Of a DNA stretch of 64,000 bases, positions 1 through 64,000 are shown piece after piece (the first letter of the stretch is position 1; every line of letters begins with the position of its first letter). The notes beneath the pieces are model-generated. The model made no database searches. It saw nothing but the letters and a program-made list of their open reading frames with translations, and had not been told where the DNA came from. Location of the stretch: NCBI GenBank assembly GCA_027490145.1, contig JAIXYQ010000013.1, positions 1 through 64,000 of the forward strand, in the 5' to 3' direction. Origin of the DNA: Planctomycetaceae bacterium (GTDB taxonomy: Bacteria; Planctomycetota; Phycisphaerae; Phycisphaerales; SM1A02). The position numbers were made by a program, and so were the translations under genes.

Positions 1-388
1 ACCCGCCTCCGAACACGCGGTTCGTGCCGCCTTCGCGACTCCCAAAGCCGCGCAGCGCAGGGCCGCTCGGTCGCTGCGGACGGCCCGGAGCTGATGGATT
101 GACCGCGTGGCATTCAGTGCTCGCCATGCGGCCGTCGCGGAAAAGGGGGCGCGGCATGCCTCGCAGAGCGAGTTCCGCAGCTTGCGAGGAAAGCTGGCGC
201 GCAGCAGTGCACAGTGACCACGGGGTGACAGACGCGCCAGTTTCTGAGCAGGCGAGGACTGTCTGAGCGAACGAGGCATGCCGGCGCCCCACAGGGAGCG
301 ACGGCCGCGAAGGACAGCAGGCTCGCGCGAACGAGGCATACCGCGCACCAAGGGGAGCGCCGGCCGCAGGCCGCTTCGCTCAGTCGAC
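1..388. other. Gene-free stretch with short degenerate repeats
   Basis: I see no credible gene here. The short open frames have no recognisable protein and no ribosome-binding site. The stretch holds related copies of a GAGGCATRCCG-type sequence: a direct pair at about 265-311 and 325-369, each beginning GCGAACGAGGCAT and running on through a similar GGGAGCG and GGCCGC, and an inverted copy at about 145-170. This looks like dispersed intergenic repeat or remnant DNA. It lies downstream of the small lipoprotein gene on the minus strand. Confidence 0.5.
265..369. repeat. Imperfect direct repeat pair, about 45 bp each
   Basis: Copy A spans about 265-311 and copy B about 325-369. They share the GCGAACGAGGCAT core, a GGGAGCG block and a GGCCGC block in the same order, with roughly four fifths identity by eye. 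A shorter inverted copy (GCGGCATGCCTCGC) lies at about 151-164. I know of no named element of this sequence. The copies could be members of a genome-wide intergenic repeat family, which this window alone cannot show. Confidence 0.45.
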
Positions 389-784
389 TCACTTCGCCGC
401 GGCGGGCTCGACCGAAGCCGGGCCGACCGTCACGATCGACTGCCCCATGTCGGGGTCCACGCGATCCGCACGGACCTCGTAGCGCACCAGGCGGCTGTCC
501 TTGGCCAGCTCGATGCGGGCATCGTTGCGGGTCCCATCCGGGCCGCGGACGGCCCACCCGTTCGCCGACGCGGCGGAAGCGATCGCCTGGGACTGCGCGA
601 GGGCATCGGTCACCTTGCCGCGGGACACGAAGGTCCCGCGCACCAGCCGGCCGTCCTGCCGCTCCACCCCGATCGACTGCACGCCCAGGAGCCCCGGAAC
701 CTGCGGGATGTCGCTGTCCAAGAGCGTGGGCGGGGCCGAGCAGGCGGCAACGAGGACCGTGATTGCACCAAGCGCGCGCTTCAT
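389..784 (-). CDS. Small predicted lipoprotein of unknown function
   Basis: A 131-residue protein with a short signal peptide ending in a lipobox (V-A-A-C, Cys15), so it is probably lipid-anchored in the cell envelope. The mature part has no domain I recognise; it is Asp/Arg-rich with a C-terminal Ala/Pro tail. The ATG at 784 is preferred over the in-frame upstream ATG at 793 because it gives the better signal peptide and follows a TAGGGT hexamer by 7 nt. The gene diverges from murJ, whose start is only 17 bp away, so this gene's promoter reaches to the murJ start codon. No function can be assigned. Confidence 0.75.
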   Translation of the reverse strand: MKRALGAITVLVAACSAPPTLLDSDIPQVPGLLGVQSIGVERQDGRLVRGTFVSRGKVTDALAQSQAIASAASANGWAVRGPDGTRNDARIELAKDSRLVRYEVRADRVDPDMGQSIVTVGPASVEPAAAK

Positions 785-791
785 GCCGATC

Positions 792-797
792 ACCCTA
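792..797 (-). promoter_or_regulatory. Putative -10 element for the lipoprotein gene (leaderless)
   Basis: On the minus strand the sequence reads TGG TAGGGT followed by 7 nt and the ATG at 784. The TGn before the hexamer makes an extended -10. The spacing implies that transcription starts at or next to the start codon. No -35 box is evident. Confidence 0.4.
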
Positions 798-801
798 CCA
801 C

Positions 802-2367
802 ATGGCCGGAACGCTCGAACGAGACTCGCGGACCGTCAGCCTCATGACGATGGCCAGCCGCGTGACGGGGCTCGTCCGCGAGGCCGCGATGAGCCGCCTG
901 TTCGGCATGAGCGCGTTCACGGATGCCTTCTTCTTCGCCTTCCAGCTGCCGAACCTGTTCCGACGGCTCTTCGGCGAGGGGGCGCTGAGCGCGGCCTTCC
1001 TGCCGGAGTACGCGCGGCTTGACCGCGATGATCCAACCAGCGCCAGGGCGCTCTCGGCCATGGTCTTCGGGCGCTTCGCCGTCGGCATGACGGTGATCGC
1101 CGCGGCGGGCATTGCGCTGCTGCTTGCGGTCGAGGGGCTGCTCGACCGTGAGGACGCCGAGCTCGTGCAGGAGCTCATGGCGATCATGCTGCCGTACATG
1201 CCCATGGTCTGCCTGGTCGCGCTCGTCGGCGCGGTGCTGCAGGTCCGGGGCATCTTCGCACCGACCGCGGCGGCGCCGATCATCCTGAACCTGGGCATGG
1301 TGGCGGGAGCGTTCGCCGGGGCGCACCTGCACGGCGTCGAAGGTCCGGCTGCCTTCCGATCGATCGCCTGGGCCGTGTTGGTCGCGGGCATCCTGCAGGT
1401 GGGATGGAGCGCCTGGGCGCTGCGTCGAGCCGGCGCTTGGCCGAGCGGCCGGACCGCGGCCGCTGCCGCGAGCTTCCGAACGGTGCTCGCCCGGTTCGTG
1501 CCCACGGCACTGGGCCTGGGCGTGCTGCAGCTGAACACCTTCGTCGACAGCCTCATCGCGAGTTGGCCGTCGGTGGTCGGGCCAACCATCCTGGGCTTCG
1601 ATTACCCGCTCGAGGCGGGCGCGCAGACCACACTGAACTACGCACAGCGGCTCTACGAATTCCCCCTGGGCGTCTTCGGCATCGCGATCGCCACGGCGAT
1701 CTTCCCGCGACTCGCCGCCGCCAAGGATGACGAGGCCTTCGGCGACATCCTCCGACGCGGGGTCCGGCTGACGGTGTTCATCGGCGTCGGCGCCGGTACG
1801 GGGCTCATGCTGGTGGCGGTGCCGCTCACGGCGACCACGTTCCAGGGCGCGGCCTTCACACCCGAGGACACCGACCGCGTGGCTGCGGCACTGCTGGCGT
1901 ATGCGCCGGCGATCTGGGCCTACAGCGCAAATCACGTCTTCACGCGCGCCTTCTACTCGCGCGGCGACATGCGCACCCCGCTGAAGGTCAGCCTGGTCAT
2001 GGTGGCGCTGAACCTGGTTCTGAACCTGGCGCTCATCTGGACGCCGCTGCGCGAGACGGGGCTCGCCTGGTCCACGGCCTTCTGCGCGGTCGTGCAGTGC
2101 ATCGTGCTCGCGCGGGTCCTGCGGATCCGGCATGGCCAAGGGGTCGACGCCGGCGTGCTGCGCTCGGCGCTCCGGTCGATGCTGTGCGCCGGCGTGATGG
2201 CGGCCGTGCTCTGGGCGGTCGACCTCGCCGTCGATCTGGACGATGGTTGGTCCGCCCGCGCCGTCGAGCTGGCCATCCTGACGACCACCGGTGGCCTCGC
2301 CTTCCTCGGCTGCGGCGCACTGCTGCGCATGCCCGAAATGAAATGGGCGCTCGGCCGGTCGGCCTGA
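802..2367 (+). CDS. murJ: Lipid II flippase MurJ (MviN family)
   Basis: A 521-residue polytopic membrane protein of normal MurJ length. It flips the peptidoglycan precursor lipid II across the inner membrane. The N-terminus carries the family signature (SRVTGLVREAAMSRLFG, about residues 16-32, then AFTDAFFFAFQLPNLFRRLF), and about a dozen or more hydrophobic segments follow. The ATG at 802 is chosen because the family match begins just after it; an upstream in-frame ATG at 763 would run into the divergent lipoprotein gene. A strong hairpin covers the stop codon, and the gene converges on the M16 peptidase pair. Confidence 0.95.
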   Translation: MAGTLERDSRTVSLMTMASRVTGLVREAAMSRLFGMSAFTDAFFFAFQLPNLFRRLFGEGALSAAFLPEYARLDRDDPTSARALSAMVFGRFAVGMTVIAAAGIALLLAVEGLLDREDAELVQELMAIMLPYMPMVCLVALVGAVLQVRGIFAPTAAAPIILNLGMVAGAFAGAHLHGVEGPAAFRSIAWAVLVAGILQVGWSAWALRRAGAWPSGRTAAAAASFRTVLARFVPTALGLGVLQLNTFVDSLIASWPSVVGPTILGFDYPLEAGAQTTLNYAQRLYEFPLGVFGIAIATAIFPRLAAAKDDEAFGDILRRGVRLTVFIGVGAGTGLMLVAVPLTATTFQGAAFTPEDTDRVAAALLAYAPAIWAYSANHVFTRAFYSRGDMRTPLKVSLVMVALNLVLNLALIWTPLRETGLAWSTAFCAVVQCIVLARVLRIRHGQGVDAGVLRSALRSMLCAGVMAAVLWAVDLAVDLDDGWSARAVELAILTTTGGLAFLGCGALLRMPEMKWALGRSA

Positions 2368-2375
2368 GCGCCCAT
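2343..2375. terminator. Hairpin over the murJ stop, possible bidirectional terminator
   Basis: A 10-bp perfect stem (ATGGGCGCTC with GAGCGCCCAT) encloses a GGCC/GGCC inner stem and includes the murJ TGA. A second GC-rich hairpin, CCGGGG/CCCCGG, follows at 2393-2410. Neither has a strong T-tract. The position between convergent genes (murJ and the peptidase ending at 2416) fits a bidirectional terminator. Confidence 0.5.
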
Positions 2376-2415
2376 CGCTGGATCGTGGATGCCCGGGGGC
2401 AACGCCCCGGACCGA

Positions 2416-3903
2416 TCACTTCATCGGCAGCGGCGCAAGCGTCATCGGATCGCGCAGCGGCAGGTGCTTCGTCGGACCGAGGTCCTTCTCGAGCATGGCC
2501 ATGGTGGCCCGGCCGCCCTGGTCGCCCTTGGCGATCTCGTCCCACTTGCCGACCACGAGGATCGTGACCTTCGAAGGATCGAGGTACTTCTGCGCCACGC
2601 GCTGGATGTCCGCCGGGGTCACCTTGGCGACCTTGTCGCGGAAGGTCGTCCAGTAGTCGCCCGGGCGCTTGGTCCACTCATCGGTCATGAAGACGCCGAG
2701 CGTGGCGTCGCGGCTGCTGAAGGTCTCGGGGAAGGTCTCGATGAACGACTTCTTCGCCGTGTCGAGTTCCTGAGCCGTGACGGGCGAGCTGCGGATGCGC
2801 GCCATCTCCTCGAGCACGAGCTTCGCAGCGAGCGCGCAGGTCGCGTTCTTGCTCTCGAAGCTCGCACGCCACTGGCCCGGCCAGAAGACCTCGGCCGAGA
2901 ACTGGCTGCCGGCGCTGTAGGCCAGGCCCTCGTCCGAACGCACGCGCTGCGTGATGCGGCTGGTGAACCCACCTCCACCCAGGATGTCGTTCATCACCAT
3001 GAACGGGATGTAGTCCGGGTCATCGCGCGTGATCGCCGGCAGGCCGATGATGAACTTGCCCTGCGGGATGTCCTTCTCGACGTGGTAGATGCCCGGCACC
3101 AGCGACGCGGCGGGCACCGGTGGGTTGGCCTGCTCGGCGCCGGCGGTCCAGCCCGAGAACGCCTTGGACAGCTTCTCCAGCATGACCTTGCGGTCGAAGT
3201 CGCCGGTGACGGCGATCTTCATGTTCCCGGGGTGGAAGATCGATGCGGCCATCGCCTTCATCGAAGCGGCGTCGAAGCCCTTGAGCCCGGCCTCGGTCAT
3301 CTGCTGGCCCCGGTAGTGCTCGTCGCCGTAGCTCAGGCGGCGCCACTCCGAGCCCGAGATCGTCGACGCGCTGTCGTTGCGCTTCTTCATCTCGCTCATG
3401 GCCTCGGCCACGGCCACCTCGAGCTTCGATGCATCGAAGCCGGGCGACTTCAGCATGTCCACGAGCAGCGCGAGGCTCTCGTCGAAGGTGCTGGCCAGGC
3501 AGTTCAGGCTCGCCGACGAGGTCCAGTCGCTCGAGGCGATGCCGATCTTGGTGGCGAGGAAGTCCAGGCGCTCGTCGACGTCCGACGCCTTCATCGACGC
3601 CGTGCCGCCCAGGCGCATCTGGCTGGCCGTCATGGCGGCCAGGCCGGACTTGCCCGCGGGATCGAGGTTGCTGCCGCCCTTGAAGGTGATCACGAGGTTG
3701 ATCAGCGGGAACTCCTTCGACGGTGCAAGGAAGACCGGCGTTCCATCGGGCAGCGTGGTGCGGTATTCCGACGGGCTCGGCGGATTGAAGGCGAGCGGGG
3801 GATAGGCGATGTCACCCGGGTGGCGCGGCAGGTCATCGGCCGCGAACGCGAGGCAACCCAGCGCGAGTGCGCCGATCGACAGGGTGGTGGTCAGGTGCTT
3901 CAT
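2416..3903 (-). CDS. M16 family peptidase-like protein, catalytically degenerate
   Basis: A 495-residue exported protein (signal peptide about residues 1-21) with the two-lobed insulinase/processing-peptidase fold. The N-terminal half has TLPDGTPVFLAPSKEFPLINL and the C-terminal half has the repeated ITQRVRSDEGLAYS type motif. At the place where the zinc motif HxxEH should be, near residue 90, it reads GLAAMTASQM, so the zinc ligands and catalytic Glu are missing. It follows an M16 gene with an intact motif after 31 bp and is probably the non-catalytic partner of a periplasmic heterodimer. This is an inference from known M16B pairs. Confidence 0.88.
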   Translation of the reverse strand: MKHLTTTLSIGALALGCLAFAADDLPRHPGDIAYPPLAFNPPSPSEYRTTLPDGTPVFLAPSKEFPLINLVITFKGGSNLDPAGKSGLAAMTASQMRLGGTASMKASDVDERLDFLATKIGIASSDWTSSASLNCLASTFDESLALLVDMLKSPGFDASKLEVAVAEAMSEMKKRNDSASTISGSEWRRLSYGDEHYRGQQMTEAGLKGFDAASMKAMAASIFHPGNMKIAVTGDFDRKVMLEKLSKAFSGWTAGAEQANPPVPAASLVPGIYHVEKDIPQGKFIIGLPAITRDDPDYIPFMVMNDILGGGGFTSRITQRVRSDEGLAYSAGSQFSAEVFWPGQWRASFESKNATCALAAKLVLEEMARIRSSPVTAQELDTAKKSFIETFPETFSSRDATLGVFMTDEWTKRPGDYWTTFRDKVAKVTPADIQRVAQKYLDPSKVTILVVGKWDEIAKGDQGGRATMAMLEKDLGPTKHLPLRDPMTLAPLPMK

Positions 3904-3934
3904 GGTGTGTGGTCCTGTGTGTGGTGTCGTTGGG

Positions 3935-5833
3935 TCACTTGGCGGCCGGGGCAGCGCCCTTCTCGAGTTCCGCGATGCGGGCGAGCATGCGGTCCTTCAT
4001 GAACCCGATGAACGGGCGCATGGCTTCGGGTGCCGCGGCGGCCTGGGCATCGAACTGACCGAGGCCTTCCTTGAGCTTGGCCAGGTCGGTCTCCGCGGCG
4101 ATGCGCTTGATGGCCTGCTTGGCCATCGCCTGCATCTGCGGGGGCAGGGCCGCAAGCGCCGGATCCGTCGGCTCGTCGGCGGTGCCGCCGGCGGGCGCTG
4201 CCTTGCGCACGTAGGTGGCGACGCTGCGGTTGGTGACATCGAAGTACTTCTTCGCCACGCGCTGGATGTCGGCGGGTGTGACGGCGAGCAGCTTGCCGCT
4301 CTCGGTGTTCACCTCGCGCCAGTCACCCAGCGAGGCGCTCACGCCCAGCTGCAGCATGATGAAGAAGTTGTTCTGCAGGCGGCGGTATTCATCGGCGGCG
4401 ATGCCGTTGCGCACCTTCTGCAGTTCCTGCTCCGACACCGGCTCGTCCTGCAGGCGCTTGAGCGCGGCGTACCAGCCATCCTCGAGCTGGCGCGGGGTCG
4501 CGCCACCCTTCACTTCGGCGCTGAAGGAGAAAGCGCCGGCGTACTTGCGCGAGTCCTGGCGGGCACCCGCGTCCGAAGCGACGCCCGAGCCCTCGACCAT
4601 CGACTTGTACAGGCGGCCCGTGCGGCCGTTGAGGATCTGCGACATGACCTCGAGCGGGTACGAGTCCGCGTGCTGGAAGGGCACCGTGTGGTAGCGCACC
4701 TCGACCTGCGGCTCGGTCTCGGCCTCGGCGTTCATGCGCATCTCGGCGAGCTGCTTCACCTCGAGCGTCACGACCGGCGGCGGCGTCGCGCCGCGCTTGA
4801 GCCGGCTGAAGTAGCGCTTGAGCATGGGCTTGACCTTGGCGGCATCGAAGTCGCCGACGATCACGCCCGTGAGGTTGTTGGGGCAGTAGTAGGTCTGGAA
4901 GTACCGCTGCGCCTCGTCCATGGTGTAGCTGTTGAGGTCGCTCGGCCAGCCGATGACCGGCCAGGAGTAGGGGCTCGAGAGCCAGAACATGGCCTCGAAC
5001 TGCTCGTCGAAGGTGCCGGTGGGCGTGCTTTCGGTGCGGAGACGGCGCTCCTCGTGCACGACATCGCGTTCCGAGAAGAACTCACGGAACACGCTGTCAT
5101 CCAGGCGGTCGGACTCCATCCAGCACCAGAGCTCCATCTTGTTGCTCGGCACGTTGATGAAGTAGAAGGTCTGGTCGTAGCTGGTGAACGCGTTCATCCG
5201 GCTGCCGCCGCCAGCGGTGTATAGCTGGTCGAACTCGTCCTTGACGATGCTGCCCTTGGTCTTCTGCTCGGCCTCGAGCTTGGCGATCTCGGCCTGCGCG
5301 GCCTTCATCGCGTCGGCATCCTTCGCCGGATCCATCGAGCCGAGCTTGGCCTGGAGCGCGTTGATCGCCTCGGTGTTGGCGCGGCCCTGCTGGGCGTCCA
5401 TGGATGCCTTGAGCTCAGCGCGCAGGCGCTTGAGTTCCGGGGTGTCGTTGGCGGGGTTCCACGGGTCGTCGATCTCGCCGCGGAAGTAGCGGGCGTACTG
5501 GTCGCCCCAGGTCAGCTGGTTCATCCGGTCACGCAAGGCCTTCTGGCCCGTGCGGAACTCCTCGTCGCGCTTGGGGTCACGCGTGGCGACCGTGTTGGTC
5601 CCCTTGAACATCATGTGTTCGAAGAAGTGGCTGATGCCCGTGATGCCGGGGCGCTCGTTGGCGCTGCCGACCTTGGCCACCCAACCCGCCGACACCGTGT
5701 TCGGCTGGTCGTTGCGCGGCACGAGCAGGAACTCCATGCCGTTGTCGAGGGTGAAGACTTCCACGGGAAGCTGCTGCGCGGTGGCGGCGGCAGAGACGAT
5801 GAGCGCGACGGCGCTGCTGATCAGGTATCGCAT
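3935..5833 (-). CDS. M16 family zinc metallopeptidase, catalytic
   Basis: A 632-residue exported peptidase (signal peptide about residues 1-19, ending ATA-Q). The zinc-binding and catalytic motif HFFEH is intact at residues 69-73, inside the usual ITGISHFFEHMMFKGT setting. An insertion of about 100 residues follows, rich in Ala, Glu, Lys and Gln and probably a helical hairpin or coiled coil. The C-terminal M16 half follows. A GGAG ribosome site precedes the ATG at 5833; an in-frame TTG at 5845 is less likely. It is cotranscribed with the degenerate paralogue downstream, and together they probably form a periplasmic protein or peptide degrading pair. Confidence 0.92.
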   Translation of the reverse strand: MRYLISSAVALIVSAAATAQQLPVEVFTLDNGMEFLLVPRNDQPNTVSAGWVAKVGSANERPGITGISHFFEHMMFKGTNTVATRDPKRDEEFRTGQKALRDRMNQLTWGDQYARYFRGEIDDPWNPANDTPELKRLRAELKASMDAQQGRANTEAINALQAKLGSMDPAKDADAMKAAQAEIAKLEAEQKTKGSIVKDEFDQLYTAGGGSRMNAFTSYDQTFYFINVPSNKMELWCWMESDRLDDSVFREFFSERDVVHEERRLRTESTPTGTFDEQFEAMFWLSSPYSWPVIGWPSDLNSYTMDEAQRYFQTYYCPNNLTGVIVGDFDAAKVKPMLKRYFSRLKRGATPPPVVTLEVKQLAEMRMNAEAETEPQVEVRYHTVPFQHADSYPLEVMSQILNGRTGRLYKSMVEGSGVASDAGARQDSRKYAGAFSFSAEVKGGATPRQLEDGWYAALKRLQDEPVSEQELQKVRNGIAADEYRRLQNNFFIMLQLGVSASLGDWREVNTESGKLLAVTPADIQRVAKKYFDVTNRSVATYVRKAAPAGGTADEPTDPALAALPPQMQAMAKQAIKRIAAETDLAKLKEGLGQFDAQAAAAPEAMRPFIGFMKDRMLARIAELEKGAAPAAK

Positions 5834-5914
5834 GAGGTGCTCCAAGGGGGCGAAACGGAGACTCTACGCGAGCCCTTCATCTGTGGATTCTGGTGTGACT
5901 TGGGCAGCCGCCAC

Positions 5915-5942
5915 TTGTCCATCGAGCCGGGCGAACTACTCT
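5915..5942 (+). promoter_or_regulatory. Putative promoter, TTGTCC-16-TACTCT, leaderless
   Basis: TTGTCC at 5915-5920 and TACTCT at 5937-5942 are separated by 16 bp. Only 6 nt (TCGCCC) separate the hexamer from the ATG at 5949, so the mRNA should start at or very near the start codon. This is the best -35/-10 pair among the leaderless-type promoters in the window. Confidence 0.5.
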
Positions 5943-5948
5943 TCGCCC

Positions 5949-7784
5949 ATGTCCCCACGAACATTGTGTGCAGGAGTTATCGCCACTTTGTTGGCGTGCC
6001 TCCCGGCGGCGGCCCAGCTCCGCGTGGTGACCTACAACATCTCGGCACTCGAAGGCAACGCATCGGCGCTGCAGGGGGTCTTCGCGGGCCTGCATGCCGA
6101 CGACCGCATCGGTCCGGCGCAGCCGATCGACATCATTTGCTTCCAGGAGTGCCCCCAGGCGGCTGTGACGACGTTGGGCAATCTGCTTGCGGCGTCGGCG
6201 CCGGTCGGGGTGACCTACACCCGTGCGACCTACACGACGAGTTCCAGCGAGGATGGAGCGACCGGTGCGCAGGCCCTGTTCTATCGAACGGGCCGATTCA
6301 CGGAGATCACCAGCGGGCACGTCGACCTGTCGACCGGCGGCGGCCGCAACAGTGATCGCTGGCTGCTGCAGCTCAGCGGCTACTCGAGCACCGCGGCGCG
6401 GATCTACGTCTACAGCTCCCACCTCAAGGCGAGCACGGGCAGTGCGAACGTCGCGGAGCGGCTCGCCGGCGCAACCACGCTGCGCAACAACGCCGACACG
6501 CTGCCGGCGGGCAGCAACATCATCTTCCTCGGTGACTACAACATGTACACGAACACCGAGTCCGGATACGAGAAGATGACGACCGGTGGGGTCTACCCAG
6601 CCGTCGATCCGTGGGGCACCTCGAACTGGACCGGCAGCGCCAATGCAATCAAGCACTCGCAGTCGCCGCGACTGGCCAACGATGCACTCGTCGGTGGTGG
6701 GGTCGATGACCGTTTCGACTTGACGCTCTTCGCCGGTGGGTTGAACGATGGCCTCGGCCTCTCCTACATCCCCGGCACGGTGCGCACGCTCGGCAACGAC
6801 GGCAACCACTTCGACATCGCCATCAACACGGGCACCAATTCCTACTACCCGACGAACATTGCCCGGTCGAACGCCCTGGCCAACCACCTGTTCGGCGCAT
6901 CGGACCACATGCCCGTGGTGCTGGAGTTCCAAGTGCCGGCTGCGTCGTCGGCCGTGCTCCAGGCCATGCCGGCGCGCGTGCTCGTCGGCGCCGCGGTCCC
7001 CGTGCGTGCCAACGTCAGCAATGTCGCCGAAGGTGTCTGGGACTCGGGCATCGATGACCTTCTGTACTCCGTGAGCGGATCGGGTGCCGTGGTCGGCTCG
7101 ACCAGCGGTGTCGCGCCGCTCGCACCGTCGGTGGCGGTCGCGCAACTCGCCCTGAACACCGGTTCCGCCGGCATCGCGTCGGGAATCGTCACGGTGACTA
7201 CCACCGCACAGGCCGCAGCCAACCCGACGATCCAACTCCCGGTGTCGGTACAGGTCAGCGCCCACGCGAACCCGTCGTTCTCGACGACGGCCGACCAGGA
7301 CACGCGCGCCCTGGCGTGGGCGTTCCCCGCGGGCACCGTCAATGCAGAGATCGACGTGACGATCGCCAACTTCGGCTTTGCGGGCACGGCATCGCTCCTG
7401 GTGATCGACGGCATCACCTCGTCGGGGCAGGCGATCTCGGCAGTCTCCGGCATCGGCTCGCAGGTTGGTGCCACGCCCGGCACGATCCGCCTTCGCCTGC
7501 CCGGCAGCGCAGCCCTCGCGCCGGGTTCGTACCCCGCCACGGTCCAGGTCCAGTCCAGCGATGAGAACCTGCCGGGTCGGCAGTCCTTCTCGAGCACCAT
7601 CAACGTCACGATCACCGTCGAGGGCTCGTCACGTCCCGAGGACATCAACCAGGATGGCATCGTCGATGGCGGTGACCTTGCGGTGCTGCTCTCGCAGTGG
7701 GGCACGACCGGCGAGGCCGACATCGATGGGAGCGGTCTCGTGGATGGGTCGGACCTCGGCATGCTGCTGTCGGCGTGGGGCTGA
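5949..7784 (+). CDS. Secreted endonuclease/exonuclease/phosphatase-fold protein with dockerin-like tail
   Basis: A 611-residue protein with a signal peptide cut after AAAQ (about residue 23). Residues 24-325 are an endonuclease/exonuclease/phosphatase domain: early RVVTYNI, ICFQE with the metal-binding Glu, GDYN near residue 195 and SDHMPV near 318-323. A beta-rich Ala/Ser/Val region of about 240 residues follows. The last about 47 residues are two dockerin-like units (DINQDGIVDGGDL and DIDGSGLVDGSDL, each ending L-x-x-W-G). The probable role is extracellular DNA or phosphoester hydrolysis; the substrate is unknown. The start follows a TACTCT hexamer by 6 nt. Confidence 0.87.
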   Translation: MSPRTLCAGVIATLLACLPAAAQLRVVTYNISALEGNASALQGVFAGLHADDRIGPAQPIDIICFQECPQAAVTTLGNLLAASAPVGVTYTRATYTTSSSEDGATGAQALFYRTGRFTEITSGHVDLSTGGGRNSDRWLLQLSGYSSTAARIYVYSSHLKASTGSANVAERLAGATTLRNNADTLPAGSNIIFLGDYNMYTNTESGYEKMTTGGVYPAVDPWGTSNWTGSANAIKHSQSPRLANDALVGGGVDDRFDLTLFAGGLNDGLGLSYIPGTVRTLGNDGNHFDIAINTGTNSYYPTNIARSNALANHLFGASDHMPVVLEFQVPAASSAVLQAMPARVLVGAAVPVRANVSNVAEGVWDSGIDDLLYSVSGSGAVVGSTSGVAPLAPSVAVAQLALNTGSAGIASGIVTVTTTAQAAANPTIQLPVSVQVSAHANPSFSTTADQDTRALAWAFPAGTVNAEIDVTIANFGFAGTASLLVIDGITSSGQAISAVSGIGSQVGATPGTIRLRLPGSAALAPGSYPATVQVQSSDENLPGRQSFSSTINVTITVEGSSRPEDINQDGIVDGGDLAVLLSQWGTTGEADIDGSGLVDGSDLGMLLSAWG

Positions 7785-7787
7785 GCC

Positions 7788-8618
7788 ATGCGCCGGACGT
7801 CGCGCCTCATTCTCGCCGTCGCTGCGCCGTGCATGGTCGCGCGTGCCGAGTCGATCTCGCTCGGCTCGGCGGCTGATGCCACGCTCATCCAGGAACCGAC
7901 CGGCGAGTACGCGCTTGGTGCGGCCTACAACGTCTACGCGGGCCGCATCGGCGACAACGGCGGCGCCACCATCCGTCGGGGGTTGATGCGCTTCAATCTC
8001 GGCGCGATCCCGGCCGGCAGCACCATCACGAGCGTCACGCTGCGGCTCTACATGAGCCAGACCCAATCGGGATCACAGAACGTCGGACTGCACCGATGTT
8101 CGCTGCCCTGGACCGAGGGAACGGCGTTCGCGTTCGGTGGGGCCGGCACCAATGCCGGCACCGGTGACAGCACCTGGAACTACCAGGTGCATCCCTCGGT
8201 TCCGTGGCCGACCCCGGGCGGCGTGTACTCGGCAACCGCGAGCGCCACCAAGGCCGTTGCGGCCGTCGGGTACTACACGTGGAGCTCCACGGCGTCGCTG
8301 GTGGCGGATGTCCAGTCATGGGTCGACCAGCCCTCGACCAACCATGGTTGGGTCATCAAGGGCAACGAGGCCGCGTCCACCACGGTGAAGCGCTTCGAAT
8401 CCCGCGAGGCCGCCGCAAACCAGCCGCTGCTGGTCGTGAACTACCTGCCCCCACCGAATCGGCCCGCTGACCTCAATTCCAGCGGCGCGGTGGATGGTGC
8501 GGACCTGGCCATCCTGCTGGGCCAGTGGGGAGCCGGGGCGTCAAGCCCGGCCGACTTGACCGACGATGGCGTGGTCAATGGCGGCGACCTGGCGGTCCTC
8601 CTGGGCGATTGGGGCTGA
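7788..8618 (+). CDS. Secreted DNRLRE/CBM96-like beta-sandwich protein with dockerin-like tail
   Basis: A 276-residue exported protein (signal peptide to about residue 20). Residues about 25-220 resemble the DNRLRE or CBM96-type beta-sandwich found in planctomycete surface proteins: a repeated pattern of R-x-L-M-R-F-N-L, V-T-L-R-L-Y, a conserved W-x-E-G-T, then W-V-I-K-G and a C-terminal L-L-V-V-N-Y. Two dockerin-like units ending L-x-x-W-G complete the protein. It begins 3 bp after the nuclease gene and is probably its operon partner. The domain usually binds polysaccharide or acts structurally; no catalytic residues are visible. Confidence 0.82.
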   Translation: MRRTSRLILAVAAPCMVARAESISLGSAADATLIQEPTGEYALGAAYNVYAGRIGDNGGATIRRGLMRFNLGAIPAGSTITSVTLRLYMSQTQSGSQNVGLHRCSLPWTEGTAFAFGGAGTNAGTGDSTWNYQVHPSVPWPTPGGVYSATASATKAVAAVGYYTWSSTASLVADVQSWVDQPSTNHGWVIKGNEAASTTVKRFESREAAANQPLLVVNYLPPPNRPADLNSSGAVDGADLAILLGQWGAGASSPADLTDDGVVNGGDLAVLLGDWG

Positions 8619-8696
8619 TTTTCACGCTTCACTGATCACCACTCGGGGCCAGTAGGGCCCGGGCTCGGGTAGCGTCCTGCGATCCGAGGTGCACCC

Positions 8697-10103
8697 ATGT
8701 CCAACATCGAAGATCGAATCTCCCAGCTCGAAGCCACGGTCACCCGTCAGCGCACCACCATGAACATCCTCACGGTGCTTGCGATCGGCGCATGTGTCGT
8801 GGCCTACGTCGCGTCGAGTCGGGATGAACTCCGCGTCCGAAGGCTCGAGATCGTCGATGGCAACGGGATGGAGCGCTTCGTCGCGTATGCCGCGGCCGAC
8901 GGCACGGCCTCGACCGAGTGGTACGACGCCGACGGTTCGCTGCGTCTGGATGCCTTCACGACCGGTGACGGTGATGCGGCCATGCAGCTGAGCGATGCAT
9001 TCGGTGGCCTCCGCATGGACCTGTTCACGCTGGCAAGCGGCCAGTCGAGCATGCAGTTCTTCGACCAGGACCAGTATCGCCGAGTCGACCTGGGCACGCT
9101 CGAGAATGGCCAGGCCAGCCTGCAGTTCTTCGACCGCACCGGCGCGCGGCGGCTCGATGCCTTCACGCTCCCATCCGGCCAGGCGAGCCTGCAGCTCTTC
9201 GCCATGGACCAGACGCCCGGCATGGATCTCTCCACGCTCCGTGATGGCCAGGTCAGCATGAAGCTGGCGGATCGTTCGGGCCAGAACCGGCTCGAAGCCT
9301 TCGTCCTCGGTGATGGCGTCTCGAGCCTCAAGTGGACCGACGGGGGCGGTCGCGATCGGATGGAGGGCTTCACCACGCCCGACGGCCAGGCGAGCATGCA
9401 GTGGTTCGACGACCGTGAACGCCGTCGCTTGGACATCTTCACGCTCGCCGACGGCCAGGCGAGCCTGCAGTGCCTCGATACCGCGGGCAACCTGCGCATG
9501 GACGCCTTCACGCTCTCCGACGGTGGCGCCAGCATGCAGTGGTACGACACCAACGAAACGGTCCGGGTCGATGTCTTTACGCTCGCCGACGGCCAGGCGA
9601 GCCTGCAGTGGCTCGATCCCGAGGGCACGCGTCGGCTGGATGCGACGACCCTGCCCGACGGTCAGTCGAGCCTGCACTGGTTCGACGGGGCGGGGCGCCT
9701 GCGCATGGATGCGTCGACGCTCGCCGACGGCCAGGCGAGCATGCAGTGGTTCGACACCCGCGAGCGCAAGCGCCTCGATGCCTTCACGCTCACCGATGGC
9801 GTGGCCAGCCTGCAGTGGCTCGACGGCGGGGAGAATCGCCGGCTCGATGCGTTCACGCTCGAGGATGGCCAGACCAGCCTGCAGTGGTTCGACCAGGGCG
9901 GTGCCCGGCGCATCGATGCCAGCACGCTCGCGGGTGGACAGGCCAGCGTCCAGTGGTTCGACTCCAACGAGCGCATGCGGATCGATGCCTTCACGCTGCT
10001 CGACGGGGCCAGCGGCAGCGTGCTCTACGACTCCCAGGAAAAGCCGCGAGCGGGCTTCGACGTGAATCCGTCGGGGCAGGTGGGCGAGGTCCGCAACCGC
10101 TGA
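8697..10103 (+). CDS. Membrane-anchored protein of seventeen 23-residue repeats
   Basis: A 468-residue protein with three parts. The N-terminus is a short hydrophilic, probably helical segment (1-21). One membrane segment follows (about 22-41). Residues 59-449 are exactly seventeen 23-residue repeats in unbroken register, with consensus RRLDAFTLADGQASLQWFD then four variable residues. A short tail ends the protein. The regular Asp-Gly turn and alternating hydrophobic residues suggest one beta-hairpin per repeat, as in a beta-solenoid or stacked-hairpin fold. The topology is probably N-in, repeats outside. GAGG upstream of the ATG could serve as ribosome site. I do not recognise a named family. 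Confidence 0.85.
   Translation: MSNIEDRISQLEATVTRQRTTMNILTVLAIGACVVAYVASSRDELRVRRLEIVDGNGMERFVAYAAADGTASTEWYDADGSLRLDAFTTGDGDAAMQLSDAFGGLRMDLFTLASGQSSMQFFDQDQYRRVDLGTLENGQASLQFFDRTGARRLDAFTLPSGQASLQLFAMDQTPGMDLSTLRDGQVSMKLADRSGQNRLEAFVLGDGVSSLKWTDGGGRDRMEGFTTPDGQASMQWFDDRERRRLDIFTLADGQASLQCLDTAGNLRMDAFTLSDGGASMQWYDTNETVRVDVFTLADGQASLQWLDPEGTRRLDATTLPDGQSSLHWFDGAGRLRMDASTLADGQASMQWFDTRERKRLDAFTLTDGVASLQWLDGGENRRLDAFTLEDGQTSLQWFDQGGARRIDASTLAGGQASVQWFDSNERMRIDAFTLLDGASGSVLYDSQEKPRAGFDVNPSGQVGEVRNR
8871..10043 (+). repeat. 17 tandem 69-bp coding repeats
   Basis: Each unit encodes 23 residues. Copies 9 to 16 keep long near-identical DNA blocks such as GCCGACGGCCAGGCGAGC, which suggests recent duplication or conversion in the C-terminal half. 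Copies 1 to 7 are more diverged. No unit is shortened or shifted over the whole run. Confidence 0.9.
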
Positions 10104-10152
10104 GACCGGCGCGTCCGGCCCGGCCAGGGGAGCGACGAGCCATCAAACGCAA

Positions 10153-10176
10153 CGACCCCGCCGGTTGGCGGGGTCG
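10153..10176. terminator. Hairpin terminator, probably of tRNA-Cys
   Basis: A perfect 10-bp stem (CGACCCCGCC with GGCGGGGTCG) with a four-base loop lies just downstream of the tRNA on the minus strand. A TTGCGTTT run follows on that strand. It may also stop transcription coming from the repeat-protein gene on the plus strand. Confidence 0.75.
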
Positions 10177-10184
10177 CTTCGTGA

Positions 10185-10259
10185 AGGCCGCGGTGGGATT
10201 TGAACCCACGAAATACCAGATTTGCAATCTAGCCCCTTAGGCCACTTGGGTACACGGCC
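10185..10259 (-). tRNA. tRNA-Cys (anticodon GCA)
   Basis: Full cloverleaf on the minus strand. The acceptor stem GGCCGTG pairs with CGCGGCC, the T arm is GTGGG-TTCAAAT-CCCAC, and the anticodon loop is TTGCAAA with a five-pair stem. The discriminator base is U, as required for cysteinyl-tRNA synthetase recognition. CCA is not encoded (TCA follows), so it must be added after transcription. Length 75 nt including the discriminator. Confidence 0.95.
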
Positions 10260-10269
10260 GGTGTTCCTG

Positions 10270-11316
10270 ATGAACCGATATAGTGGCATGCCGATGATGG
10301 CGCGTCAACACTGGTTGCTGGTGCAGTACGCGGTTATCGCAATTGGTGCCGCAGCGTCGGCCCAAGCTCCTTCGAGCCCTCCGCCCACACCGCCCACCGC
10401 ACCGGCATCGTCGAACGTCGCCACGCCGAGCGTTCCGCCCGCAGCATCGTCCGGCGTCGCACCGGCATCAGGCCAGTCTCGTCCGCCGCTGCTTCCCGAT
10501 CGCAGCGACGTGGTTGGCCTGGTCGTGCGCATCGAGCGCACCGATGCAGGCGGCCTGGTGGCGATCCCCCAGCGCAAGTACCTCGGCACCATCGAACGAC
10601 GCGCACCGCTCCTGCCGAGCCCCGTGCTCGCGGATTTCCGTGCAGCGATGGCGCAAGCCAAGGGCCCCGTCTGGTTCAAGGTCAATGGCATCGTGACGAC
10701 CTATCGAGGCATGAACTTCATCGTGCCCACGTTCGCCACGCGACTTGACGGCGAGCCGCCCGCGGCCGTCCAGGTGGCCATCGTGCCGCCCGGTGGAAGC
10801 GCTCCCGTCGATGTGGCCCGCGTCGAGCGCACGCCCTCGGCGAAGAGCCCGGCTCGGGTCGCAGACGTTGCTCCCGAGCAGGCCGCAGGCTCCGCGGAGG
10901 CTCGACTGGATGCGGCGCTCGGCGAGGGTGCGAGCGCTCCCGAGGACGTCGCGGCTCGGCTCGAGCGTGCGCTCGAGCAGCGCGTGGGCACGGCTCCCAA
11001 GAGCGGCGCCGTCGCGAACCCGGGCGGTCCGCCGCCGGCGCCCGTGCGCGCCTTGCAGCGGCAGCGCTGCACGATCGAGCGCGATGCCTTGACCGGTGCG
11101 TGGTACGCACTGACCTTCGACAACGACCTTGGCCTGCAGCGACGCCTGCAGTTCGTTCCCTGTGCCGCACTGCAGGGGATCGAGGAGGCCGCGCGCCTCG
11201 CGCAGGTGGGCACGGCGATGCTCGTCAGCGGTGCGAGCTGGGAGGCCGACGGAGCATGGTGGTTGCTGCCCGACCGCGCCGAGACGCTCAAGGCCGGTCG
11301 AGGCGTCAAGCCCTGA
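10270..11316 (+). CDS. Exported proline/alanine-rich protein of unknown function
   Basis: A protein of up to 348 residues. Several in-frame ATGs compete (10270, 10288, 10294, 10297). The signal peptide reads best from the last of these (ARQHWLLVQYAVIAIGAAASAQA). A linker rich in Pro, Ala and Ser follows, then a region with VVGLVVRIERTDAGGLVAIPQRKYLGTIERR, an Ala/Pro-rich middle and a C-terminal segment with two Cys. No domain is recognised. The start lies just beyond the 5' end of the divergent tRNA-Cys gene. I chose the most upstream ATG outside the tRNA, with low confidence in the exact start. Confidence 0.65.
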   Translation: MNRYSGMPMMARQHWLLVQYAVIAIGAAASAQAPSSPPPTPPTAPASSNVATPSVPPAASSGVAPASGQSRPPLLPDRSDVVGLVVRIERTDAGGLVAIPQRKYLGTIERRAPLLPSPVLADFRAAMAQAKGPVWFKVNGIVTTYRGMNFIVPTFATRLDGEPPAAVQVAIVPPGGSAPVDVARVERTPSAKSPARVADVAPEQAAGSAEARLDAALGEGASAPEDVAARLERALEQRVGTAPKSGAVANPGGPPPAPVRALQRQRCTIERDALTGAWYALTFDNDLGLQRRLQFVPCAALQGIEEAARLAQVGTAMLVSGASWEADGAWWLLPDRAETLKAGRGVKP

Positions 11317-11370
11317 CGCCGCAGGCTTGTGGCGGGGCGGCGCTCGGCGCGTCCACGCACACGAGCCTGC

Positions 11371-11376
11371 TACAGT
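11371..11376 (+). promoter_or_regulatory. Putative extended -10 for the cyclophilin gene (leaderless)
   Basis: TGC TACAGT followed by 9 nt and the ATG at 11386. The TGn context is an extended -10. No Shine-Dalgarno site is present between the hexamer and the start. Confidence 0.4.
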
Positions 11377-11385
11377 CCCGCGACC

Positions 11386-11880
11386 ATGGCCTATCCAACC
11401 TGCACCGTCGAGACCGACCACGGCACCTTCGAACTCGAACTCTGGAACGACGTCGCCCCCGGGCACGCCGAGAACTTCCTCAAGCTCGCCGGCAAGGGCT
11501 TCTACGACGGGCTCTCGTTCCACCGCATCATCCCCGGCTTCGTCATCCAGGGCGGTTGCCCCAAGGGCGACGGCACCGGCGGTCCCGGCTGGAACATCAA
11601 GGCCGAATTCAACGATCGTCAGCACGTTCCCGGCGTGCTGAGCATGGCGCGCAGCGGCCACCCGGACAGCGCAGGAAGCCAGTTCTTCGTGTGCCTCACG
11701 CGCGAGCAGTGCCAGCACCTCGATCGCCAGTACACCGCGTTCGGCAAGGTCACCAAGGGCATGGACGTGGTCGAGAAGATCGCTGCGACGCCGCTGCGTG
11801 ATCCGCGCGGTGGCACGCCGGCGAAGGCCCCGCGCATGACCAAGGTGACGGTGAACGCGAACCAGCCGGCCGGTCGCTGA
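11386..11880 (+). CDS. Cytoplasmic peptidyl-prolyl cis-trans isomerase, cyclophilin type
   Basis: A 164-residue single-domain cyclophilin with no signal peptide, so it should be cytoplasmic. It catalyses cis-trans isomerisation of proline peptide bonds. The active-site blocks are FHRIIPGFVIQGG, with the catalytic Arg in FHR, followed by MARSGHPDSAGSQFFV and YTAFGKV. Length and order match small bacterial cyclophilins. The start at 11386 gives the standard N-terminus (TCTVETDHGTFELEL) and sits 9 nt after a TACAGT hexamer. A MazG-like gene follows after 2 bp and is probably cotranscribed. Confidence 0.93.
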   Translation: MAYPTCTVETDHGTFELELWNDVAPGHAENFLKLAGKGFYDGLSFHRIIPGFVIQGGCPKGDGTGGPGWNIKAEFNDRQHVPGVLSMARSGHPDSAGSQFFVCLTREQCQHLDRQYTAFGKVTKGMDVVEKIAATPLRDPRGGTPAKAPRMTKVTVNANQPAGR

Positions 11881-11882
11881 CC

Positions 11883-12242
11883 ATGGACGCGGCGCCTGAT
11901 CGGCTCGAGTCGATCCGCCGGGCGATCCTGGCCTTCCGCGACGAGCGCGACTGGGCGCAGTTCCACGACCCGAAGAACCTCGCGCAAGGCCTGGCCATCG
12001 AGGCCGCCGAGCTGCAGGAGGTCTTCCTGTGGAAGACGACCGAGGAGTGCAAGCGGCTCGAGGCGGAGGACGTGGCCCGCGTCCGGGAGGAGGTCGCCGA
12101 TGTGTTCCTCTTCTCGATCCTGGTGGCCGAGGCCTTCGGCATCGATCTCGCCGAGGCCGCGCACGCCAAGATCAGGCGCAACGCCGAGAAGTATCCGGTC
12201 GAGAAGGCCCGCGGCCGCCGCGACAAGTACACGAAGCTCTGA
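11883..12242 (+). CDS. MazG-like nucleotide pyrophosphohydrolase
   Basis: A 119-residue all-alpha protein of the MazG/dCTP-pyrophosphatase (XTP3TPA-like) superfamily, which hydrolyses NTPs or dNTPs to NMP and pyrophosphate and cleans the nucleotide pool. The metal-binding acidic motifs are visible: AIEAAELQE and, about 25 residues later, EEVADVFLF. The C-terminus is basic (KARGRRDKYTKL), as is common in this small-protein group. It starts 2 bp after the cyclophilin gene. The substrate (dCTP, 5-methyl-dCTP or other) cannot be read from the sequence. Confidence 0.88.
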   Translation: MDAAPDRLESIRRAILAFRDERDWAQFHDPKNLAQGLAIEAAELQEVFLWKTTEECKRLEAEDVARVREEVADVFLFSILVAEAFGIDLAEAAHAKIRRNAEKYPVEKARGRRDKYTKL

Positions 12243-12251
12243 ACGGGCCGC

Positions 12252-13328
12252 TCAGCGCGTGTCGCGGTCCGGTGGCGGCGCGCTGGCGCGATCGATGCGC
12301 TGGCCGGTGCGGTCGATCCCCAAGAGCCGGGGCGGCGACGGCACGAGCCGCATCGCGGTGATGCGCGGCGCCTTCACGGGGCGACCGCTCGCCGGATCAT
12401 CGATGGGCAGCGCGGCGATGCGGTTGATCGTCGAGGCACCGTCGATCACGTAGGCAAAGGCGCAGTACTGGCCATCGAGCCGCGCGGTGCCCTCGCGCGA
12501 GAGGCCGATGAAGAACTGGCTGCCTGCGCTGTGAGGTTCATCGGCGCGGGCCATGCCGACCACGCCGTAGTCGAAGGGCAGCGAACTCGGTTCGAGCGCC
12601 ACGTTGAATCCCGGCGTTCCGTTGCCGGAGCCATGCAGGTCGCCGCCCTGGATCACGAATGGATGGCCTTGCGCATCCTGCGGCACCATGCGATGGAAGC
12701 TCGTGCCGTCATAGAAGCCGTCCTGCGCCAGCTGCAGCATCGTCCACACGGTGCCTGGGGCGACGTCGGGCGCGAACGCCATGCGGATCGGTCCCTTGTC
12801 GGTCTCGAGGATGGCATCGCGCTCCGGATAGACGCGCCAGCCCGAGGTCACGACCGGATCACCCTCGATCCAGGTCGGCGCGACCGGCGCGGCGTCGTCC
12901 TCGCAGCCCGGCAGCACCGACGATCCCCAGCCCACCACCTTGGTGTACGGACCGCGCGATCGAACACCGGTGGACCGGACGGTTCGGCACGCCGGTGCCG
13001 CGCGCAGCGGCTCCAGCACCAGCGGAGAACCAACGGCTTCCTCGCCGATGAAGGCCTGCACGAAGACCGCCCGTTCGGGCGCTTGCGCGGGCGTGAACGC
13101 ATCGCGGAGGTCGACGGCGGGTGCGCCCGGGATCGCCGATCCGACGCGCTGCCCGATCGCATCGAGCACCTGCACCGACAGGCCCGGACGATCGGATCCA
13201 TCGACCTCGATCGTGATCGGCGCATCGGGTGCGATGTACCGGCGGCTCGGTCGAAGGGCGATCTCGGCGATCGGGCGTGGGGGGTCGTTGGTCAAGATCA
13301 GCACGGCAGCGAGGCAGGTCGGGTCCAT
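12252..13328 (-). CDS. Large peptidyl-prolyl isomerase, cyclophilin type, with N-terminal domain
   Basis: A 358-residue protein. The C-terminal about 170 residues are a cyclophilin domain with FYDGTSFHRMVPQ, FVIQGGD and HSAGSQFFIGLS. The N-terminal about 180 residues look beta-rich (IAPDAPITIEVDGSDRPGLSVQV) and may be an Ig-like or chaperone module; I do not recognise it. The ATG at 13328 is chosen because upstream sequence in this frame lies within the divergent gatB gene. No clear signal peptide is present, so its compartment is uncertain. The gene converges on the MazG-like gene. Confidence 0.85.
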   Translation of the reverse strand: MDPTCLAAVLILTNDPPRPIAEIALRPSRRYIAPDAPITIEVDGSDRPGLSVQVLDAIGQRVGSAIPGAPAVDLRDAFTPAQAPERAVFVQAFIGEEAVGSPLVLEPLRAAPACRTVRSTGVRSRGPYTKVVGWGSSVLPGCEDDAAPVAPTWIEGDPVVTSGWRVYPERDAILETDKGPIRMAFAPDVAPGTVWTMLQLAQDGFYDGTSFHRMVPQDAQGHPFVIQGGDLHGSGNGTPGFNVALEPSSLPFDYGVVGMARADEPHSAGSQFFIGLSREGTARLDGQYCAFAYVIDGASTINRIAALPIDDPASGRPVKAPRITAMRLVPSPPRLLGIDRTGQRIDRASAPPPDRDTR

Positions 13329-13362
13329 GGGGCCTCCGTCGGTGCCTCGTATCATGCCACGA

Positions 13363-14880
13363 ATGGCCACGACGCAGACGCCCGAGATCACTTCGACCCG
13401 GCTGATCATCGGCCTGGAGATCCACATCGAGCTCGCCACGAGGACCAAGATGTTCACGCGGGCACCGAACGTGGCCCATCCGAGCCGGTACGACTCGGCG
13501 CCCAACACGTTGGTCGACCCGCTGGTCATGGCCCTGCCCGGCGCGCTCCCGGTCATGAACCGCCGCGCGGTGGAGATGTCCATGAAGGTCGGCTTGGCCC
13601 TTGGCTGCTCGATCGCCCGACGCTGCCGATGGGACCGCAAGAACTACTACTACCCCGACCTTCCCAAGGGCTACCAGATCAGCCAGTACGACCGGCCGCT
13701 GTGCACCGATGGCGCGTGGGAGCTCGCGGGCAGCGGCCGCCGCATCGGCATCATCCGCGCGCACCTGGAGGAGGACACCGGCAAGCTCGGCCATGAGCTC
13801 CCCGGCGGCCTGGACTACGCGGGCTCGTTGGTCGACCTCAATCGTGCCGGGACGCCGCTGCTCGAGGTCGTCACGGCGCCCGACTTCACGACGGCCGACG
13901 AGGTCGTGCAGTTCGCGCAGGAACTCCGCGATCTCTGCAGGTACCTGCGCGTGACCGAGGGCATCATGCAGAAGGGGCACATGCGGTTCGAGCCCAACGT
14001 CAACCTCGCGCTCACGCTCGACGATGGTCGCGAGGTCCGTACCCCGGTGGTCGAGGTGAAGAACCTGAATTCGTTCCGTTCCCTCAAGGGCGCGATCGAG
14101 CACGAGGCCATCCGGCAGGTCGAGGCCTGGCAGGCCGACGGACGCGTCATGGGGCGCGGCATGAAGGCCACGCGTGGCTGGGACGACGTGCGCCTGGTCA
14201 CGGTGCTGCAACGCGAGAAGGAAGACGCGCACGACTACCGGTACTTCCCCGATCCCGACCTGGTGTGGGTCGAGGTCGATGAGGCCTGGCTCGCGCGCGT
14301 GCGCGAGGAGCTCGTCGAACTGCCTGGTTCGCGCGCACAGCGGTACGTCGGCCCGTGGGGGCTCGCCCGCAAGGATGCCGACCAGCTCCTGGCCGAGCCC
14401 GACCTCAGCGACTTCTTCGAAGCATGCGTGGCGGCCGCGGGCGGCGCACCGGCTGCTGCTGCGGCGATCGCCAAGCTCCTGCTCAACGTCGGCATGAAGC
14501 ACGCCAACGAGCGGCAGAAGCCGCTGCACCTGGCGGGCATCACGCCGGCGCAGGTTGCCGGGCTCATGGCACTGCGCGACGAGGGCACGGTCAATGCGGG
14601 TTCGGCCGACGCGCTCTTCGGCATGCTCTGCGACAGCGACGACGAACCCCGGGCCGCTGCGGAGCGGTCCGGCATGGTGATCGTGCGCGATGACCGCGCG
14701 CTCGATGCCTGGGTCGATGCCGCCCTGGCCGCGAACGCGCAGGCCGCGGACGACCTCCGTGCAGGGAAGATGGCCGCGATGGGTCGCATCATGGGGCACG
14801 TGATGAAGTCCTCCGGCGGCACGGTCGACGCCAAGACCGTCCAGGCGCGCGTGATGGAGCGCGTGGGGAAGGGCGCATGA
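13363..14880 (+). CDS. gatB: Asp/Glu-tRNA amidotransferase subunit B
   Basis: A 505-residue GatB. The GatCAB enzyme converts Glu-tRNA(Gln) and Asp-tRNA(Asn) to Gln- and Asn-tRNAs, and GatB holds the kinase active site and binds the tRNA. Signatures are IGLEIHIELATRTKMF at the N-terminus, RKNYYYPDLPKGYQISQYD near residue 90, RFEPNVNLAL, and the C-terminal YqeY-like tail. An ATG at 13354 is also in frame. The gatA and gatC partners are not in the window, which is common when the genes are split. It overlaps hpt by 4 nt. Confidence 0.96.
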   Translation: MATTQTPEITSTRLIIGLEIHIELATRTKMFTRAPNVAHPSRYDSAPNTLVDPLVMALPGALPVMNRRAVEMSMKVGLALGCSIARRCRWDRKNYYYPDLPKGYQISQYDRPLCTDGAWELAGSGRRIGIIRAHLEEDTGKLGHELPGGLDYAGSLVDLNRAGTPLLEVVTAPDFTTADEVVQFAQELRDLCRYLRVTEGIMQKGHMRFEPNVNLALTLDDGREVRTPVVEVKNLNSFRSLKGAIEHEAIRQVEAWQADGRVMGRGMKATRGWDDVRLVTVLQREKEDAHDYRYFPDPDLVWVEVDEAWLARVREELVELPGSRAQRYVGPWGLARKDADQLLAEPDLSDFFEACVAAAGGAPAAAAAIAKLLLNVGMKHANERQKPLHLAGITPAQVAGLMALRDEGTVNAGSADALFGMLCDSDDEPRAAAERSGMVIVRDDRALDAWVDAALAANAQAADDLRAGKMAAMGRIMGHVMKSSGGTVDAKTVQARVMERVGKGA

Positions 14881-15440
14881 TGCCCCGCTCGCCGCGCCTC
14901 GATCACGACATCGAGCGCGTGCTCGTGGATCGGGCCGCGATCGAACGGCGCGTGGCCGAACTCGGCGCGCAGATCGCGGCGGAGTACGCCGGCCGTGACG
15001 GGCGCTTGCTGCTGGTCCCGGTGATGACCGGCGGCATCGTCTTCGCAGCCGACCTGATGCGGCAGCTCCCGCATCGATTGCGCCTGGGCCTGGTCACGGT
15101 CTCGAGCTACCCGGGCACCAGCACCGAAAGCAGGGGCGCGGCCATCCGTGGCGCCCTGCCTGCGGGACTCGAGGGCGCGCACGCCCTGATCATCGATGAC
15201 ATCCTCGACACGGGCCGCACGCTTGCCCTGCTTCGCCACGAGATCCTCGCCAAGGGTGCAGCGAGCGTCGCCACGTGCGTCCTCGTGCGCAAGGACAAGC
15301 CTGAAGCCATGGCGACGCCATGCGAGTACTCGGGGTTCGACATCCCGGACGAGTTCGTGGTGGGCTACGGACTGGACTACGACGACGAGTACCGGAACCT
15401 TCCGTACATCGGCGTGCTGCGGCGCGAGGTGATCCGGTGA
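14877..15440 (+). CDS. hpt: Hypoxanthine (guanine) phosphoribosyltransferase
   Basis: A 187-residue purine salvage enzyme, converting hypoxanthine or guanine plus PRPP to IMP or GMP. The PRPP-binding loop ALIIDDILDTGRTL is at about residues 102-115. The pyrophosphate loop PVMTGGIVFAADL is near residue 50, and the C-terminal purine-contact region FVVGYGLDYDDEYRNLPYIGVL is typical. The start overlaps the gatB stop (ATGATG), implying coupled translation; the second ATG at 14880 is also possible. The following gene begins at its own stop codon. Confidence 0.95.
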   Translation: MMPRSPRLDHDIERVLVDRAAIERRVAELGAQIAAEYAGRDGRLLLVPVMTGGIVFAADLMRQLPHRLRLGLVTVSSYPGTSTESRGAAIRGALPAGLEGAHALIIDDILDTGRTLALLRHEILAKGAASVATCVLVRKDKPEAMATPCEYSGFDIPDEFVVGYGLDYDDEYRNLPYIGVLRREVIR

Positions 15441-15976
15441 GTCCGCAGGCCCCGGCGGCCGGGCTGGCGCTGGACGTGGTCGCCCACCCGGGCGTGCAGG
15501 AGTGCCTGGACGATGGCGAGATCATCCTGCTCGCGGTCAAGCCGTCGGCGCTCTTGATCCTGCTGGTCAGCGTCCGTGTGGCGTGCATGGGCATCGTGGT
15601 TGCCTTGGGTCTGTTGGCAGCGACCTCGGACCCAAGCGTTCCGTGGGATGCAACCCATGCCATCGGTGCGGGCGGTGTGATCGTGGTTGCGCGGCTGGTC
15701 TGGGCGGCCAGCGACTGGTGGAGCCGCGTCTACGTGCTCACCGATCGTCGGATCATCGTGCGTTCAGGCGCCGTGCCGCAGGTGCAGTCCATGCCGCTGC
15801 GCGATGCCGAGTGCGTCGATGCGGGCGCCACGAAGCCCGAACGGTTGCTCGGCCTGGGCCACGTCGCGATCCGGCGCTCGCCCCGCGGGATGGCACGGTT
15901 GGCGTGGACCTGCGTCCACGATGCGCCGCGCTGCCAGGCCGCGATCGTCGATGCGCGTCGTCGCTACTCGCGCTGA
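15437..15976 (+). CDS. Membrane protein with bacterial PH-like domain
   Basis: A 179-residue protein starting with GTG that overlaps the hpt stop (GTGA). It has two hydrophobic segments at about 35-60 and 75-95, then a region of the YdbS/bPH2 type: YVLTDRRIIVRSGAVPQ, followed by PERLLGLGHVAIRR and a C-terminal helix. Related proteins are poorly characterised membrane proteins. Translational coupling to hpt suggests the same operon but does not indicate function. Its last 13 bp overlap the convergent dnaJ gene. Confidence 0.78.
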   Translation: MSPQAPAAGLALDVVAHPGVQECLDDGEIILLAVKPSALLILLVSVRVACMGIVVALGLLAATSDPSVPWDATHAIGAGGVIVVARLVWAASDWWSRVYVLTDRRIIVRSGAVPQVQSMPLRDAECVDAGATKPERLLGLGHVAIRRSPRGMARLAWTCVHDAPRCQAAIVDARRRYSR

Positions 15977-16851
15977 CCGAGCCGCCCGCGCATCGCCTCG
16001 AGCGCGGCACGATCCTGCTCGTCCAGATGCTGCGGGGCATCGATCTGGATGACCGCCAGGAAGTCGCCGCTGGGGCCTGACGCACGGCGCACGCCCTGCC
16101 CGCGCACGCGCAGACGTTTCCCGCTGCCGGTGCCGGGCGGAATGGTGAGCGTGACCGTTCCCTTCAGCAAGGGCACGTCGATCTTGGCGCCGAGCGCGGC
16201 ATCGGCGATGGAGATGTGCACGTCACGGAGGACGTCGTCGCCGTCGCGGCGGAAGTCCGGATGCGCAGCGACCTGCACGGTGACGATGAGGTCGCCGGCG
16301 GGGCCACCGTTGCTCCCGGGCTCGCCCTGGCCGCGCACGCGCAACTGGGCGCCGTCCTCGATGCCTGCCGGGATCTGCACGTCGATCGCCTGGTCGCCGC
16401 CGCCAATGCCATGACGGCCGCCGAGGATGGACACCTGGAACGGCACGGTGATCTCGGCGTGGCGATCCTGCCCCTTCGATGGTCCACGCGAGCGGCCCCG
16501 AGCACGCGCGCCGCCGCCCATGCCACCGAAGATCTGTTCGAACATCTCCGGGTCGATCTGGGAAGGATCGAAGCCGCTGAATCCGCCACCGAACGGCTGG
16601 TCTCCCGCATCCGGGCCCGCACCGGCGCCGCCTTGGAGTCCTGCGTGGCCGAACCGGTCGTAGCGGGCCCGTTTGTCGGCATCGGACAGGATGTCGTAGG
16701 CCTCCTGCGCCTCGGCGAACTTCGCCGCGGCTTCGGGGGTCTTGTTCACGTCGGGGTGCCATTGGCGGGCCAGCTTGCGGTGCGCACGACGAAGATCGTC
16801 GGCGGACGCGTCACGCTTGACCCCGAGCACCTCGTAGTAGTCGCGTGGCAT
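15964..16851 (-). CDS. DnaJ/CbpA-type co-chaperone
   Basis: A 295-residue J-domain protein that delivers clients to DnaK and stimulates its ATPase. Order: J domain at residues 1-70 with the essential HPD in RQWHPDVNKT; Gly/Phe-rich linker (about 75-125); two C-terminal substrate-binding domains. The zinc-finger domain of true DnaJ is absent, so this is the CbpA type. I chose the ATG at 16851 (PRDYYEVLGV) over the one at 16857. A TATACT hexamer ends 7 nt before it, which leaves no room for a leader before the first ATG. Confidence 0.92.
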   Translation of the reverse strand: MPRDYYEVLGVKRDASADDLRRAHRKLARQWHPDVNKTPEAAAKFAEAQEAYDILSDADKRARYDRFGHAGLQGGAGAGPDAGDQPFGGGFSGFDPSQIDPEMFEQIFGGMGGGARARGRSRGPSKGQDRHAEITVPFQVSILGGRHGIGGGDQAIDVQIPAGIEDGAQLRVRGQGEPGSNGGPAGDLIVTVQVAAHPDFRRDGDDVLRDVHISIADAALGAKIDVPLLKGTVTLTIPPGTGSGKRLRVRGQGVRRASGPSGDFLAVIQIDAPQHLDEQDRAALEAMRGRLGQRE

Positions 16852-16858
16852 CGGCATG

Positions 16859-16864
16859 AGTATA
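16859..16864 (-). promoter_or_regulatory. Putative -10 of dnaJ (leaderless)
   Basis: TATACT on the minus strand with 7 nt to the ATG at 16851. The upstream ATG at 16857 would lie within about 1 nt of the hexamer and so before the expected transcription start. This supports the shorter protein. Confidence 0.45.
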
Positions 16865-16888
16865 GATTTGCCGCGAGGAGCAAAGCCC

Positions 16889-18880
16889 ATGCCATCGGAC
16901 TGCCAACCCCGCCATGTCTCGCTCACGGTGCTCCCGGGCGGGGGACATCGACCGGCGCCCGCGAGCCGGATGTCCCGCAAGCGCTTCGGCGTGCTGCTCG
17001 TGGTGCAGGCGCTCATGATCCTGCACGTGCTCCATTGGCTCTGGGCCGACACCACCCTGGCGCCCATCGAGCCGAGTGAATCCATGGAGACCGTCAAGGA
17101 TGGCGTGATCACCGTCGGTGCCATCTTCTTCGCGCTGGCCCTGGGCAGCACGGCGATCCTGGGGCGTTGGTTCTGTGGCTGGGGGTGTCACGTCGTGCTC
17201 CTCCAGGATGCATGCGCTGCGTTGCTGGCGCGGCTGGGCATCCGCCCGCGGCCCTTCCGAAGCCGCGTGCTGCTCTGGCTGCCGTTCCTGCTTGCGCTCT
17301 ACATGTTCGTCTGGCCGTTGGTCTACCGCTTCGCGCTGGCGCCGATCCTGCAGCCCGAGTTGCGGTGGCCGGGGTTCAGCATGAAGCTCGTGACCGACGA
17401 CTTCTGGGCCACCTTCCCCGGCTGGGCCGTCGGGATCCCGTTCCTGCTGGTGTGCGGTGCGCTCACGGTCGTCTTCCTGGGCAACAAGGGCTACTGCACC
17501 TATGCCTGTCCCTACGGCGGGTTCTTCGCGCCGCTGGATCGCTTCGCCCGCGCGAGGATCCGCGTGAGCGATGCCTGCGACCAGTGCGGCCACTGCACCG
17601 CGGTCTGCACCAGCAACGTGCGCGTGCATGAGGAAGTGCGGGACTTCCGGATGGTGGTGGACAGCGGCTGCATGAAGTGCATGGACTGCGTGAGTGCGTG
17701 CCCCAAGCAGGCACTCTCGTTCGGGTTCGGTCCCGGTCCCGGTCCGTCGGTCCCGGCGGCAGCCAGGCTCTTCGATCTCACCATCGCCGATGAGGCCTTC
17801 ATCGCCGTCGTCGCCGGGGTGTCGTTCCTGGCGGCGTACTCCTTGCTGCCCCTGCTCTTCGCGAGTGGGCTGGCGGCGTGCATCACCTGGGTCGTGTGGA
17901 CCGGCTGGTGCGTGCTCGCCTCGCGGGATGCGGCCGCGCTCGGCGTCGTGCTGCGGCAGGGCGGTCGCGTGCGCGCCGCGGGCGTCGCGGCCGTGCTTGC
18001 CGCGGCGGTGGCACTCGGCGTGGTCCTGCCGACCGCTGCCGCCGGCGTGGCGGCGTGGACGGCCGACCGATTCGATCGCAAGGTGCTCGTGGCCGAGCAG
18101 ATGGTCTTCGATGCCGACGGCGTGCTGCCCGACCGCGAGACCATCGACCTGGCCGACGCGGCCACCACCTGGTACACACGTGCACGCTCGATCAGCCAGG
18201 GCGGATGGGCCGTGTTGCCTTGGCGGGACCGCGAGTTCAGCATGCGCATGGCCTGGCTGGCCGCGGTGAAGCGCGAGCATGGACAAGCGCTCGACATCCT
18301 CCAGGCCATGCACGCCGAAGGCACCAACGAGATCATCGCCGCGAGCGTGGCGCGGATCCTCCGGGCGGCGCGCAAGGGCAACGAGGCCCGTTCCTGGGTC
18401 GCCGGTGCGCTCGCGGAGTATCCGATGTGGGAAGCGATCCGCGACGAGGAGATCCTCTGGCTGATGTCCGAAGGCCGCGACGAGGAAGCGATCGAGGCCG
18501 CTCGTGCCTGGGTGGCTGCGCGCCCCGACAGCCTCAATGCGCTGCGCCGGCTGAGCGTGGTCCTGGTCGAGCGCGGCTCAGGCGACGGCGAGGTCCACGA
18601 GGGCATCGCGCTGGTGGATCGCACGCTCGAGCTGGCGCCGGGCAACGTGGGGGCCATGCTCGTGAAGGCCAACGGCTTCGCCCGTCTCGGGCAGAACGAC
18701 GCTGCGGTCTCGACCCTGCAGGATGCCGTGCGGATGGCCCCGAACGAACGGGGGCTGTGGGAGGCACTCGCCGATGCCTGTGCCCGTGGCGGACGCGAGA
18801 TGGAGTCGCAGGCCGCGCTGGCCGAAGCCGAGCGCCTGGCGGCCGAGGAGCAGAAGCGCCTCGAGGCCGGGCGGCGCTGA
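16889..18880 (+). CDS. NapH/NosR-like membrane ferredoxin fused to a TPR domain
   Basis: A 663-residue fusion. Residues about 25-225 have several membrane segments with paired-Cys motifs characteristic of the NapH/NosR/CcoG group (RWFCGWGCH, CTYACPYG). Next come two 4Fe-4S ferredoxin motifs, CDQCGHCTAVC and CMKCMDCVSAC-P. More membrane helices follow to about residue 400. The C-terminal about 250 residues are alpha-helical with TPR-like repeats (EEAIEAARAWVAARPDSL, ELAPGNVGAMLVKANGFARLGQNDAAV). It probably passes electrons across the membrane; the acceptor is unknown. An AGGAG site precedes the start. Confidence 0.85.
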   Translation: MPSDCQPRHVSLTVLPGGGHRPAPASRMSRKRFGVLLVVQALMILHVLHWLWADTTLAPIEPSESMETVKDGVITVGAIFFALALGSTAILGRWFCGWGCHVVLLQDACAALLARLGIRPRPFRSRVLLWLPFLLALYMFVWPLVYRFALAPILQPELRWPGFSMKLVTDDFWATFPGWAVGIPFLLVCGALTVVFLGNKGYCTYACPYGGFFAPLDRFARARIRVSDACDQCGHCTAVCTSNVRVHEEVRDFRMVVDSGCMKCMDCVSACPKQALSFGFGPGPGPSVPAAARLFDLTIADEAFIAVVAGVSFLAAYSLLPLLFASGLAACITWVVWTGWCVLASRDAAALGVVLRQGGRVRAAGVAAVLAAAVALGVVLPTAAAGVAAWTADRFDRKVLVAEQMVFDADGVLPDRETIDLADAATTWYTRARSISQGGWAVLPWRDREFSMRMAWLAAVKREHGQALDILQAMHAEGTNEIIAASVARILRAARKGNEARSWVAGALAEYPMWEAIRDEEILWLMSEGRDEEAIEAARAWVAARPDSLNALRRLSVVLVERGSGDGEVHEGIALVDRTLELAPGNVGAMLVKANGFARLGQNDAAVSTLQDAVRMAPNERGLWEALADACARGGREMESQAALAEAERLAAEEQKRLEAGRR

Positions 18881-18904
18881 TCGCACACGGCGCAGTGGCG
18901 GTGG

Positions 18905-18910
18905 TAGAGT
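18905..18910 (+). promoter_or_regulatory. Putative extended -10 for the PTS EIIA-like gene
   Basis: TGG TAGAGT followed by 10 nt and the ATG at 18921, with no ribosome-binding site between them. It has the same arrangement as the cyclophilin gene at 11386. Confidence 0.4.
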
Positions 18911-18920
18911 CCTCGACCCC

Positions 18921-19388
18921 ATGCCGAGCGCGCTGCTCGACATCCTCACGCCCGCCACGATCCGCGTGCCGCTGAAGGCCACGACGCGGCAGGATGCGAT
19001 CTACGAACTCGTCGACATGCTCGCTGCGCAGGGGGACATCGGTGATGCTGCGGTCCTTCGTGATTCGGTTTGGGAGCGAGAGCGGCAGCGCTCGACCGGC
19101 ATCGGCGAGGGTCTGGCCATTCCCCACGGCAAGTGTCCCGGGGCCCGAGCCGTTCGGTTGGCGATCGGCCGACCTGCTCAGCCCATCGAGTGGGATGCGA
19201 TCGATCGACGCCCGGTCCGACTGGTCTGCCTGCTCGTGAGCCCGCCCGACCGCATCGCCGAGCACATCCAGGCCCTTGGCCGGATCAGTCGCGTGATGTC
19301 CAACGCGGCGTTCCGCGCCCAGTGCTACGAAGCGGCGAGTGCCGAACGCATGTACGAACTGTTCGCTGCCGTCGAGCGCGGCGCCTGA
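18921..19388 (+). CDS. PTS EIIA type-2 (PtsN/fructose-like) domain protein
   Basis: A 155-residue stand-alone EIIA domain of the fructose/nitrogen PTS type. The phosphorylatable His lies in GIGEGLAIPHGK (about residue 73), with RSTGIGEGLAIPH the family signature. In bacteria lacking sugar-specific EIIB/EIIC partners such proteins act in regulation rather than sugar uptake; no other PTS gene is seen here. It probably has its own promoter directly before the start. It converges on rsmB with a 24-bp gap. Confidence 0.9.
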   Translation: MPSALLDILTPATIRVPLKATTRQDAIYELVDMLAAQGDIGDAAVLRDSVWERERQRSTGIGEGLAIPHGKCPGARAVRLAIGRPAQPIEWDAIDRRPVRLVCLLVSPPDRIAEHIQALGRISRVMSNAAFRAQCYEAASAERMYELFAAVERGA

Positions 19389-19412
19389 GTCGCCTCGGGC
19401 CGGCCTCGGCGC

Positions 19413-20765
19413 TCAAGGACCGAGCACGGCGTGATACGACCCGTTGCGCACGGCCGTCGCCGGTGAGCCGGGTGCCCCGGTCGGGGCCATGGACTCATCC
19501 TGCTCGATCCTCAGCTTCAGCCGGCGCGAGAGCCACTCGGCCTGCGCGCGGTTCTCCGCCTGCTCCAGGCTGCACGTGGACCACAGCAGTCGGCCTTCGC
19601 GTGACAGGAGCGGTGCGTGATCGAGCGCGATGCGCTGCTGCAGGTCGACCAGGCCGGCCAGGCCCTTGGCGCTGAAGCGGTACTTCGCCTCGACGCGGCG
19701 GCAGAGCACGCCGGTGTTCGAGCAGGGGACATCGAGCAGGATCAGGTCGAAGCCCGCACCGAACGACGCGAGTTGCTCGGGGCCGACGACCTTGACGCGC
19801 TCGTGCCCCTTGAATCGCTGACGGAGCGCGGCGCGTCGCGGGCCATCCACGTCGGTCGCGATGATCTCGGCGGCGCGATGCGCCGAAGCGAGCTGCGCCG
19901 TCTTCGTGCCGCGGCCGGCGCACGCATCGAGGATGCGGCGTGGTTGGAGGTGCCGCGTGGCATCGACCGCGCGGGCGCTGGCGGGATCCTGCACGCGCGC
20001 ATCCGGGTACTCCCGAAGTGCAGCCATCAGGTGGTCGTGCCCGCCTTCCCAGACCATGAAGCCGCCTGCATCGTGCGGGGTCATCGGCCAGGGGGTCCTG
20101 GTCGTTGGGTCCAGGGCGCCGGCCGGGATCCCGGTCACGGTCAGTCCCGGCTGCACGAGTGATTGCACCGCCAGGGCGACGGCGGGTTCGAAGCCCTTCG
20201 TGCTGGTCCAGTGCTCGAAGAGCGCACGGCCGATGCTGCATTGGGCCGACAGCCGCTGCACCTGACTCTCGGGCAGGAGCGCGTCCGTAAGCAGCCGCAC
20301 GCGCCCGTCGGACAGTGGGAGTGCATCGCGGCGTTCCCGCCAGCGGGCGGCATCCGGGTCGTTGGGTTCGAGCAGTCCACCGCGGAGCGCGATGACCTTG
20401 CGCAGCACGGCGTTCACGAAGGCCGCAGGCCGGGGGTGCACGCGTTCCTTCGTCCACTCCACGGCATCATCGACGACCGCGTGGTCCGGGAGACGGTCGT
20501 GCAGCAGCAGCTGTGCGGCACTCCCCATGAGGACGCCGCGGACCTCGGGTTGCACCTCGTCGAAACGCCTCGTCACGCATGCACTGAGCACGGTGGCCAA
20601 GGCGCGCCAGTGGCGCAGCGTGGACTGCTCGATGGCGCGCGCCAGGGCGGCATCGCGCGGCTCGAGCCCCGCGGGCGCATCGTCACCGAAGGCGAACTCG
20701 GGATAGTCCGCGGCGTGCCGCGCCAAGCGCGCGAACACGGCCGCCCGTGCGGGACTGGCGCTCAC
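19413..20765 (-). CDS. rsmB: 16S rRNA m5C methyltransferase RsmB-like
   Basis: A 450-residue protein with an N-terminal NusB-like RNA-binding domain (about 1-140, with [20 protein letters not shown]) and a C-terminal SAM-dependent methyltransferase. Motifs seen: SAM-binding [14 protein letters not shown], motif [10 protein letters not shown] with the Cys that assists product release, and motif [12 protein letters not shown] with the catalytic Cys. RsmB methylates C967 of 16S rRNA in E. coli; the target here is assumed by family. The start overlaps the metK stop by 4 nt. Confidence 0.92.
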
Positions 20766-21964
20766 GCCCGCACCGTGCGCCGCGCCGCCTTCGCGAGCTT
20801 CGGCGCCACGTCGGTGCGCTCCCAGGTGAACGTTCCCTTGCCGCCCTCGCCGGGTTCGCGGCCGAAGTGTCCGTGGTAGGCGGTGGGGGAGTAGATCGGC
20901 CGCAGGAGGTCCAGCGTCTCGATGATGCCGGCCGGGGTCAGGTCGAAGTGCGCTCGCACGAGCTTCGCCAGGGCGAGGTCACTCACCTTGCCGGTGCCGT
21001 GGCTGTCGATGAGGACGCTCGTCGGTTCGGCCACGCCGATCGCGTAGGCGACCTGCACCTCGCACACATCGGCCAGGTCGGCGGCCACGATGTTCTTGGC
21101 GATGTACCGGGCCATGTAGGCCGCGCTGCGGTCGACCTTGCTCGGGTCCTTGCCGCTGAAGGCACCGCCGCCGTGGCGGCCGCGGCCACCGTAGGTGTCG
21201 ACGATGATCTTGCGTCCCGTCAGGCCGCAATCGCCGTGGGGGCCGCCGATCTCGAAGCAGCCCGTGGGGTTCACGAAGACCTTGATGCCGTCATGCCACC
21301 AGTCGCCCAGGACCGGCTTGATGATGTGCTTGGTCACGGCGTCGTGGAGCGCCTTCTGGCGCGTGTTCCAATCCGGCGAATGCTGCGTCGACAGCACCAC
21401 GTTCTCGATGCGGCGCGGGTTGAGGCCGTCGTACTGCACGGCGACCTGGCTCTTCGCATCGGGACGGAGTCCCTTGATGATGCCCTTCTCGCGGACTTCG
21501 GCCTGGCGCGCGACCAGCCGGTGCGAGAGCGAGATCGGCAGCGGCATGAGCGACCTGGTCTCCTTGCAGGCGAAGCCGAACATCATGCCCTGGTCGCCGG
21601 CGCCCTGCGCCTTCTTCTTCTTGCCGACCTTGGTATCGACGCCCTGCGAGATGTTCGGGCTCTGCGCATGGAGCGTGACGACGACGCCGCAACTGTCGGC
21701 ATCGAAGCCGACGCCGGCCTCGGTGTACCCGATGCGCTTGATCGTGTCGCGTGCCACCTTCTGCACGTCGACGAAGCCTTTCGTGGTGACTTCGCCGGCC
21801 ACCACGGCCAGGCCGGTGGTCACCAGCGTTTCGCACGCCACCCGGCTGCGGGGGTCCTGCGCCAGCATCGCATCAAGGACGGCGTCCGAGATCTGGTCGC
21901 TGACCTTGTCCGGATGGCCCATGGAAACGGATTCGCTGGTGAAGGTGTGCAGTCCTGCGGGCAT
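20762..21964 (-). CDS. metK: S-adenosylmethionine synthetase
   Basis: A 400-residue methionine adenosyltransferase making SAM from ATP and methionine. Signatures: [13 protein letters not shown] at the N-terminus (catalytic His and phosphate site), [10 protein letters not shown] near residue 125 and [19 protein letters not shown] near 265. An AAGGA site precedes the ATG at 21964. The leader carries five AACGTG repeats. rsmB follows with a 4-nt overlap, so a SAM-making enzyme and a SAM-using rRNA methyltransferase share an operon. Confidence 0.97.
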
Positions 21965-21978
21965 GTGTGGTCCTTGTG

Positions 21979-22042
21979 GGGCGCAACGTGGGGGGCGCAA
22001 CGTGTGGGGAAACGTGGGGGGAAACGTGTGGGGAAACGTGGG
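21979..22042. repeat. Tandem AACGTG repeats upstream of metK
   Basis: Five AACGTG cores start at 21985, 21999, 22011, 22023 and 22035. The last four are exactly 12 bp apart and joined by G-runs (GTGGGGAA and similar). On the metK sense strand this reads as CACGTT blocks separated by CCCC, ending 15 nt before the start codon. An AAAAAA run follows at 22047-22052. It may be an operator array, an RNA element or simple slippage. Confidence 0.7.
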
Positions 22043-22190
22043 AGCGAAAAAAGCGGCGTACTTTTGGGACGATCCTTCGGGATCCATGCTTGGCGTGGAG
22101 CCGGTCGGATGCCACGATTGGGGGCCGGATCCTAATCGGCAGCCGCCCGAGCGTGCGCTCCGGGGGCCTCCTACGCTTTCTGCAGAACCG

Positions 22191-23594
22191 ATGCCCGTCC
22201 TCGCGACCATGCTCATCGCCGCAGCCGTGGCCCAAGCCCCCGTCCGGGCGCAGGCCAAGGTCGGTGCGTGGGCGTGGCAGCCGGGGCCCCAGCTCCAGCA
22301 GTTGCCCGAGCGGGTGACCACGTGCCTCGATGCCCTTGGAGGCCGCGTGACCGGCAGCGTGGGGGCCGCCCGCGCACAGGATCCCGTGGCCCGTGACATC
22401 GGCCTCGATCGGTGGATCGCCCTCGAGTTCCCCCACGGCACCGAACCGGTCGGCGCGTGCGCCATGCTCGCGGGGGCGTGGGAGGGGTTCGAGGTGGTTG
22501 AGCCGGATGGTTCCGGATCGCTCGCCGATCTTCCCGACGATCCGTCGTTCCCGCAGCAGTGGGCCCTGCGCAACACCGGCCAGACCGGCGGCGTGCCGGG
22601 TTCCGACGTCAACGCCGTGTCGGCCTGGAGCCAGGCCTCGTCGGACGGATTGACCATTGCCCTCCTCGATGGTGGTGTGCAGCCGCTTGCCGAGTTCGGC
22701 AACCGCATCCTGCCGGGATGGAATGTGCCGCAGCAGTCCACCGTGACCACGGACACCTGTGGCGGCCACGGGACGCATGTGACGGGGATCGCCGCGGCTG
22801 CCGGCAACAACGCTGCACTCATGGCGGGCATGTGCTGGGACGCGTCGATCCTCCCGGTGGTGATCGTCAATCCGTGCACCTTCTTCGAGCAGTGGGTGGC
22901 CGAGGGCCTGGTCTGGGCCATCGACCACGGCGCCGACGTGGTCAACATGAGCCTGCAGTCCAACGCCGGCGGACAACTGCTGCGGGATGCGGTGCTCTAC
23001 GGCGAGGCGCTCAACGTGCCGATGGTCGCGGCGACCGGCAACAACAACCTGTCGCTCCCCGCGTTCCCGGCACGCTGGCCCGAAACGATCGCGGTGGCGG
23101 CATCGACCCATGCGAATCTCCGCTGGGTCAACTCCAACTACGGCGCCGAGGTGGACCTCGCTGCCCCGGGCGAGAACGTGCTCAGCCTGACCACGACCGG
23201 CGGCGTGATCTCACGCAGCGGCACGAGCATGGCGGCGCCCCACGTCGCGGGTGCGGTGGCGCTCATGCTCTCGGTCAATCCGTCGCTCACCAACCCGCAG
23301 ATCCGGTCGATCCTCGCCGCCACGAGCGTCGACATGTCACCTGCAGGGGTTGATGAGTTCACGGGCGCAGGTCGCCTGGATGCGGGCGCCGCCGTGGCGA
23401 TGGCCGCGTCGCTCGCGCCGCCGCCGGGCGACCTCGATGGTGACGGTGACGTCGACGGTGCGGATCTGGGCATCATGCTGGTGGGGTGGGGGCCTTGCGG
23501 ATCCTGCGCGTCATGCCCCGGCGATCTCGACGGCAACTGCGATGTCGGCGGCTCGGATCTCGGCGCACTGCTGAGCTCGTGGAGCCCGGATTGA
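22191..23594 (+). CDS. Secreted subtilisin-like serine protease with GC-type dockerin tail
   Basis: A 467-residue S8 peptidase. A signal peptide of about 20 residues is followed by a prodomain-like segment of about 100. The catalytic triad is visible: Asp in TIALLDGG, His in [10 protein letters not shown], Ser in [13 protein letters not shown], with oxyanion Asn in VAATGNNN. The last about 60 residues are two dockerin-like units, the second flanked by Cys-rich [18 protein letters not shown], matching what is known in planctomycetes as a GC-type dockerin. A TACGCT hexamer lies 13 nt before the ATG. The protein is probably surface-attached or exported for proteolysis. Confidence 0.92.
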
Positions 23595-24064
23595 GCACTG
23601 CGGACCCCACCACGCCGATCCGCGTCGAACTCAGCCGGATCCTGATCCGCGAGATGGCGGACATGCAGGTCGTGGAGTTGCGCGATGTGGCTACGGGTCG
23701 TTCGTTCCCGATCGTCATCGGCCTGCCCGAGGCCTACGCCATCGAACGACGCCTCCGTGGCGAGGAACCCGAGCGGCCGCAGACGCACGACTTGCTCGAC
23801 CGGGTCATCACCGAACTCGGCGCACGGATCGCGCGCGTCGACATCATCGACCTGCGTGAAGGGACCTTCCACGCCGTGCTCACGCTGGACACGGAGCGGG
23901 GACCGGTGGCCCTGGACTGCCGACCGAGCGATGCCCTGGCCCTGTGTGCCGATGGCCGCGCAGAGATCTGGGTCGCTGAGTCCGTCATCGAGCGTGCCTC
24001 GAGCGGTACGCCGCCGCAGGCGTTCCCCTTCGTCGCCGACGAAGACGACGACCACGACGACTGA
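23591..24064 (+). CDS. Bifunctional nuclease family protein (DUF151)
   Basis: A 157-residue protein with the BFN/DUF151 core: QVVELRDVATGRSFPIVIG, EAYAIERRLRGEE, then FHAVLTLD and LDCRPSDALALC. The C-terminus is Asp-rich. Family members have reported DNase and RNase activity in plants and bacteria, but the physiological role is unclear. The start is probably the TTG at 23591, which overlaps the subtilase stop (TTGA); later ATGs would cut off the first conserved strand (IRVELSRILI). Coupling to the protease gene may be positional only. Confidence 0.85.
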   Translation: MSTADPTTPIRVELSRILIREMADMQVVELRDVATGRSFPIVIGLPEAYAIERRLRGEEPERPQTHDLLDRVITELGARIARVDIIDLREGTFHAVLTLDTERGPVALDCRPSDALALCADGRAEIWVAESVIERASSGTPPQAFPFVADEDDDHDD

Positions 24065-24100
24065 ACGCGACGTCCTCTCGCGCCCTCGTGCCCCGGCGCG

Positions 24101-25465
24101 TCACTCTGCAGCGTGGTCAGTGCCCGACGGGATCGAGTCGCCATCCCGGGGCTCACTGCTGCGCGCGACAGCATCGGCGGCGGGGCCCTCGGTCAGTCGG
24201 TCACCCAGCAGTTCCTTGAGCACCACCGTGGCGAAGGCGCCCGCGGGCAGATCGAACGCGACGCGGATGTACGGGCCGTGCTCGTCGAAGCCGCCCTCGC
24301 ACTGAGGGTTCGTCACGGGCACGCGCAAGGGGCGGCGCGTACCGGTCGGCGCCAGGGCGCCCGTGGCGAACAGCGCGGGATCGATGCCGAAGTCCGCGCA
24401 GGCTGCGCGCTCGATCCCGCCCGGTACGCCTGCAGCAGGACCGAAGTCGCGACCCGGCATCAACCCACTCGGTGAGAGTTCGAATGCGTGCAGCCGCGGC
24501 AGCACATCCGAGTCCGGTCCGAGCATCGTGGCATCGATGCGGAAGGACCGCCCGCTGCGGTGGTGGTACGCGAGATCGCCATCGAGCAGCGTGCCGAGCG
24601 TTCCCGCATCGAGCCGACGCAGCACGATCCGGTTGAACACCGCCGATTGCAGGGCGGCGATCCAGAAGTCACGCACGATGCTCCCACCCGACAGCACGGC
24701 GTGCTCAGGCGACTTGCCTGCGATGAGCGCACGAAGCGCCGAGCGCTCGGCGTGGTCGTTCTTGCCCCACAGCTCGAGGGCTGCGGTGAGTTCACCGCGG
24801 GAGAACAGGGCCCGCCGCTCCTGCTGGCGTTCGGGGAAGGCGGATCCGCGCAGTCCCAGCAGTTCATCGAGGGCATCCTGCCAGCGCCCCAGCAGGACAT
24901 GAAGCCCCATGACGTGGTTGTTGCCGCGGTAGCCGAAGCGCTGGGGTCCGTAGAAGTCCGGAACGCCGATGCGAGCGAGTTCCTTGAGTCGCGCCCAGAC
25001 CACGGTCGCCTTGAGGGGATCGAGGCCACGGATCCTGACGGCGAAGCGATTGCCCGCCAGGTGCCCGCGCCGGAGTTTGTTCGCATGCCGAGTCATCCAC
25101 AGCAGCATCACCTGCGGATGCTGGAGCTGGACCGCTGCGGGTTCGCGTCCGGGCAGATGGATGCTGACCGTCTGCCGGGTCACGGCGCGGCGGTCCTTCA
25201 TGCCGGCAAACCCGATCGCGGACGACGGCACGTTGAAATGCCTCGACAGGATCGAGACGAGTTCGACGTGCTGCACATCCTGCTTCTGGACCCCGACGTA
25301 CACGTGTTCGCCCTCGCCGCTGGGCTCGTACAGCGGGAGTTCCTCGACCAGGAAGTCTTCGGGCCGTTCCTTGATGCGGCCGCCGAGCACGCCTGCCGGG
25401 AGCAGCCCCCGCGCGGGCAGCGGGGAGGGCAGCGCATCGCGTTCCGGGTGTGGCCCCGGAATCAT
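24101..25465 (-). CDS. truD: tRNA pseudouridine(13) synthase TruD
   Basis: A 454-residue TruD-family pseudouridine synthase, which isomerises U13 in tRNA. The catalytic motif GFAGMKDRRAVTRQ, with the active Asp in KDRR, is near residue 85. N-terminal GRIKERPEDFLVEELPLYEPSG is the typical first block, and FYGPQRFGYRGNNHVMG is a conserved TRUD-domain element. The start overlaps the HAD gene stop by 4 nt, so the two are translationally coupled. It is longer than the E. coli protein, as in many planctomycetes and archaea. Confidence 0.93.
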   Translation of the reverse strand: MIPGPHPERDALPSPLPARGLLPAGVLGGRIKERPEDFLVEELPLYEPSGEGEHVYVGVQKQDVQHVELVSILSRHFNVPSSAIGFAGMKDRRAVTRQTVSIHLPGREPAAVQLQHPQVMLLWMTRHANKLRRGHLAGNRFAVRIRGLDPLKATVVWARLKELARIGVPDFYGPQRFGYRGNNHVMGLHVLLGRWQDALDELLGLRGSAFPERQQERRALFSRGELTAALELWGKNDHAERSALRALIAGKSPEHAVLSGGSIVRDFWIAALQSAVFNRIVLRRLDAGTLGTLLDGDLAYHHRSGRSFRIDATMLGPDSDVLPRLHAFELSPSGLMPGRDFGPAAGVPGGIERAACADFGIDPALFATGALAPTGTRRPLRVPVTNPQCEGGFDEHGPYIRVAFDLPAGAFATVVLKELLGDRLTEGPAADAVARSSEPRDGDSIPSGTDHAAE

Positions 25466-26112
25466 GCTGCGCTCCCCACGGGCACACCCAACTGCGTCAG
25501 GTGGGCGCGCATCTGCGCAGCCGTGTGCCCCTCGTGGTCGATCTGGCAGGCGTGCCAGCCGGCGTGCCGCGCGCCATCGCAATTCTCGGCAAGGTCATCG
25601 AACAGCACGATGCGTTGCGGAGGCAGCCCGAGCACACTCGTCGCATGCTCGTAGATGGCAGGCTCCGGCTTGGCCAAGAGCAACTCGTGCGAGGCCAGTC
25701 GATGCCGAAGCCGGCTCAGTGCGGGGAACTCACGGATCATGCGCTCCCAGTGCAGGCCGTTGGTGTTGGACAGGCAGCCGGTCACCAGTCCGAGCGCGTG
25801 CAGTTCGTCGATCAGGTCAACCGTGCCGTCGTAGGGCGCCTCCACGATCGACTCGAGCAGGGCGCGGCCGGTCGAGGCGGGCGTCGCGTCATCGAGGGAT
25901 GCGGCCCAGATCGAGGCGCAGGTCTCCAGCGTGAGGTCGCCGCGCTGCCAGTCATCGAGCGCCTTCGCCCGCGCGGCACGCACGGTTGGTTCAAGTGATC
26001 GCGCAGTCGGTTCGATGCCGACGGCCGCGCATTGGGCGACCCACTCGCGGCGAATGCGCACGAGCACGCCACCAAGGTCGAACATCACCGCATCGATGGC
26101 ACGTCGGGGCAT
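25462..26112 (-). CDS. HAD-superfamily hydrolase (YihX-like)
   Basis: A 216-residue HAD-IA hydrolase. Motif I is MFDLGGVL (nucleophile Asp), motif II LSNTNG, motif III the Lys in AKPEPAIYEHA, and motif IV FDDLAENCDGA. The cap is helical. Such proteins dephosphorylate sugar phosphates, nucleotides or other small molecules; the substrate cannot be deduced. The ATG at 26112 begins the conserved domain. TACAAC 7 nt upstream weakly resembles the leaderless hexamers elsewhere. It is first gene of a pair with truD. Confidence 0.88.
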   Translation of the reverse strand: MPRRAIDAVMFDLGGVLVRIRREWVAQCAAVGIEPTARSLEPTVRAARAKALDDWQRGDLTLETCASIWAASLDDATPASTGRALLESIVEAPYDGTVDLIDELHALGLVTGCLSNTNGLHWERMIREFPALSRLRHRLASHELLLAKPEPAIYEHATSVLGLPPQRIVLFDDLAENCDGARHAGWHACQIDHEGHTAAQMRAHLTQLGVPVGSAA

Positions 26113-26167
26113 AGACGCTGTTGTACCGCGCACGACTGCATCCGTTGAGCACGCCCCGCCAAACGAG

Positions 26168-26199
26168 AACGGGGCAGGAGCGTGTGCTCCTGCCCCGTT
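26168..26199. terminator. Strong hairpin terminator after the PEP-CTERM-like gene
   Basis: A perfect 14-bp stem (AACGGGGCAGGAGC and its complement) with a GTGT loop, lying 18 bp beyond the minus-strand gene that ends at 26217. TTCTCGTTT follows on the minus strand. It also insulates the HAD gene from upstream transcription. Confidence 0.85.
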
Positions 26200-26216
26200 G
26201 GGTGCGTTGGCCTGCC

Positions 26217-27581
26217 TCAGCGTCGGCGCCGTGAGTTCAGCAGTGAGCCGCCGAACATCAGCACGATCGCACCGGGCGCAGGAACATCGGGGACATCCGG
26301 ACCATCAGGTCCATCCGGTCCGTCGGGGTTGTCTGGCCAGTCCGGACCGCCATCCGGTCCGTCGGGCGGGTTGGTATCGGGGTCGACGGGGTCATCCGGA
26401 TCCTCGCCATCCGGCCAATCCGGTCCATCGGGATCAGTCGGATCCTCGGGATTCTCGGGATCGGTCGGGTCATCCGGATCATCCGGATCATCCGGGTCAT
26501 CTGGATCGTCCGGATCGTCGGGGTCATCTGGCAGCTCCGGATCGATCGTGATGATCGGCGGGAACTGTGGCCGTGGACGAAGCGGATTCGTGTTGGGCTG
26601 TGAGGACTGGTTCAGCGGTGCTTCGCTCCGTGCCTGCCGAGACCGCGTGGCGGTCGAGGCAAAGCTGATCTCGCTGAACTCGAACCCCGCGCCTTCGCCA
26701 ACGCTTGCGAACGTTGGATTGCTGCCGGAGATGAACCGGGCGCCGAACGCGCCCCCGCCTCCTGCATCCTGAAACGGCCCGCGACCAGCGAAGGCCACGC
26801 CATCTCCATTGATGCGGCCATCGGCCATTGACACGGCCGAGAGGGGCGCGGTGATCTGAAGCCCGATGACCGGGGCATCCAACGTGACGCCGAATTCAGT
26901 CAAGTCGAAGGGAATCGTCACGACCGGCATGGCGCGCCCACCGAATGAAACGTCCGCACCGATGGCCCATGTTGCAATTTTCTCCGCATCAAGCGTGATG
27001 GACTTCTCGGCGTACTTCGGGTTCGCGAGCGTTCCGCCGATCATGACCCGGATCACCGAGCCAACCGCTGGGGCGGGACCAGCCAGAATGACCTCGGGGT
27101 ACAAATCGAGCCCTGAAGCGTCATCGAAGATGGGCGACACCAGGATGGAGTACTCCAGTGCCGTGACGCCGACGCCGCGAACGCCGTAGTGCACGTTGGG
27201 GCTGGCCATGGCTGCCCCGGGCGTGATCGATGCATCAAGATCCTCTCGGGCATCGGAGACGGCCGTGGCCAGCAGCACGCTGCCGGCGGACACGCCATCC
27301 TCGGGATTGACGCTGACCCACGATCCATCAGGCAACTGGAGCTTGAGGAGCCGTTCTGCAGCCGCTTCAGTGGCGGCGAACGACACAGGTCGGTCCCCGA
27401 TCCTGCGCTCGGAAATGATGCCGTTCTCATCGATCGGTGGCGGCGGCTGGTCCGAGGTCGGCGCCTGAGGCCGCAGGATGAGGTCGGCGGGCGCTCGCTG
27501 CACCATCGCCAACGCAAGAGCGGCGCCCAAGCACGAAGCCAGGCGCCACGACGTGGCGACGCGAATCATTCGTTGTTCCAT
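26217..27581 (-). CDS. Exported protein with Asp-Pro repeat and PEP-CTERM-like tail
   Basis: A 454-residue protein. The signal peptide ends near ADLILRP. A beta-rich body of about 290 residues follows (no named domain; FDLTEFGVTLDAPVIGLQI is a sample). A low-complexity linker of about 90 residues consists mainly of Asp-Pro-Asp, Asp-Gly-Pro and Trp-Pro-Asp units. The extreme C-terminus is VPAPGAIVLMFGG, a short hydrophobic stretch and RRRR, matching the three-part PEP-CTERM sorting signal for exosortase processing. It is probably a surface or exopolysaccharide-associated protein. A GGAGGGAGAGAGG stretch precedes the start; ATG 27569 is an alternative. Confidence 0.82.
   Translation of the reverse strand: MEQRMIRVATSWRLASCLGAALALAMVQRAPADLILRPQAPTSDQPPPPIDENGIISERRIGDRPVSFAATEAAAERLLKLQLPDGSWVSVNPEDGVSAGSVLLATAVSDAREDLDASITPGAAMASPNVHYGVRGVGVTALEYSILVSPIFDDASGLDLYPEVILAGPAPAVGSVIRVMIGGTLANPKYAEKSITLDAEKIATWAIGADVSFGGRAMPVVTIPFDLTEFGVTLDAPVIGLQITAPLSAVSMADGRINGDGVAFAGRGPFQDAGGGGAFGARFISGSNPTFASVGEGAGFEFSEISFASTATRSRQARSEAPLNQSSQPNTNPLRPRPQFPPIITIDPELPDDPDDPDDPDDPDDPDDPDDPTDPENPEDPTDPDGPDWPDGEDPDDPVDPDTNPPDGPDGGPDWPDNPDGPDGPDGPDVPDVPAPGAIVLMFGGSLLNSRRRR
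26276..26535. repeat. Low-complexity 9-bp (TCATCCGGA-type) coding repeats
   Basis: The stretch is made of imperfect copies of TCATCCGGA, TCATCTGGA and TCGTCCGGA-like units on the plus strand. They encode Asp-Pro-Asp and Asp-Gly-Pro repeats on the minus strand. The purest block is about 26465-26530. Copy number is probably variable through slippage. Confidence 0.85.
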
Positions 27582-27665
27582 GCCCTCTCTCCCTCCGCAC
27601 GGGCGATGCGCCCGGACGTCCTCTACCGTCGGTTACGCAGGGGGGCTCCACAAGTTGCAGTGAAG

Positions 27666-27685
27666 GGATTCTTTCACGCGAATCC
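27666..27685. terminator. Weak hairpin after tadA
   Basis: GGATTC and GAATCC form a 6-bp stem with an 8-base loop immediately after the tadA stop on the minus strand. CTTCACT follows on that strand. It is short and only moderately stable. Confidence 0.4.
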
Positions 27686-27687
27686 GA

Positions 27688-28164
27688 TTATCCAGACGCG
27701 GCGGCGGCCCGTCGCTCGGCCCGACGGCGGCGAAAGAAAGCCCGGAGGACCTGCGCGCAGGGGCCATGCAGGATGCCGGGCAGGACCGGGCACCGATGGT
27801 TGAGCCGGGTGTCCTGGGGCACGTTCATCAGGCTGCCGCACGCTCCCGCCTTGGGATCGCTCGCTCCGAACACGATGCGGGCCATGCGGGCATTGACCAA
27901 GGCGCCGGCGCACATGCTGCAGGGTTCGAGCGTCACCGCGATCGAGCAGCCGATGAGCCGCCATGAGCCAAGGCGTTCGCCGGCCTGGCGCATCGCCACG
28001 ACCTCGGCGTGCCCCGTGGGATCGGTGGAGGCCTCTCGATTGTTCGCCGCTTCGCCGAGCACCTCGCCGCCGCGGTAGACGACGGCGCCAACGGGGATCT
28101 CACCGGCGGCCGCTGCCGATCGCGCGAGCTCAAGGGCTCGACGCATCATGCGGACGTCCGTCAC
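27688..28164 (-). CDS. tadA: tRNA(Arg) adenosine-34 deaminase TadA
   Basis: A 158-residue zinc deaminase converting A34 to inosine in tRNA-Arg(ACG). The zinc and catalytic motif HAE is in PTGHAEVVAM, and the second motif PCSMC is in LEPCSMCAGALV. The C-terminal part carries RVFFRRRR-type basic residues. I chose the GTG at 28164, which has a GGGAG site 5 nt upstream; ATGs at 28149 and 28146 would remove part of the first helix. It follows tatC and tatD on the same strand. Confidence 0.93.
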   Translation of the reverse strand: MTDVRMMRRALELARSAAAAGEIPVGAVVYRGGEVLGEAANNREASTDPTGHAEVVAMRQAGERLGSWRLIGCSIAVTLEPCSMCAGALVNARMARIVFGASDPKAGACGSLMNVPQDTRLNHRCPVLPGILHGPCAQVLRAFFRRRRAERRAAAASG

Positions 28165-28223
28165 GGTCGCTCCCGGCGGAAGTCGACGCCGACGTCGCCT
28201 GATCCTGGAGTGGAGGCCGGGCA

Positions 28224-29246
28224 TCAGCGTTCGTCGTCGCGATCGTTCCCGCCGCCGCGGTCGAGTCCAACCAGGCCCCGCGTCACCGCACCTCGCGCCA
28301 CCCTGCTGGCCGGCGCGACGACCAGCAACAGGATGCCGAGTTCGTAGAGCAAGTACAGCGGTCCGGTCAGCAGGCCGAGGCTCAGCATGTCGCCCGGGCC
28401 GACGATCGCAGCCACCACGAGCGCGCCGAAGAACGCGAACTTGCGCCACTTCCGCAGCATGGGAGCGTCGACGAGTCCCATCCACCCCAGGAGCAACGTC
28501 ACCACGGGCACCTGGAAACTCAGCGCCGTCCCGAGGGCAAGCATGATGATGAGGCTGATGTAGTTGGACAGGTGGTAGACCTGCATCAGCGTTCCCGGGC
28601 GCACCATCGGTAGGGACAGGATCTCGGCCTGGGTGCCCGAGTCGCCGAAGGGCACCGCCACGCGAACGGTGTGTTCGGTCGTGTTGACCCAGGAACTGCC
28701 CGGCGCGGGTGCAGCGGGATCGGCCGCCAGCAACGGCAGCGTCGGGCCGACCGCCGTGCTGGATGGCGTGACGTCGACCAGCGTCGGGATGTTGCCGCTC
28801 ATGGCGATGAGCCCGCGCAGCATCAGGGGCAGGATCGCGAAGTACATGAGCGCCAGGCCGCAGGCCGCCAACAGCGTGCTGAGTGGCACGAGGAAGTGGG
28901 CGAAGCGCCGTTCATGCGCATAGAGGCCGGGCGAGATGAATCGCCAGGCCTGGTAGAGGACCCACGGCAGGCTGACCAGGATCGCCCCGATCAGCGAGAG
29001 CTTCATGTCGACCGCGAGCGACTCGATGGGCGACATGACCTGGAGCTGGGCGGGCAGGCCCTCGGCCCGCAACGCATCGAGCACCGGATCCGTGAGGATC
29101 GCCCTGATTTGGGGGGCCACGAAGAACAGGCCGATCGCGAGCGGCAGGGGAACGAGCGCCGCCATGAAGAGCCGCTTGCGCAGCTCTTCCAGGTGATCGC
29201 CGAAGCTCATCACCGCGTCTTCGGGCTCGCGTTGGTCCAAGGGCAC
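28224..29246 (-). CDS. tatC: Sec-independent (Tat) translocase subunit TatC, enlarged
   Basis: A 340-residue TatC, against about 250 usually. The N-terminal signature MSFGDHLEELRKRL is at residues 13-26, with LPWVLYQAWRFISPGLYAHER following; six membrane segments are expected. An insertion of about 70 residues lies between the third and fourth membrane helices, on the predicted outer side (LVDVTPSSTAVGP to LSLPMVRPGT). The C-terminal tail is Arg/Asp-rich. TatC binds twin-arginine signal peptides; ActB in this window has such a signal. GTG at 29246 has an AGGA site; ATG at 29210 is an alternative. Confidence 0.93.
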   Translation of the reverse strand: MPLDQREPEDAVMSFGDHLEELRKRLFMAALVPLPLAIGLFFVAPQIRAILTDPVLDALRAEGLPAQLQVMSPIESLAVDMKLSLIGAILVSLPWVLYQAWRFISPGLYAHERRFAHFLVPLSTLLAACGLALMYFAILPLMLRGLIAMSGNIPTLVDVTPSSTAVGPTLPLLAADPAAPAPGSSWVNTTEHTVRVAVPFGDSGTQAEILSLPMVRPGTLMQVYHLSNYISLIIMLALGTALSFQVPVVTLLLGWMGLVDAPMLRKWRKFAFFGALVVAAIVGPGDMLSLGLLTGPLYLLYELGILLLVVAPASRVARGAVTRGLVGLDRGGGNDRDDER

Positions 29247-29255
29247 GGTGGGATC

Positions 29256-30062
29256 CTACGACGCCAGGCTGACCCGACCGTCGGGGGTGGGCAGTCCGAA
29301 GAACGCCCGGGCATTGCGGTCGAGGATCGATTCAAGCTCGGTTGCCGGCATCCCTCGCAGCGAGGCGATCGCGCGGGCGGTGTGCACCACGAAGGCCGGT
29401 TCGCACGGGCGAACCGAGCGCACCGGCTCCGGCGACAGGAAGGGCGCGTCGGTCTCGACCATCATGCGGTCCAGCGGAACGAGGGCGATCGCCTCGCGCA
29501 GCGCAGGTGCGTTGCGGTACGTCGCCACCCCGGTGAAGGACACGCTGGCACCGAACTCCAGCAGCATCTGCAGTTCACGAGGTCCGGCGGTGAAGCAGTG
29601 AAACACGAACCGGTGGCTGGGCAATCCACTGGCCTTGAGCACCGGGATCAGGTCATCGAAGGCATCCCGGCAGTGGATGATGATGGGCTTGGCCAGTCCC
29701 TGGGCGGTCCACTGGGTGATGTGGTCCAGGTGCGCGTCGAGCGCCGCGCGCTGCCGATCCAGCGATGGCTGCGGGTGGAAGCGATCCAAGCCCAGCTCTC
29801 CCCAGGCCACGCAGCGCGGGTCCGTGGCGCACGCCCGCATCTGGTCCCAATCGTTGGGGTCGTCGCAGTGGAGGGGGTGCAGCCCCGCGGAGAACCAGAC
29901 CGCCGGGTGGGCATTGGCGACCCGCTGGCACGCCATCGCATCGGGACTGGACGTACTGACGGTGATGACCTGGCTGACCCCGGCCGCTGCCGCGGTCGCC
30001 ATGCATTCATCGACCCGGTCCACGAACTGGGGAAAGGTCAGGTGGCAGTGGGTGTCGATCAC
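29256..30062 (-). CDS. tatD: TatD-family metal-dependent DNase
   Basis: A 268-residue TIM-barrel hydrolase with the metal-binding HxH (IDTHCHL) at the N-terminus, GLHPLH, GELGLDRF, the HCRDA strand, FHCFTAG and VETDAPFLSP. TatD proteins are 3'-5' deoxyribonucleases or related phosphodiesterases; despite the name they are not part of the translocase. The start is GTG at 30062. The stop overlaps the ribosome site of tatC, giving a tatD-tatC-tadA operon. GLHPLHC replaces the more usual GxHPH form. Confidence 0.93.
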   Translation of the reverse strand: MIDTHCHLTFPQFVDRVDECMATAAAAGVSQVITVSTSSPDAMACQRVANAHPAVWFSAGLHPLHCDDPNDWDQMRACATDPRCVAWGELGLDRFHPQPSLDRQRAALDAHLDHITQWTAQGLAKPIIIHCRDAFDDLIPVLKASGLPSHRFVFHCFTAGPRELQMLLEFGASVSFTGVATYRNAPALREAIALVPLDRMMVETDAPFLSPEPVRSVRPCEPAFVVHTARAIASLRGMPATELESILDRNARAFFGLPTPDGRVSLAS

Positions 30063-30106
30063 GGTTTGAGGCTAGCGGGGGCGGCAGCGGCTCCCCGTTA
30101 TAGTCC

Positions 30107-30177
30107 TATAATAATCAACCGAACATGGCTCAGGGTTCCCTTCCCTTGACTCTTCCGAGCGGGGAGCCCTAACCTAT
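30107..30177. promoter_or_regulatory. AT-rich promoter region between tatD and actA
   Basis: TATAAT at 30107-30112 on the plus strand overlaps a TATTAT on the minus strand. Further down, TTGACT at 30146-30151 is followed after 18 bp by TAACCT (30170-30175). The second pair is the better candidate for the ACIII operon promoter because it has both boxes. Its start would leave a leader of about 35-40 nt containing the hairpin at 30183-30209. Confidence 0.4.
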
Positions 30178-30182
30178 GGGAT

Positions 30183-30209
30183 CCTCTTCGTGAAAGTTTT
30201 CACAAGAGG
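30183..30209 (+). promoter_or_regulatory. Leader hairpin covering the actA ribosome-binding site
   Basis: CCTCTT (30183-30188) pairs perfectly with AAGAGG (30204-30209), and inside it GTGAAA (30190-30195) pairs with TTTCAC (30198-30203). AGAGG is the only good Shine-Dalgarno site for actA, 8 nt before its ATG. In RNA the fold would hide it. As DNA, GTGAAA-GT-TTTCAC is also a perfect dyad that could be a repressor site. Confidence 0.5.
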
Positions 30210-30217
30210 CCTTACCC

Positions 30218-30871
30218 ATGAGCCGATTCCTGTTTCCCCGTTGGTCGAACGCCGTCCTGCCCCTGGTGGCTGTGGGCGGAGCGATCGCACCGCTCTACAT
30301 CGTCTTCCTCATCGCCTACGCGTGGAGCCCGAAGACGATCGAGGTGGGCTACAAGCCCACGCAGCCCGTTCCGTACAGCCATGCCCTCCACGTCGGCCAG
30401 CTGGGACTGGACTGCCGCTACTGCCACACGACGGTGGACCGCGCTGCGCATGCGAGCGTGCCGGCGACCCAGACGTGCATGAACTGCCATACGCAGGTTC
30501 AGAAGGACAGCCCAAAGTTGAAGCCCGTCCGCGAGAGCTACGCGAGCGGCCTCTCGGTGCTGTGGACCCGCGTGCACGATCTTCCGGACTACTCGTACTT
30601 CGACCACAGCGCGCACGTGAATCGTGGCGTGTCGTGCGTCGAGTGCCACGGTCGCGTGGATCAGATGGAAGTGGTGCAGAAGGCCGCGCCCATGAGCATG
30701 GGCTGGTGCCTGGAGTGCCACCGCAATCCGACCGACAACCTGCGTCCGCTCGATCGCATCACCCAGCTGTCCTGGGACCAGCGCACCGAGATGACGGCCG
30801 AGGAGCGTGAAGCGCTCAAGAAGCTCTATCACATCAGCCCGAGCGAGAACTGCTCGACCTGCCATCGCTGA
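30218..30871 (+). CDS. actA: Alternative complex III pentaheme cytochrome c subunit ActA
   Basis: A 217-residue protein with one N-terminal membrane anchor (about 12-35) and five CxxCH heme c motifs, beginning at Cys66, 87, 140, 164 and 212. It is the pentaheme subunit of ACIII, which oxidises menaquinol or ubiquinol and passes electrons to the terminal oxidase. It heads the operon actABCDEF-SCO-coxBACD. The leader hairpin covers its AGAGG ribosome site, so expression may be controlled at translation. Confidence 0.95.
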   Translation: MSRFLFPRWSNAVLPLVAVGGAIAPLYIVFLIAYAWSPKTIEVGYKPTQPVPYSHALHVGQLGLDCRYCHTTVDRAAHASVPATQTCMNCHTQVQKDSPKLKPVRESYASGLSVLWTRVHDLPDYSYFDHSAHVNRGVSCVECHGRVDQMEVVQKAAPMSMGWCLECHRNPTDNLRPLDRITQLSWDQRTEMTAEEREALKKLYHISPSENCSTCHR

Positions 30872-30917
30872 CCGCGCGAGCCGCGCTCCACCACGAACAC
30901 CAAAGAGCCGACCAACC

Positions 30918-33900
30918 ATGGACCAGACGACCAGCAGCACCTGCGAGACACGAGCCGCCGAAGCGCCTTCGGCACCAGTTCCCACGGGCCGTGCCCATTG
31001 GCGCAGCGTCGAGGAATTGCAGCAGACCCCCGAGTTCCGCAGCTTCCTGGACCGCGAGTTCCCCGAGGGTGCGAGCGAGGCCTCGGAAGAGGACCGTCGG
31101 CAGTTCATCAAGGTGATGGGGGCGAGCTTTGCGCTGGCGGGCGTGGCCAGCAGCGGCTGCCTTCGCTGGCCCGAGACCAAGATCGTTCCTGCCGCCCGCG
31201 GCCAGGAGAATCGCGTGGCGGGGCACCCGGTGTCCTTCGCCACGTGCCTGCAGGTCGACGGCGTCGCCGTGCCGGCGATGGCCACGAGCTACGAAGGCCG
31301 CCCGATCAAGCTCGACGGCAATGAGCGTCATCCTTCGGCCAGCGGTGGATCGTCGGCGATGACGCAGGCGCGCATCCTCGAGCTCTATGACCCGGATCGC
31401 ATCCGTTCGACCACGCAGAAGGGTGCCCCCTCGAGCCTGCCGGAGTTCGACGGCTGGTGGTCCACCCACGCCAATGCCCTCCGTGCCAAGCAGGGCGAGG
31501 GTCTTGCGATCCTGTCCGAAGCGATCGGTGGCGACGTGCACGCGCGCGCCCTCGAACTCGTCACGAAGGCCTTCCCGAAGGCGCGCCTCTACGTGCATGC
31601 TCCGGCGGGCCAGTCGGCCGAGCAGGCCGGCACGGCCATCGCGTTCGGCGCCGCGAAGCGCGTCTTGCCCGACTTCGGCAAGGCCAAGGTCGTCGTCTCG
31701 TTCGGCAGCGACTTCCTTGCGGATCACCCCGCGAGCGTTCGCTTCGCCGGCGACTACGCCAAGGGGCGTCGACTTGATTCGACCGATCCGAAGCAGCAGC
31801 AGATCACCCGTCTCTACAGCATCGAGAGCCGCCTGAGCCTCACCGGCATGAACGCCGATGAGCGCATCGCCGTGAAGCCGTCGCAGGTGCAGGCCATCGC
31901 GGCGATGGTCGCGGATCGCCTCGGAGCCGTGCCGGGTTGCGCGACCGCCGCAGACGCCAAGCTCGACGAACAGGCCACCAAGGTCGTTGACGCCCTGCTC
32001 AAGGACCTGAAGGACGCCGGTCCGCGCGCGCTCGTCGTGGCGGGTCCGACGCAGCCCGCCGCCGTGCATGCGATCGCCTGCGCGATCAACCAGAAGCTCG
32101 GTGGAGCCGGCACCACGGTCACCTACATCCCCGCGCCCGCTGCGGCTCCCGGCATCGTGGAGTTCGCCCGGGATGCCGCCTCGATCGACACGCTCGTCGT
32201 GCTCGGTGGCAATCCGGCATACGACGCGCCCGCGTCGCTCGGCGTCGCCGCGCTCATCGCCAAGATCCCCAACGTGGTGCGCCTGGCGTACCGCAACGAT
32301 GAGTCATCGGTGGCCTGCGGACATGGCTGGGTCATCGCTGCTGCCCACCCGCTCGAGTGCTGGGGTGACGGCGCCTCGTGGGATGGCACGCTCTCGATCC
32401 AGCAGCCCCTGATCCTGCCCATGATGGGTGCGGAAGCGGGAGGGCTGTCGGCGGTCGAGCTCCTGCTTCGCGTGGCGGGCCACGAACCGCGCACGGCCTA
32501 CGACTTCACGCGTCAGGTCTACGCGCGCAAGAGCGGCCTGGCCGGCGCCGATTTCGAGGTGGCGTGGCGCGCGGCCCTCAGCGAAGGCTGGTGGCCGGGC
32601 ACGAATGCGAAGAGCCAGTCGGCGCTCGCCGTCGATGCAGCGAAGGTCGCCGCCGCCCCGGTCAGCGCCGCGGGTGACGTCGAACTCAGCCTGTTCTTCG
32701 ATTCGAAGGTCCACGACGGCCGCTTCGCCAACCTCGGTTGGATGCAGGAGCTGCCCGACGTGGTGACCAAGATCACCTGGGACAACGCGCTGCTCATGTC
32801 GCCCTCGATGGCCACGTCGATGGGCCTCAAGGCGGCCAGCATGGTGCGCGTCAAGACCGCCGGCGGCTCGGTGGTGGCCGCGGTGTGGGTGCTTCCGGGC
32901 CATGCCGAGGGATGCGTCTCGCTGGCACTCGGCTACGGCCGCGGCGCTCCGGCGGGTCGCCTGGCCGAGGGCTGCGGCTTCGATGGATACGCGGTCATGG
33001 TGCCAGGTGCGTTCAGCAGTGCGTGCGAACTCACCAAGGAATCCGGGACCTACGAGTTCGCCCACACCCAGGACCACGGTGCGATCAATCCGTTCGACGC
33101 CACGGTCTCGGCGCTCAAGCCCAACGTGCCGGCGGACGGCGTGGCCGAGCGCCTCGGCGGGCTCGTGCGCGAGGCGACCCTGGGCGAGTACCGCGACCAT
33201 CCCGACTTCGCCAAGCACCGCGTGCACGTCGTGCACCGCCTTTCGCTCTGGGAAGAGACCAACCTCGACGGCGCGAAGTTCCGTTGGGCCATGAGCGTGG
33301 ACCTGGGCACCTGCACCGGGTGCAGCGCCTGCGTCACCGCTTGCCAGGCGGAGAACAACATTCCCATCGTCGGCAAGGCGATGGTCAAGCGCGGCCGCGA
33401 GATGCACTGGATGCGCATCGACCGCTACTTCAAGGGCCCGCAGGGTTCGCCCACCGGATTCGCGGTGCAGCCGGTCACCTGCATGCAGTGCGAGAACGCA
33501 CCGTGCGAGCAGGTGTGCCCGGTCGCGGCGACGGTCCACGACGAGGACGGCCTCAACTCGATGGTCTACAACCGCTGCATCGGCACGCGCTACTGCAGCA
33601 ACAACTGCCCCTACAAGGTCCGCCGGTTCAACTTCTTCAACTACCACAAGCGCACGCCGGACCGCCAGGAAGGCATCCTGAAGACGCAGCCCGAGTACTA
33701 CATCAGCGAGGGTCCCGACCGCTGGCTCCAGCTGCAGTTCAACCCGGACGTCACGGTGCGCATCCGTGGAGTCATGGAGAAGTGCACCTTCTGCGTGCAG
33801 CGCATCAACCGTGCCCGCATCGAGGCGAAGAACGAGTGGGCCCGCAAGGGCGGCTCGGCCGGCAGCCCCGACTGGAAGGTGGCCGACGGCGCGATCGTCA

Positions 33901-34141
33901 CGGCGTGCCAGCAGGCGTGCCCGAGCGGCGCCATCGTGTTCGGCGACCTGAACGATCCCAACAGCAAGGTCTCGCGGCTGCACCGTCAGCCCACGAGCTA
34001 CCAGATGCTCGAGGAACTCAACACCAAGACCCGCCTGCGCTACGTCGCGCGCGTCACCAACCCGGCCATCGAACGTCCCTCGGCGGACGGTGGCCACGGT
34101 CACGGCACGCACGGCCACGATGCGCATGACAAGGAGCACTC

Positions 34142-34145
<4 letters not shown>
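30918..34145 (+). CDS. actB: Alternative complex III iron-sulfur subunit ActB
   Basis: A 1075-residue protein. A twin-arginine-type signal ([16 protein letters not shown] near residue 56) ends in a lipobox-like SSGC. The large N-terminal part resembles a molybdopterin oxidoreductase but is thought to lack cofactor in this family. The C-terminal ferredoxin part carries four cluster motifs: [24 protein letters not shown], the [10 protein letters not shown] region, and CTFC with CQQACPSG. The tail is His-rich ([12 protein letters not shown]). It is the iron-sulfur wire of ACIII. It overlaps actC by 4 nt. Confidence 0.95.
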
Positions 34146-35665
<1,520 letters not shown>

Positions 35666-35689
35666 CGAGACCAGACGAGCACCACAGAC

Positions 35690-36310
35690 ATGACGACGTT
35701 CGCGACACCATCATCGACCACGGCCCCGGCCTCGACGGAAACCTCCGTCGCGCAGACCTGGGGACTCGTGGCCCGCTTCGCCAACCCGGCCGAGCTCATG
35801 CACGCAGCCGAAGCCGTCCGCAAGGCCGGCTACCGCTACTGGGATTGCCACTCGCCGTTCCCGGTGCACGGGATCGACCATGCGATGGGCATCAGCCGGA
35901 CCATCCTGCCCGTGGTCGTCTTCGGCGCGGGTGCCGCCGGCTGCACGCTCGGCTTCCTGCTTCAGTCCTTCACCAACTCGTACGACTTCTCGATCTGGGC
36001 GATGGTGTGGGTCACCGGGTACCCGTTCCTCATCAGCGGCAAGCCGCTGCTGTCGTTCCCCGCCTTCGTGCCCGTCATGTTCGAGCTCACGATCCTGCTG
36101 AGCGCGCTGACCACGGCGTTCGGCATGCTGGCGTTCAACCAGCTGCCCGAGCTCTACCACCCGTTGCTCAAGCACCCGGGATTCGGTCGTGCGACCGATG
36201 ACCGGTTCTTCATCTCGATCGAGGCGCGCGACCCGCAGTTCCTGCGATCCAAGACGGGCGAGTTCCTGAAGTCGCTGGGCGCCTCCAGCGTGGAGGTGGT
36301 CGAGTCATGA
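35690..36310 (+). CDS. actD: Alternative complex III subunit ActD (DUF3341)
   Basis: A 206-residue protein with two central membrane segments. It carries the DUF3341 signature of ActD: LVARFANPAELMHAAEAVR, then RYWDCHSPFPVHGIDHAMG. The C-terminal soluble part has DDRFFISIEARDPQF. It is a structural membrane subunit of ACIII. It lies 24 bp after actC and overlaps actE by 4 nt. Confidence 0.94.
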   Translation: MTTFATPSSTTAPASTETSVAQTWGLVARFANPAELMHAAEAVRKAGYRYWDCHSPFPVHGIDHAMGISRTILPVVVFGAGAAGCTLGFLLQSFTNSYDFSIWAMVWVTGYPFLISGKPLLSFPAFVPVMFELTILLSALTTAFGMLAFNQLPELYHPLLKHPGFGRATDDRFFISIEARDPQFLRSKTGEFLKSLGASSVEVVES

Positions 36311-36990
36311 TGCAGATGCCCCCCAAGATCTTCTTCTACCTCGGCATCGTGGCCGCCTGCGCGGCGCTGATCCCGCCGGTCCTGGCGGTCCAGTCGCGCA
36401 ACACGACCAGCGAGAAGCCACCGCTGCATGCCTTCCTCGACATGGATGTGCAGCCCAAGTTCAAGCCCCAGACCGAATCGGTGCTGTTCGCCGACGGCCG
36501 GTCCGCCCGCCCGCAGCCGGTCGGCACCGTCGCCCGTGACGAGGCGATGGAGGACACCCACCGCAACTTCGGCGTGGTGGATGGCCAGTGGGCCACCTCG
36601 ATGCCGCGTGACCTGCCGGTCTCGATGGACCTGCTCCGGCGCGGCCAGGAACGCTTCAACATCTATTGCACGGCGTGCCACGGCTACGCGGGCGAGGGCA
36701 ACGGCACCGTGAATCGCCGTGCGCTCGAGCTGGTCTCGAACGCATCGGGACCGGTGAACGGCACCGTGTGGGTGCCTGCCAAGAACATCCACGATCCGAC
36801 CGTGACCGTGCAGCCGGTGGGGCAGCTCTACAACACCGTCACGCACGGCATCCGCAACATGGCCGGATACGGCACGCAGATCCCCACCGACGATCGCTGG
36901 GCGATCGTCGCCTACGTGAAGGCCCTGCAGCGCAGCTTCGACGCGCAGCTGCAGGACGTCCCGCCTGACCAACGGAGCAAGGTGCAATGA
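36307..36990 (+). CDS. actE: Alternative complex III monoheme cytochrome c subunit ActE
   Basis: A 227-residue exported or N-anchored cytochrome c with a hydrophobic N-terminus (about 8-28) and one heme motif, CTACH, at residues 121-125. A Met ligand is probable in NMAGYGTQIP, near residue 185. It is the monoheme subunit of ACIII and may hand electrons to the cytochrome domain of CoxB. Its start overlaps the actD stop and its stop overlaps the actF start. Confidence 0.93.
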   Translation: MMQMPPKIFFYLGIVAACAALIPPVLAVQSRNTTSEKPPLHAFLDMDVQPKFKPQTESVLFADGRSARPQPVGTVARDEAMEDTHRNFGVVDGQWATSMPRDLPVSMDLLRRGQERFNIYCTACHGYAGEGNGTVNRRALELVSNASGPVNGTVWVPAKNIHDPTVTVQPVGQLYNTVTHGIRNMAGYGTQIPTDDRWAIVAYVKALQRSFDAQLQDVPPDQRSKVQ

Positions 36991-38324
36991 GCCACTCGCA
37001 CGATCACGCCGACCTGGGCCCCTCGAACACCCGAGCCGATGCGGCGATCGCCCGCATCGCCGGGCGACTCCTGCCGGCCGCCGTGGTGCTGCTGGCCGCA
37101 GCCGCATGGCTCGCCTGGAAGGGTGGCGACGCGAACGCCACGGCCAAGCTCTACCTGGTGTCGTTCAGCTTCATCCTCGCGATCTCGCTGGGTGGACTGT
37201 TCTTCACGATGATCCAGTTCCTGACGCGCGCGGGATGGTCGGTAGCCGTCCGCCGTCCCGCCGAGGCGCTGGCCTCGAACCTGCGTTGGCTGTGGATCCC
37301 GTTCATGCTGCCGCTCCTCTGGCTGTGGTGGAAGGGCGGCCAGCACCACGATGCGGGCACCCACGCGCTGGGGCTCGACGTGCTGTGGCCCTGGGCCAAC
37401 CTGGAACACATGCAGCAGCATGAGCCGGCCGAGTACGAGAACGTGCTCAAGAAGGCCGGCTGGCTGGACCCGAACTTCTTCGTGCTGCGTGCCGCGATCT
37501 ACTTCGCGGTCTGGGCCGTGCTGGCCACGATCTTCTTCAAGGGATCGACCTCGCAGGACACGGTCGGCGGCACCGCCACGACCGATCGCCTGCAGAAGCT
37601 CTCGGGGCCCTCGATCATCCTCTTCGGGCTGACGGTCACCTTCGCCGCGTTCGACTGGATGATGTCGCTCACCCCGACGTGGTTCAGCACGATGTTCGGC
37701 GTCTACTTCTTCACGGTCTGCTGCACGGCGGGCTTCAGCGCGATGGCGCTGGTCACGATCCGCCTGCAGTCGCTCGGTGCGCTCAAGGGGATCGTGACCC
37801 GCGAGCACCTGCAGGACCTGGGCAAGTACATCTTCGCCTTCGGGATCGTGTTCTGGGCCTACATCGGCTTCAGTCAGTACATGCTGATCTGGTACGGCAA
37901 CATCCCCGAGGAGACGACCTGGTTCATGGCCCGCCAGATGGGCGGATGGACCACCTTCAGCTGGCTCCTGATCGCCGGCCATTTCGTGGTGCCGTTCGTG
38001 TTCATGATCAGCCGATGGATGAAGCGCTGGAACGTCACGCTCGCGGTGGCGTCGGCGTGGATGCTGTTCATGTCCGCCGTCGACCTGTACTGGCTCATCG
38101 TGCCGGTGATCCCGGCCGGTCTGGCTGATGCCACGACCTACGCCGAGCTCGCCGAGAAGCACAAGGATGCGCCGGTCGGATTCTTCACGCTCGCCACGCT
38201 CTGCTCCATCGGCGGCATGCTCTGCCTGTTCGCCTGGCGCACCGCGCGCACCCTGTCCCGCAACCACCTCGTCCCGGTGCGCGACCCGCGCCTGGGCGAG
38301 AGCATCGCGTTCCAGAACATCTGA
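36987..38324 (+). CDS. actF: Alternative complex III membrane subunit ActF
   Basis: A 445-residue polytopic protein related to ActC (second NrfD-like subunit), with about ten hydrophobic segments. The conserved stretch FDWMMSLTPTWFSTMFGVY is the ActF hallmark, followed by EHLQDLGKYIFAFGIVFWAYIGFSQYML in pieces. The N-terminus begins MSHSHDHAD, another His-rich end. It completes the actABCDEF set. It overlaps actE by 4 nt. Confidence 0.94.
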   Translation: MSHSHDHADLGPSNTRADAAIARIAGRLLPAAVVLLAAAAWLAWKGGDANATAKLYLVSFSFILAISLGGLFFTMIQFLTRAGWSVAVRRPAEALASNLRWLWIPFMLPLLWLWWKGGQHHDAGTHALGLDVLWPWANLEHMQQHEPAEYENVLKKAGWLDPNFFVLRAAIYFAVWAVLATIFFKGSTSQDTVGGTATTDRLQKLSGPSIILFGLTVTFAAFDWMMSLTPTWFSTMFGVYFFTVCCTAGFSAMALVTIRLQSLGALKGIVTREHLQDLGKYIFAFGIVFWAYIGFSQYMLIWYGNIPEETTWFMARQMGGWTTFSWLLIAGHFVVPFVFMISRWMKRWNVTLAVASAWMLFMSAVDLYWLIVPVIPAGLADATTYAELAEKHKDAPVGFFTLATLCSIGGMLCLFAWRTARTLSRNHLVPVRDPRLGESIAFQNI

Positions 38325-38333
38325 GCCACCACC

Positions 38334-38708
38334 ATGTCCACCGCACCCGCCAATCCCGCCGCGCAGATCGACGATCCCGAGCCAGTGAGCACCTGGGTCG
38401 TGTCGATCGTCGGCACGCTGCTGATCGTCGCCACGATCGTCTTCGTGTGCTGCGTGTACTTCATCGCCGCCGAGCGCGAGTTCACCGCCAAGGTGGTCGA
38501 TGCCCCCGACCTGGGCCCGGCAGCCCTGAAGGCCGAGCAGCAGGCGCTGCTGTCGGGCTACGGCACCTACACCATGACCGACGCCGCCGGCAAGGAGCGC
38601 AAGACGATCCGCATCCCGGTCCAGAAGGCCATGGAAGCCCTCGTGGCGGAAGGCATCAAGCCATCGCCCGCGCCGTCGCCCGCGGTTCCTGCGGCTGCCA
38701 ACCCCTGA
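38334..38708 (+). CDS. Small membrane protein between ACIII and the oxidase genes
   Basis: A 124-residue protein with a single membrane segment (about 20-45, including CCVYF) and a soluble domain ending in a Pro/Ala tail. The region LLSGYGTYTMTDAAGKERKTIRI then PVQKAMEALVAEG recalls small proteins found beside ACIII or caa3 genes in planctomycetes and other phyla. It lacks cofactor motifs. It could be an assembly factor or an accessory subunit; the evidence is operon position only. Confidence 0.7.
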   Translation: MSTAPANPAAQIDDPEPVSTWVVSIVGTLLIVATIVFVCCVYFIAAEREFTAKVVDAPDLGPAALKAEQQALLSGYGTYTMTDAAGKERKTIRIPVQKAMEALVAEGIKPSPAPSPAVPAAANP

Positions 38709-38715
38709 CCGTTCC

Positions 38716-38721
38716 TATCGT
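38716..38721 (+). promoter_or_regulatory. Possible internal promoter for the SCO gene
   Basis: TATCGT is followed by 6 nt and the GTG start at 38728. There is no ribosome-binding site before this GTG, unlike the other genes of the operon, which fits a leaderless internal transcript. No -35 box is seen. Confidence 0.3.
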
Positions 38722-38727
38722 TCCATC

Positions 38728-39600
38728 GTGAAGAGCCGACTCGCCATCCTCGCCCTTGCCGCAGCCGCCCTGCTGCCTGCTGTGGCGATGGGGCAGGGCG
38801 CCGGCCCCGTGCTCGCGCCGGGCGAATCGGCGGCCCTGAGCAACGAACTGCCCAAGGAACTCGAGGGCGTCGAGTTCGTGGAGCACCTGGGTGAGACGGT
38901 GCCGATGGATCTGCGGTTCACGGATGATGACGGAACGAGCGTCACGCTCGCCGACCTGCTCAAGCCGGGTCGCCCGCTGCTCATCCACCTCGGCTACTTC
39001 AAGTGTCCCATGATGTGCAGCCTCGTCCTCAACGAGGCGGTGCGAGGTCTCCAAGGCATCGATTGGACCGTCGGCAGCGAGTTCGACGTCGTCGCCGTCA
39101 GCATCAATCCGGCCGAGGACGCGGAACTCGCGCGGGCCAAGAAGGCGGGCTACGTCGCCGAGTACGGCCGCAAGGGCTCTGAGAAGGGGTGGCACTTCCT
39201 GACGGGGCCTGTCGAGTCGACCCATGGGCTGGCCGAGGCCGTGGGCTTCCGGTTCAAGCTCCTGGACAACGGCGACTATTCCCACCCGGGCGGCATGATC
39301 GTGGTGTCGCCCAAGGGCGTGATCACGCGCTACCTCCATGGCGTCCGCTTCCCGTCGGAGACCTTCCGGCTGTCTCTGGTCGAAGGCAGCGAAGGCACCA
39401 TCGGCAGCAGCATGGATCGCGTGATGCTCTGGTGCTTCCAGTACGACGCCTCGACGAACTCCTACGTGCCTTTCGTGTTCCGTCTCGTGAAGCTCGGTGG
39501 AGCGCTGACCGTGGTCGCGATCGTCGCGGCCGTCGGCGTTGCCCTGCTCCGCGAACGGCGCGCCCGACGACTCCAGCCGCCTTCCGCGGTGGCCTGCTGA
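38728..39600 (+). CDS. SCO1/SenC copper chaperone for cytochrome oxidase
   Basis: A 290-residue protein with a signal peptide (about 1-21), a thioredoxin-fold domain, and a C-terminal membrane segment at about 252-272. The copper motif CPMMC is near residue 93, and the third ligand His is in NGDYSHPGG. It delivers copper to the CuA site of CoxB, the next gene. The C-terminal anchor is a variation seen in planctomycete SCO proteins. The start is GTG at 38728. Confidence 0.92.
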   Translation: MKSRLAILALAAAALLPAVAMGQGAGPVLAPGESAALSNELPKELEGVEFVEHLGETVPMDLRFTDDDGTSVTLADLLKPGRPLLIHLGYFKCPMMCSLVLNEAVRGLQGIDWTVGSEFDVVAVSINPAEDAELARAKKAGYVAEYGRKGSEKGWHFLTGPVESTHGLAEAVGFRFKLLDNGDYSHPGGMIVVSPKGVITRYLHGVRFPSETFRLSLVEGSEGTIGSSMDRVMLWCFQYDASTNSYVPFVFRLVKLGGALTVVAIVAAVGVALLRERRARRLQPPSAVAC

Positions 39601-39616
39601 AACCGACGAGATCCCC

Positions 39617-40738
39617 ATGATGTCCAAGCTGATCATGCTCACCCTGGCGCAGACCGCCGATGGCCCGACCCCGCCCACCTTCTGGATGCCGACGGGCGCC
39701 AGCGCCCACGCGTCGAACGTCGACTCGATGATGTGGTGGATCAACCTCATCATGTGGGCGTTCCTGGCGCTGAACACCGTGCTCACGGTGTACTTCGTCT
39801 GGAAGTACCGCCACAAGGTCGGCACCAAGTTCCGCACCGACGGCCCCGACCACAACGGCCCGCTCGAGCTGGCCTGGACGGTCGGGCCGCTCTTGATCTG
39901 CATCGTGCTCTTCATCTTCGGCTTCAAGGGCTACCTCGACGTGCGCACCCCGCCGAAGGAGAGCTACGACATCAACGTGACGGCGTACAAGTGGGGCTGG
40001 CAGTTCAAGTACCCCAACGGCGCGCAGTCCGATGACCTGGTGATCCCGGCGGGCAAGCCGGTCCGCCTGGTCATGCGTGCGAGCGACGTGCTGCACTCCT
40101 GCTACATCCCGGCCTTCCGGGTGAAGCAGGACCTGGTGCCGGGTCGCTACACCTACCTGTGGTTCCAGAGCGACTTCCCGACCGGCATGGATCAGCCGAC
40201 GGATGGCCACCACCTGTTCTGCACCGAGTACTGCGGGACCGGCCACAGCAACATGAACCGTCGCGTGTACGTGCTCCCGCAGGAGCAGTTCGACGCGTGG
40301 ACCACCAAGCAGGCCAACTGGCTCGATGAGATCCCCGAGGAGGAGCTCTACTGGAAGGCCGGCCCCAAGCTCTATGCGCGCTGCGTGCAGTGCCACTCGC
40401 TCGACGGGACCAAGGGCATCGGGCCGAGCTGGAAGGGGATCTGGTCCCGCGTGACCGGTGGCGAGGGCAGCAACGGCGCCTTCGCCGACGGCTCGACCTA
40501 CTCCGGCCTGATCGGGGCGGGCAAGCAGTACGCCACGGCCGAGGACTACATCCGCGCGAGCATCTACAACCCGGGCGAGCACCTCGTCCAGGGCTACGGC
40601 AACGTGATGCCCACGTTCAAGGGCCAGATCAACGACAAGGGCATCGATGCCCTGATCGGCATGATGAAGAAGCTCGACGAGTTCGATCCCAAGACCGGAG
40701 CATGGCTCAAGACGCCCCCCACGGCGAGCGCCAAGTGA
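39617..40738 (+). CDS. coxB: Cytochrome c oxidase subunit II with fused cytochrome c (caa3 type)
   Basis: A 373-residue protein. It has two N-terminal membrane segments, then a cupredoxin domain with the complete CuA ligand set: an early His in VLHSCYIPAF and CTEYCGTGHSNM with Cys202, Cys206, His210 and Met213. A C-terminal cytochrome c follows with CVQCH at 256-260 and a Met ligand in NVMPTF. The fusion defines a caa3 oxidase that accepts electrons directly from ACIII or a soluble cytochrome. It starts 16 bp after the SCO gene. Confidence 0.96.
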   Translation: MMSKLIMLTLAQTADGPTPPTFWMPTGASAHASNVDSMMWWINLIMWAFLALNTVLTVYFVWKYRHKVGTKFRTDGPDHNGPLELAWTVGPLLICIVLFIFGFKGYLDVRTPPKESYDINVTAYKWGWQFKYPNGAQSDDLVIPAGKPVRLVMRASDVLHSCYIPAFRVKQDLVPGRYTYLWFQSDFPTGMDQPTDGHHLFCTEYCGTGHSNMNRRVYVLPQEQFDAWTTKQANWLDEIPEEELYWKAGPKLYARCVQCHSLDGTKGIGPSWKGIWSRVTGGEGSNGAFADGSTYSGLIGAGKQYATAEDYIRASIYNPGEHLVQGYGNVMPTFKGQINDKGIDALIGMMKKLDEFDPKTGAWLKTPPTASAK

Positions 40739-40786
40739 GCCCGGCCACCACCTGACCACGCACCCGAGACACACGAGGTACCAGCC

Positions 40787-42469
40787 ATGACGACCCTGCC
40801 AGCCCGCCCAGCGGCCCCGACCTACGACACGCCGGAGAGCGACAACTACCTGACCCACGACAAGGGCTTCCTGTCGTGGATCCTCACGCTCGACCACAAG
40901 CGCATCGGCGTCATGTACACGGCGAGCGTGCTGCTGTCGTTCCTCGTGGGCGGCATCTTCGCGCTGCTCGTGCGCACCGAACTGCTCACCCCGGGCCGGA
41001 CCTTCATCGACGCCGACACCTACAACCACTTCTTCACCCTCCACGGTGCGGTGATGGTGTTCCTGGTGATCATCCCGAGCATCCCGGCGGCGCTGGGCAA
41101 CTTCGTGCTGCCCGTGATGCTCGGTGCGAAGGACGTGGCGTTCCCGCGGCTGAACCTGTTCAGCTACCACCTGTGGATCGCGGGAGCCGTCTGCACCGTC
41201 GTCAGCCTGGTCATGGGTTCGTTCGACACCGGCTGGACCTTCTACACCCCGTACTCGACGACCACCACGGCCGGCGGCGTGATCCCGGTCATCGTGGGCG
41301 TGTTCATCCTCGGCTTCTCGAGCATCTTCACGGGGATGAACTTCATCGTCACGATCCACAAGCTGCGGCCGCCGGGGATGACCTGGTTCCGCATGCCGCT
41401 CTTCCTGTGGGCGCTGTACTCCACGGCCCTGATCCAGGTCCTGGCCACCCCGGTGCTGGCGATCACGCTGGCCCTGGTGGCGGTCGAGCGAATCGCCAAC
41501 GTCGGCATCTTCAACCCGGCGATGGGCGGCGACCCGGTGCTGTACCAGCACTTCTTCTGGTTCTACAGCCACCCGGCGGTCTACATCATGATCGTCCCCG
41601 CCATGGGCATCATCAGCGAGCTGATCGCGGTGCACAGCCACCGCCAGATCTTCGGCTACCGGTTCATCGCCTTCAGCTCGGTGGCCATCGCGATCTTCAG
41701 CTTCCTCGTCTGGGGCCACCACATGTTCACCAGCGGCCAGAGCTCCCTGATGAACACGCTGTTCTCGGCGATCTCGTTCAGCGTGGCGATCCCCAGCGCC
41801 GTGAAGGTCTTCAACTGGATCTGCACGCTGTACAAGGGGTCGATCTCCCTGAACACGCCGATGCTCTACGCGCTGGCGTTCCTCATCCTGTTCACCATCG
41901 GCGGCCTGACGGGCCTGCACCTGGCCACGCTGAACACCGACGTGCACCTCCACGACACCTACTTCGTCGTGGCGCACTTCCACTACGTCATGATGGGCAG
42001 CGCCCTGATCGCCATGGTCGGCGGCCTGCACCACTGGTGGCCGAAGATGACCGGCCGCATGTACAACGAGAAGCTCGGCATGATCGCCTGCACCCTCGTG
42101 TTCATCGGGTTCAACGTCACCTTCTTCACGCAGTTCATGCTCGGCAGCCACGGCATGCCGCGCCGATACTACGACTACCAGCCCGAATTCCAGGTCTACC
42201 ACGTGATCTCGACGATCGGCTCGTACATCATGGCCGGCGGCTTCCTGCTGACGGCCGGGTACCTGGTGCAGAGCCTGGTCAGCGGCAGGCGCGCCCCCGC
42301 CAATCCGTGGGGCGGCGCCACGCTCGAGTGGGAGTGCGCCAGCCCGCCCCCTTACTACAACTTCCATGAGGCACCCAAGGTGGGCGAGCCGTACGACTTC
42401 TCCAACCTGAAGTGGGACGAGCGCGGTGAGGGCTACGTCACCGTGAAGCCCGCCGAGGCAAAGGCCTGA
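40787..42469 (+). CDS. coxA: Cytochrome c oxidase subunit I, A2-type heme-copper oxidase
   Basis: A 560-residue catalytic subunit with 12 expected membrane helices. CuB ligands are the His in YSHPAVY and the pair in WGHHMFTSG; heme ligands are in HFHYVMMG. The conserved Glu of A1 oxidases (HPEVY) is replaced: this protein has FYSHPAVY, the Tyr-Ser motif of the A2 subfamily (Thermus/Rhodothermus type). The cross-linked His-Tyr pair is kept. It reduces O2 to water and pumps protons. GAGGT precedes the start. Confidence 0.97.
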
Positions 42470-42473
42470 ACCG

Positions 42474-43460
42474 ATGAGCGCACACGCATCCGCCGGCGAC
42501 CACCACGCAGACCATGGCCACGATGCCCATGGTGGCGGCCACGGTCACCACAACGCCGAGTACCCGTTCCTCGCCCACCACTTCGAGACCCCCGCGCAGC
42601 AGTTCGACAGCGCCAAGCTCGGCATGTGGGTCTTCCTGGTCACGGAAGTGCTGTTCTTCGGTGCGCTCTTCGTGGCGTATGCGGTGCTGCGCAACCGCTA
42701 CCCCGAGGTCTTCAAGTACGCGAGCGCGTACCTGGACACGACGATGGGCGGCATCAACACCGGCGTGCTCATCCTCAGCAGCCTGACCATGGCGATGGGG
42801 GTGTACTTCGCGCAGACCGGTCGCAAGGCGGCCCTGGTCCTGTGCCTCTGGCTGACCATGGCAGGGGCCGCAGGCTTCATGGTCATCAAGTACTTCGAGT
42901 ACACGCACAAGTTCCACGTGCACCTGGTCTGGGGCGAGGGCTTCTACAAGCCGGTCACCGACGACGGTGGACTGCAGAAGGCCGAGCTCACCTCCAAGGC
43001 GCCCGTGCCGCTCGAGCCGGCCCAGACGACCATGTCCACCGGCGCCGTGGCCGCGCAGCAGTCCGTCGCGCCGGCGTTCGTGCAGATGCCTGTGGGTGAG
43101 CAGACGGCCATTGCGCCGCCGGCCGAAGGGCCCACCGGCATGGCGCCATCCGTGATCGACGCCAAGGCCGCATCGCACGCTGCCGACCCCGCCACCCACG
43201 GCGACGAGGCCCTGCACCTGCAGGATGCCACGATGCCCCCCAACACGCACCTCTTCTTCGCCATCTACTACGCGATGACCGGTCTCCACGGCATCCACGT
43301 GCTCATCGGCATGGGCGTGATCGGATGGCTCATCGTGCGCGCCGGCCGCGGCGAGTTCGGACCCAAGTACTACACCCCGGTCGACCTGGTGGGCCTGTAC
43401 TGGCACATCGTCGACCTCGTGTGGATCTTCCTCTTCCCCCTCTTCTACCTGATCGACTGA
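42474..43460 (+). CDS. coxC: Cytochrome c oxidase subunit III with His-rich N-terminus and large insertion
   Basis: A 328-residue subunit III. The first about 26 residues are His/Gly/Ala-rich (GDHHADHGHDAHGGGHGHH). Helices with MWVFLVTEVLFFGALF and IKYFEYTHK match the family. A hydrophilic insertion of about 100 residues (about 158-258) rich in Ala, Pro and Thr then separates the early helices from FFAIYYAMTGLHGIHVLIGM and the C-terminal YWHIVDLVWIFLFPLFY. Subunit III stabilises the oxidase. The function of the insertion is unknown. Confidence 0.94.
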   Translation: MSAHASAGDHHADHGHDAHGGGHGHHNAEYPFLAHHFETPAQQFDSAKLGMWVFLVTEVLFFGALFVAYAVLRNRYPEVFKYASAYLDTTMGGINTGVLILSSLTMAMGVYFAQTGRKAALVLCLWLTMAGAAGFMVIKYFEYTHKFHVHLVWGEGFYKPVTDDGGLQKAELTSKAPVPLEPAQTTMSTGAVAAQQSVAPAFVQMPVGEQTAIAPPAEGPTGMAPSVIDAKAASHAADPATHGDEALHLQDATMPPNTHLFFAIYYAMTGLHGIHVLIGMGVIGWLIVRAGRGEFGPKYYTPVDLVGLYWHIVDLVWIFLFPLFYLID

Positions 43461-43463
43461 ACC

Positions 43464-43916
43464 ATGGGACACGCACACACCACTGCCGGACACGGCCATG
43501 ATGGGCATGCAGGACATGCAGGTCATGCCGGCCAGCCGCTCGTCGGACACCTCGTTGCCCCGTGGATCCTCTTCGCCACCGGCGGCGCGCTGATCGTGCT
43601 CACCGTGATCACGGTGGCGATCCGCTACGTCGACCTGGGCGAGGCGAACCTCCTCGTGGCGCTCGCGATCGCCGGCCTGAAGGCGACGCTGGTGTCGCTG
43701 TTCTTCATGCACCTTCGCTGGGACCGGCCGTTCAACCAGCTGATCTTCCTCAGCGGCATCCTGTTCGTGGTGCTGATGATGGCCTTCTGCCTGATGGACA
43801 CGAGCCAGTACCGCGAGTCGCAGTACGTCGGCAACCCGGTCGACGTCCAGGCGGTCCTGGACAAGGATGCACCCAACGCGCCGATCGCGGCACAGAAGAG
43901 CCCCGACCTGCCGTGA
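43464..43916 (+). CDS. coxD: Cytochrome c oxidase subunit IV
   Basis: A 150-residue protein with a His-rich N-terminus (HTTAGHGHDGHAGHAGHAG) and three membrane segments, matching prokaryotic oxidase subunit IV (GLKATLVSLFFMHLRWDRPFN near residue 72). It is an accessory structural subunit. It lies 3 bp after coxC, and a hairpin terminator follows. Confidence 0.9.
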   Translation: MGHAHTTAGHGHDGHAGHAGHAGQPLVGHLVAPWILFATGGALIVLTVITVAIRYVDLGEANLLVALAIAGLKATLVSLFFMHLRWDRPFNQLIFLSGILFVVLMMAFCLMDTSQYRESQYVGNPVDVQAVLDKDAPNAPIAAQKSPDLP

Positions 43917-43945
43917 CGGCCGGTCGCTCACCATGCAACCCCCCC

Positions 43946-43971
43946 GAGGCGGACCCCAAGCGGTCCGCCTC
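43946..43971 (+). terminator. Hairpin terminator after coxD
   Basis: A perfect 10-bp stem (GAGGCGGACC and its complement) with a 6-base loop, followed by GTCGTTGAT. It separates the main oxidase operon from the next gene, which has its own TACGCT hexamer. Confidence 0.75.
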
Positions 43972-43983
43972 GTCGTTGATGCC

Positions 43984-43989
43984 TACGCT
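43984..43989 (+). promoter_or_regulatory. Putative -10 of the second subunit III gene (leaderless)
   Basis: TACGCT followed by 8 nt and the ATG at 43998, placed 12 bp after the coxD terminator. Confidence 0.4.
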
Positions 43990-43997
43990 GACCGATC

Positions 43998-44606
43998 ATG
44001 CCCATCAGTGACCCAGCGCGCGAGCCCTTTGCCACGCCCGAGGCGCGCTCGGCGGCTGGCCTCTGGGGGATGTGGCTCTTCATCATCGTCATCGCCATGG
44101 TGTTCGTGGCGACGATGCTCGCCTACCTGGTGGTGCGGATGGGGACCGGTGATGAGTCCGGCTGGCGCCCCGAGGGCTCGCCGGGCCTGCCGCGGGAACT
44201 GATCCTGAGCACGCTGCTCCTTGCGGCATCGAGCTGGACCATGCAGCGATCGCTGGTGGCATCCCGGGCGAACCATGACGATCGCGCCGTGACGTCGGCG
44301 TGGGCCACCTTCGCGCTGGGTTGGGCGTTCGTCGCGGTGCAGGGGCTCGGCTGGAGCCAGATGTGGCGCGCCCTGCCCCTGCAGGACAGCCTCTACGCAT
44401 GGACTTTCTACGTGCTCACCGCGCTGCACGCCCTGCATGTGATCGGTGGTCTGGCCGCGATGTACGTGGTGATCATGCGTGTGGTCCGTTCGCACGACCA
44501 CCGGGAGGCCGTGCTGGGCCTGACCAAGTGCACGATGTACTGGCACACGCTGGGTGCGATCTGGATCGCGCTCTACGCCACGCTCTGGGTCGGCTCGTTC
44601 GACTGA
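43998..44606 (+). CDS. Second cytochrome c oxidase subunit III-like protein
   Basis: A 202-residue polytopic protein with about five membrane helices of the subunit III family: LWGMWLFIIVIAMVFVATMLAY, then FYVLTALHALHVIGGLAAMY and a C-terminal YWHTLGAIWIALYATLWVG. It is a paralogue of CoxC without the His-rich end or insertion. It could replace CoxC in an alternative oxidase form or act in assembly. A terminator before it and a nearby -10 suggest separate control. Confidence 0.88.
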   Translation: MPISDPAREPFATPEARSAAGLWGMWLFIIVIAMVFVATMLAYLVVRMGTGDESGWRPEGSPGLPRELILSTLLLAASSWTMQRSLVASRANHDDRAVTSAWATFALGWAFVAVQGLGWSQMWRALPLQDSLYAWTFYVLTALHALHVIGGLAAMYVVIMRVVRSHDHREAVLGLTKCTMYWHTLGAIWIALYATLWVGSFD

Positions 44607-44615
44607 GCCGATCCG

Positions 44616-45602
44616 TCAGCGTGCCGGGGGGCCATCGAAGCCCCGCAACGTCGACCGGTCGCCGTGGAAGGCATGCCAGGCGAACCACAGACAGGGGATC
44701 TGCACGCCCTCGACGGGGGCGGATGCAGGCTCCGTGACGAGCCATGTTCCGTCAGGCTGCAGCGTGGCCATGATGCGCTCCATCGTGTTCGGTCGGTCGG
44801 CGCCCGGAGGCACGGCACGGGAGACCGCGAACATGGGCTTGCCGCCAAGCCAGTACCGCTCGTAACTCGTGGCCTTGATGCGCTTGCGCATGGCATCGTC
44901 GGGGGTGGGAACGGTCGTCGTGGGATGCGCCGCAAGCCACTCCTTCCACGACTCGATGCGCACCCCGGAGAGCGGTTGCAGGGGCGTGCCTGCGCGGGGG
45001 CCACTCACGGCCCGAAGGCCGAGCTGTGACCAGAGCGATGGGACATGACCCTCGCCGCCACGGTCATAGAGCAGGAGATTGCAGTCCAGGACCAGGCCGC
45101 TGATGCCGAAGTCCATCGTGCGACCGTCGATACGCCGGTCGAACACGACCGCCGAGTCGCACAGCGGGCTGTAGGTCACCGCGATCGGCACGCCCCCGAG
45201 CGTGTCGTGGATGACCTCGTGCACGTTGAGCACGCTCAACGGCCAGGCGCGGGACTCCCCGCCGAGGGTGAGCCCGACCACACGGTCGGTGCTCACCACG
45301 TACTTGGCGCGTTGCGTGGCGTTCCACTCGGCCATCGAGGCGCCGGGCATCGTGGTCGTGACGGTCAGCGGCTGCAGGAAATCACGCGGGTTCCCGCTGC
45401 CGCTGACGATGCCGGGTTGTCCCGCCAGGCCCGAGAGGTCGAAGCCGTAGCTCGCCGGGTCCCGACCATCGCCGAGCGGACGTTCGCCGGACAGCAGCCC
45501 GGCGAGCGCAAACCCGAGCACGGCGATCGAACCGATCGCGGCGAGCGCGATGGGCACGGCCAGCCCAAGGCCGGCGCGGCTCGGTGACGGCGAATCAGGC
45601 AT
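44616..45602 (-). CDS. DUF3179-like membrane protein
   Basis: A 328-residue protein with one N-terminal hydrophobic segment (about 12-36) and the DUF3179 core: RVVGLTLGGESRAWPLSVLNVHEVIHD, then VTYSPLCDSAVVFDRRIDG, FGISGLVLDCNLLLYDR, SLWSQLGLRAVSG and WFAWHAFHGDRS. The family's function is unknown. It contains conserved Cys and His and sits here after ctaB, so a metal or heme link to oxidase assembly is possible but not shown. The start overlaps the ctaB end by 8 bp. Confidence 0.85.
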   Translation of the reverse strand: MPDSPSPSRAGLGLAVPIALAAIGSIAVLGFALAGLLSGERPLGDGRDPASYGFDLSGLAGQPGIVSGSGNPRDFLQPLTVTTTMPGASMAEWNATQRAKYVVSTDRVVGLTLGGESRAWPLSVLNVHEVIHDTLGGVPIAVTYSPLCDSAVVFDRRIDGRTMDFGISGLVLDCNLLLYDRGGEGHVPSLWSQLGLRAVSGPRAGTPLQPLSGVRIESWKEWLAAHPTTTVPTPDDAMRKRIKATSYERYWLGGKPMFAVSRAVPPGADRPNTMERIMATLQPDGTWLVTEPASAPVEGVQIPCLWFAWHAFHGDRSTLRGFDGPPAR

Positions 45603-46572
45603 CGAGCGGCGGCTCCTTGACGGGTTCGAGCGGCACGTTGGCGGCACCACCGCGCAGCGAGGCCTCGACGGACACCGCTCCGCGATCGAGGCACATCGTA
45701 CCGAGCACGATCGGCAGGTACGCGAGGCTCGCCAGGAACAGCGCGCGCGCCCGTGCGTGGCTTCGCTCCTGCAGGAATCGAAGGGCCAGGAGCGAGAGTG
45801 CCGAGCCAGCGACGACGGCGACCAGCGCAAAGAGGAATCCCGCCGCCCCGACGTGCACCCCGAGCAGGGCGATCGGGACCAGCAGCAGGCTGGTGGCCAG
45901 ACTTGCGGCAGCGGTGAGTGCGCCATCGGGATCACGCGACGGGAGCATGGCGAATCCCCCGCGCTCGTAGTCATCCCGCAGCATCCAGGCCAGTGCCAGG
46001 AAGTGAGGCATTTGCCAGAGGAAGAGCACGCCCCCGAGCACCCACGCTCCTGCGGTGAGTTCGCCCGTGGCTGCCGCCCAACCGATCATCGGTGGCAGCG
46101 CGCCGGTGACGGCGCCCACGATCGTGTTGAGCGTGGTGTGGCGCTTGAGTGGCGTGTAGATCGCTGCGTACAGCACGATGTTGCCGACCGCGAGCCCAGC
46201 CGCCAGCAGGTTGACGAAGCTCGCCAGGATCGCGAAGCCCGCGTAGCCCAGCACCAGGGCCATGACCCAGGCGCTGATGCGGCGGACACGACCGGTGGGC
46301 AGTGGCCGCCCGGCGGTTCGCTGCATGCGTGCGTCGGGTCCGGTTTCGAGCACCTGGTTGAGGATGGCTGCGCTGGCGGCCGCACAGGACGTTCCCAGGA
46401 CGCACCAACCGAGCACGGCCCACGATGCCGTGGCGCCCGGCATGGCCCCGGCCACCACGAAGCCCGCCACGGTCGTGAGGACGACCAGGGCGTTGAGCCG
46501 GAACTTCGTGAGGTCGGCAATCGTGCGCAGCGTGCTGCGTCGTGCGGGGGTCTCGGAGCGGCCGTCATCCAT
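45595..46572 (-). CDS. ctaB: Protoheme IX farnesyltransferase (heme O synthase)
   Basis: A 325-residue UbiA-family prenyltransferase with about nine membrane helices. It adds a farnesyl group to heme B, giving heme O for the aa3/caa3 oxidases. The substrate motif is N-x-x-x-D-like in ILNQVLETGPDARMQRTAGRPLPTG, and the second acidic block is MLRDDYERGGFAMLP. The ATG at 46572 has AGGAG 5 nt upstream; ATG 46587 is also in frame. It diverges from ctaA, 23 bp away. Confidence 0.93.
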   Translation of the reverse strand: MDDGRSETPARRSTLRTIADLTKFRLNALVVLTTVAGFVVAGAMPGATASWAVLGWCVLGTSCAAASAAILNQVLETGPDARMQRTAGRPLPTGRVRRISAWVMALVLGYAGFAILASFVNLLAAGLAVGNIVLYAAIYTPLKRHTTLNTIVGAVTGALPPMIGWAAATGELTAGAWVLGGVLFLWQMPHFLALAWMLRDDYERGGFAMLPSRDPDGALTAAASLATSLLLVPIALLGVHVGAAGFLFALVAVVAGSALSLLALRFLQERSHARARALFLASLAYLPIVLGTMCLDRGAVSVEASLRGGAANVPLEPVKEPPLDA

Positions 46573-46581
46573 GAGCGCTCC

Positions 46582-46588
46582 TAGCATA
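46582..46588. promoter_or_regulatory. Overlapping divergent -10 hexamers between ctaB and ctaA
   Basis: The heptamer TAGCATA gives TAGCAT on the plus strand, 8 nt before the ctaA ATG, and TATGCT on the minus strand, 10 nt before the ctaB ATG at 46572. The two hexamers overlap by 5 bp, so the two polymerases cannot bind at once. Confidence 0.45.
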
Positions 46589-46595
46589 TGCCTCC

Positions 46596-48071
46596 ATGCT
46601 CCCTTCACTTGTTGCCCAAGCCACTCCGTCGGTCTCGCTCCCCGGATTCCTGGCGATGTATGCCGGTGCGCTGGCTGCGCTGGCCGTCCTCCTGGCCATC
46701 ATGGTGCCGGTGATGCGCGCGCTCGGCTCGAGCGCGCTGCGGGGCGGCGATCTTGCGCTCGGGTTCGCGGCCACCGTCGGGATGTGGACGCTCGGCTACA
46801 TCGCCATGATGCGTCCGGGCCTGCTCGCCGGCGAGGCGCTCTTCGCGCTGACCCTCTCCGCTCCGGCGTTCATGGGCTGGCTTGCGGCACGCCGCGGTGC
46901 CGCGACCCCATGGAAGGTCGGTGCGGTCTCGGCCACGGTGAACCTGCTCGTCGTCGGCAGCCTCTTCTCGCGCGATGCCGGTGACGTCTGGAAGGAAGGC
47001 CTGCTGTGGATCGGCGGCCTCTATGGTGCTTCGATCGCGCTGAGCGTCTTCGGCGGTTGGGTCGCCGCGCGCATGGGCGGCATGCTGCGTGCACCGCAGG
47101 GCGGTGACCCGGTCAACCTGTTCGCGACGGTCGCGGCCATCACGGTGTTCCTGCTCCTGATCACGGGCGGGCTCGTGACGGGGCTCGAGGAAGGCCTTGC
47201 GGTTCCGGACTGGCCCAACACGTTCGGACACAACATGCTGCTCTATCCCATCAGCGAGATGAAGGGCGGCGTGTACTACGAGCACGTCCATCGGCTCTTC
47301 GGCACCCTGGTGGGCCTGACCACGCTGGTCCTGGCTGCGCTGGCCTGGGCCAACCGGGCGCCCTCGTCGATCCGCTGGGGCGCCACGGCGCTCCTGGCTG
47401 CGGTCACGCTCCAGGGGCTGATGGGCGGCATGCGCGTGACCGGAGCCATCACGCTCTCGCAGGCGAGCGAGGACCTTGCGCCGAGCATCACCTTCGCGGT
47501 CATGCATGGCGTGTTCGGGCAGGCGGTCTTCGCTGGGCTGTGCGTGCTGGCCGTGGCATCGTGCCCCGCCTGGCGTGATGCGCGTGCAGCGGTGGCGCGC
47601 GCCGCATCCAATCCCGGCGTGGCGCTCATCGTGATCCTGTTGGTGCAGCTGGTGCTCGGTGCGCTCTACCGGCACCTGCAGATTCCGAGCCCGGACGGCG
47701 GCGCCCCCGCGCAGCCCAAGTGGGCCATGCACGCGCACCTGAGCTGGTCGGTGGTGGCGTTGGCAGCCTGCATCTGGGCGGGCATCAGGGCCATGCGCGC
47801 CGGAGCAGCGCCGGAGGGAGTGGTGGCCGACGCCCCGTGCGCAGGATCCAAGGGTCTGCGCCGCACGGGTGCAGCACTTCACGGACTCGTCACGCTGCAG
47901 GTCGTGCTGGGATTCCTCGCGCTGATCTGGGTGCTCAAGCGGGACAGCGCGGCAATCCCCACGCTCGAAGTGGTCTTCACGACGGCTCACCAAGCCACGG
48001 GAGCGTTGCTCCTGGCGAGTGCAGCCATGGCTTGGGCGTGGTTCCTCACCGTGCCGGCGCAGCGGGCGTGA
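46596..48071 (+). CDS. ctaA: Heme A synthase (CtaA/COX15) with extra N-terminal membrane domain
   Basis: A 491-residue protein. The COX15 domain occupies about 175-490: GGLVTGLEEGLAVPDWPNTFG, then EHVHRLFGTLVG, a His in MHGVFGQAVF, a His in HAHLSWSVVA and AHQATGALLL. These paired His sites bind the heme groups. The enzyme oxidises heme O to heme A. The first about 170 residues add about five membrane helices not found in standard COX15. It diverges from ctaB; its last 26 bp overlap the convergent gene. Confidence 0.92.
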   Translation: MLPSLVAQATPSVSLPGFLAMYAGALAALAVLLAIMVPVMRALGSSALRGGDLALGFAATVGMWTLGYIAMMRPGLLAGEALFALTLSAPAFMGWLAARRGAATPWKVGAVSATVNLLVVGSLFSRDAGDVWKEGLLWIGGLYGASIALSVFGGWVAARMGGMLRAPQGGDPVNLFATVAAITVFLLLITGGLVTGLEEGLAVPDWPNTFGHNMLLYPISEMKGGVYYEHVHRLFGTLVGLTTLVLAALAWANRAPSSIRWGATALLAAVTLQGLMGGMRVTGAITLSQASEDLAPSITFAVMHGVFGQAVFAGLCVLAVASCPAWRDARAAVARAASNPGVALIVILLVQLVLGALYRHLQIPSPDGGAPAQPKWAMHAHLSWSVVALAACIWAGIRAMRAGAAPEGVVADAPCAGSKGLRRTGAALHGLVTLQVVLGFLALIWVLKRDSAAIPTLEVVFTTAHQATGALLLASAAMAWAWFLTVPAQRA

Positions 48072-49386
48072 TCGTGGATGCCGTCGTGGGCTTGAGGGCT
48101 TCTTCCAGGGCGAGCAACGCGTAGCAGGTCACGAGTTCGGGCTTGTCTTCCTGCCAGCGCGCGGTGGCGTTGACCCACGCTCCATCGGGGCGCTGGGCGG
48201 CGAGCAGGCTCTCGATCAACTCGACGCGCCAGTCGTGGGATGTGCCCTGCCCATCGGTGATGGTGCGCTCGCCGTTCACCGCCAAGGCGCGGGCCATGGC
48301 GTGCCGGTAGTAGAAGAGGCCTTGCGTGCCGAGCCCCGGGTTCCGGTCGAAGCCCCAGTGGAGCGTGATCCAGCCGCGTGCGGCCTTGACGCGCGGATCG
48401 TCCGGTGCGAGGCCTGCGTAGAGCAGGCTCTTCAGGCCGGCATAGGTCATGCTGCCGTAGCTGCGCAGCGTCCGCGGCGTGCCGGCGGGGAGTTTCTCGC
48501 CGTACCGGCCTTCACCGGCATCCTCGCTCGCGAAGCTCTCGCCTCCGTTGGCGGGCGTGTAGACGAAGCCGCCGTCATCGCTGCCGGACTGGGCCCACGG
48601 CGACGGGTTGGTCGCCTTGAGGTTCTGCGTGCGGGTGACGAAGGCGAGGGCACGCTGCACGGCGGGATCGTCCTGGCTCACGCCTGCATCATGCAAGGCA
48701 TCAAGAAACAGTTGCGTATTGGAAAGATCGGGGCGCCCCCAGTTGCCGTAGCCCGCACCGCCGTACCAGTCCTTGGTCGCGGCCAGGCCTTCGGTGTGGT
48801 CCCACTGGTTCTGGCGCAGCCAGGCCACGCTCTGCTCGAGCATCGGGAGTTCATCAGGGCGGTCGAGTGCGGCCAGGCCCATGGCCACTGAGGCGGCGAC
48901 GTAGTTCCCAAGGCTCCCGGCGGGGTCCGGGACGAACGAACCCGCGGGGAAGGTCTCGGCCTTGATGAACCCGAGCGCGCGCGTGACGGTGGCATCGTGG
49001 GTGGCATCGCCTGACTGGGCGAAGGCCTTGACTGCCAGGCCGGTCACCGCCGTGGCGGCCGCTTGGCTCGGCTTTGGCTGATCGGTCCCCGCTGCGGCCT
49101 TGGCCACCATCCATCCGCCGGTCGGATCCTGCGATGCACCGAGCCACACGAGGCCACGCTGCAACGCCGCACGGGCGCGAGCGTCGAGCTCCGGGGGCAG
49201 TCCACTGTCCGTTGCCGACGCGGCGATCCTGTGGATCGGCGCCACCACGGGGCGGGTGGCTGCGGCCGCGGGTGGCGCAAGGCTCGTGATGCGGTCGCCC
49301 TTGATGCGAGGGTCGAGCGGCACGCTGGGCTCGAGGTAGGGCGGTTCGGCCAGGAGCGCGTGGGCGAGCAGGGCAACGGTGATCAT
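48046..49386 (-). CDS. Exported prenyltransferase/squalene-oxidase-repeat (alpha-toroid) protein
   Basis: A 446-residue protein with a short N-terminal hydrophobic signal (ITVALLAHALLAEPP). The rest is an alpha/alpha toroid of the type called squalene oxidase or prenyltransferase repeat: WLGASQDPTGGWMVA, WLRQNQWDHTEG, SDDGGFVYTPANGG, GSMTYAGLKSLLYAGL and LLAAQRPDGAWVNATARW. These QxPDGxW blocks match planctomycete proteins of unknown function; no DxDD cyclase motif is seen, so catalysis on squalene is unlikely. TACTGT lies 10 nt before the ATG. Confidence 0.85.
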   Translation of the reverse strand: MITVALLAHALLAEPPYLEPSVPLDPRIKGDRITSLAPPAAAATRPVVAPIHRIAASATDSGLPPELDARARAALQRGLVWLGASQDPTGGWMVAKAAAGTDQPKPSQAAATAVTGLAVKAFAQSGDATHDATVTRALGFIKAETFPAGSFVPDPAGSLGNYVAASVAMGLAALDRPDELPMLEQSVAWLRQNQWDHTEGLAATKDWYGGAGYGNWGRPDLSNTQLFLDALHDAGVSQDDPAVQRALAFVTRTQNLKATNPSPWAQSGSDDGGFVYTPANGGESFASEDAGEGRYGEKLPAGTPRTLRSYGSMTYAGLKSLLYAGLAPDDPRVKAARGWITLHWGFDRNPGLGTQGLFYYRHAMARALAVNGERTITDGQGTSHDWRVELIESLLAAQRPDGAWVNATARWQEDKPELVTCYALLALEEALKPTTASTITPAAPAR

Positions 49387-49395
49387 GGCGTGACG

Positions 49396-49402
49396 TACAG
49401 TA
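49396..49402. promoter_or_regulatory. Overlapping divergent -10 hexamers in a perfect palindrome
   Basis: TACAGTA gives TACAGT on the plus strand, 6 nt before the ATG at 49408, and TACTGT on the minus strand, 10 nt before the ATG at 49386. It lies inside the perfect dyad CGTAC-A-GTACG (49394-49404). The whole intergenic space is 21 bp. Confidence 0.5.
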
Positions 49403-49407
49403 CGGCC

Positions 49408-50784
49408 ATGCCCCACGATTCGCTGCGTTCGTCTGCGTTCCCGCTCAGTGCGGCCTTGAGCCTGACTTGCTTGGCCACGGCGTGCCAGCCGAAGGTGTCG
49501 CCTGGTCCCGCGCAGGCTCCCGCGACGGTCGCACCCGCTGCCCAGCAGGCCGTCGATCGTCCGGCGACCGAAGTGGCCGCGGAGCCCGCTGCCGCCGCGC
49601 CGCTCATCGAGCTCGGCGAGACCGCCGTTCTGGACGCATCGCAGCCCACCGTCTCGCCGACCTTTGGTTCGGTCACGGGCTGGGCAGGGAGCCGTCTCAT
49701 CGTGACCGGTCCTGAGCGAGTTCGTACCGGCGGATTCAACGGCCAGATCGCCACCTTCACCGAAGCCGATGGAACCTGGGTCGGCACGCGTGAACTGGCC
49801 GGGATCAGTGACACGTCGGTGTCCGAGACGGTGCTGCAATCGGTCGTCGGCAACGACGAATGGCTCTTCACGAGCGCCGAGGTGCAGGGGCGGGCAGGCC
49901 AGGTCGTCGTGTGGAAGCGTGACCAGGCCGCGTCAGGCTGGAAGCAGGTCCAGCGGCTGATGCCGCCGGCGACGCGCGCTGAGCCGGCGTTCGGCAGCGC
50001 CATGGCCATGGGCGATGGGTTCCTGGCGGTGAGCGCCGTCGATACGCGGTTCCGGGGTGAGCAGGGGCGATCGATCGTCGATGCGCCGCGCGTCTACCTC
50101 TTCACCCTCAAGGACGGGTCCTGGACCGGCGCGGGTTCGCTGTCGCCCGATCCAGCGTTGAAGGCAATCTGGTTCGGTGGAGCCATTGCGGCTTCGGGCG
50201 ATCAGTTGGCGATCGCCAGCCCGCGGGCCTGGCAACCGAGCCCCAAGCAGCCCGTGCAGGAGTCAGGCGAGTGCGCCGTGCACGTCTATCGGCGTGGCGC
50301 CAACGGCGTGTGGGCGCTGCGGCAGTCGATCGTGCCGCCGGCTGATTGCGCCTGGGGTGGGTTCGGCAACCGGCTCGCCATGCGCGGCAGCGTGCTCGTC
50401 GTTCGGGCGACGGACATCCCGACCACGGCCGCACGCATCTTCACCTACGAGGATGGTGCCCAGTGGGCTCCATCGGGTGAACTCAAGGCGAGCGCCTCGA
50501 GCGGCAGTGGATTCGGAACATCGTTCGACATCGGCGATGGTTTCATCGCGGTTGGCGATACCACGGCCAAGTCGCCCGGCGACCGTCTCGGTGCGGTCAC
50601 GGTCTTCGTGCCTGCTGCCGGCGGCTGGACCGAGCGATACGCGCTGCGTCCGACCGTCGCCATTCCCAACCGACGCTTCGGTGTCGGCGTGGCGGTGCGC
50701 GAGCGTCAGGTCGTCGTCGGACGCATGAAGAGCGAAACCGAGGGCATCGAGCCCGGTGGAGCCCTCGTCTTCACGATTCCCTGA
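49408..50784 (+). CDS. Predicted lipoprotein with FG-GAP/beta-propeller-like repeats
   Basis: A 458-residue protein. The signal peptide ends in a lipobox (C-L-A-T-A-C, Cys at about 26), followed by a Pro/Ala linker to about residue 70. The rest has repeated units of the pattern FGxxxAMGDGFLAVSAxD, FGGAIAASGDQLAIASP, FGNRLAMRGSVLVV and FGTSFDIGDGFIAVGD. This is the FG-GAP-like arrangement of a beta-propeller. It is probably exposed at the outer membrane. Function is unknown. It shares its promoter region with the divergent alpha-toroid gene. Confidence 0.83.
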   Translation: MPHDSLRSSAFPLSAALSLTCLATACQPKVSPGPAQAPATVAPAAQQAVDRPATEVAAEPAAAAPLIELGETAVLDASQPTVSPTFGSVTGWAGSRLIVTGPERVRTGGFNGQIATFTEADGTWVGTRELAGISDTSVSETVLQSVVGNDEWLFTSAEVQGRAGQVVVWKRDQAASGWKQVQRLMPPATRAEPAFGSAMAMGDGFLAVSAVDTRFRGEQGRSIVDAPRVYLFTLKDGSWTGAGSLSPDPALKAIWFGGAIAASGDQLAIASPRAWQPSPKQPVQESGECAVHVYRRGANGVWALRQSIVPPADCAWGGFGNRLAMRGSVLVVRATDIPTTAARIFTYEDGAQWAPSGELKASASSGSGFGTSFDIGDGFIAVGDTTAKSPGDRLGAVTVFVPAAGGWTERYALRPTVAIPNRRFGVGVAVRERQVVVGRMKSETEGIEPGGALVFTIP

Positions 50785-50857
50785 AGCAGGCCTTGGCGGA
50801 CCCCGGGTCAGGTGCGTCCGGAGCGAGGCAGCGATGCCGCCCAGCGAAGCCGTGGGT

Positions 50858-51163
50858 TCACTGCCACTTGCGGATGACGGTCGCTCCGGTGATGGCGGCT
50901 GAGGCCGCGAGGACGTGATTGGCGTACTCGGAGGGGATCGCCATGGGCCAAAGCGGGTTGATCGTGACGGCGACGGCGGCGAGGAGTCCGCACCAGACCG
51001 CGGCGCCGTCCCGGGCCATGGCCACCGCGCCGATGGTCAGGAGCCCGAACGCCGACCACTTCACCGAGGCCAGCACGGTGGGATCCGAAAGCCGCTCGGC
51101 CATGACGATCTGGCCGGCGAGCAGCGCGGTGGCGAGCGTAAGCAGCACGAGGACGATCTTCAT
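50858..51163 (-). CDS. Small membrane protein of unknown function
   Basis: A 101-residue protein with three or four hydrophobic segments (KIVLVLLTLATALLAGQIV; VKWSAFGLLTIGAVAM; VWCGLLAAVAVTINPLWP; VLAASAAITGATVI). No motif indicates a function. Start ATG at 51163, with GGGA about 8 nt upstream. It diverges from the H-NOX gene with 51 bp between. The pattern is like small DUF-type membrane proteins; I make no closer assignment. Confidence 0.7.
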   Translation of the reverse strand: MKIVLVLLTLATALLAGQIVMAERLSDPTVLASVKWSAFGLLTIGAVAMARDGAAVWCGLLAAVAVTINPLWPMAIPSEYANHVLAASAAITGATVIRKWQ

Positions 51164-51198
51164 GGTGGTTCCCTCGGGCACACCCTTCAGGCAGCCCG

Positions 51199-51204
51199 TA
51201 TCGT
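51199..51204 (+). promoter_or_regulatory. Putative -10 of the H-NOX signalling operon
   Basis: TATCGT with 10 nt to the ATG at 51215 and no Shine-Dalgarno site between them. It is the only promoter candidate found for the three-gene module. Confidence 0.35.
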
Positions 51205-51214
51205 GTATCGCACC

Positions 51215-51754
51215 ATGAAGGGCATTGTCTTTCGCGAATTCGGCGAACTGGTGACTGCGCGCTTCGGCGACGCCATGTGGGATGCCCTGATCTCCGAGAG
51301 CAAGGTGCCATCGGGGGGTGTCTACACCGCGGTCGGGACGTACCCCCACGAAGAGGCCGTGGCCCTGTTGATGACGCTCTCCCGAAAGACCGGAGCGTCG
51401 CCGGATGACCTGCTGAAGGTGTTCGGCGAGCATCTGTTCGGCGTGTTGGCGCATCGCTATCCGTTCGCCGTGGCGGCCCACGCCGACCTTGTTCCGTTTC
51501 TCGAGAGCCTTGAGGGTGTGGTGCACGTCGAGGTGCGCAAGCTGTATCCCGATGCGGAACTGCCATCGTTCGTGACCCATTGGGAGGGCGAGACCTTCAT
51601 CCTGGAGTACCGATCCGCGCGTCCGTTCGCCTCACTGGCGGAGGGCTTGCTGCTGGGAGCGATCGCGCATTGGGGGGGGCGATACGCGCTGACCCGCCGT
51701 TCGATGGGCGTTCCCGGGGCGCACGAGGCGATCTTCGAACTGAGGCGCACGTGA
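51215..51754 (+). CDS. H-NOX (heme nitric oxide/oxygen-binding) sensor protein
   Basis: A 179-residue stand-alone H-NOX domain. The start MKGIVFREFGELV is typical. The proximal heme ligand His is at residue 104 in VHVEVRKLYPDAELP, and the propionate-binding Y-x-S-x-R motif is at 132-136 (YRSAR). It should bind heme b and sense NO or O2; which gas depends on the distal pocket, which I cannot settle by eye. Its stop overlaps the GTG start of a histidine kinase, the classic partner of bacterial H-NOX proteins. Confidence 0.92.
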   Translation: MKGIVFREFGELVTARFGDAMWDALISESKVPSGGVYTAVGTYPHEEAVALLMTLSRKTGASPDDLLKVFGEHLFGVLAHRYPFAVAAHADLVPFLESLEGVVHVEVRKLYPDAELPSFVTHWEGETFILEYRSARPFASLAEGLLLGAIAHWGGRYALTRRSMGVPGAHEAIFELRRT

Positions 51755-52638
51755 CCCACGATGGGGGTGATCAGGACCTTGGACTGCTGCGCCGCATGCT
51801 GGCGCGCGAGCGCGCGGCCCGCGAGCAGGCCGAGATGCTGTTGGAGAACAAGTCGCGGGACCTGTACGCGACCCTGAGTCGGCTGCAGCGCGTGGTGGGT
51901 GAACTGGATGCCGCGCGCCGCCAGGCGGAGCATCACAGTGCTGCGAAGGGGCTGTTCCTGGCCGACCTCAGCCACGAACTGCGCACGCCCTTGAATGCCG
52001 TCATCGGCTACGCCGAGATGATCGCCGAGGATCCGGGTGGGGACCAGGTGGTGCCCGATGCCCGGCGCATCGTGGTGGCGGGGCGAGGTCTGCTCGCCCT
52101 GATCAACAACGTGCTCGACTACAGCAAGGCTGAGTCGGGCAGGCTCGAACTCTCGCTGCAGCCGGTCGAGGTGCCGACCGTGATCGAGGAGTCGATCTCG
52201 ATCGCCCTGCCCATGGTCTTGGAGCATCGCTCCTCCGTGCATGCCGAGGTCGAACCCGGATTCGCCACCGTCATGTCCGACCCGGTCCGGCTGCGCCAGG
52301 TCCTGCTCAACCTGCTGTCGAACTCCGCCAAGCACACGGTCGAAGGCATGATCACCGTCAAGGCCTCGCCGCTGGGGGTGGATCACTATCGCATCCAGGT
52401 CGTCGACACGGGGCGTGGCATGGACCGGAGCCAGCTCGACAGGCTGTTCGAACCGTTCCAGCCCGTCCAGCGCGAGGAAGGCATGCGATTCGCCAGCACC
52501 GGCCTGGGGATGAGCATCACGCGCCGGATCGTGCTCATGCTCGGTGGTGGGATCGACGTGCAGAGCAGCGTGGGCCACGGCACCACGGTCACGGTTGACC
52601 TGCCGGTGTCGGGTCCGGCGACCCAGGAGGCCGCATGA
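51751..52638 (+). CDS. Soluble sensor histidine kinase, H-NOX partner
   Basis: A 295-residue kinase without membrane segments. Residues about 10-60 are a coiled coil (RERAAREQAEMLLENKSRDLYATL). The HisKA domain follows, with phospho-acceptor His75 in FLADLSHELRTPLNAVIGY. The ATPase domain has N box LLNLLSNSAKHT, G1 VVDTGRGM, F box FEPFQP and G2 STGLGMSI. It starts with GTG within the H-NOX stop (GTGA). No response regulator is in the window; the next gene is a Ser/Thr kinase. H-NOX probably controls its autophosphorylation. Confidence 0.92.
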   Translation: MTHDGGDQDLGLLRRMLARERAAREQAEMLLENKSRDLYATLSRLQRVVGELDAARRQAEHHSAAKGLFLADLSHELRTPLNAVIGYAEMIAEDPGGDQVVPDARRIVVAGRGLLALINNVLDYSKAESGRLELSLQPVEVPTVIEESISIALPMVLEHRSSVHAEVEPGFATVMSDPVRLRQVLLNLLSNSAKHTVEGMITVKASPLGVDHYRIQVVDTGRGMDRSQLDRLFEPFQPVQREEGMRFASTGLGMSITRRIVLMLGGGIDVQSSVGHGTTVTVDLPVSGPATQEAA

Positions 52639-53939
52639 CGCCGGAGCAGCGATCACACGCGAGGGAGTTGGCCCGGCAGGCCCAGGCCGATGGTGTGCAG
52701 CATGTGCACGAGTGGCTCTGCGAGCGGACGGATGACGCGCTGGTCCGTGAGGAAGCCAAGCGGATCCTGGCCCACCAACCCACGAGCGCCGAGTCCTCGG
52801 TGGCCCCGGCGCCCAGGCGGCCCTCGGCGGTGGATCCGATGCTCGGCCTTGAGCTTGGGGGGTTCCGCATCGAGCGACTGATCGGCTCCGGCGGAATGGG
52901 ACGCGTGTACGAGGGCACCCGGGAGGGGCAGCCATCGCGCGCCGCCGTGAAGGTGCTGTCTCGGGGTGGCGTGACCGACATCGCCATGCGCAGGTTCCAG
53001 CAGGAGTCCGCGATCCTGGCCAAGCTCGACCATCCGGGGATCGCGCGCCTGCATGCCAGCGGCCTGCACGACGACGGCCAATCGACCTTCCCCTGGTTCG
53101 CGATGGAGTTCATCGACGACGGGCTCGACCTCACCGACTGGGCGGCGCGGCAGGCGTTGCCGTTGCGTGGCCGTCTTGAGCTCTTCGTGCGTGTGTGCGA
53201 TGCCATCGCGCATGCCCATGCGCAGGGCATCGTGCACCGTGACCTGAAGCCGGGCAACATCCTCGTCGATGCACGGGCCCAGGTGAAGGTGATCGATTTC
53301 GGCATCGCGCGCGCGGCCCAGGAGGATTCGTCCCGCTTCGGTGTGCGGACCGAGACCGGCCAACTGGTCGGCACGCTGCAGTACATGAGCCCCGAGCAGT
53401 GCCTGGGGCAGCGTGATCGGATCGATGCCCGCACCGACGTGTACGCGCTGGGCATGATCCTCTTCGAACTGCTCACCGAGACGTATCCGTACGACGTGCG
53501 GGGTGTGCCCGTGGCCGAGGCGATCCAAACGGTGTCGCATGGCAAGGTGCCCGACTTGCATGAAGCGCTGCCGGAGGCGCCCGATGCCTTGGTCGATGCC
53601 GTGGCCCGTTGCCTAGCCAAGGATCCCGGCGCCCGCCACGCCGATGCCGGTGCACTGGCGACCGCGCTGCGAGGAGTGCTCGCGCCGAAGCCGGCCACCA
53701 TGACCGCGAAGGGGGCCGATGCGGTGGGGCAACGATCGCCGGGAGGTGGATCGCGGTCACCATCCGGCGCGGGGGCGACCACCGGTGCGTCGAAGGGCGC
53801 GTCCGGCCGGGCGCCCGGATCATCGCGCGTGATGGGAGCGGTGATCGCGCTGCTGGCGGCGTCGCTCCTCCTGGCCGCGCTGGATGTGTTCGGGGTGGTC
53901 GACGTGCGCGGGTTGGCCTCGCGTCTCTTCGGTCGTTGA
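52635..53939 (+). CDS. Membrane-anchored Ser/Thr protein kinase (Hanks type)
   Basis: A 434-residue kinase. An N-terminal segment of about 70 residues precedes the kinase domain (about 74-345): P-loop GSGGMGRVYEG, Lys in AAVKVLS, catalytic HRDLKPGN, DFG in VIDFGIARA, and APE-like SPEQ. A Gly/Ser/Ala linker and one membrane helix (about 402-422) follow, with only a short tail beyond and no extracellular sensor domain. It overlaps the histidine kinase by 4 nt (ATGA). Coupling suggests that it acts downstream of the H-NOX/histidine kinase pair. Confidence 0.93.
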   Translation: MTPEQRSHARELARQAQADGVQHVHEWLCERTDDALVREEAKRILAHQPTSAESSVAPAPRRPSAVDPMLGLELGGFRIERLIGSGGMGRVYEGTREGQPSRAAVKVLSRGGVTDIAMRRFQQESAILAKLDHPGIARLHASGLHDDGQSTFPWFAMEFIDDGLDLTDWAARQALPLRGRLELFVRVCDAIAHAHAQGIVHRDLKPGNILVDARAQVKVIDFGIARAAQEDSSRFGVRTETGQLVGTLQYMSPEQCLGQRDRIDARTDVYALGMILFELLTETYPYDVRGVPVAEAIQTVSHGKVPDLHEALPEAPDALVDAVARCLAKDPGARHADAGALATALRGVLAPKPATMTAKGADAVGQRSPGGGSRSPSGAGATTGASKGASGRAPGSSRVMGAVIALLAASLLLAALDVFGVVDVRGLASRLFGR

Positions 53940-53955
53940 ACGTTCGGCCCGCATC

Positions 53956-53986
53956 CCGGGGCGCAGCGCCCGCGAAGCGGCCCCGG
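53956..53986. terminator. GC-rich hairpin between convergent operons
   Basis: CCGGGGC pairs with GCCCCGG around a 17-base loop that can itself fold. It lies between the Ser/Thr kinase stop (53939) and the minus-strand gspF end (54006). No T-tract is present. Confidence 0.5.
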
Positions 53987-54005
53987 ACGCAGGTCGGTGT
54001 CCGCC

Positions 54006-55283
54006 TCAGTGCACCGACTGGCTCATGCGGAAGATCGGCAGCAGGATGCTCGCGGCGATGCCGCCGACGACGACGCCCATGAAGATGATCATCAGCGGCT
54101 CGATCATGCCGGTGACGGTCTTGATGGCGGCGTCGAGTTCCTCCTCGGCGAAGGCGGCGATGCGCTCGAGCACCTCGGGCAGCCGGCCGGCGCGCTCGCC
54201 GGCGTTGAACATCGCGCTGATGTTGCGCGGGATGAATGCGGCCTGCAGGAGCGTCGGGCTCATCTCCTGGCCGTGGTTGACGCGCTCACGCAGGTCGTCC
54301 CACATGCGGTCCCAGTAGGTGTTGGCCGTGACGGCCTTGGTGATGCGGATCACCTCCAGCAGGGGAACCCCGGCAGCAAGCAGCGTGCCCATCGTGTTGG
54401 TCATGCGCGCCACGTAGAGCTGTCGGAACATCGGCGAGATGATGGGCAGGTTGAGCTTGGCCCAGTCGATGGCCAGTCGCCCGCGGGCTGTCCGCGCCAG
54501 GACCGTGGCCGCGAAGCAGAGTGCCGCGAGCGCCGGCAGGTAGAGGTGCCACCAGCCCTTCAGGAAGGCGCTGGCCATGAGCAGCCACTTGGTCAGCAGC
54601 GGGAGCCGATCACCCTGCGCCTTGAAGAGCGGCGCGAAGGTCGGCAGCACGAAGACCATGATCACCGTGACGGCCGTGATGGCGACGGCGAGCATGATGC
54701 CCGGGTAGACCATGGCACCCTTGACCTGCTTAGCGGTCTTGCGCGCCTTGAGCAGGTCCTTGGCCACGCGCGAGAGCATCTCGTCCATCGTGCCGCTGGC
54801 CTCGGCCGCCTGCATGAGGCTCACGAGGATCGACGGGAAGATCCTGGGCCACTTCGCCAGGGCAGCGCTGAACTCCTCGCCCTCGCAGACATCGTCCTTG
54901 ATCGCACGAACCACCGTGGCGACCTCGGGACGGGCGGCCTGCTCGCTGAAGGTTTCGAGCGCCTCGGCGAGCGGCACGCCGGTCTTCATCATGACCGAGA
55001 GCTGCTGGCAGAGCGCGATGACGTCGTCGTTGCTGAAGCGCGCGCTGAGGCGGTTGCGCGAGATCGCGCCCTTCTGGCCGACGGCGGCGGCAAGGTCGCC
55101 GAGTTCGATGCTCAGGACGACCAGGCCGTCGCGCCGGAGCTGGCGCACGGCGGCTTCGTGGGTCGGGGCCTCGAGCACGCCGCGCACGAGTTCGCCGCTG
55201 CCGCGCCGGGCGCGGTAGGCGAACTTGCGGGTGGCGGTGGCTTCGGGCTGGCCGAGCAGGCTGGCATCAATGGCGGCAGGCAC
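54006..55283 (-). CDS. gspF: Type II secretion/type IV pilus inner-membrane platform protein (GspF/PilC)
   Basis: A 425-residue protein with two GspF domains and three expected membrane helices. The first domain follows FAYRARRGSGELVRGVLEAPTHEAAVRQL; the ISRNRLSARFSNDDVIALCQQLSVMMKTGVPLAEALE region is typical in pieces. The platform recruits the ATPase and drives pseudopilus assembly. Start is GTG at 55283 with GGAGG about 5 nt upstream; the gene overlaps gspE by 17 bp. Confidence 0.93.
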   Translation of the reverse strand: MPAAIDASLLGQPEATATRKFAYRARRGSGELVRGVLEAPTHEAAVRQLRRDGLVVLSIELGDLAAAVGQKGAISRNRLSARFSNDDVIALCQQLSVMMKTGVPLAEALETFSEQAARPEVATVVRAIKDDVCEGEEFSAALAKWPRIFPSILVSLMQAAEASGTMDEMLSRVAKDLLKARKTAKQVKGAMVYPGIMLAVAITAVTVIMVFVLPTFAPLFKAQGDRLPLLTKWLLMASAFLKGWWHLYLPALAALCFAATVLARTARGRLAIDWAKLNLPIISPMFRQLYVARMTNTMGTLLAAGVPLLEVIRITKAVTANTYWDRMWDDLRERVNHGQEMSPTLLQAAFIPRNISAMFNAGERAGRLPEVLERIAAFAEEELDAAIKTVTGMIEPLMIIFMGVVVGGIAASILLPIFRMSQSVH

Positions 55284-57024
55284 CGTGCACCTCCTCCGTG
55301 GTCGTGAGTCCGTCGATCACCTTGCGCATGCCGTCGACCCACAGGGTCTCGAAGCCCTTGTCGCGCAGCAGGCGCTTCAGGGCTGCAGGCTCCGTTCGTG
55401 CCGAGATCGCCTCGAGCACGTCGGCGTCGGGGACGAGCAGTTCGTAGAGGCCCAACCGACCGCTGAGTCCGCGCTCGTGGCACGCTCGGCATCCGGCGCC
55501 CTTCCAGAGCCGCTCGGCCTGGGCGCCGAACTCGCCCATGGCGGCGCGCTCGGCGGCATCGGGCTCGTACTCGGCCTTGCAGTGCTTGCAGATGCGGCGC
55601 ACGAGCCGCTGGGCGAGCACGCCGCGGAGCGCTGCGGCCACCAGGAACGGCTCGACGCCGAGGTTCTGCAGGCGGGTCACCGCGCTGGGGGCATCGTTGG
55701 TGTGCAGGGTGCTGAAGACCATGTGGCCGGTGAGCGCGGCCTGGACGGCGATCTGCGCGGTCTCGCCGTCGCGGATCTCGCCCACCATGATGATGTCGGG
55801 GTCCTGGCGCAGCAGGGCCCGCAGGGCGCCCGCGAAGGTCAGTCCGGCCTTCACGTTGACCTGCGCCTGGTGGACGCCGGGCAGGTTGCTCTCGACGGGA
55901 TCCTCGACGGTGCTCAGGTTGAGCTCGGTGGTGTCGAACTGCTGGAGCACCGAGTAGAGCGTGGTGCTCTTGCCGCTGCCGGTCGGACCGGTCACGAGCA
56001 CCACGCCGTGCGGCTCATCGACCACGGCGCGGAATCGGTCGAGCATCGCCGGGCGGAAGCCGAGCTTCTCCAGGCCGAGCTTCGCGTAGCTCGTGTCGAT
56101 CACGCGCATGACGATCTTCTCGCCGAACTTGCCCGGCAGCGTGCTCACGCGCAGGTCGATCGGCTTGCCGTTGACCTTGATCGCGATCTCCCCGTCCTGG
56201 GGCACGCGGCGCTCGCTGATGTCGAGCCGGGCCATGATCTTCACGCGGCTGGAGATCGCCGCATGCATGCGCCAGGGGACGTTGGTCTTCACCGAGAGCA
56301 CGCCGTCGATGCGGTAGCGGATCCTCAAGGATCCGTCATCGGGCTCGATGTGGATGTCGCTTGCGCCATCCGCCACGGCGCCCGCGATGATGAAGTTGAC
56401 GAGTTTCACGACCGGGCCGCTGGTGCCGGTGGTGTCCTCGGCCGCAAGGTCGGCGGCTTCGTTCTCCGCCACGGTGAACTGGGCCTCGTCGACCTCGGCG
56501 AAGATCTCCTCGGCCTGTTCATTGGCGCGGGACGGCGTGGGCTCGTCGATGCCGCCTCCGGCAAGCGCGCTGCGGATCGAGTCGGCCGTCGCCACGACGA
56601 ACCGCACGCGGAAGCCGCTGGCCTTGGACAGGTCCTCGAGGACGAAGAAGTCCTCGGGTTCGGCGGTGGCGACGATGAGTTCGCCTCCATCGAGCCGAAC
56701 CGGGATCACGGTGTGGCGTTCGCGCAGGTCAGGGGGCACGAGCGCGCGGGCCCCCGGATCGCACGCCGCGGCGAGGTCCTCGATGAACGCCAGGCCGCGG
56801 GCGGCGGCGACGGCCTGGAGCAGGCGTTCGCTCGTGATCCAACCTTGTTGCACGACGACCTCGCCGAGCATCAGGCGGCACGTGCTCGATGACTGGATGG
56901 CAAGGGCTTCCCGCAACTGGGCTGGAGTCAGGTCGCCCCAATCGATCAGGACCTGGCCGAGTGACGTCGGCGCTGCGTCAGGATGCGAGGGTGCAAGGCG
57001 AGGGCTTGGGTTGTTGCGGACCAT
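55267..57024 (-). CDS. gspE: Type II secretion/pilus assembly ATPase (GspE/PilB)
   Basis: A 585-residue ATPase. The N-terminal MshEN-like region runs to about 160. The ATPase domain has Walker A GPTGSGKST near residue 345, Asp and His boxes in STVEDPVES and STLHTNDAP, and Walker B in IIMVGEIRDGETA. A zinc site follows, CKHC and C-x-x-C in GCRACHERG. It powers pseudopilus growth from the cytoplasmic side. The ATG at 57024 has GGGAGG upstream; a TTG at 57042 is less likely. Confidence 0.94.
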   Translation of the reverse strand: MVRNNPSPRLAPSHPDAAPTSLGQVLIDWGDLTPAQLREALAIQSSSTCRLMLGEVVVQQGWITSERLLQAVAAARGLAFIEDLAAACDPGARALVPPDLRERHTVIPVRLDGGELIVATAEPEDFFVLEDLSKASGFRVRFVVATADSIRSALAGGGIDEPTPSRANEQAEEIFAEVDEAQFTVAENEAADLAAEDTTGTSGPVVKLVNFIIAGAVADGASDIHIEPDDGSLRIRYRIDGVLSVKTNVPWRMHAAISSRVKIMARLDISERRVPQDGEIAIKVNGKPIDLRVSTLPGKFGEKIVMRVIDTSYAKLGLEKLGFRPAMLDRFRAVVDEPHGVVLVTGPTGSGKSTTLYSVLQQFDTTELNLSTVEDPVESNLPGVHQAQVNVKAGLTFAGALRALLRQDPDIIMVGEIRDGETAQIAVQAALTGHMVFSTLHTNDAPSAVTRLQNLGVEPFLVAAALRGVLAQRLVRRICKHCKAEYEPDAAERAAMGEFGAQAERLWKGAGCRACHERGLSGRLGLYELLVPDADVLEAISARTEPAALKRLLRDKGFETLWVDGMRKVIDGLTTTEEVHGACRH

Positions 57025-57054
57025 CGTGCCTCCCGAATCCAAGGAGCCTGGCGA

Positions 57055-57570
57055 TCACCCGTCGAGGGCGATCCTCACCAGACGACCATCGGATTCAAGT
57101 TCGGCATGACGAAGCCCGATCTCTCGCACGACCCAAGAAATCCCCGTGGATGCCTCGGTCAGCACATCCCCACGACGCACGGTCCGGCCGTTGATCACCG
57201 CAAACTCGCCTGAGAGCGTGGCGGTCAGGTCGAAGGTCGCATGGGCGGCAGCTGGGGCGGGGGTGGCTGCGGGACCCGATTGTGCCTCCCGAACCGCCTG
57301 TGGCGCCGAGAAGGCCAGCGGTGCGAATGGGTTACCGGACGGATGCTCTTCCAACACGAACTCAATGGGCTTGGGTCGTGCCGGAGCGGGGGCCGCGGCG
57401 ACCGGCCCCGGCTTCGCGGCGGCGGCCTTGGCGGGCTTGACCGGTCCGGCGACCTTGAACATGAGCAGGCCGATCGCGGCGATCGCGACGCCGCCGAGCA
57501 GGGCAAACTGCTTCGGATTCACACCGAGCTTGCTGCAGAGGTCGTTCCAGGTGCTTGAGACGGCGCTCAT
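57055..57570 (-). CDS. PilP/GspC-like pilus or secretion accessory protein
   Basis: A 171-residue protein with one membrane segment (about 22-42), an Ala/Pro/Lys-rich linker and a small beta domain: DLTATLSGEFAVINGRTVRRGDVL, then WVVREIGLRHAELES. The strand pattern, with the IINGxxxxxGD core, resembles the GspC/PilP homology region that contacts the secretin. It lies between gspE and the PilO-like gene. I assign it by pattern and position only. Confidence 0.75.
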   Translation of the reverse strand: MSAVSSTWNDLCSKLGVNPKQFALLGGVAIAAIGLLMFKVAGPVKPAKAAAAKPGPVAAAPAPARPKPIEFVLEEHPSGNPFAPLAFSAPQAVREAQSGPAATPAPAAAHATFDLTATLSGEFAVINGRTVRRGDVLTEASTGISWVVREIGLRHAELESDGRLVRIALDG

Positions 57571-58157
57571 GGCGTGCCTCCCTGTGGGGCCTGCGCGGGC
57601 GGCGGTGCGAGGAAGTACTCCTCGAGGTCGATCTGGGCGGCGATCGAACTGCCGTCGGTGCGGCGAAGGTCGATGCTCGAGATGCGGTTCCACGCCCGGC
57701 TGTCGTCGATCGAGTTGATGACGTCGAACACGGCCGCGAAGTCGCCGACCATGTCCACGCGCACGCTGCGACGCTGGAAGTCCCCGGGCTTCGATCCGGC
57801 AGGAGCGAAATCCATGGGATCGCCGAGCTTCACCGAGTTCTCCAGCACGCTCTTGCCGTCCACGCTGCGGCTGACGGCATCACCGAGCCGGCTCTCGGTG
57901 GGGGAGTTGGGAACGAGGCGCCACTCCTGCTCGACATCGCGACGCAGCGTGGTCACTTCGGCCTGAAGGCGCTCGAGGTCGGCTCGCTTGGCCAGGTACT
58001 GCTCGGTGCTCTGCTCGAGCTTGGTGCGCTGGCGCTGCAGGTCCGATGCACGCGCGTAGTTGGGAACCACGAACATGCCGAGCACGACGATCGTTCCGGC
58101 GAGGGTGGTGCCGGCGGCCATGGCGGTCTCGCGGCTGATGGCTGGCCAGGTGGTCAT
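57567..58157 (-). CDS. PilO/GspM-like inner membrane protein
   Basis: A 196-residue protein with one N-terminal membrane segment (about 12-35), a coiled coil (RQRTKLEQSTEQYLAKRADLERLQ) and a small alpha/beta domain including VDMVGDFAAVFDVINSIDD. This matches the PilO/GspM form. It overlaps its neighbours by 4 nt on both sides. It should pair with the PilN-like protein in the inner-membrane alignment complex. Confidence 0.82.
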   Translation of the reverse strand: MTTWPAISRETAMAAGTTLAGTIVVLGMFVVPNYARASDLQRQRTKLEQSTEQYLAKRADLERLQAEVTTLRRDVEQEWRLVPNSPTESRLGDAVSRSVDGKSVLENSVKLGDPMDFAPAGSKPGDFQRRSVRVDMVGDFAAVFDVINSIDDSRAWNRISSIDLRRTDGSSIAAQIDLEEYFLAPPPAQAPQGGTP

Positions 58158-58813
58158 GGCATGCTCCTTGAGACGATGCGTTCCGCGCCGTCGGGTTGTG
58201 CCCACGGATCGACCCGCACGGTGATGCTGAAGGCCTGCTCGCCGGAGCCAGCCTGCTTGACCTCGTTGCGTCGCACGCTCACGAACGGAGCGCGCGCGCC
58301 GAGGCGCTGTTCGAGGTCCGAGACCGCCGCCAGCGTCATGCTGTGACCGGCGAGCGCCACATCAAGGGTGACGGGCTTGGGTTGGCTCTGCTGGGCCGTG
58401 GGGGTCGACTGGGCTGGACCGCGCGCCGCAGTCGCCTTCGCTTCGCTGATGCTGATCTTCATCGCGTGCAACGACACGCCCTCGGGGAGCAGGTGGCTGA
58501 TCGTGGCGATCACGTCGCTCGCCTGGGCCGGCAGGGCCACCGTCTGTTGGCACGACACCAATCGCTTCAGGTGTTCGCGCTCCGCCATGAGCATCGCGTG
58601 CACGTCATCGATGCTCTGTGCGCTCTCGCGGAGGTCCTGCGCCACGGCGACGCGGATGGCGGCCGAGCGGCTTTCGTTGAAGCTGTGTGCCGCCAAGCCG
58701 CCGAGCGTGACCGCGAAGGCCGTGGCGGCCAGCGCGACGATGCGTCGGCGGAGGCGGATGCCCGCATGGCGCAGCGCCTCGGGAGGCAGGAGATTGACGT
58801 GGAACTCGTTCAT
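58154..58813 (-). CDS. PilN/GspL-like inner membrane protein
   Basis: A 219-residue protein that begins with the PilN sequence NEFHVNLLPPE, the segment that binds PilM in known systems. A membrane segment follows (about 25-45), then a coiled coil and a ferredoxin-like domain with ISISEAKAT and VTLDVALAGHSMTLAAVSDLEQRL. Overlaps of 4 nt on both sides show tight coupling with the PilO- and PilM-like genes. Confidence 0.85.
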   Translation of the reverse strand: MNEFHVNLLPPEALRHAGIRLRRRIVALAATAFAVTLGGLAAHSFNESRSAAIRVAVAQDLRESAQSIDDVHAMLMAEREHLKRLVSCQQTVALPAQASDVIATISHLLPEGVSLHAMKISISEAKATAARGPAQSTPTAQQSQPKPVTLDVALAGHSMTLAAVSDLEQRLGARAPFVSVRRNEVKQAGSGEQAFSITVRVDPWAQPDGAERIVSRSMP

Positions 58814-59826
58814 GCCGCCCTCCGTCCGCCGCCGCTGGCCTGGCCGGTCAGGGCGCTGCCGAGGGCGGCGCTCCAGGCACACGGCGCTGCCATGGGGTCG
58901 AGCACGCCCTGCATCACGCCGGGAGCGAGTCCCACGGCGAGTGCGTGCACGCTGCAGACGCTCGAGAGGGCGGTCGTCAGGGCCGGGTCCGTGGCTGCCG
59001 GGCCGGTCAGCACGAGCTGGGACGGCCAGGCGCCACCGAGCTTGCGATCGACGTGGCGGAAGCACTGGAGCGTCTCTTCGGCGAGGCCGTACCAGCGGAA
59101 GACGCGCGCCGTGCCCGGATCCTCGCCCTCGACCGGGATCCACTCGGCCTGTTCATCGCCCGTGGATGCTGGTTTCCAATCGAAGGCGCGGTGGAAGGCA
59201 AGGCCTGCGCCCGACATCATGCTGAGTCCGGCCTTGCCGTCCTCCAGATGAAGCACGGCGAAGCAGCCTCCCGCCGTGGCCATCTTCATGCCGCGCCAGG
59301 CGGTACGCAGGGCGGCCAGCGGTGCGGCCTCGATGCGGCTGGGCTCGAGGCCCACCCGCGCCACGCAGTCCGTGAGGGCCATCGCCACCTGGCGACGGAT
59401 GCCCACCAAGAGGTGTTCGGTTGCGCCACCGGAACGGCTCCCGCCACCGAGCGGCAGGGTCCCCAGGTGGAGCGCATCGCGATCGAGGCCGAATCGGTCG
59501 ACCGCCTCCCAGATCGCGCCTTGCAGAAGTTCATCCTTCGCCAGCGACGGCAACTCGGCCGTGTCCACGAGCAGCGACGAACAGGGAATCGTGATCGCGC
59601 AACGCCGTCCGGCGAATCCACCCGACTTCAGGGCGCGCCGCAGGGCCTGCACGAAGGCCGGCTCGATCGTGACGTCCGGCCCCGCGCCCATGAAGGGCGA
59701 GGCATCGAACTCCGCCGCCGCATCGATGGTGGCGTCGAGGCCATCCTGGCTCAGCTGCACCAGCCTGGTGCGATCCGTGCCGAAGTCGATGGCGATGTCC
59801 GTGCGTGGTGAGAGTGCCTTGAACAT
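58810..59826 (-). CDS. pilM: PilM-like actin-fold assembly protein
   Basis: A 338-residue cytoplasmic actin-like protein (IAIDFGTDRTRLVQL near the N-terminus; LVLTGPAATDPAL near the C-terminus), the PilM/GspL cytoplasmic component that binds the PilN N-terminus. The start ATG at 59826 follows GGAGGG. It is first of the accessory genes after the pseudopilin, from which it is separated by a strong hairpin, so its transcription may be attenuated. Confidence 0.86.
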   Translation of the reverse strand: MFKALSPRTDIAIDFGTDRTRLVQLSQDGLDATIDAAAEFDASPFMGAGPDVTIEPAFVQALRRALKSGGFAGRRCAITIPCSSLLVDTAELPSLAKDELLQGAIWEAVDRFGLDRDALHLGTLPLGGGSRSGGATEHLLVGIRRQVAMALTDCVARVGLEPSRIEAAPLAALRTAWRGMKMATAGGCFAVLHLEDGKAGLSMMSGAGLAFHRAFDWKPASTGDEQAEWIPVEGEDPGTARVFRWYGLAEETLQCFRHVDRKLGGAWPSQLVLTGPAATDPALTTALSSVCSVHALAVGLAPGVMQGVLDPMAAPCAWSAALGSALTGQASGGGRRAA

Positions 59827-59862
59827 GGTGTGCCCTCCAGTTTCACTCGGTCCCTTCGTACT

Positions 59863-59896
59863 GCGCGCCGCGCACGGTTGCCCGTGCACGGCGCGC
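59863..59896 (-). terminator. Strong hairpin between pseudopilin and pilM, probable attenuator
   Basis: A 14-bp stem with one mismatch (GCGCGCCG-C-GCACGG with its complement) around a TTGC loop. On the minus strand it follows the pseudopilin stop and precedes pilM by 37 bp. No T-run follows. Partial termination here would yield more pseudopilin than assembly proteins. Confidence 0.65.
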
Positions 59897-59923
59897 CACG
59901 TCTTCAGGTTCCAGCCGACACGA

Positions 59924-60331
59924 TCACTCCGGGGCGATCGTCTTGGTGGTGGGGTCGTAGAACCACGTCGAGTCGTTGGTCAGCTGGTTGGTGATGTCAT
60001 CGCTCTCGCAATAGCCGGCGGTGACGAGCTTGTCGAGCTCGGTGGTGGTGATCGCGCCGGCCGAGCTGGGCAGGCTGATCGAGGCGCCACCGGGCTGGAA
60101 CTGGTTGAAGCGGGTGACCATGGTGAGGATCTGCGAGCCGCGGGCCTCGGCAGCCTCGGTCTTGGCGTCGTCAAGGGCGCTGGTCACGCTGGGCACGACC
60201 AGGGCAGCGAGCACACCCAGGATCACGACCACGATCAGGATTTCGATCAGGGTGAAGGCGCGCTTGCCGCCGCGCTTGCCGTTGGTCCAGGTGCCGTTGT
60301 TGCCGTTGGTCGATGCGTACTGAGTCGTCAT
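59924..60331 (-). CDS. Major pseudopilin, GspG/type IV pilin-like
   Basis: A 135-residue prepilin. A long N-terminal leader of 30 residues (rich in Asn, Gly, Lys) precedes RAFTLIEILIVVVILGVLAALVVP, with cleavage expected before Phe and the Glu5 of mature pilins present. The globular part (TSALDDAKTEAAEARGSQI, then ITTTELDKLVTAGY) is GspG-like. The start ATG at 60331 has AGGAGG upstream, the strongest ribosome site in this locus. It leads the minus-strand operon. Confidence 0.92.
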   Translation of the reverse strand: MTTQYASTNGNNGTWTNGKRGGKRAFTLIEILIVVVILGVLAALVVPSVTSALDDAKTEAAEARGSQILTMVTRFNQFQPGGASISLPSSAGAITTTELDKLVTAGYCESDDITNQLTNDSTWFYDPTTKTIAPE

Positions 60332-60378
60332 GGGAAGCCCTCCTAAAGGCTGGGAACCGTTCGTTCGCGGCTGGCTGC

Positions 60379-60393
60379 CAGGGACGGTCCCTG
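60379..60393. promoter_or_regulatory. 15-bp palindrome upstream of the major pseudopilin
   Basis: CAGGGAC-G-GTCCCTG is a perfect dyad centred 55 nt before the pseudopilin ATG, in the 200-bp divergent region 60332-60531. On the minus strand TTGAGT at 60442-60447 is followed after 17 bp by GACGTT, a weak promoter candidate just upstream of the dyad. The region also holds a run of seven T at about 60469-60475. Confidence 0.4.
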
Positions 60394-60531
60394 CGTTGCC
60401 AACTGCCGCCGGGATGAACGTCGGATGCACGGAAGGGCGACTCAAGCGATCGATCAGATTTTTTTGCTCGCCGATGTACAGGCCCCTTCTTGCGCCGGTT
60501 CGGCGAGATCCGACGATTTGCCTGAATCACC

Positions 60532-61023
60532 ATGTCGATCCGTCCGACCCCATCCTGCATGACTGCACTGCGACGAGCCTTCACCCTCGTGGAATGCCTG
60601 GTGGCGCTGGTCATCGTGGCGATGGCGGCGGCCGCGGCATCGACGGCGATCGGTTCCGGCATCGCTGCGCAGGAAGATGCCCTTCGCATCACGCTCGCGG
60701 CAGCCTGCGCCGAGAGCCGGATGACGGAGGTCCTCACCACCGAGTACGGCGTGGTCCCGAATCTGGCGGGGCACGAGCAACCCGGCGCACTGATGGCCTC
60801 CGATGGCACGGCGATGCCCGGGCTGATGGCTGAGATGGGCCGTCGCACCACGGTGGAAGCGCAGCCGCAGGCCATCCCGGGATTCGCCGGCTTGGTGCTC
60901 ACCGGTTGGCAGGTCACGGTGACGGTCTATGACCTCGATGAGGATGGCGATGAGCGTGAGCTCGCCGTCCTGCGTCGATTCCGTCCGGAGACCTGGGAAG
61001 AGACGCAGGGAGCCACGCCATGA
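60532..61023 (+). CDS. Minor pseudopilin, GspI-like prepilin
   Basis: A 163-residue prepilin with leader ending LRRAFTLVECLVALVIVAMAAAAA, Glu5 kept and Cys at position 6. The body has a WQVTVTVYDLDEDGDERELAVLRRF strand region typical of minor pseudopilins of the GspI type. ATG 60559 would shorten the leader and is also plausible. It opens the plus-strand operon, overlapping the next gene by 4 nt. Confidence 0.85.
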   Translation: MSIRPTPSCMTALRRAFTLVECLVALVIVAMAAAAASTAIGSGIAAQEDALRITLAAACAESRMTEVLTTEYGVVPNLAGHEQPGALMASDGTAMPGLMAEMGRRTTVEAQPQAIPGFAGLVLTGWQVTVTVYDLDEDGDERELAVLRRFRPETWEETQGATP

Positions 61024-61748
61024 TGCGTCGCCGCGCGTTCACGTTGCTCGAACTGATGGTGGCCACGGTCACGGTGACGATGGTGGCCGGCGCGGTGGCC
61101 GGCTTCCTCGGCACGTTCCACCGTGCGCTGCGCCTGCAGGATGTCCGGGCCGCCGCGATCGTGCGCACCGCCGCGGTCCAGGCACACGTCTCGCGGCTCA
61201 TGCTCGAGAGCCGCATGCTCCTGGAGCAGGGCCAGCAGCGCACGCTGCTCTGGCTGCCGTCGGAGATGCTTGAGGATTCCGGTTCGGGTGCCGAGGCGGC
61301 CTTCGACCTCGTCAACCTGACGGCGGATGAGCTCCACTGGCTGCTCTTCGAGCAGGAAGCCGACGGCACGTGGTCGCTCAAGGAGGCCGTGGTCAATGCT
61401 GCCGCCATTCCCGCAGGGCAGGGCGATCGCTACTTCTCGGTCGATGCCGCCTACTGGAGCGGTGTCTTCGAGGAGCTGCGGGCGGCCGGACAATTGACCA
61501 TCTTCCCGATCGCCGAGGGCCTGGCGCCGATGGCCCGGGACGGCGTCGTCGCCGCCGCGCCCCGGTTCACCTACGGCACGGCCAGCATCTGCAGCAACCG
61601 TGCGCTCGGCATCGAGTTCGCGTTCATGCGCGAGGCGCTCGATGACGCCGGCGAGCCGACGGGCGAGGAAGAGCTGCGCCTGGACGTCCGCCTCGACGAA
61701 CACCTGCCGTTTCCCGACATCCATCCAATCTGTGGAGGTGGATCATGA
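61020..61748 (+). CDS. Minor pseudopilin, GspJ-like prepilin
   Basis: A 242-residue prepilin with MMRRRAFTLLELMVATVTV at the N-terminus (Glu5 present). A larger globular region follows, with two Cys near the C-terminus (ASICSNRALG and HPICGGGS). Size and order after the GspI-like gene fit GspJ. The start overlaps the upstream stop (ATGATG) and the stop overlaps the next start. Confidence 0.83.
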   Translation: MMRRRAFTLLELMVATVTVTMVAGAVAGFLGTFHRALRLQDVRAAAIVRTAAVQAHVSRLMLESRMLLEQGQQRTLLWLPSEMLEDSGSGAEAAFDLVNLTADELHWLLFEQEADGTWSLKEAVVNAAAIPAGQGDRYFSVDAAYWSGVFEELRAAGQLTIFPIAEGLAPMARDGVVAAAPRFTYGTASICSNRALGIEFAFMREALDDAGEPTGEEELRLDVRLDEHLPFPDIHPICGGGS

Positions 61749-63493
61749 TCAAGCGCTCCAAGCCATCGCGTCGCCGTGGTGCCGCCCTCGTGATGGCACT
61801 CTTCGCGCTCGGTGTCGCCGCCACCGCCGGCACGGCCTTCGTGAAGACGCGATCCGGCTCCGTCGAGATCGGCTCGAACATGGCGCAGGCCGCGCAGAGC
61901 CGGCTGGCCGCCGCTGAAGGCCTGGCGCTCTCGCGTGAGATGCTCGCGCGCATCTTCCAGGAACCCGACGCGACGCTGGCTGCGCAGTGGCGGGCCTCGT
62001 TGAGCGATGGCGTGCTGCTGCAGAACTTCACGATGAGCAACGGGGCCGTGCTGAACGTGACCATCTCGGACGTTGCGACCGGTGCGGCGCCCGGCGCGGC
62101 GACCACGGAATTCGAGGCCGGCATCACCGTCACCATCGGTGGCACGAGCTACGGCATGACGGCGCAGCTCTCGCTGCAGAGCCTGGTGAAGGGTCAGTAC
62201 GCGATCTTCGCGAACAAACTCATGACGATGGAAGGCGACAACTTCGTCGGACGCTGGGAACGCGCACCGTCGAGCGAGCAGGAACTGCCCATCAACATCG
62301 GCACCCAGGCCGAGCGCGGGTGGTTCGGGCTCGAAGGCATCGAACTGGGTGAAGGCGCGTACTTCGAGGGTGCTCCCGTGGATGTGCCGGGCACGCAGGC
62401 GTCGATGGCCACGGCGATCGCCAGCCAGTCCGCCGCCGTGAAGCGGGCAGCCCGTGCCGGCGTGGCCCACCTGGAATACGGCACGAGCGACCTGCTCTTC
62501 AGGTTCCTGGGCGGCAATCCGCTGGTCGCCGCCAACTGGGAATCGCTGCCGTCGTCCTACGAATACGACATCGGTGCCTACCTGCACCATCCGTACGCGG
62601 CCCAAAGCGTGACCGTCTCCGGCGGCAGCGCCGACGAGGTCGATCTGGTGCGCATGCCCCAGGGCGAGAGCGCCCGACCCATCCAGCCGCCCGCCGAACC
62701 GTCCTTTGCGGGTGGAACCACGATCACGGGCAACAGGACGTACAGCGCCCAGACCGTGACGCTGAATCCCACCCGCGTCAGGTGCAACGAGTTCTTCACC
62801 ATCCCCATCGGTGGCGGTGACCTGAACATCGTCAACGGCAGCACGGTCACGCTGAACAGCGGCGTCTACCGGATCGATGACAAGCTGAAGCTCGAGAACA
62901 GCCGGCTCATCATCAATGGCAACGTCAGGATCGTGATGAAGGCACGCATGTGGTTCGACCTCGATGCACGCAGCTTTACCTGCACCAACAGCACGATCGA
63001 GCTGAAGGAGAACTCGCAGCTCCTGCTGTTCGTGGCCTACGACATGACCATGGCTGGCTCCTGGGTCGGGAAGGACTGGACGTGCACCAGCGATCCCAAT
63101 GCCGCCACGAAGCAGGGCGATCCCCACAAGAAGGCCTGGATGGGCCAGTGGGCCGCCAATGCGTGCAGCGACCACGCGCCGGCTGAGCCCCAGTACATGG
63201 AGCCTTGGCGCGTGCGCATCTATCCCGACCCGGCCTTCCTGAGTTCGATCTTCCTCTGGGACTTCAACAACAGCTCCGTGATCGGATCGATCTTCATGCC
63301 CACCAACCCGGTGTGGTTGCGCGGCACGACGGAGATCTACGGGCGCATCTGCGCCAACCACGTCATCATGCGGAACTCCGCGAGTTTCTTCTATGACCAC
63401 GCACTCGACGACATCACTGGGCTGACCGAGGGTGCCCCGCCGCCGCGTGGCGGGTCCCAGACGATTCCCACACGCATCCGAGTCGACTTCTGA
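61745..63493 (+). CDS. PilX/GspK-like large minor pilin protein
   Basis: A 582-residue protein with a basic N-terminus and hydrophobic segment, RRRGAALVMALFALGVAATAG, and the GSVEIGSNMAQAAQSRLAAAEGLALSREM helix of PilX or GspK proteins. A beta-rich C-terminal region follows, with TLNSGVYRIDDKLKLENSRL and GNVRIVMKARMWFDLDARSF, which resembles the beta-helical tail of large PilX-type proteins in planctomycetes. No FTLxE prepilin Glu is seen. It is probably the tip or initiating subunit. Confidence 0.8.
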   Translation: MIKRSKPSRRRGAALVMALFALGVAATAGTAFVKTRSGSVEIGSNMAQAAQSRLAAAEGLALSREMLARIFQEPDATLAAQWRASLSDGVLLQNFTMSNGAVLNVTISDVATGAAPGAATTEFEAGITVTIGGTSYGMTAQLSLQSLVKGQYAIFANKLMTMEGDNFVGRWERAPSSEQELPINIGTQAERGWFGLEGIELGEGAYFEGAPVDVPGTQASMATAIASQSAAVKRAARAGVAHLEYGTSDLLFRFLGGNPLVAANWESLPSSYEYDIGAYLHHPYAAQSVTVSGGSADEVDLVRMPQGESARPIQPPAEPSFAGGTTITGNRTYSAQTVTLNPTRVRCNEFFTIPIGGGDLNIVNGSTVTLNSGVYRIDDKLKLENSRLIINGNVRIVMKARMWFDLDARSFTCTNSTIELKENSQLLLFVAYDMTMAGSWVGKDWTCTSDPNAATKQGDPHKKAWMGQWAANACSDHAPAEPQYMEPWRVRIYPDPAFLSSIFLWDFNNSSVIGSIFMPTNPVWLRGTTEIYGRICANHVIMRNSASFFYDHALDDITGLTEGAPPPRGGSQTIPTRIRVDF

Positions 63494-63505
63494 GTGGAGC
63501 CAGCC

Positions 63506-63988
63506 ATGCGCGAACGAACCCGTCGAGCCTTCAGCCTGGTCGAACTCTCGATCGTGCTGGTGATCGTCAGCAGCCTTGCGGCGGTGGCGATCCCCGCCAT
63601 GCTCGACTCCACGCACGGTCGCCTGGTCGCGGCTCGGGAGCGACTAGTTGCGGACGTGATGGCTGCGCAGGCCTGGAGCCTGGCGAACCCGACCGAGCCT
63701 GCGATCCTGACGATCGGCACGCAGGGCTACACGCTGGTGCGGGGTGACCAGGACACGGTCGTGACCTTCGGGCCGGGCGGCTTCGAGGAAGCCATGAACG
63801 TACGGCTGGCCATCGCTGGAGTGGCGTCTGGCGCGCTGAACTTTAATCATTATGGTGCATTGGCCGTCTCGCCGGACGCCACGGCACCCATCGTCGAACT
63901 GTCCATTCCAGGGGCGTCGGACAGGTTGGAACTGGAAATCGCTCCGACCACTGGAGGCGTGACGGAGCGCTGGTACGCCGGCCCTTGA
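63506..63988 (+). CDS. Minor pseudopilin, GspH/FimT-like prepilin
   Basis: A 160-residue prepilin with TRRAFSLVELSIVLVIVSSLAAVA at the N-terminus. The globular domain has LVADVMAAQAWSLANPTEPAILTI and a C-terminal beta region, matching the GspH/FimT form. A GGAG lies 6 nt before the ATG at 63506; GTG at 63494 is an alternative. It is the last gene in view and ends 12 bp before the window edge. Confidence 0.85.
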   Translation: MRERTRRAFSLVELSIVLVIVSSLAAVAIPAMLDSTHGRLVAARERLVADVMAAQAWSLANPTEPAILTIGTQGYTLVRGDQDTVVTFGPGGFEEAMNVRLAIAGVASGALNFNHYGALAVSPDATAPIVELSIPGASDRLELEIAPTTGGVTERWYAGP

Positions 63989-64000
63989 ACACACCAATTC

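Follow-up and report, generated by a model that had tools for sequence, protein, structure and literature searches.

A predicted Rex operator at the promoter of an alternative complex III and caa3 oxidase operon in a planctomycete

Known Rex operators and the box ahead of actA

Rex is a repressor that senses the NADH level of the cell. Its described targets include cydABCD, which is under Rex in S. coelicolor and B. subtilis (PMC5355995), and the Rex operators (ROP) of Streptomyces and Firmicutes share the published consensus TTGTGAANNNNTTCACAA (PMC5355995, PMC5317091), against whose 14 specified bases we scored candidate sites by mismatches. At S. avermitilis cydA1, the Rex footprint covers positions -3 to +25 (PMC5355995).

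We describe a similar site upstream of actA in the window, by which we mean the whole 64-kb stretch analyzed here. The site is like the ROP of Streptomyces and Firmicutes in sequence, spacing, symmetry and respiratory target genes, but differs in that its apparent target is an alternative complex III (ACIII) with a caa3 oxidase, in that it is apparently the only strong site in its genome, and in a clade variant, AAAAAAGGCAC, of the right half. Likewise, the predicted arrangement resembles cydABCD control in placing an NADH-sensing repressor over aerobic terminal oxidase genes, although cyd encodes a bd quinol oxidase, whereas the genes here encode a caa3-type cytochrome c oxidase together with its quinol:cytochrome c oxidoreductase. 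In the open literature searched, which excluded the key survey of Ravcheev et al. 2012, we found no paper linking Rex to ACIII, and nothing on Rex in Planctomycetes or on an overlap of operator and Shine-Dalgarno (SD) sequence.

The locus was first noticed as a 27-nt inverted repeat, CCTCTTcGTGAAAgtTTTCACAAGAGG. Re-reading the sequence bore out each of the elements described at that time: an outer stem pairing CCTCTT (30183-30188) with AAGAGG (30204-30209), an inner dyad of GTGAAA (30190-30195) opposite TTTCAC (30198-30203), and the actA SD sequence at its 3' edge (Table 1). The 27-mer occurs once, with none expected even at 3 mismatches, and the inner dyad, GTGAAANNTTTCAC, has its sole exact copy in the window here. 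About eight hairpins of the same shape with at least 11 Watson-Crick pairs are present in the window, the others mostly GC-rich.

Extended by its AT flanks, the inner dyad becomes an 18-bp box that follows the Rex dyad TTGTGAA-N4-TTCACAA. It is the only site with one mismatch or fewer in the 2.66-Mb genome, which holds three sites with two mismatches (none for a reversed-pattern control). We considered these three as a wider Rex regulon and rejected them, as they look like chance: from our reading of the translations, two (C1:129265 and C8:37616) fall inside likely coding frames, and the third (C1:149270) lies in a gap upstream of an apparent rRNA region. In the window's genome, neither rex itself nor the other genes that Rex usually controls showed a box, and the other strong boxes of relatives did not reveal a second shared target.

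The same genome carries one PF06971 gene, a single clear rex at L052:1657-2307. The product, of 216 residues, reaches 232 bits with the NCBIfam Rex model (cut-off 126), and crystal structures of Rex align with it over its length at 3e-40. Sites of the CRP/FNR family have the same TGTGA-N6-TCACA geometry, and a regulator of that family was a natural alternative, given the identical spacing and the single mismatch in the 16-bp core. The AT flanks of the box fit Rex instead, however, and no CRP-type HTH exceeded the cut-off in the genus, nor was a recognizable CRP/FNR regulator found in the window's genome, which is 94% complete. Judging from its sequence, the lone cNMP-binding protein of this genome looks like a membrane protein lacking an HTH, and seven genomes of the family in which actA has a box or box-like site lack PF00027. 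The CRP pattern also recurs at 10 scattered sites in the window's genome, and the location of the box downstream of the -10 element suits a repressor. We rejected the CRP/FNR operator on the failure to find such a regulator in the genus, and consider it very improbable.

Downstream of the box lie the genes for ACIII (ActA-F), then SCO1, then the subunits of a caa3-type oxidase (Table 1). Two further hairpins were observed in the window. One, GC-rich and strong, separates the last COX3 gene from the gene for subunit IV (43945-43972, CGAGGCGGACC-CCAAGC-GGTCCGCCTCG); it has no T run and may have a role in processing or attenuation. The other is a perfect 14-bp hairpin at 26167-26199, AACGGGGCAGGAGCGTGTGCTCCTGCCCCGTT, perhaps of the terminator type.

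Table 1. Features of the actA leader and the downstream genes, in window coordinates
Feature	Position	Strand	Remarks
-35 element TTGACT of actA promoter (inferred)	30146..30151	+	TTGAC equidistant from box in most relatives
-10 element TAACCT (inferred)	30170..30175	+	18-nt spacer; TANNNT conservation ahead of box
Inverted repeat / possible mRNA hairpin	30183..30209	+	holds operator and its flanks
Rex-type operator (predicted), TCGTGAAAGTTTTCACAA	30188..30205	unspecified	13/14 specified bases of TTGTGAANNNNTTCACAA
Shine-Dalgarno AGAGG of actA	30205..30209	+	overlaps operator's last base; 8 nt to ATG 30218
actA, multiheme cytochrome c subunit of ACIII	30218..30871	+	QrcA-like multiheme cytochrome
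actB, fused molybdopterin-like and Fe-S domains	30918..34145	+	TIGR04519, QrcB/QrcC-like
actC, DsrP/NrfD-like membrane subunit	34142..35665	+	
actD	35690..36310	+	PF11821, 1.3e-61
actE, monoheme cytochrome c	36307..36990	+	PF13442
Probable actF	36987..38324	+	by position; no family match
SCO1/SenC copper chaperone	38728..39600	+	PF02630
caa3-type oxidase genes: subunit II with cytochrome c, I, III-like, IV, III	39539..44606	+	

Conservation of the box, its promoter and Rex

In eight actA leaders of the window's genus, TTCGTGAAAG and TTCACA never change; the flanking bases do. All eight same-genus genomes with actA have exactly one box with one mismatch or fewer, always at actA; G002 lacks such a box, and its assembly is 74% complete and yielded no actA. 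The earlier note had offered a transcription factor site as one reading of the inner dyad, and that reading is strongly supported and can be sharpened to a Rex-type operator.

We then extended the comparison to more distant relatives (records mostly labeled Planctomycetota, many of them Phycisphaerae), scanning the 300 nt upstream of actA for the box and scoring Rex presence per genome. Related boxes occur ahead of actA throughout the family and in Verrucomicrobiota. Six are perfect 14/14 matches (L021, L061, L112, L114, L121, L128), including four labeled Verrucomicrobiota (L112, L114, L121, L128), and six further Rex-bearing members have weaker boxes (L009, L011, L054, L059, L060, L075). In the family boxes the right half often deviates, reading AAAAAAGGCAC.

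For 101 ACIII loci, counted with other members of the genus excluded and with up to 3 mismatches allowed, the box was found in 34 of 57 Rex-positive leaders and in 2 of 44 Rex-negative ones (Fisher 3e-9, a value that reflects few independent events). A reversed-sequence control at the same threshold gave 1/101. Well-supported branches of the ActA tree supply only 5 independent pairs, with which significance is unreachable, so a phylogenetic pairs test has no power here. The two boxes without Rex belong to L018, a good box in a genome that is 74% complete, and to L114, whose box is perfect. Within the clade that carries Rex and the box, the sister rows L016 and L064 of the ActA tree have neither.

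A one-mismatch Rex box was also observed in L147 (G027:C5:56339), about 70 nt upstream of an apparent ATP synthase beta-like gene; this genome is an order-level relative with rex.

Measured from the box, both TTGAC and TANNNT lie upstream at almost constant distances. In 28 of the 36 leaders, TANNNT begins 11-24 nt ahead of the box, compared to 5.9 expected from shuffles, and in 12 of these 28 it stands exactly 19 nt ahead. Among relatives, the start codon lies anywhere from 2 to 181 nt beyond the box. The nearly fixed spacing on one side and the variable distance on the other tie the box to the promoter. In the window, the -10 element is weak as a lone sequence and was missed by a consensus scan; conservation places the box at the promoter of this energy-metabolism gene. 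The actA transcript is expected to start near 30181-30183; with this start, the box would span about +6 to +24, downstream of the start as is the Rex site of S. avermitilis cydA1 (PMC5355995).

Further upstream, an AT-rich GTCCTATAATA-like element (30104-30114) was observed, with a divergent TatD-like gene on one side and the promoter of actA on the other; the element may serve the divergent gene. Its GTCCTATAA is retained in nearly all genus leaders, and the L007 version is a palindrome, GTCCTATA-ATG-TATAGGAC.

The RNA hairpin and the ribosome site

The other reading in the earlier note was translational control, in which the repeat, as an RNA hairpin, would hide the actA SD sequence until opened by temperature, protein or ligand. 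As in RNA thermometers and other SD-sequestering hairpins, the SD can be drawn within a stem, and the hairpin is predicted to be locally strong. Folding buries the SD in seven of the eight genus leaders (unpaired probability 0.00-0.11) and leaves it about half open in L008. The outer stem is kept in six of the eight, among which L003 and L006 have U-G in place of U-A, but it is broken in L007 and L008. When the alignment that the earlier note had proposed was made, the inner dyad thus proved invariant and the outer stem did not, which is the pattern that the note itself had named as favoring a DNA operator over the hairpin.

Other results also speak against such a hairpin. We looked for compensatory changes in the outer stem across the eight genus leaders, and covariation was no better than in shuffled columns (329/500); in relatives, the box does not keep a fixed position relative to SD and start codon. 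An 80-nt leader that begins at the predicted transcription start folds like its shuffles (z -0.65). A 201-nt region reaches z -2.76, with some of the pairing drawing on bases that precede this start. No Rfam match was found for the leader hairpin. In contrast to known SD-sequestering hairpins, neither covariation nor conservation of the structure was seen, and among relatives the box keeps its place at the promoter while its distance from the start codon varies. Translational control by the hairpin is accordingly unsupported as the main function, and we regard it as highly unlikely. Most simply, the hairpin is a by-product of transcribing a palindrome, and the SD, which abuts the box in the window's genus, lies against the operator because this leader is short.

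In nine relatives (L012, L018, L019, L020, L023, L065, L070, L086, L088), 2-6 nt separate the box from the start codon, and the center and right half of the box read AAAAAAGG. The right half-site in these leaders is AAAAAAGGCAC, but AAAAAAGGTAC in one. GG stands at that position in 9/9 of these short-distance leaders vs 3/31 of the more distant ones (Fisher 8e-7, kinship ignored). With AAAAAAGG in mid-box, a hairpin formed by the dyad would place the ribosome-site-like sequence in its loop. The simplest reading is that in these nine relatives the operator would also supply the SD sequence of actA.

The folding of the genus leaders makes a second, translational layer possible there, although comparative support is lacking. 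In such a scheme, a Rex operator in the DNA would be combined with a transcript of the genus palindrome that lowers translation by burying the SD. The operator evidence and the low unpaired probabilities in seven leaders are consistent with this, whereas the missing compensatory changes, the half-open SD of L008 and the dependence on an inferred start site count against it, and we consider it doubtful. We put forward somewhat less hesitantly, though still tentatively, a broader suggestion: in this lineage, a single element may have come to serve both as Rex operator and as ribosome site of the leading gene. The palindrome of the window's genus may bury the SD besides, and the respiratory chain would then have its transcription and its translation set by one sequence.

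Proposed control and its meaning

Taken as a Rex operator, to which we assign a probability of roughly 0.88, the box would keep the ACIII/caa3 operon repressed at a low NADH/NAD+ ratio and release it as NADH rises. Binding, repression and the response to NADH are drawn here from the known behavior of Rex. The 18-bp box follows closely on the sigma-70-type promoter of the act-cox operon. A Rex dimer bound there at low NADH/NAD+ would keep RNA polymerase from starting or from escaping; on accumulation of NADH, Rex would leave the box and allow transcription of the respiratory operon.

If this is true, ACIII with the caa3 oxidase would be tied to NADH/NAD+ through Rex in planctomycetes and in some Verrucomicrobiota. 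The box would also offer a handle for regulon searches in uncultured aquatic planctomycetes.

Follow-up and report, generated by a model that had tools for sequence, protein, structure and literature searches.

What would a membrane-anchored Ser/Thr kinase be doing as the last gene of an operon that opens with a gas sensor and a histidine kinase? The question is raised by one locus in the window, the whole 64,000-nucleotide stretch of DNA that was analysed, which comes from a genus of uncultured planctomycete bacteria. A three-gene operon was confirmed there on the forward strand, in the order H-NOX, histidine kinase (HK) and Hanks-type Ser/Thr kinase (STK), with a 4-bp overlap at each joint. 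The H-NOX gene (51215..51754) runs from ATG 51215 to TGA 51754 and encodes 179 aa, with an HNOB match (Pfam, E 3.1e-32) that spans profile positions 1-155 of 163, most of the domain length. The HK gene (51751..52638; GTG 51751 to TGA 52638) encodes 295 aa with HisKA (3.5e-18) and HATPase_c (2.3e-27) matches, and the STK gene (52635..53939; ATG 52635 to TGA 53939) encodes 434 aa with a Pkinase match (1.2e-42). Besides these families, Pfam found no other notable domain in the three proteins. The H-NOX stop and HK start share a forward-strand GTGA (51751..51754), and the HK stop and STK start share a forward-strand ATGA (52635..52638); coordinates, gene order and overlaps are all as claimed in the initial annotation of this locus. 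The operon is free-standing. On its left lies a small divergent gene (50858..51163, reverse strand, 101 aa), for which no Pfam family was found, and beyond it an FG-GAP repeat gene (49063..50784, forward strand; PF14312, 3e-12; coordinates of the listed frame, with an uncertain start). On its right a gspF-like gene (54006..55283, reverse strand; PF00482, 5e-55) converges with the STK gene.

The window H-NOX has the His104 and YRSAR that had been described as intact. Seven other genus members read YRSQR, and the proximal heme-ligand His104 and the Y, S and R of the YxSxR motif are present in 8/8 orthologs. Its best solved structural relative is 6bde_A (2.5e-35). Five residues past the motif Arg, at what we take from Tt H-NOX numbering to be the distal-Tyr position, the window protein carries Leu, as do the eight ortholog motif stretches. 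A distal Tyr is the mark of O2-type H-NOX, according to the accessible part of PMC12329717. The locus had been annotated as sensing NO or O2; the heme-site residues predict an NO-type protein, and O2 sensing is disfavoured because Leu stands where O2 types carry Tyr. Redox sensing through a zinc-Cys site, as the accessible text of PMC8738867 describes for V. cholerae H-NOX, was also considered. The window H-NOX contains no Cys (6/8 orthologs have none, and two have one), and a zinc-Cys switch is therefore unavailable to it and the candidate was disfavoured.

The HK is composed of an N-terminal coil, HisKA and HATPase_c, with no predicted membrane segment. Its H box falls at residue 74, and the N, G1, F and G2 boxes were all found, as expected of an H-NOX-associated HK. 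The coil (ARERAAREQAEMLLENKSRDLY) probably serves as the input module for H-NOX, as its distribution suggests: the coil pattern lies directly downstream of H-NOX in 31/161 neighbourhoods, made up of 25/52 neighbourhoods whose heme-His motif is similar and 6/109 of the remainder. A coil-bearing H-NOX partner other than an HK occurs in two genomes of the same family; the one that was scanned is a GAF-HD protein.

The STK appears catalytically complete at the motif level, with the Gly loop at residue 84, the catalytic Lys at 106, HRD at 201, DFG at 221 and SPE at 252. Its kinase domain (PF00069, residues 78-335) occupies 52866..53639 of the forward strand. The HK had been called soluble and the STK membrane-anchored, which the hydrophobicity profiles bear out: the best 19-residue means are 1.14 for H-NOX and 1.35 for HK, as compared to 2.47 for STK. 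The single strongly hydrophobic stretch of the STK covers residues 403-421 (53841..53897, forward strand) and is followed by only 13 residues, in agreement with the earlier statement that this kinase lacks an extracellular sensor. The window's genome contains ten Pkinase matches.

The annotation had further pointed out that no response regulator lies nearby. All 15 receiver matches of the genome (one below cut-off) are located elsewhere than on the window's contig C9, and the locus thus does not encode a complete two-component system. Pfam found no receiver domain in the STK either, and HK-to-STK phosphotransfer is for this reason not expected. HstK-type proteins of cyanobacteria carry a Ser/Thr kinase and a histidine kinase in one polypeptide. 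The present locus resembles them in uniting both kinase types in one signalling unit; here they are separate frames with a 4-bp overlap, in a set of three genes that includes H-NOX.

All nine genomes of the genus encode an H-NOX of either kind. The window-type H-NOX is present in eight and the STK in the same eight. Seven of these operon loci are complete, and one (G007) is split, with H-NOX and the start of HK on one contig and the remaining HK with STK on another. In the ninth genome (G004, 77% complete) neither the window-type H-NOX nor the STK was found. The complete loci encode proteins of 179, 295 and 432-435 aa. Both overlaps fall at the identical position in 7/7 of them, and the first is also present in the contig-cut locus L033 and reads ATGA in one ortholog. 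Synonymous p-distances to the window across the orthologous loci are 0.44-0.56, and retention of both overlaps at such divergence is more than chance. The dN/dS values against the window (Nei-Gojobori) are 0.12-0.22 for H-NOX, 0.11-0.18 for HK and 0.08-0.11 for STK. Purifying selection acts on all three genes, and of their products the STK kinase shows the highest conservation.

Sequence constraint extends upstream of the first gene. The 20 bases directly 5' of the H-NOX start (51195..51214, forward strand) are identical in 7/8 orthologs, with a single difference in the eighth, and the degenerate codons among codons 2-14 of H-NOX are unusually fixed (8/11, as compared to 22/91 in the rest; Fisher p 0.002). 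A regulon site was considered here and rejected. The 16-base core of the stretch occurs just once in the genome when up to two mismatches are allowed, and the element therefore resembles a start region that belongs to this operon, probably a promoter or the start of a short leader. Neither a sigma-70-type promoter consensus nor an intrinsic terminator was found at the operon. As a separate observation, made by eye, a hexamer resembling a promoter element sits directly before the STK start in relatives from other genera.

How the three genes came together was examined by searching 181 genomes of the family for the STK and viewing the extended neighbourhoods of 20 of the top matches outside the genus, which span several genera. 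These next-best matches align at 43-50% identity from residue 1 onward. No H-NOX or HK lies beside the STK ortholog in any of the 20 (0/20; the contigs of L269 and L270 end ~0.4 kb upstream of the STK, leaving its upstream gene out of view). Much of the remaining neighbourhood is shared. A gspF gene faces the STK in 19/20 relatives (the exception is L275), an FG-GAP gene lies upstream in 17/20, and the small divergent gene has a sequence match in 6/20 and is present in 4/4 genus loci tested. The order in those four loci is FG-GAP, small gene, H-NOX, HK, STK, gspF and gspE. With the FG-GAP and gspF genes as synteny markers, the simplest account is that the FG-GAP gene, the small gene and the STK are residents and that the H-NOX/HK pair is a newcomer, which would have been inserted between the small gene, its left border, and the start of the STK. 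The initial annotation had viewed the STK as a third member joined to an H-NOX/HK pair, and synteny reverses that reading. It had also stated that the module reading would fail if related genomes kept only the H-NOX/HK pair, with the STK elsewhere and no phosphotransfer or interaction. Half of this applies: no H-NOX locus examined outside the genus has the trio, and the STK ortholog of all 20 relatives stands without the pair, whereas eight of nine genomes within the genus keep the linkage.

An ancestral trio, from which the pair was later lost in the other genera, would account for the same distribution and could draw on the lack of a settled place for the genus H-NOX clade in the tree described below. 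It would also need a clean loss, with no recognised remnant, in each of the 20 relatives across several genera, and we consider it highly improbable.

The newcomer is accompanied by a second difference between the genus and its relatives. Beyond the membrane segment, the STK orthologs of 20/20 relatives continue for 106-213 residues, as compared to 13 in the window. A PEGA domain was recognised in 19/20 of these, with one match below the Pfam curated cut-off and L277 as the exception, as compared to 0/5 genus STKs scanned. The outer domain of the STK has been lost in the genus, whereas the kinase and membrane segment are kept. The genus protein thereby departs from the PEGA-bearing Hanks kinases found in the same planctomycete family, with which it shares an orthologous kinase, N-terminal domain, membrane segment and gspF neighbor, in lacking the outer PEGA and in having H-NOX and HK inserted before its start codon. 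Together these differences suggest a sensor swap, in which the STK gave up its input from outside in favour of gas sensing on the inside. That the STK may take its input from its two neighbors had been proposed in the initial annotation, and the proposal gains plausibility from an outer-domain loss that is confined to this genus. The activating input of bacterial Hanks kinases is often not known, and the related genera offer a before/after comparison: an outer sensor without a gas sensor on one side, gas-sensor coupling without an outer sensor on the other.

The kinase domain itself also differs between the genus and its relatives. Seventy-four kinase positions are invariant within 16 relatives and within seven genus members, and at 9/74 the two groups carry different residues. 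The short stretch of residues 256-261, which immediately follows SPE, contains four of these nine (permutation p 0.011).

These data can be set against one of the two strongest rival explanations, in which the pair simply landed behind the STK promoter and the genes are co-transcribed without cooperating, the outer domain having decayed independently. Tight operons can also contain unrelated genes, the STK evidently does without an H-NOX/HK partner throughout the relatives, and the near-invariant stretch before H-NOX fits one shared promoter. The outer-domain loss could have nothing to do with the insertion. Against co-expression alone are the preservation of both overlaps in every complete locus at high synonymous divergence, the confinement of the outer-domain loss to the genus that carries the insertion, the fixed remodelling after the SPE motif and the independent H-NOX/STK fusions and pairs found elsewhere. 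We regard this explanation as unlikely, if still a serious one.

Our preferred reading, held tentatively and with slightly less than even confidence, is that a sensor swap gave this genus an NO-signalling operon of its own, in which NO sets Ser/Thr phosphorylation at the membrane through the co-made STK. NO would bind the H-NOX heme, and the NO-bound H-NOX would alter HK activity by contacting the coil at the HK N-terminus, in the manner of known H-NOX/HK pairs. The accessible part of PMC8738867 lists HKs and c-di-GMP enzymes as H-NOX partners and describes NO-bound H-NOX as regulating a partner of either kind. From there the NO state may be passed to the co-made STK through contact with H-NOX or HK, contact being the simplest route. 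As a result, Ser/Thr phosphorylation at the membrane would now be under NO control. Several points speak against this reading: the ancestral N-terminal domain of the STK has no recognisable H-NOX docking coil, one genus genome has neither the window-type H-NOX nor the STK, and no H-NOX locus examined outside the genus has the trio. Were the coupling functional, bacteria could link NO sensing to Ser/Thr phosphorylation without a response regulator.

The other of the two strongest rivals places the convergence further downstream. The HK, with its NO input, and the STK, with some other cytosolic input, would phosphorylate one shared target, for example an orphan response regulator. Precedent comes from Mycobacterium tuberculosis, where DosR is the meeting point of PknH and the kinases DosS/DosT; PMC12919924, as far as its accessible text goes, deals with DosR phosphorylation by an STK under NO, and STK phosphorylation of response regulators is repeatedly listed in the portion of PMC6213207 that was available. 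The window's genome also has receiver proteins without an HK in the flanks examined, such as L109 (163 aa) and L113 (213 aa). The contig, for its part, has no receiver gene, and to our knowledge the genes of the PknH/DosR case do not form one operon. A shared target seems to us possible and on the unlikely side.

The comparison with PknH and DosR extends to architecture, as both cases bring a membrane-bound Hanks kinase together with a two-component system related to NO (for M. tuberculosis, per the accessible part of PMC12919924). The present locus has H-NOX in place of the DosS/DosT heme sensors, joins its genes in one operon and has no response regulator that could be found. With the HnoX/HnoK-type pairs of Vibrio, Shewanella and Legionella it shares an H-NOX followed directly by an HK, a predicted NO type and the HisKA plus HATPase_c layout. 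It differs from them in that no response regulator was found on the contig and in the STK as a third, translationally coupled gene. H-NOX/HK pairs and the action of STKs on two-component regulators are thus already known. A limited literature search, which leaves prior notice possible, returned no earlier report of the trio, its insertion origin, the outer-sensor loss or H-NOX-STK fusions.

Coupling of H-NOX to STKs was surveyed around 161 distinct H-NOX frames. Coverage comprised all 54 H-NOX places in a 392-genome phylum sample (42 genomes with H-NOX), wide flanks for 59 of the 102 H-NOX-positive genomes of an order sample, 33 named loci, and 16/16 H-NOX-positive genomes among 288 that were sampled around G430, a Verrucomicrobiota genome. 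The 161 frames include seven trios, all in the genus, four fusions, two H-NOX/STK pairs and two loci with a divergent receiver-STK; a further 11 have an STK elsewhere within 7 kb, not counted as linked, and the other 135, some on short contigs, have none in view. The search for the ordered trio that the initial annotation had recommended thus recovered it inside the genus and yielded none among the H-NOX loci examined outside it. In the 16 H-NOX genomes of the sample around G430, H-NOX is neither fused to an STK nor within 5 kb of one. Two loci, L214 and L218, have an STK 1 kb upstream of H-NOX and were not counted, as a gap of ~0.5 kb lies between; in L214 this gap contains a divergent receiver gene.

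Three of the fusions, Pfam-confirmed, are found in one genome (G102), and their sequences show the heme His and a motif resembling YxSxR. The fourth (G163) also has TPR repeats, and its H-NOX is degenerate, neither the heme His nor YxSxR being seen in it. In G114 and G134 the STK follows H-NOX at the point of overlap, and in G204 and G232 a receiver-STK is divergent from an H-NOX-HK-receiver set. These genomes account for the H-NOX-bearing members of the order of G102 (3/10) and of the class of G114 (2/29). With fusions in four proteins and an STK following H-NOX in two genomes, H-NOX-to-STK coupling exists in the phylum. The fusions and pairs are like the trio in coupling H-NOX to a Hanks kinase and differ from it in having no HK and in the placement of their H-NOX on other branches of the tree (G163 being too short to place). 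If the coupling is functional, the fusions would be one-protein systems for direct testing.

In an H-NOX tree of 156 stretches (five of the 161, under 110 residues and including the G163 fusion, were dropped), whose bootstrap had not settled, the trio, the G102 fusions, the pairs and the receiver-STK loci occupy separate supported branches. The trio branch is fully supported (eight rows, L033 included) and has no supported neighbors. That the trio is independent of the loci with a receiver-STK appears probable from gene arrangement, not from the tree. We give about an even chance to the broader proposal that H-NOX was recruited several times in Planctomycetota as a cytosolic input to Hanks kinases, leading directly from NO to Ser/Thr phosphorylation: by fusion, as operon pairs, next to receiver-STKs and, in the genus, by insertion of the pair with the outer sensor then discarded. 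Outside the genus, the commonest partner of H-NOX is a hybrid HK with its own receiver, found for most genes, and the second H-NOX of the window's genome, on contig C7, is likewise followed by a hybrid HK bearing its own receiver.

H-NOX and Hanks-type Ser/Thr kinase (STK) domains are fused within single proteins of the Planctomycetota sample. One planctomycete with a 12.3 Mb genome (G102) carries three H-NOX-STK fusions, at positions 6724-8925, 5475-6980 and 6370-7974 of the retrieved loci L159, L161 and L167, respectively, and the heme-ligand His is present in all three. An H-NOX-STK-TPR fusion in a further genome (G163; L176, 4496-6499) has a degenerate H-NOX part. Because neither the heme His nor YxSxR was seen there, this protein, judged from its sequence, may not bind heme.

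The two functions are also encoded as gene pairs. In G114 (L171, 6756-8541) and G134 (L177), both of the H-NOX-positive genomes in the sample of their class, H-NOX is followed by a Hanks kinase, joined at an overlap and without a histidine kinase (HK). Receiver-STK proteins are encoded divergently from H-NOX-HK-receiver operons in G232 (L153, 5282-6643) and G204 (L155, 4756-6081), and represent a possible direct path from two-component phosphate to a Ser/Thr kinase.

The N-terminal coil of the window HK recurs in proteins encoded directly after H-NOX in G1031 (a GAF-HD protein; L198, 1887-4828) and G983 (L199). From this shared segment we infer a common input module with different outputs.

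The bases just upstream of the window's H-NOX gene are near-invariant and its 5'-terminal codons vary unusually little among orthologs; this element (51195-51260) is present once in the window's genome.

Tandem pairs of H-NOX genes occur in several family genomes (L075, L209, L229, L234, L235 and others). In G403, both H-NOX copies give split matches (contigs C3 and C5; L180, L170) and one contains a stop codon; both appear disrupted. Two genus members (L030, L033) were deposited as Bacteroidia bacterium and Singulisphaera sp., and are probably misnamed metagenome bins.
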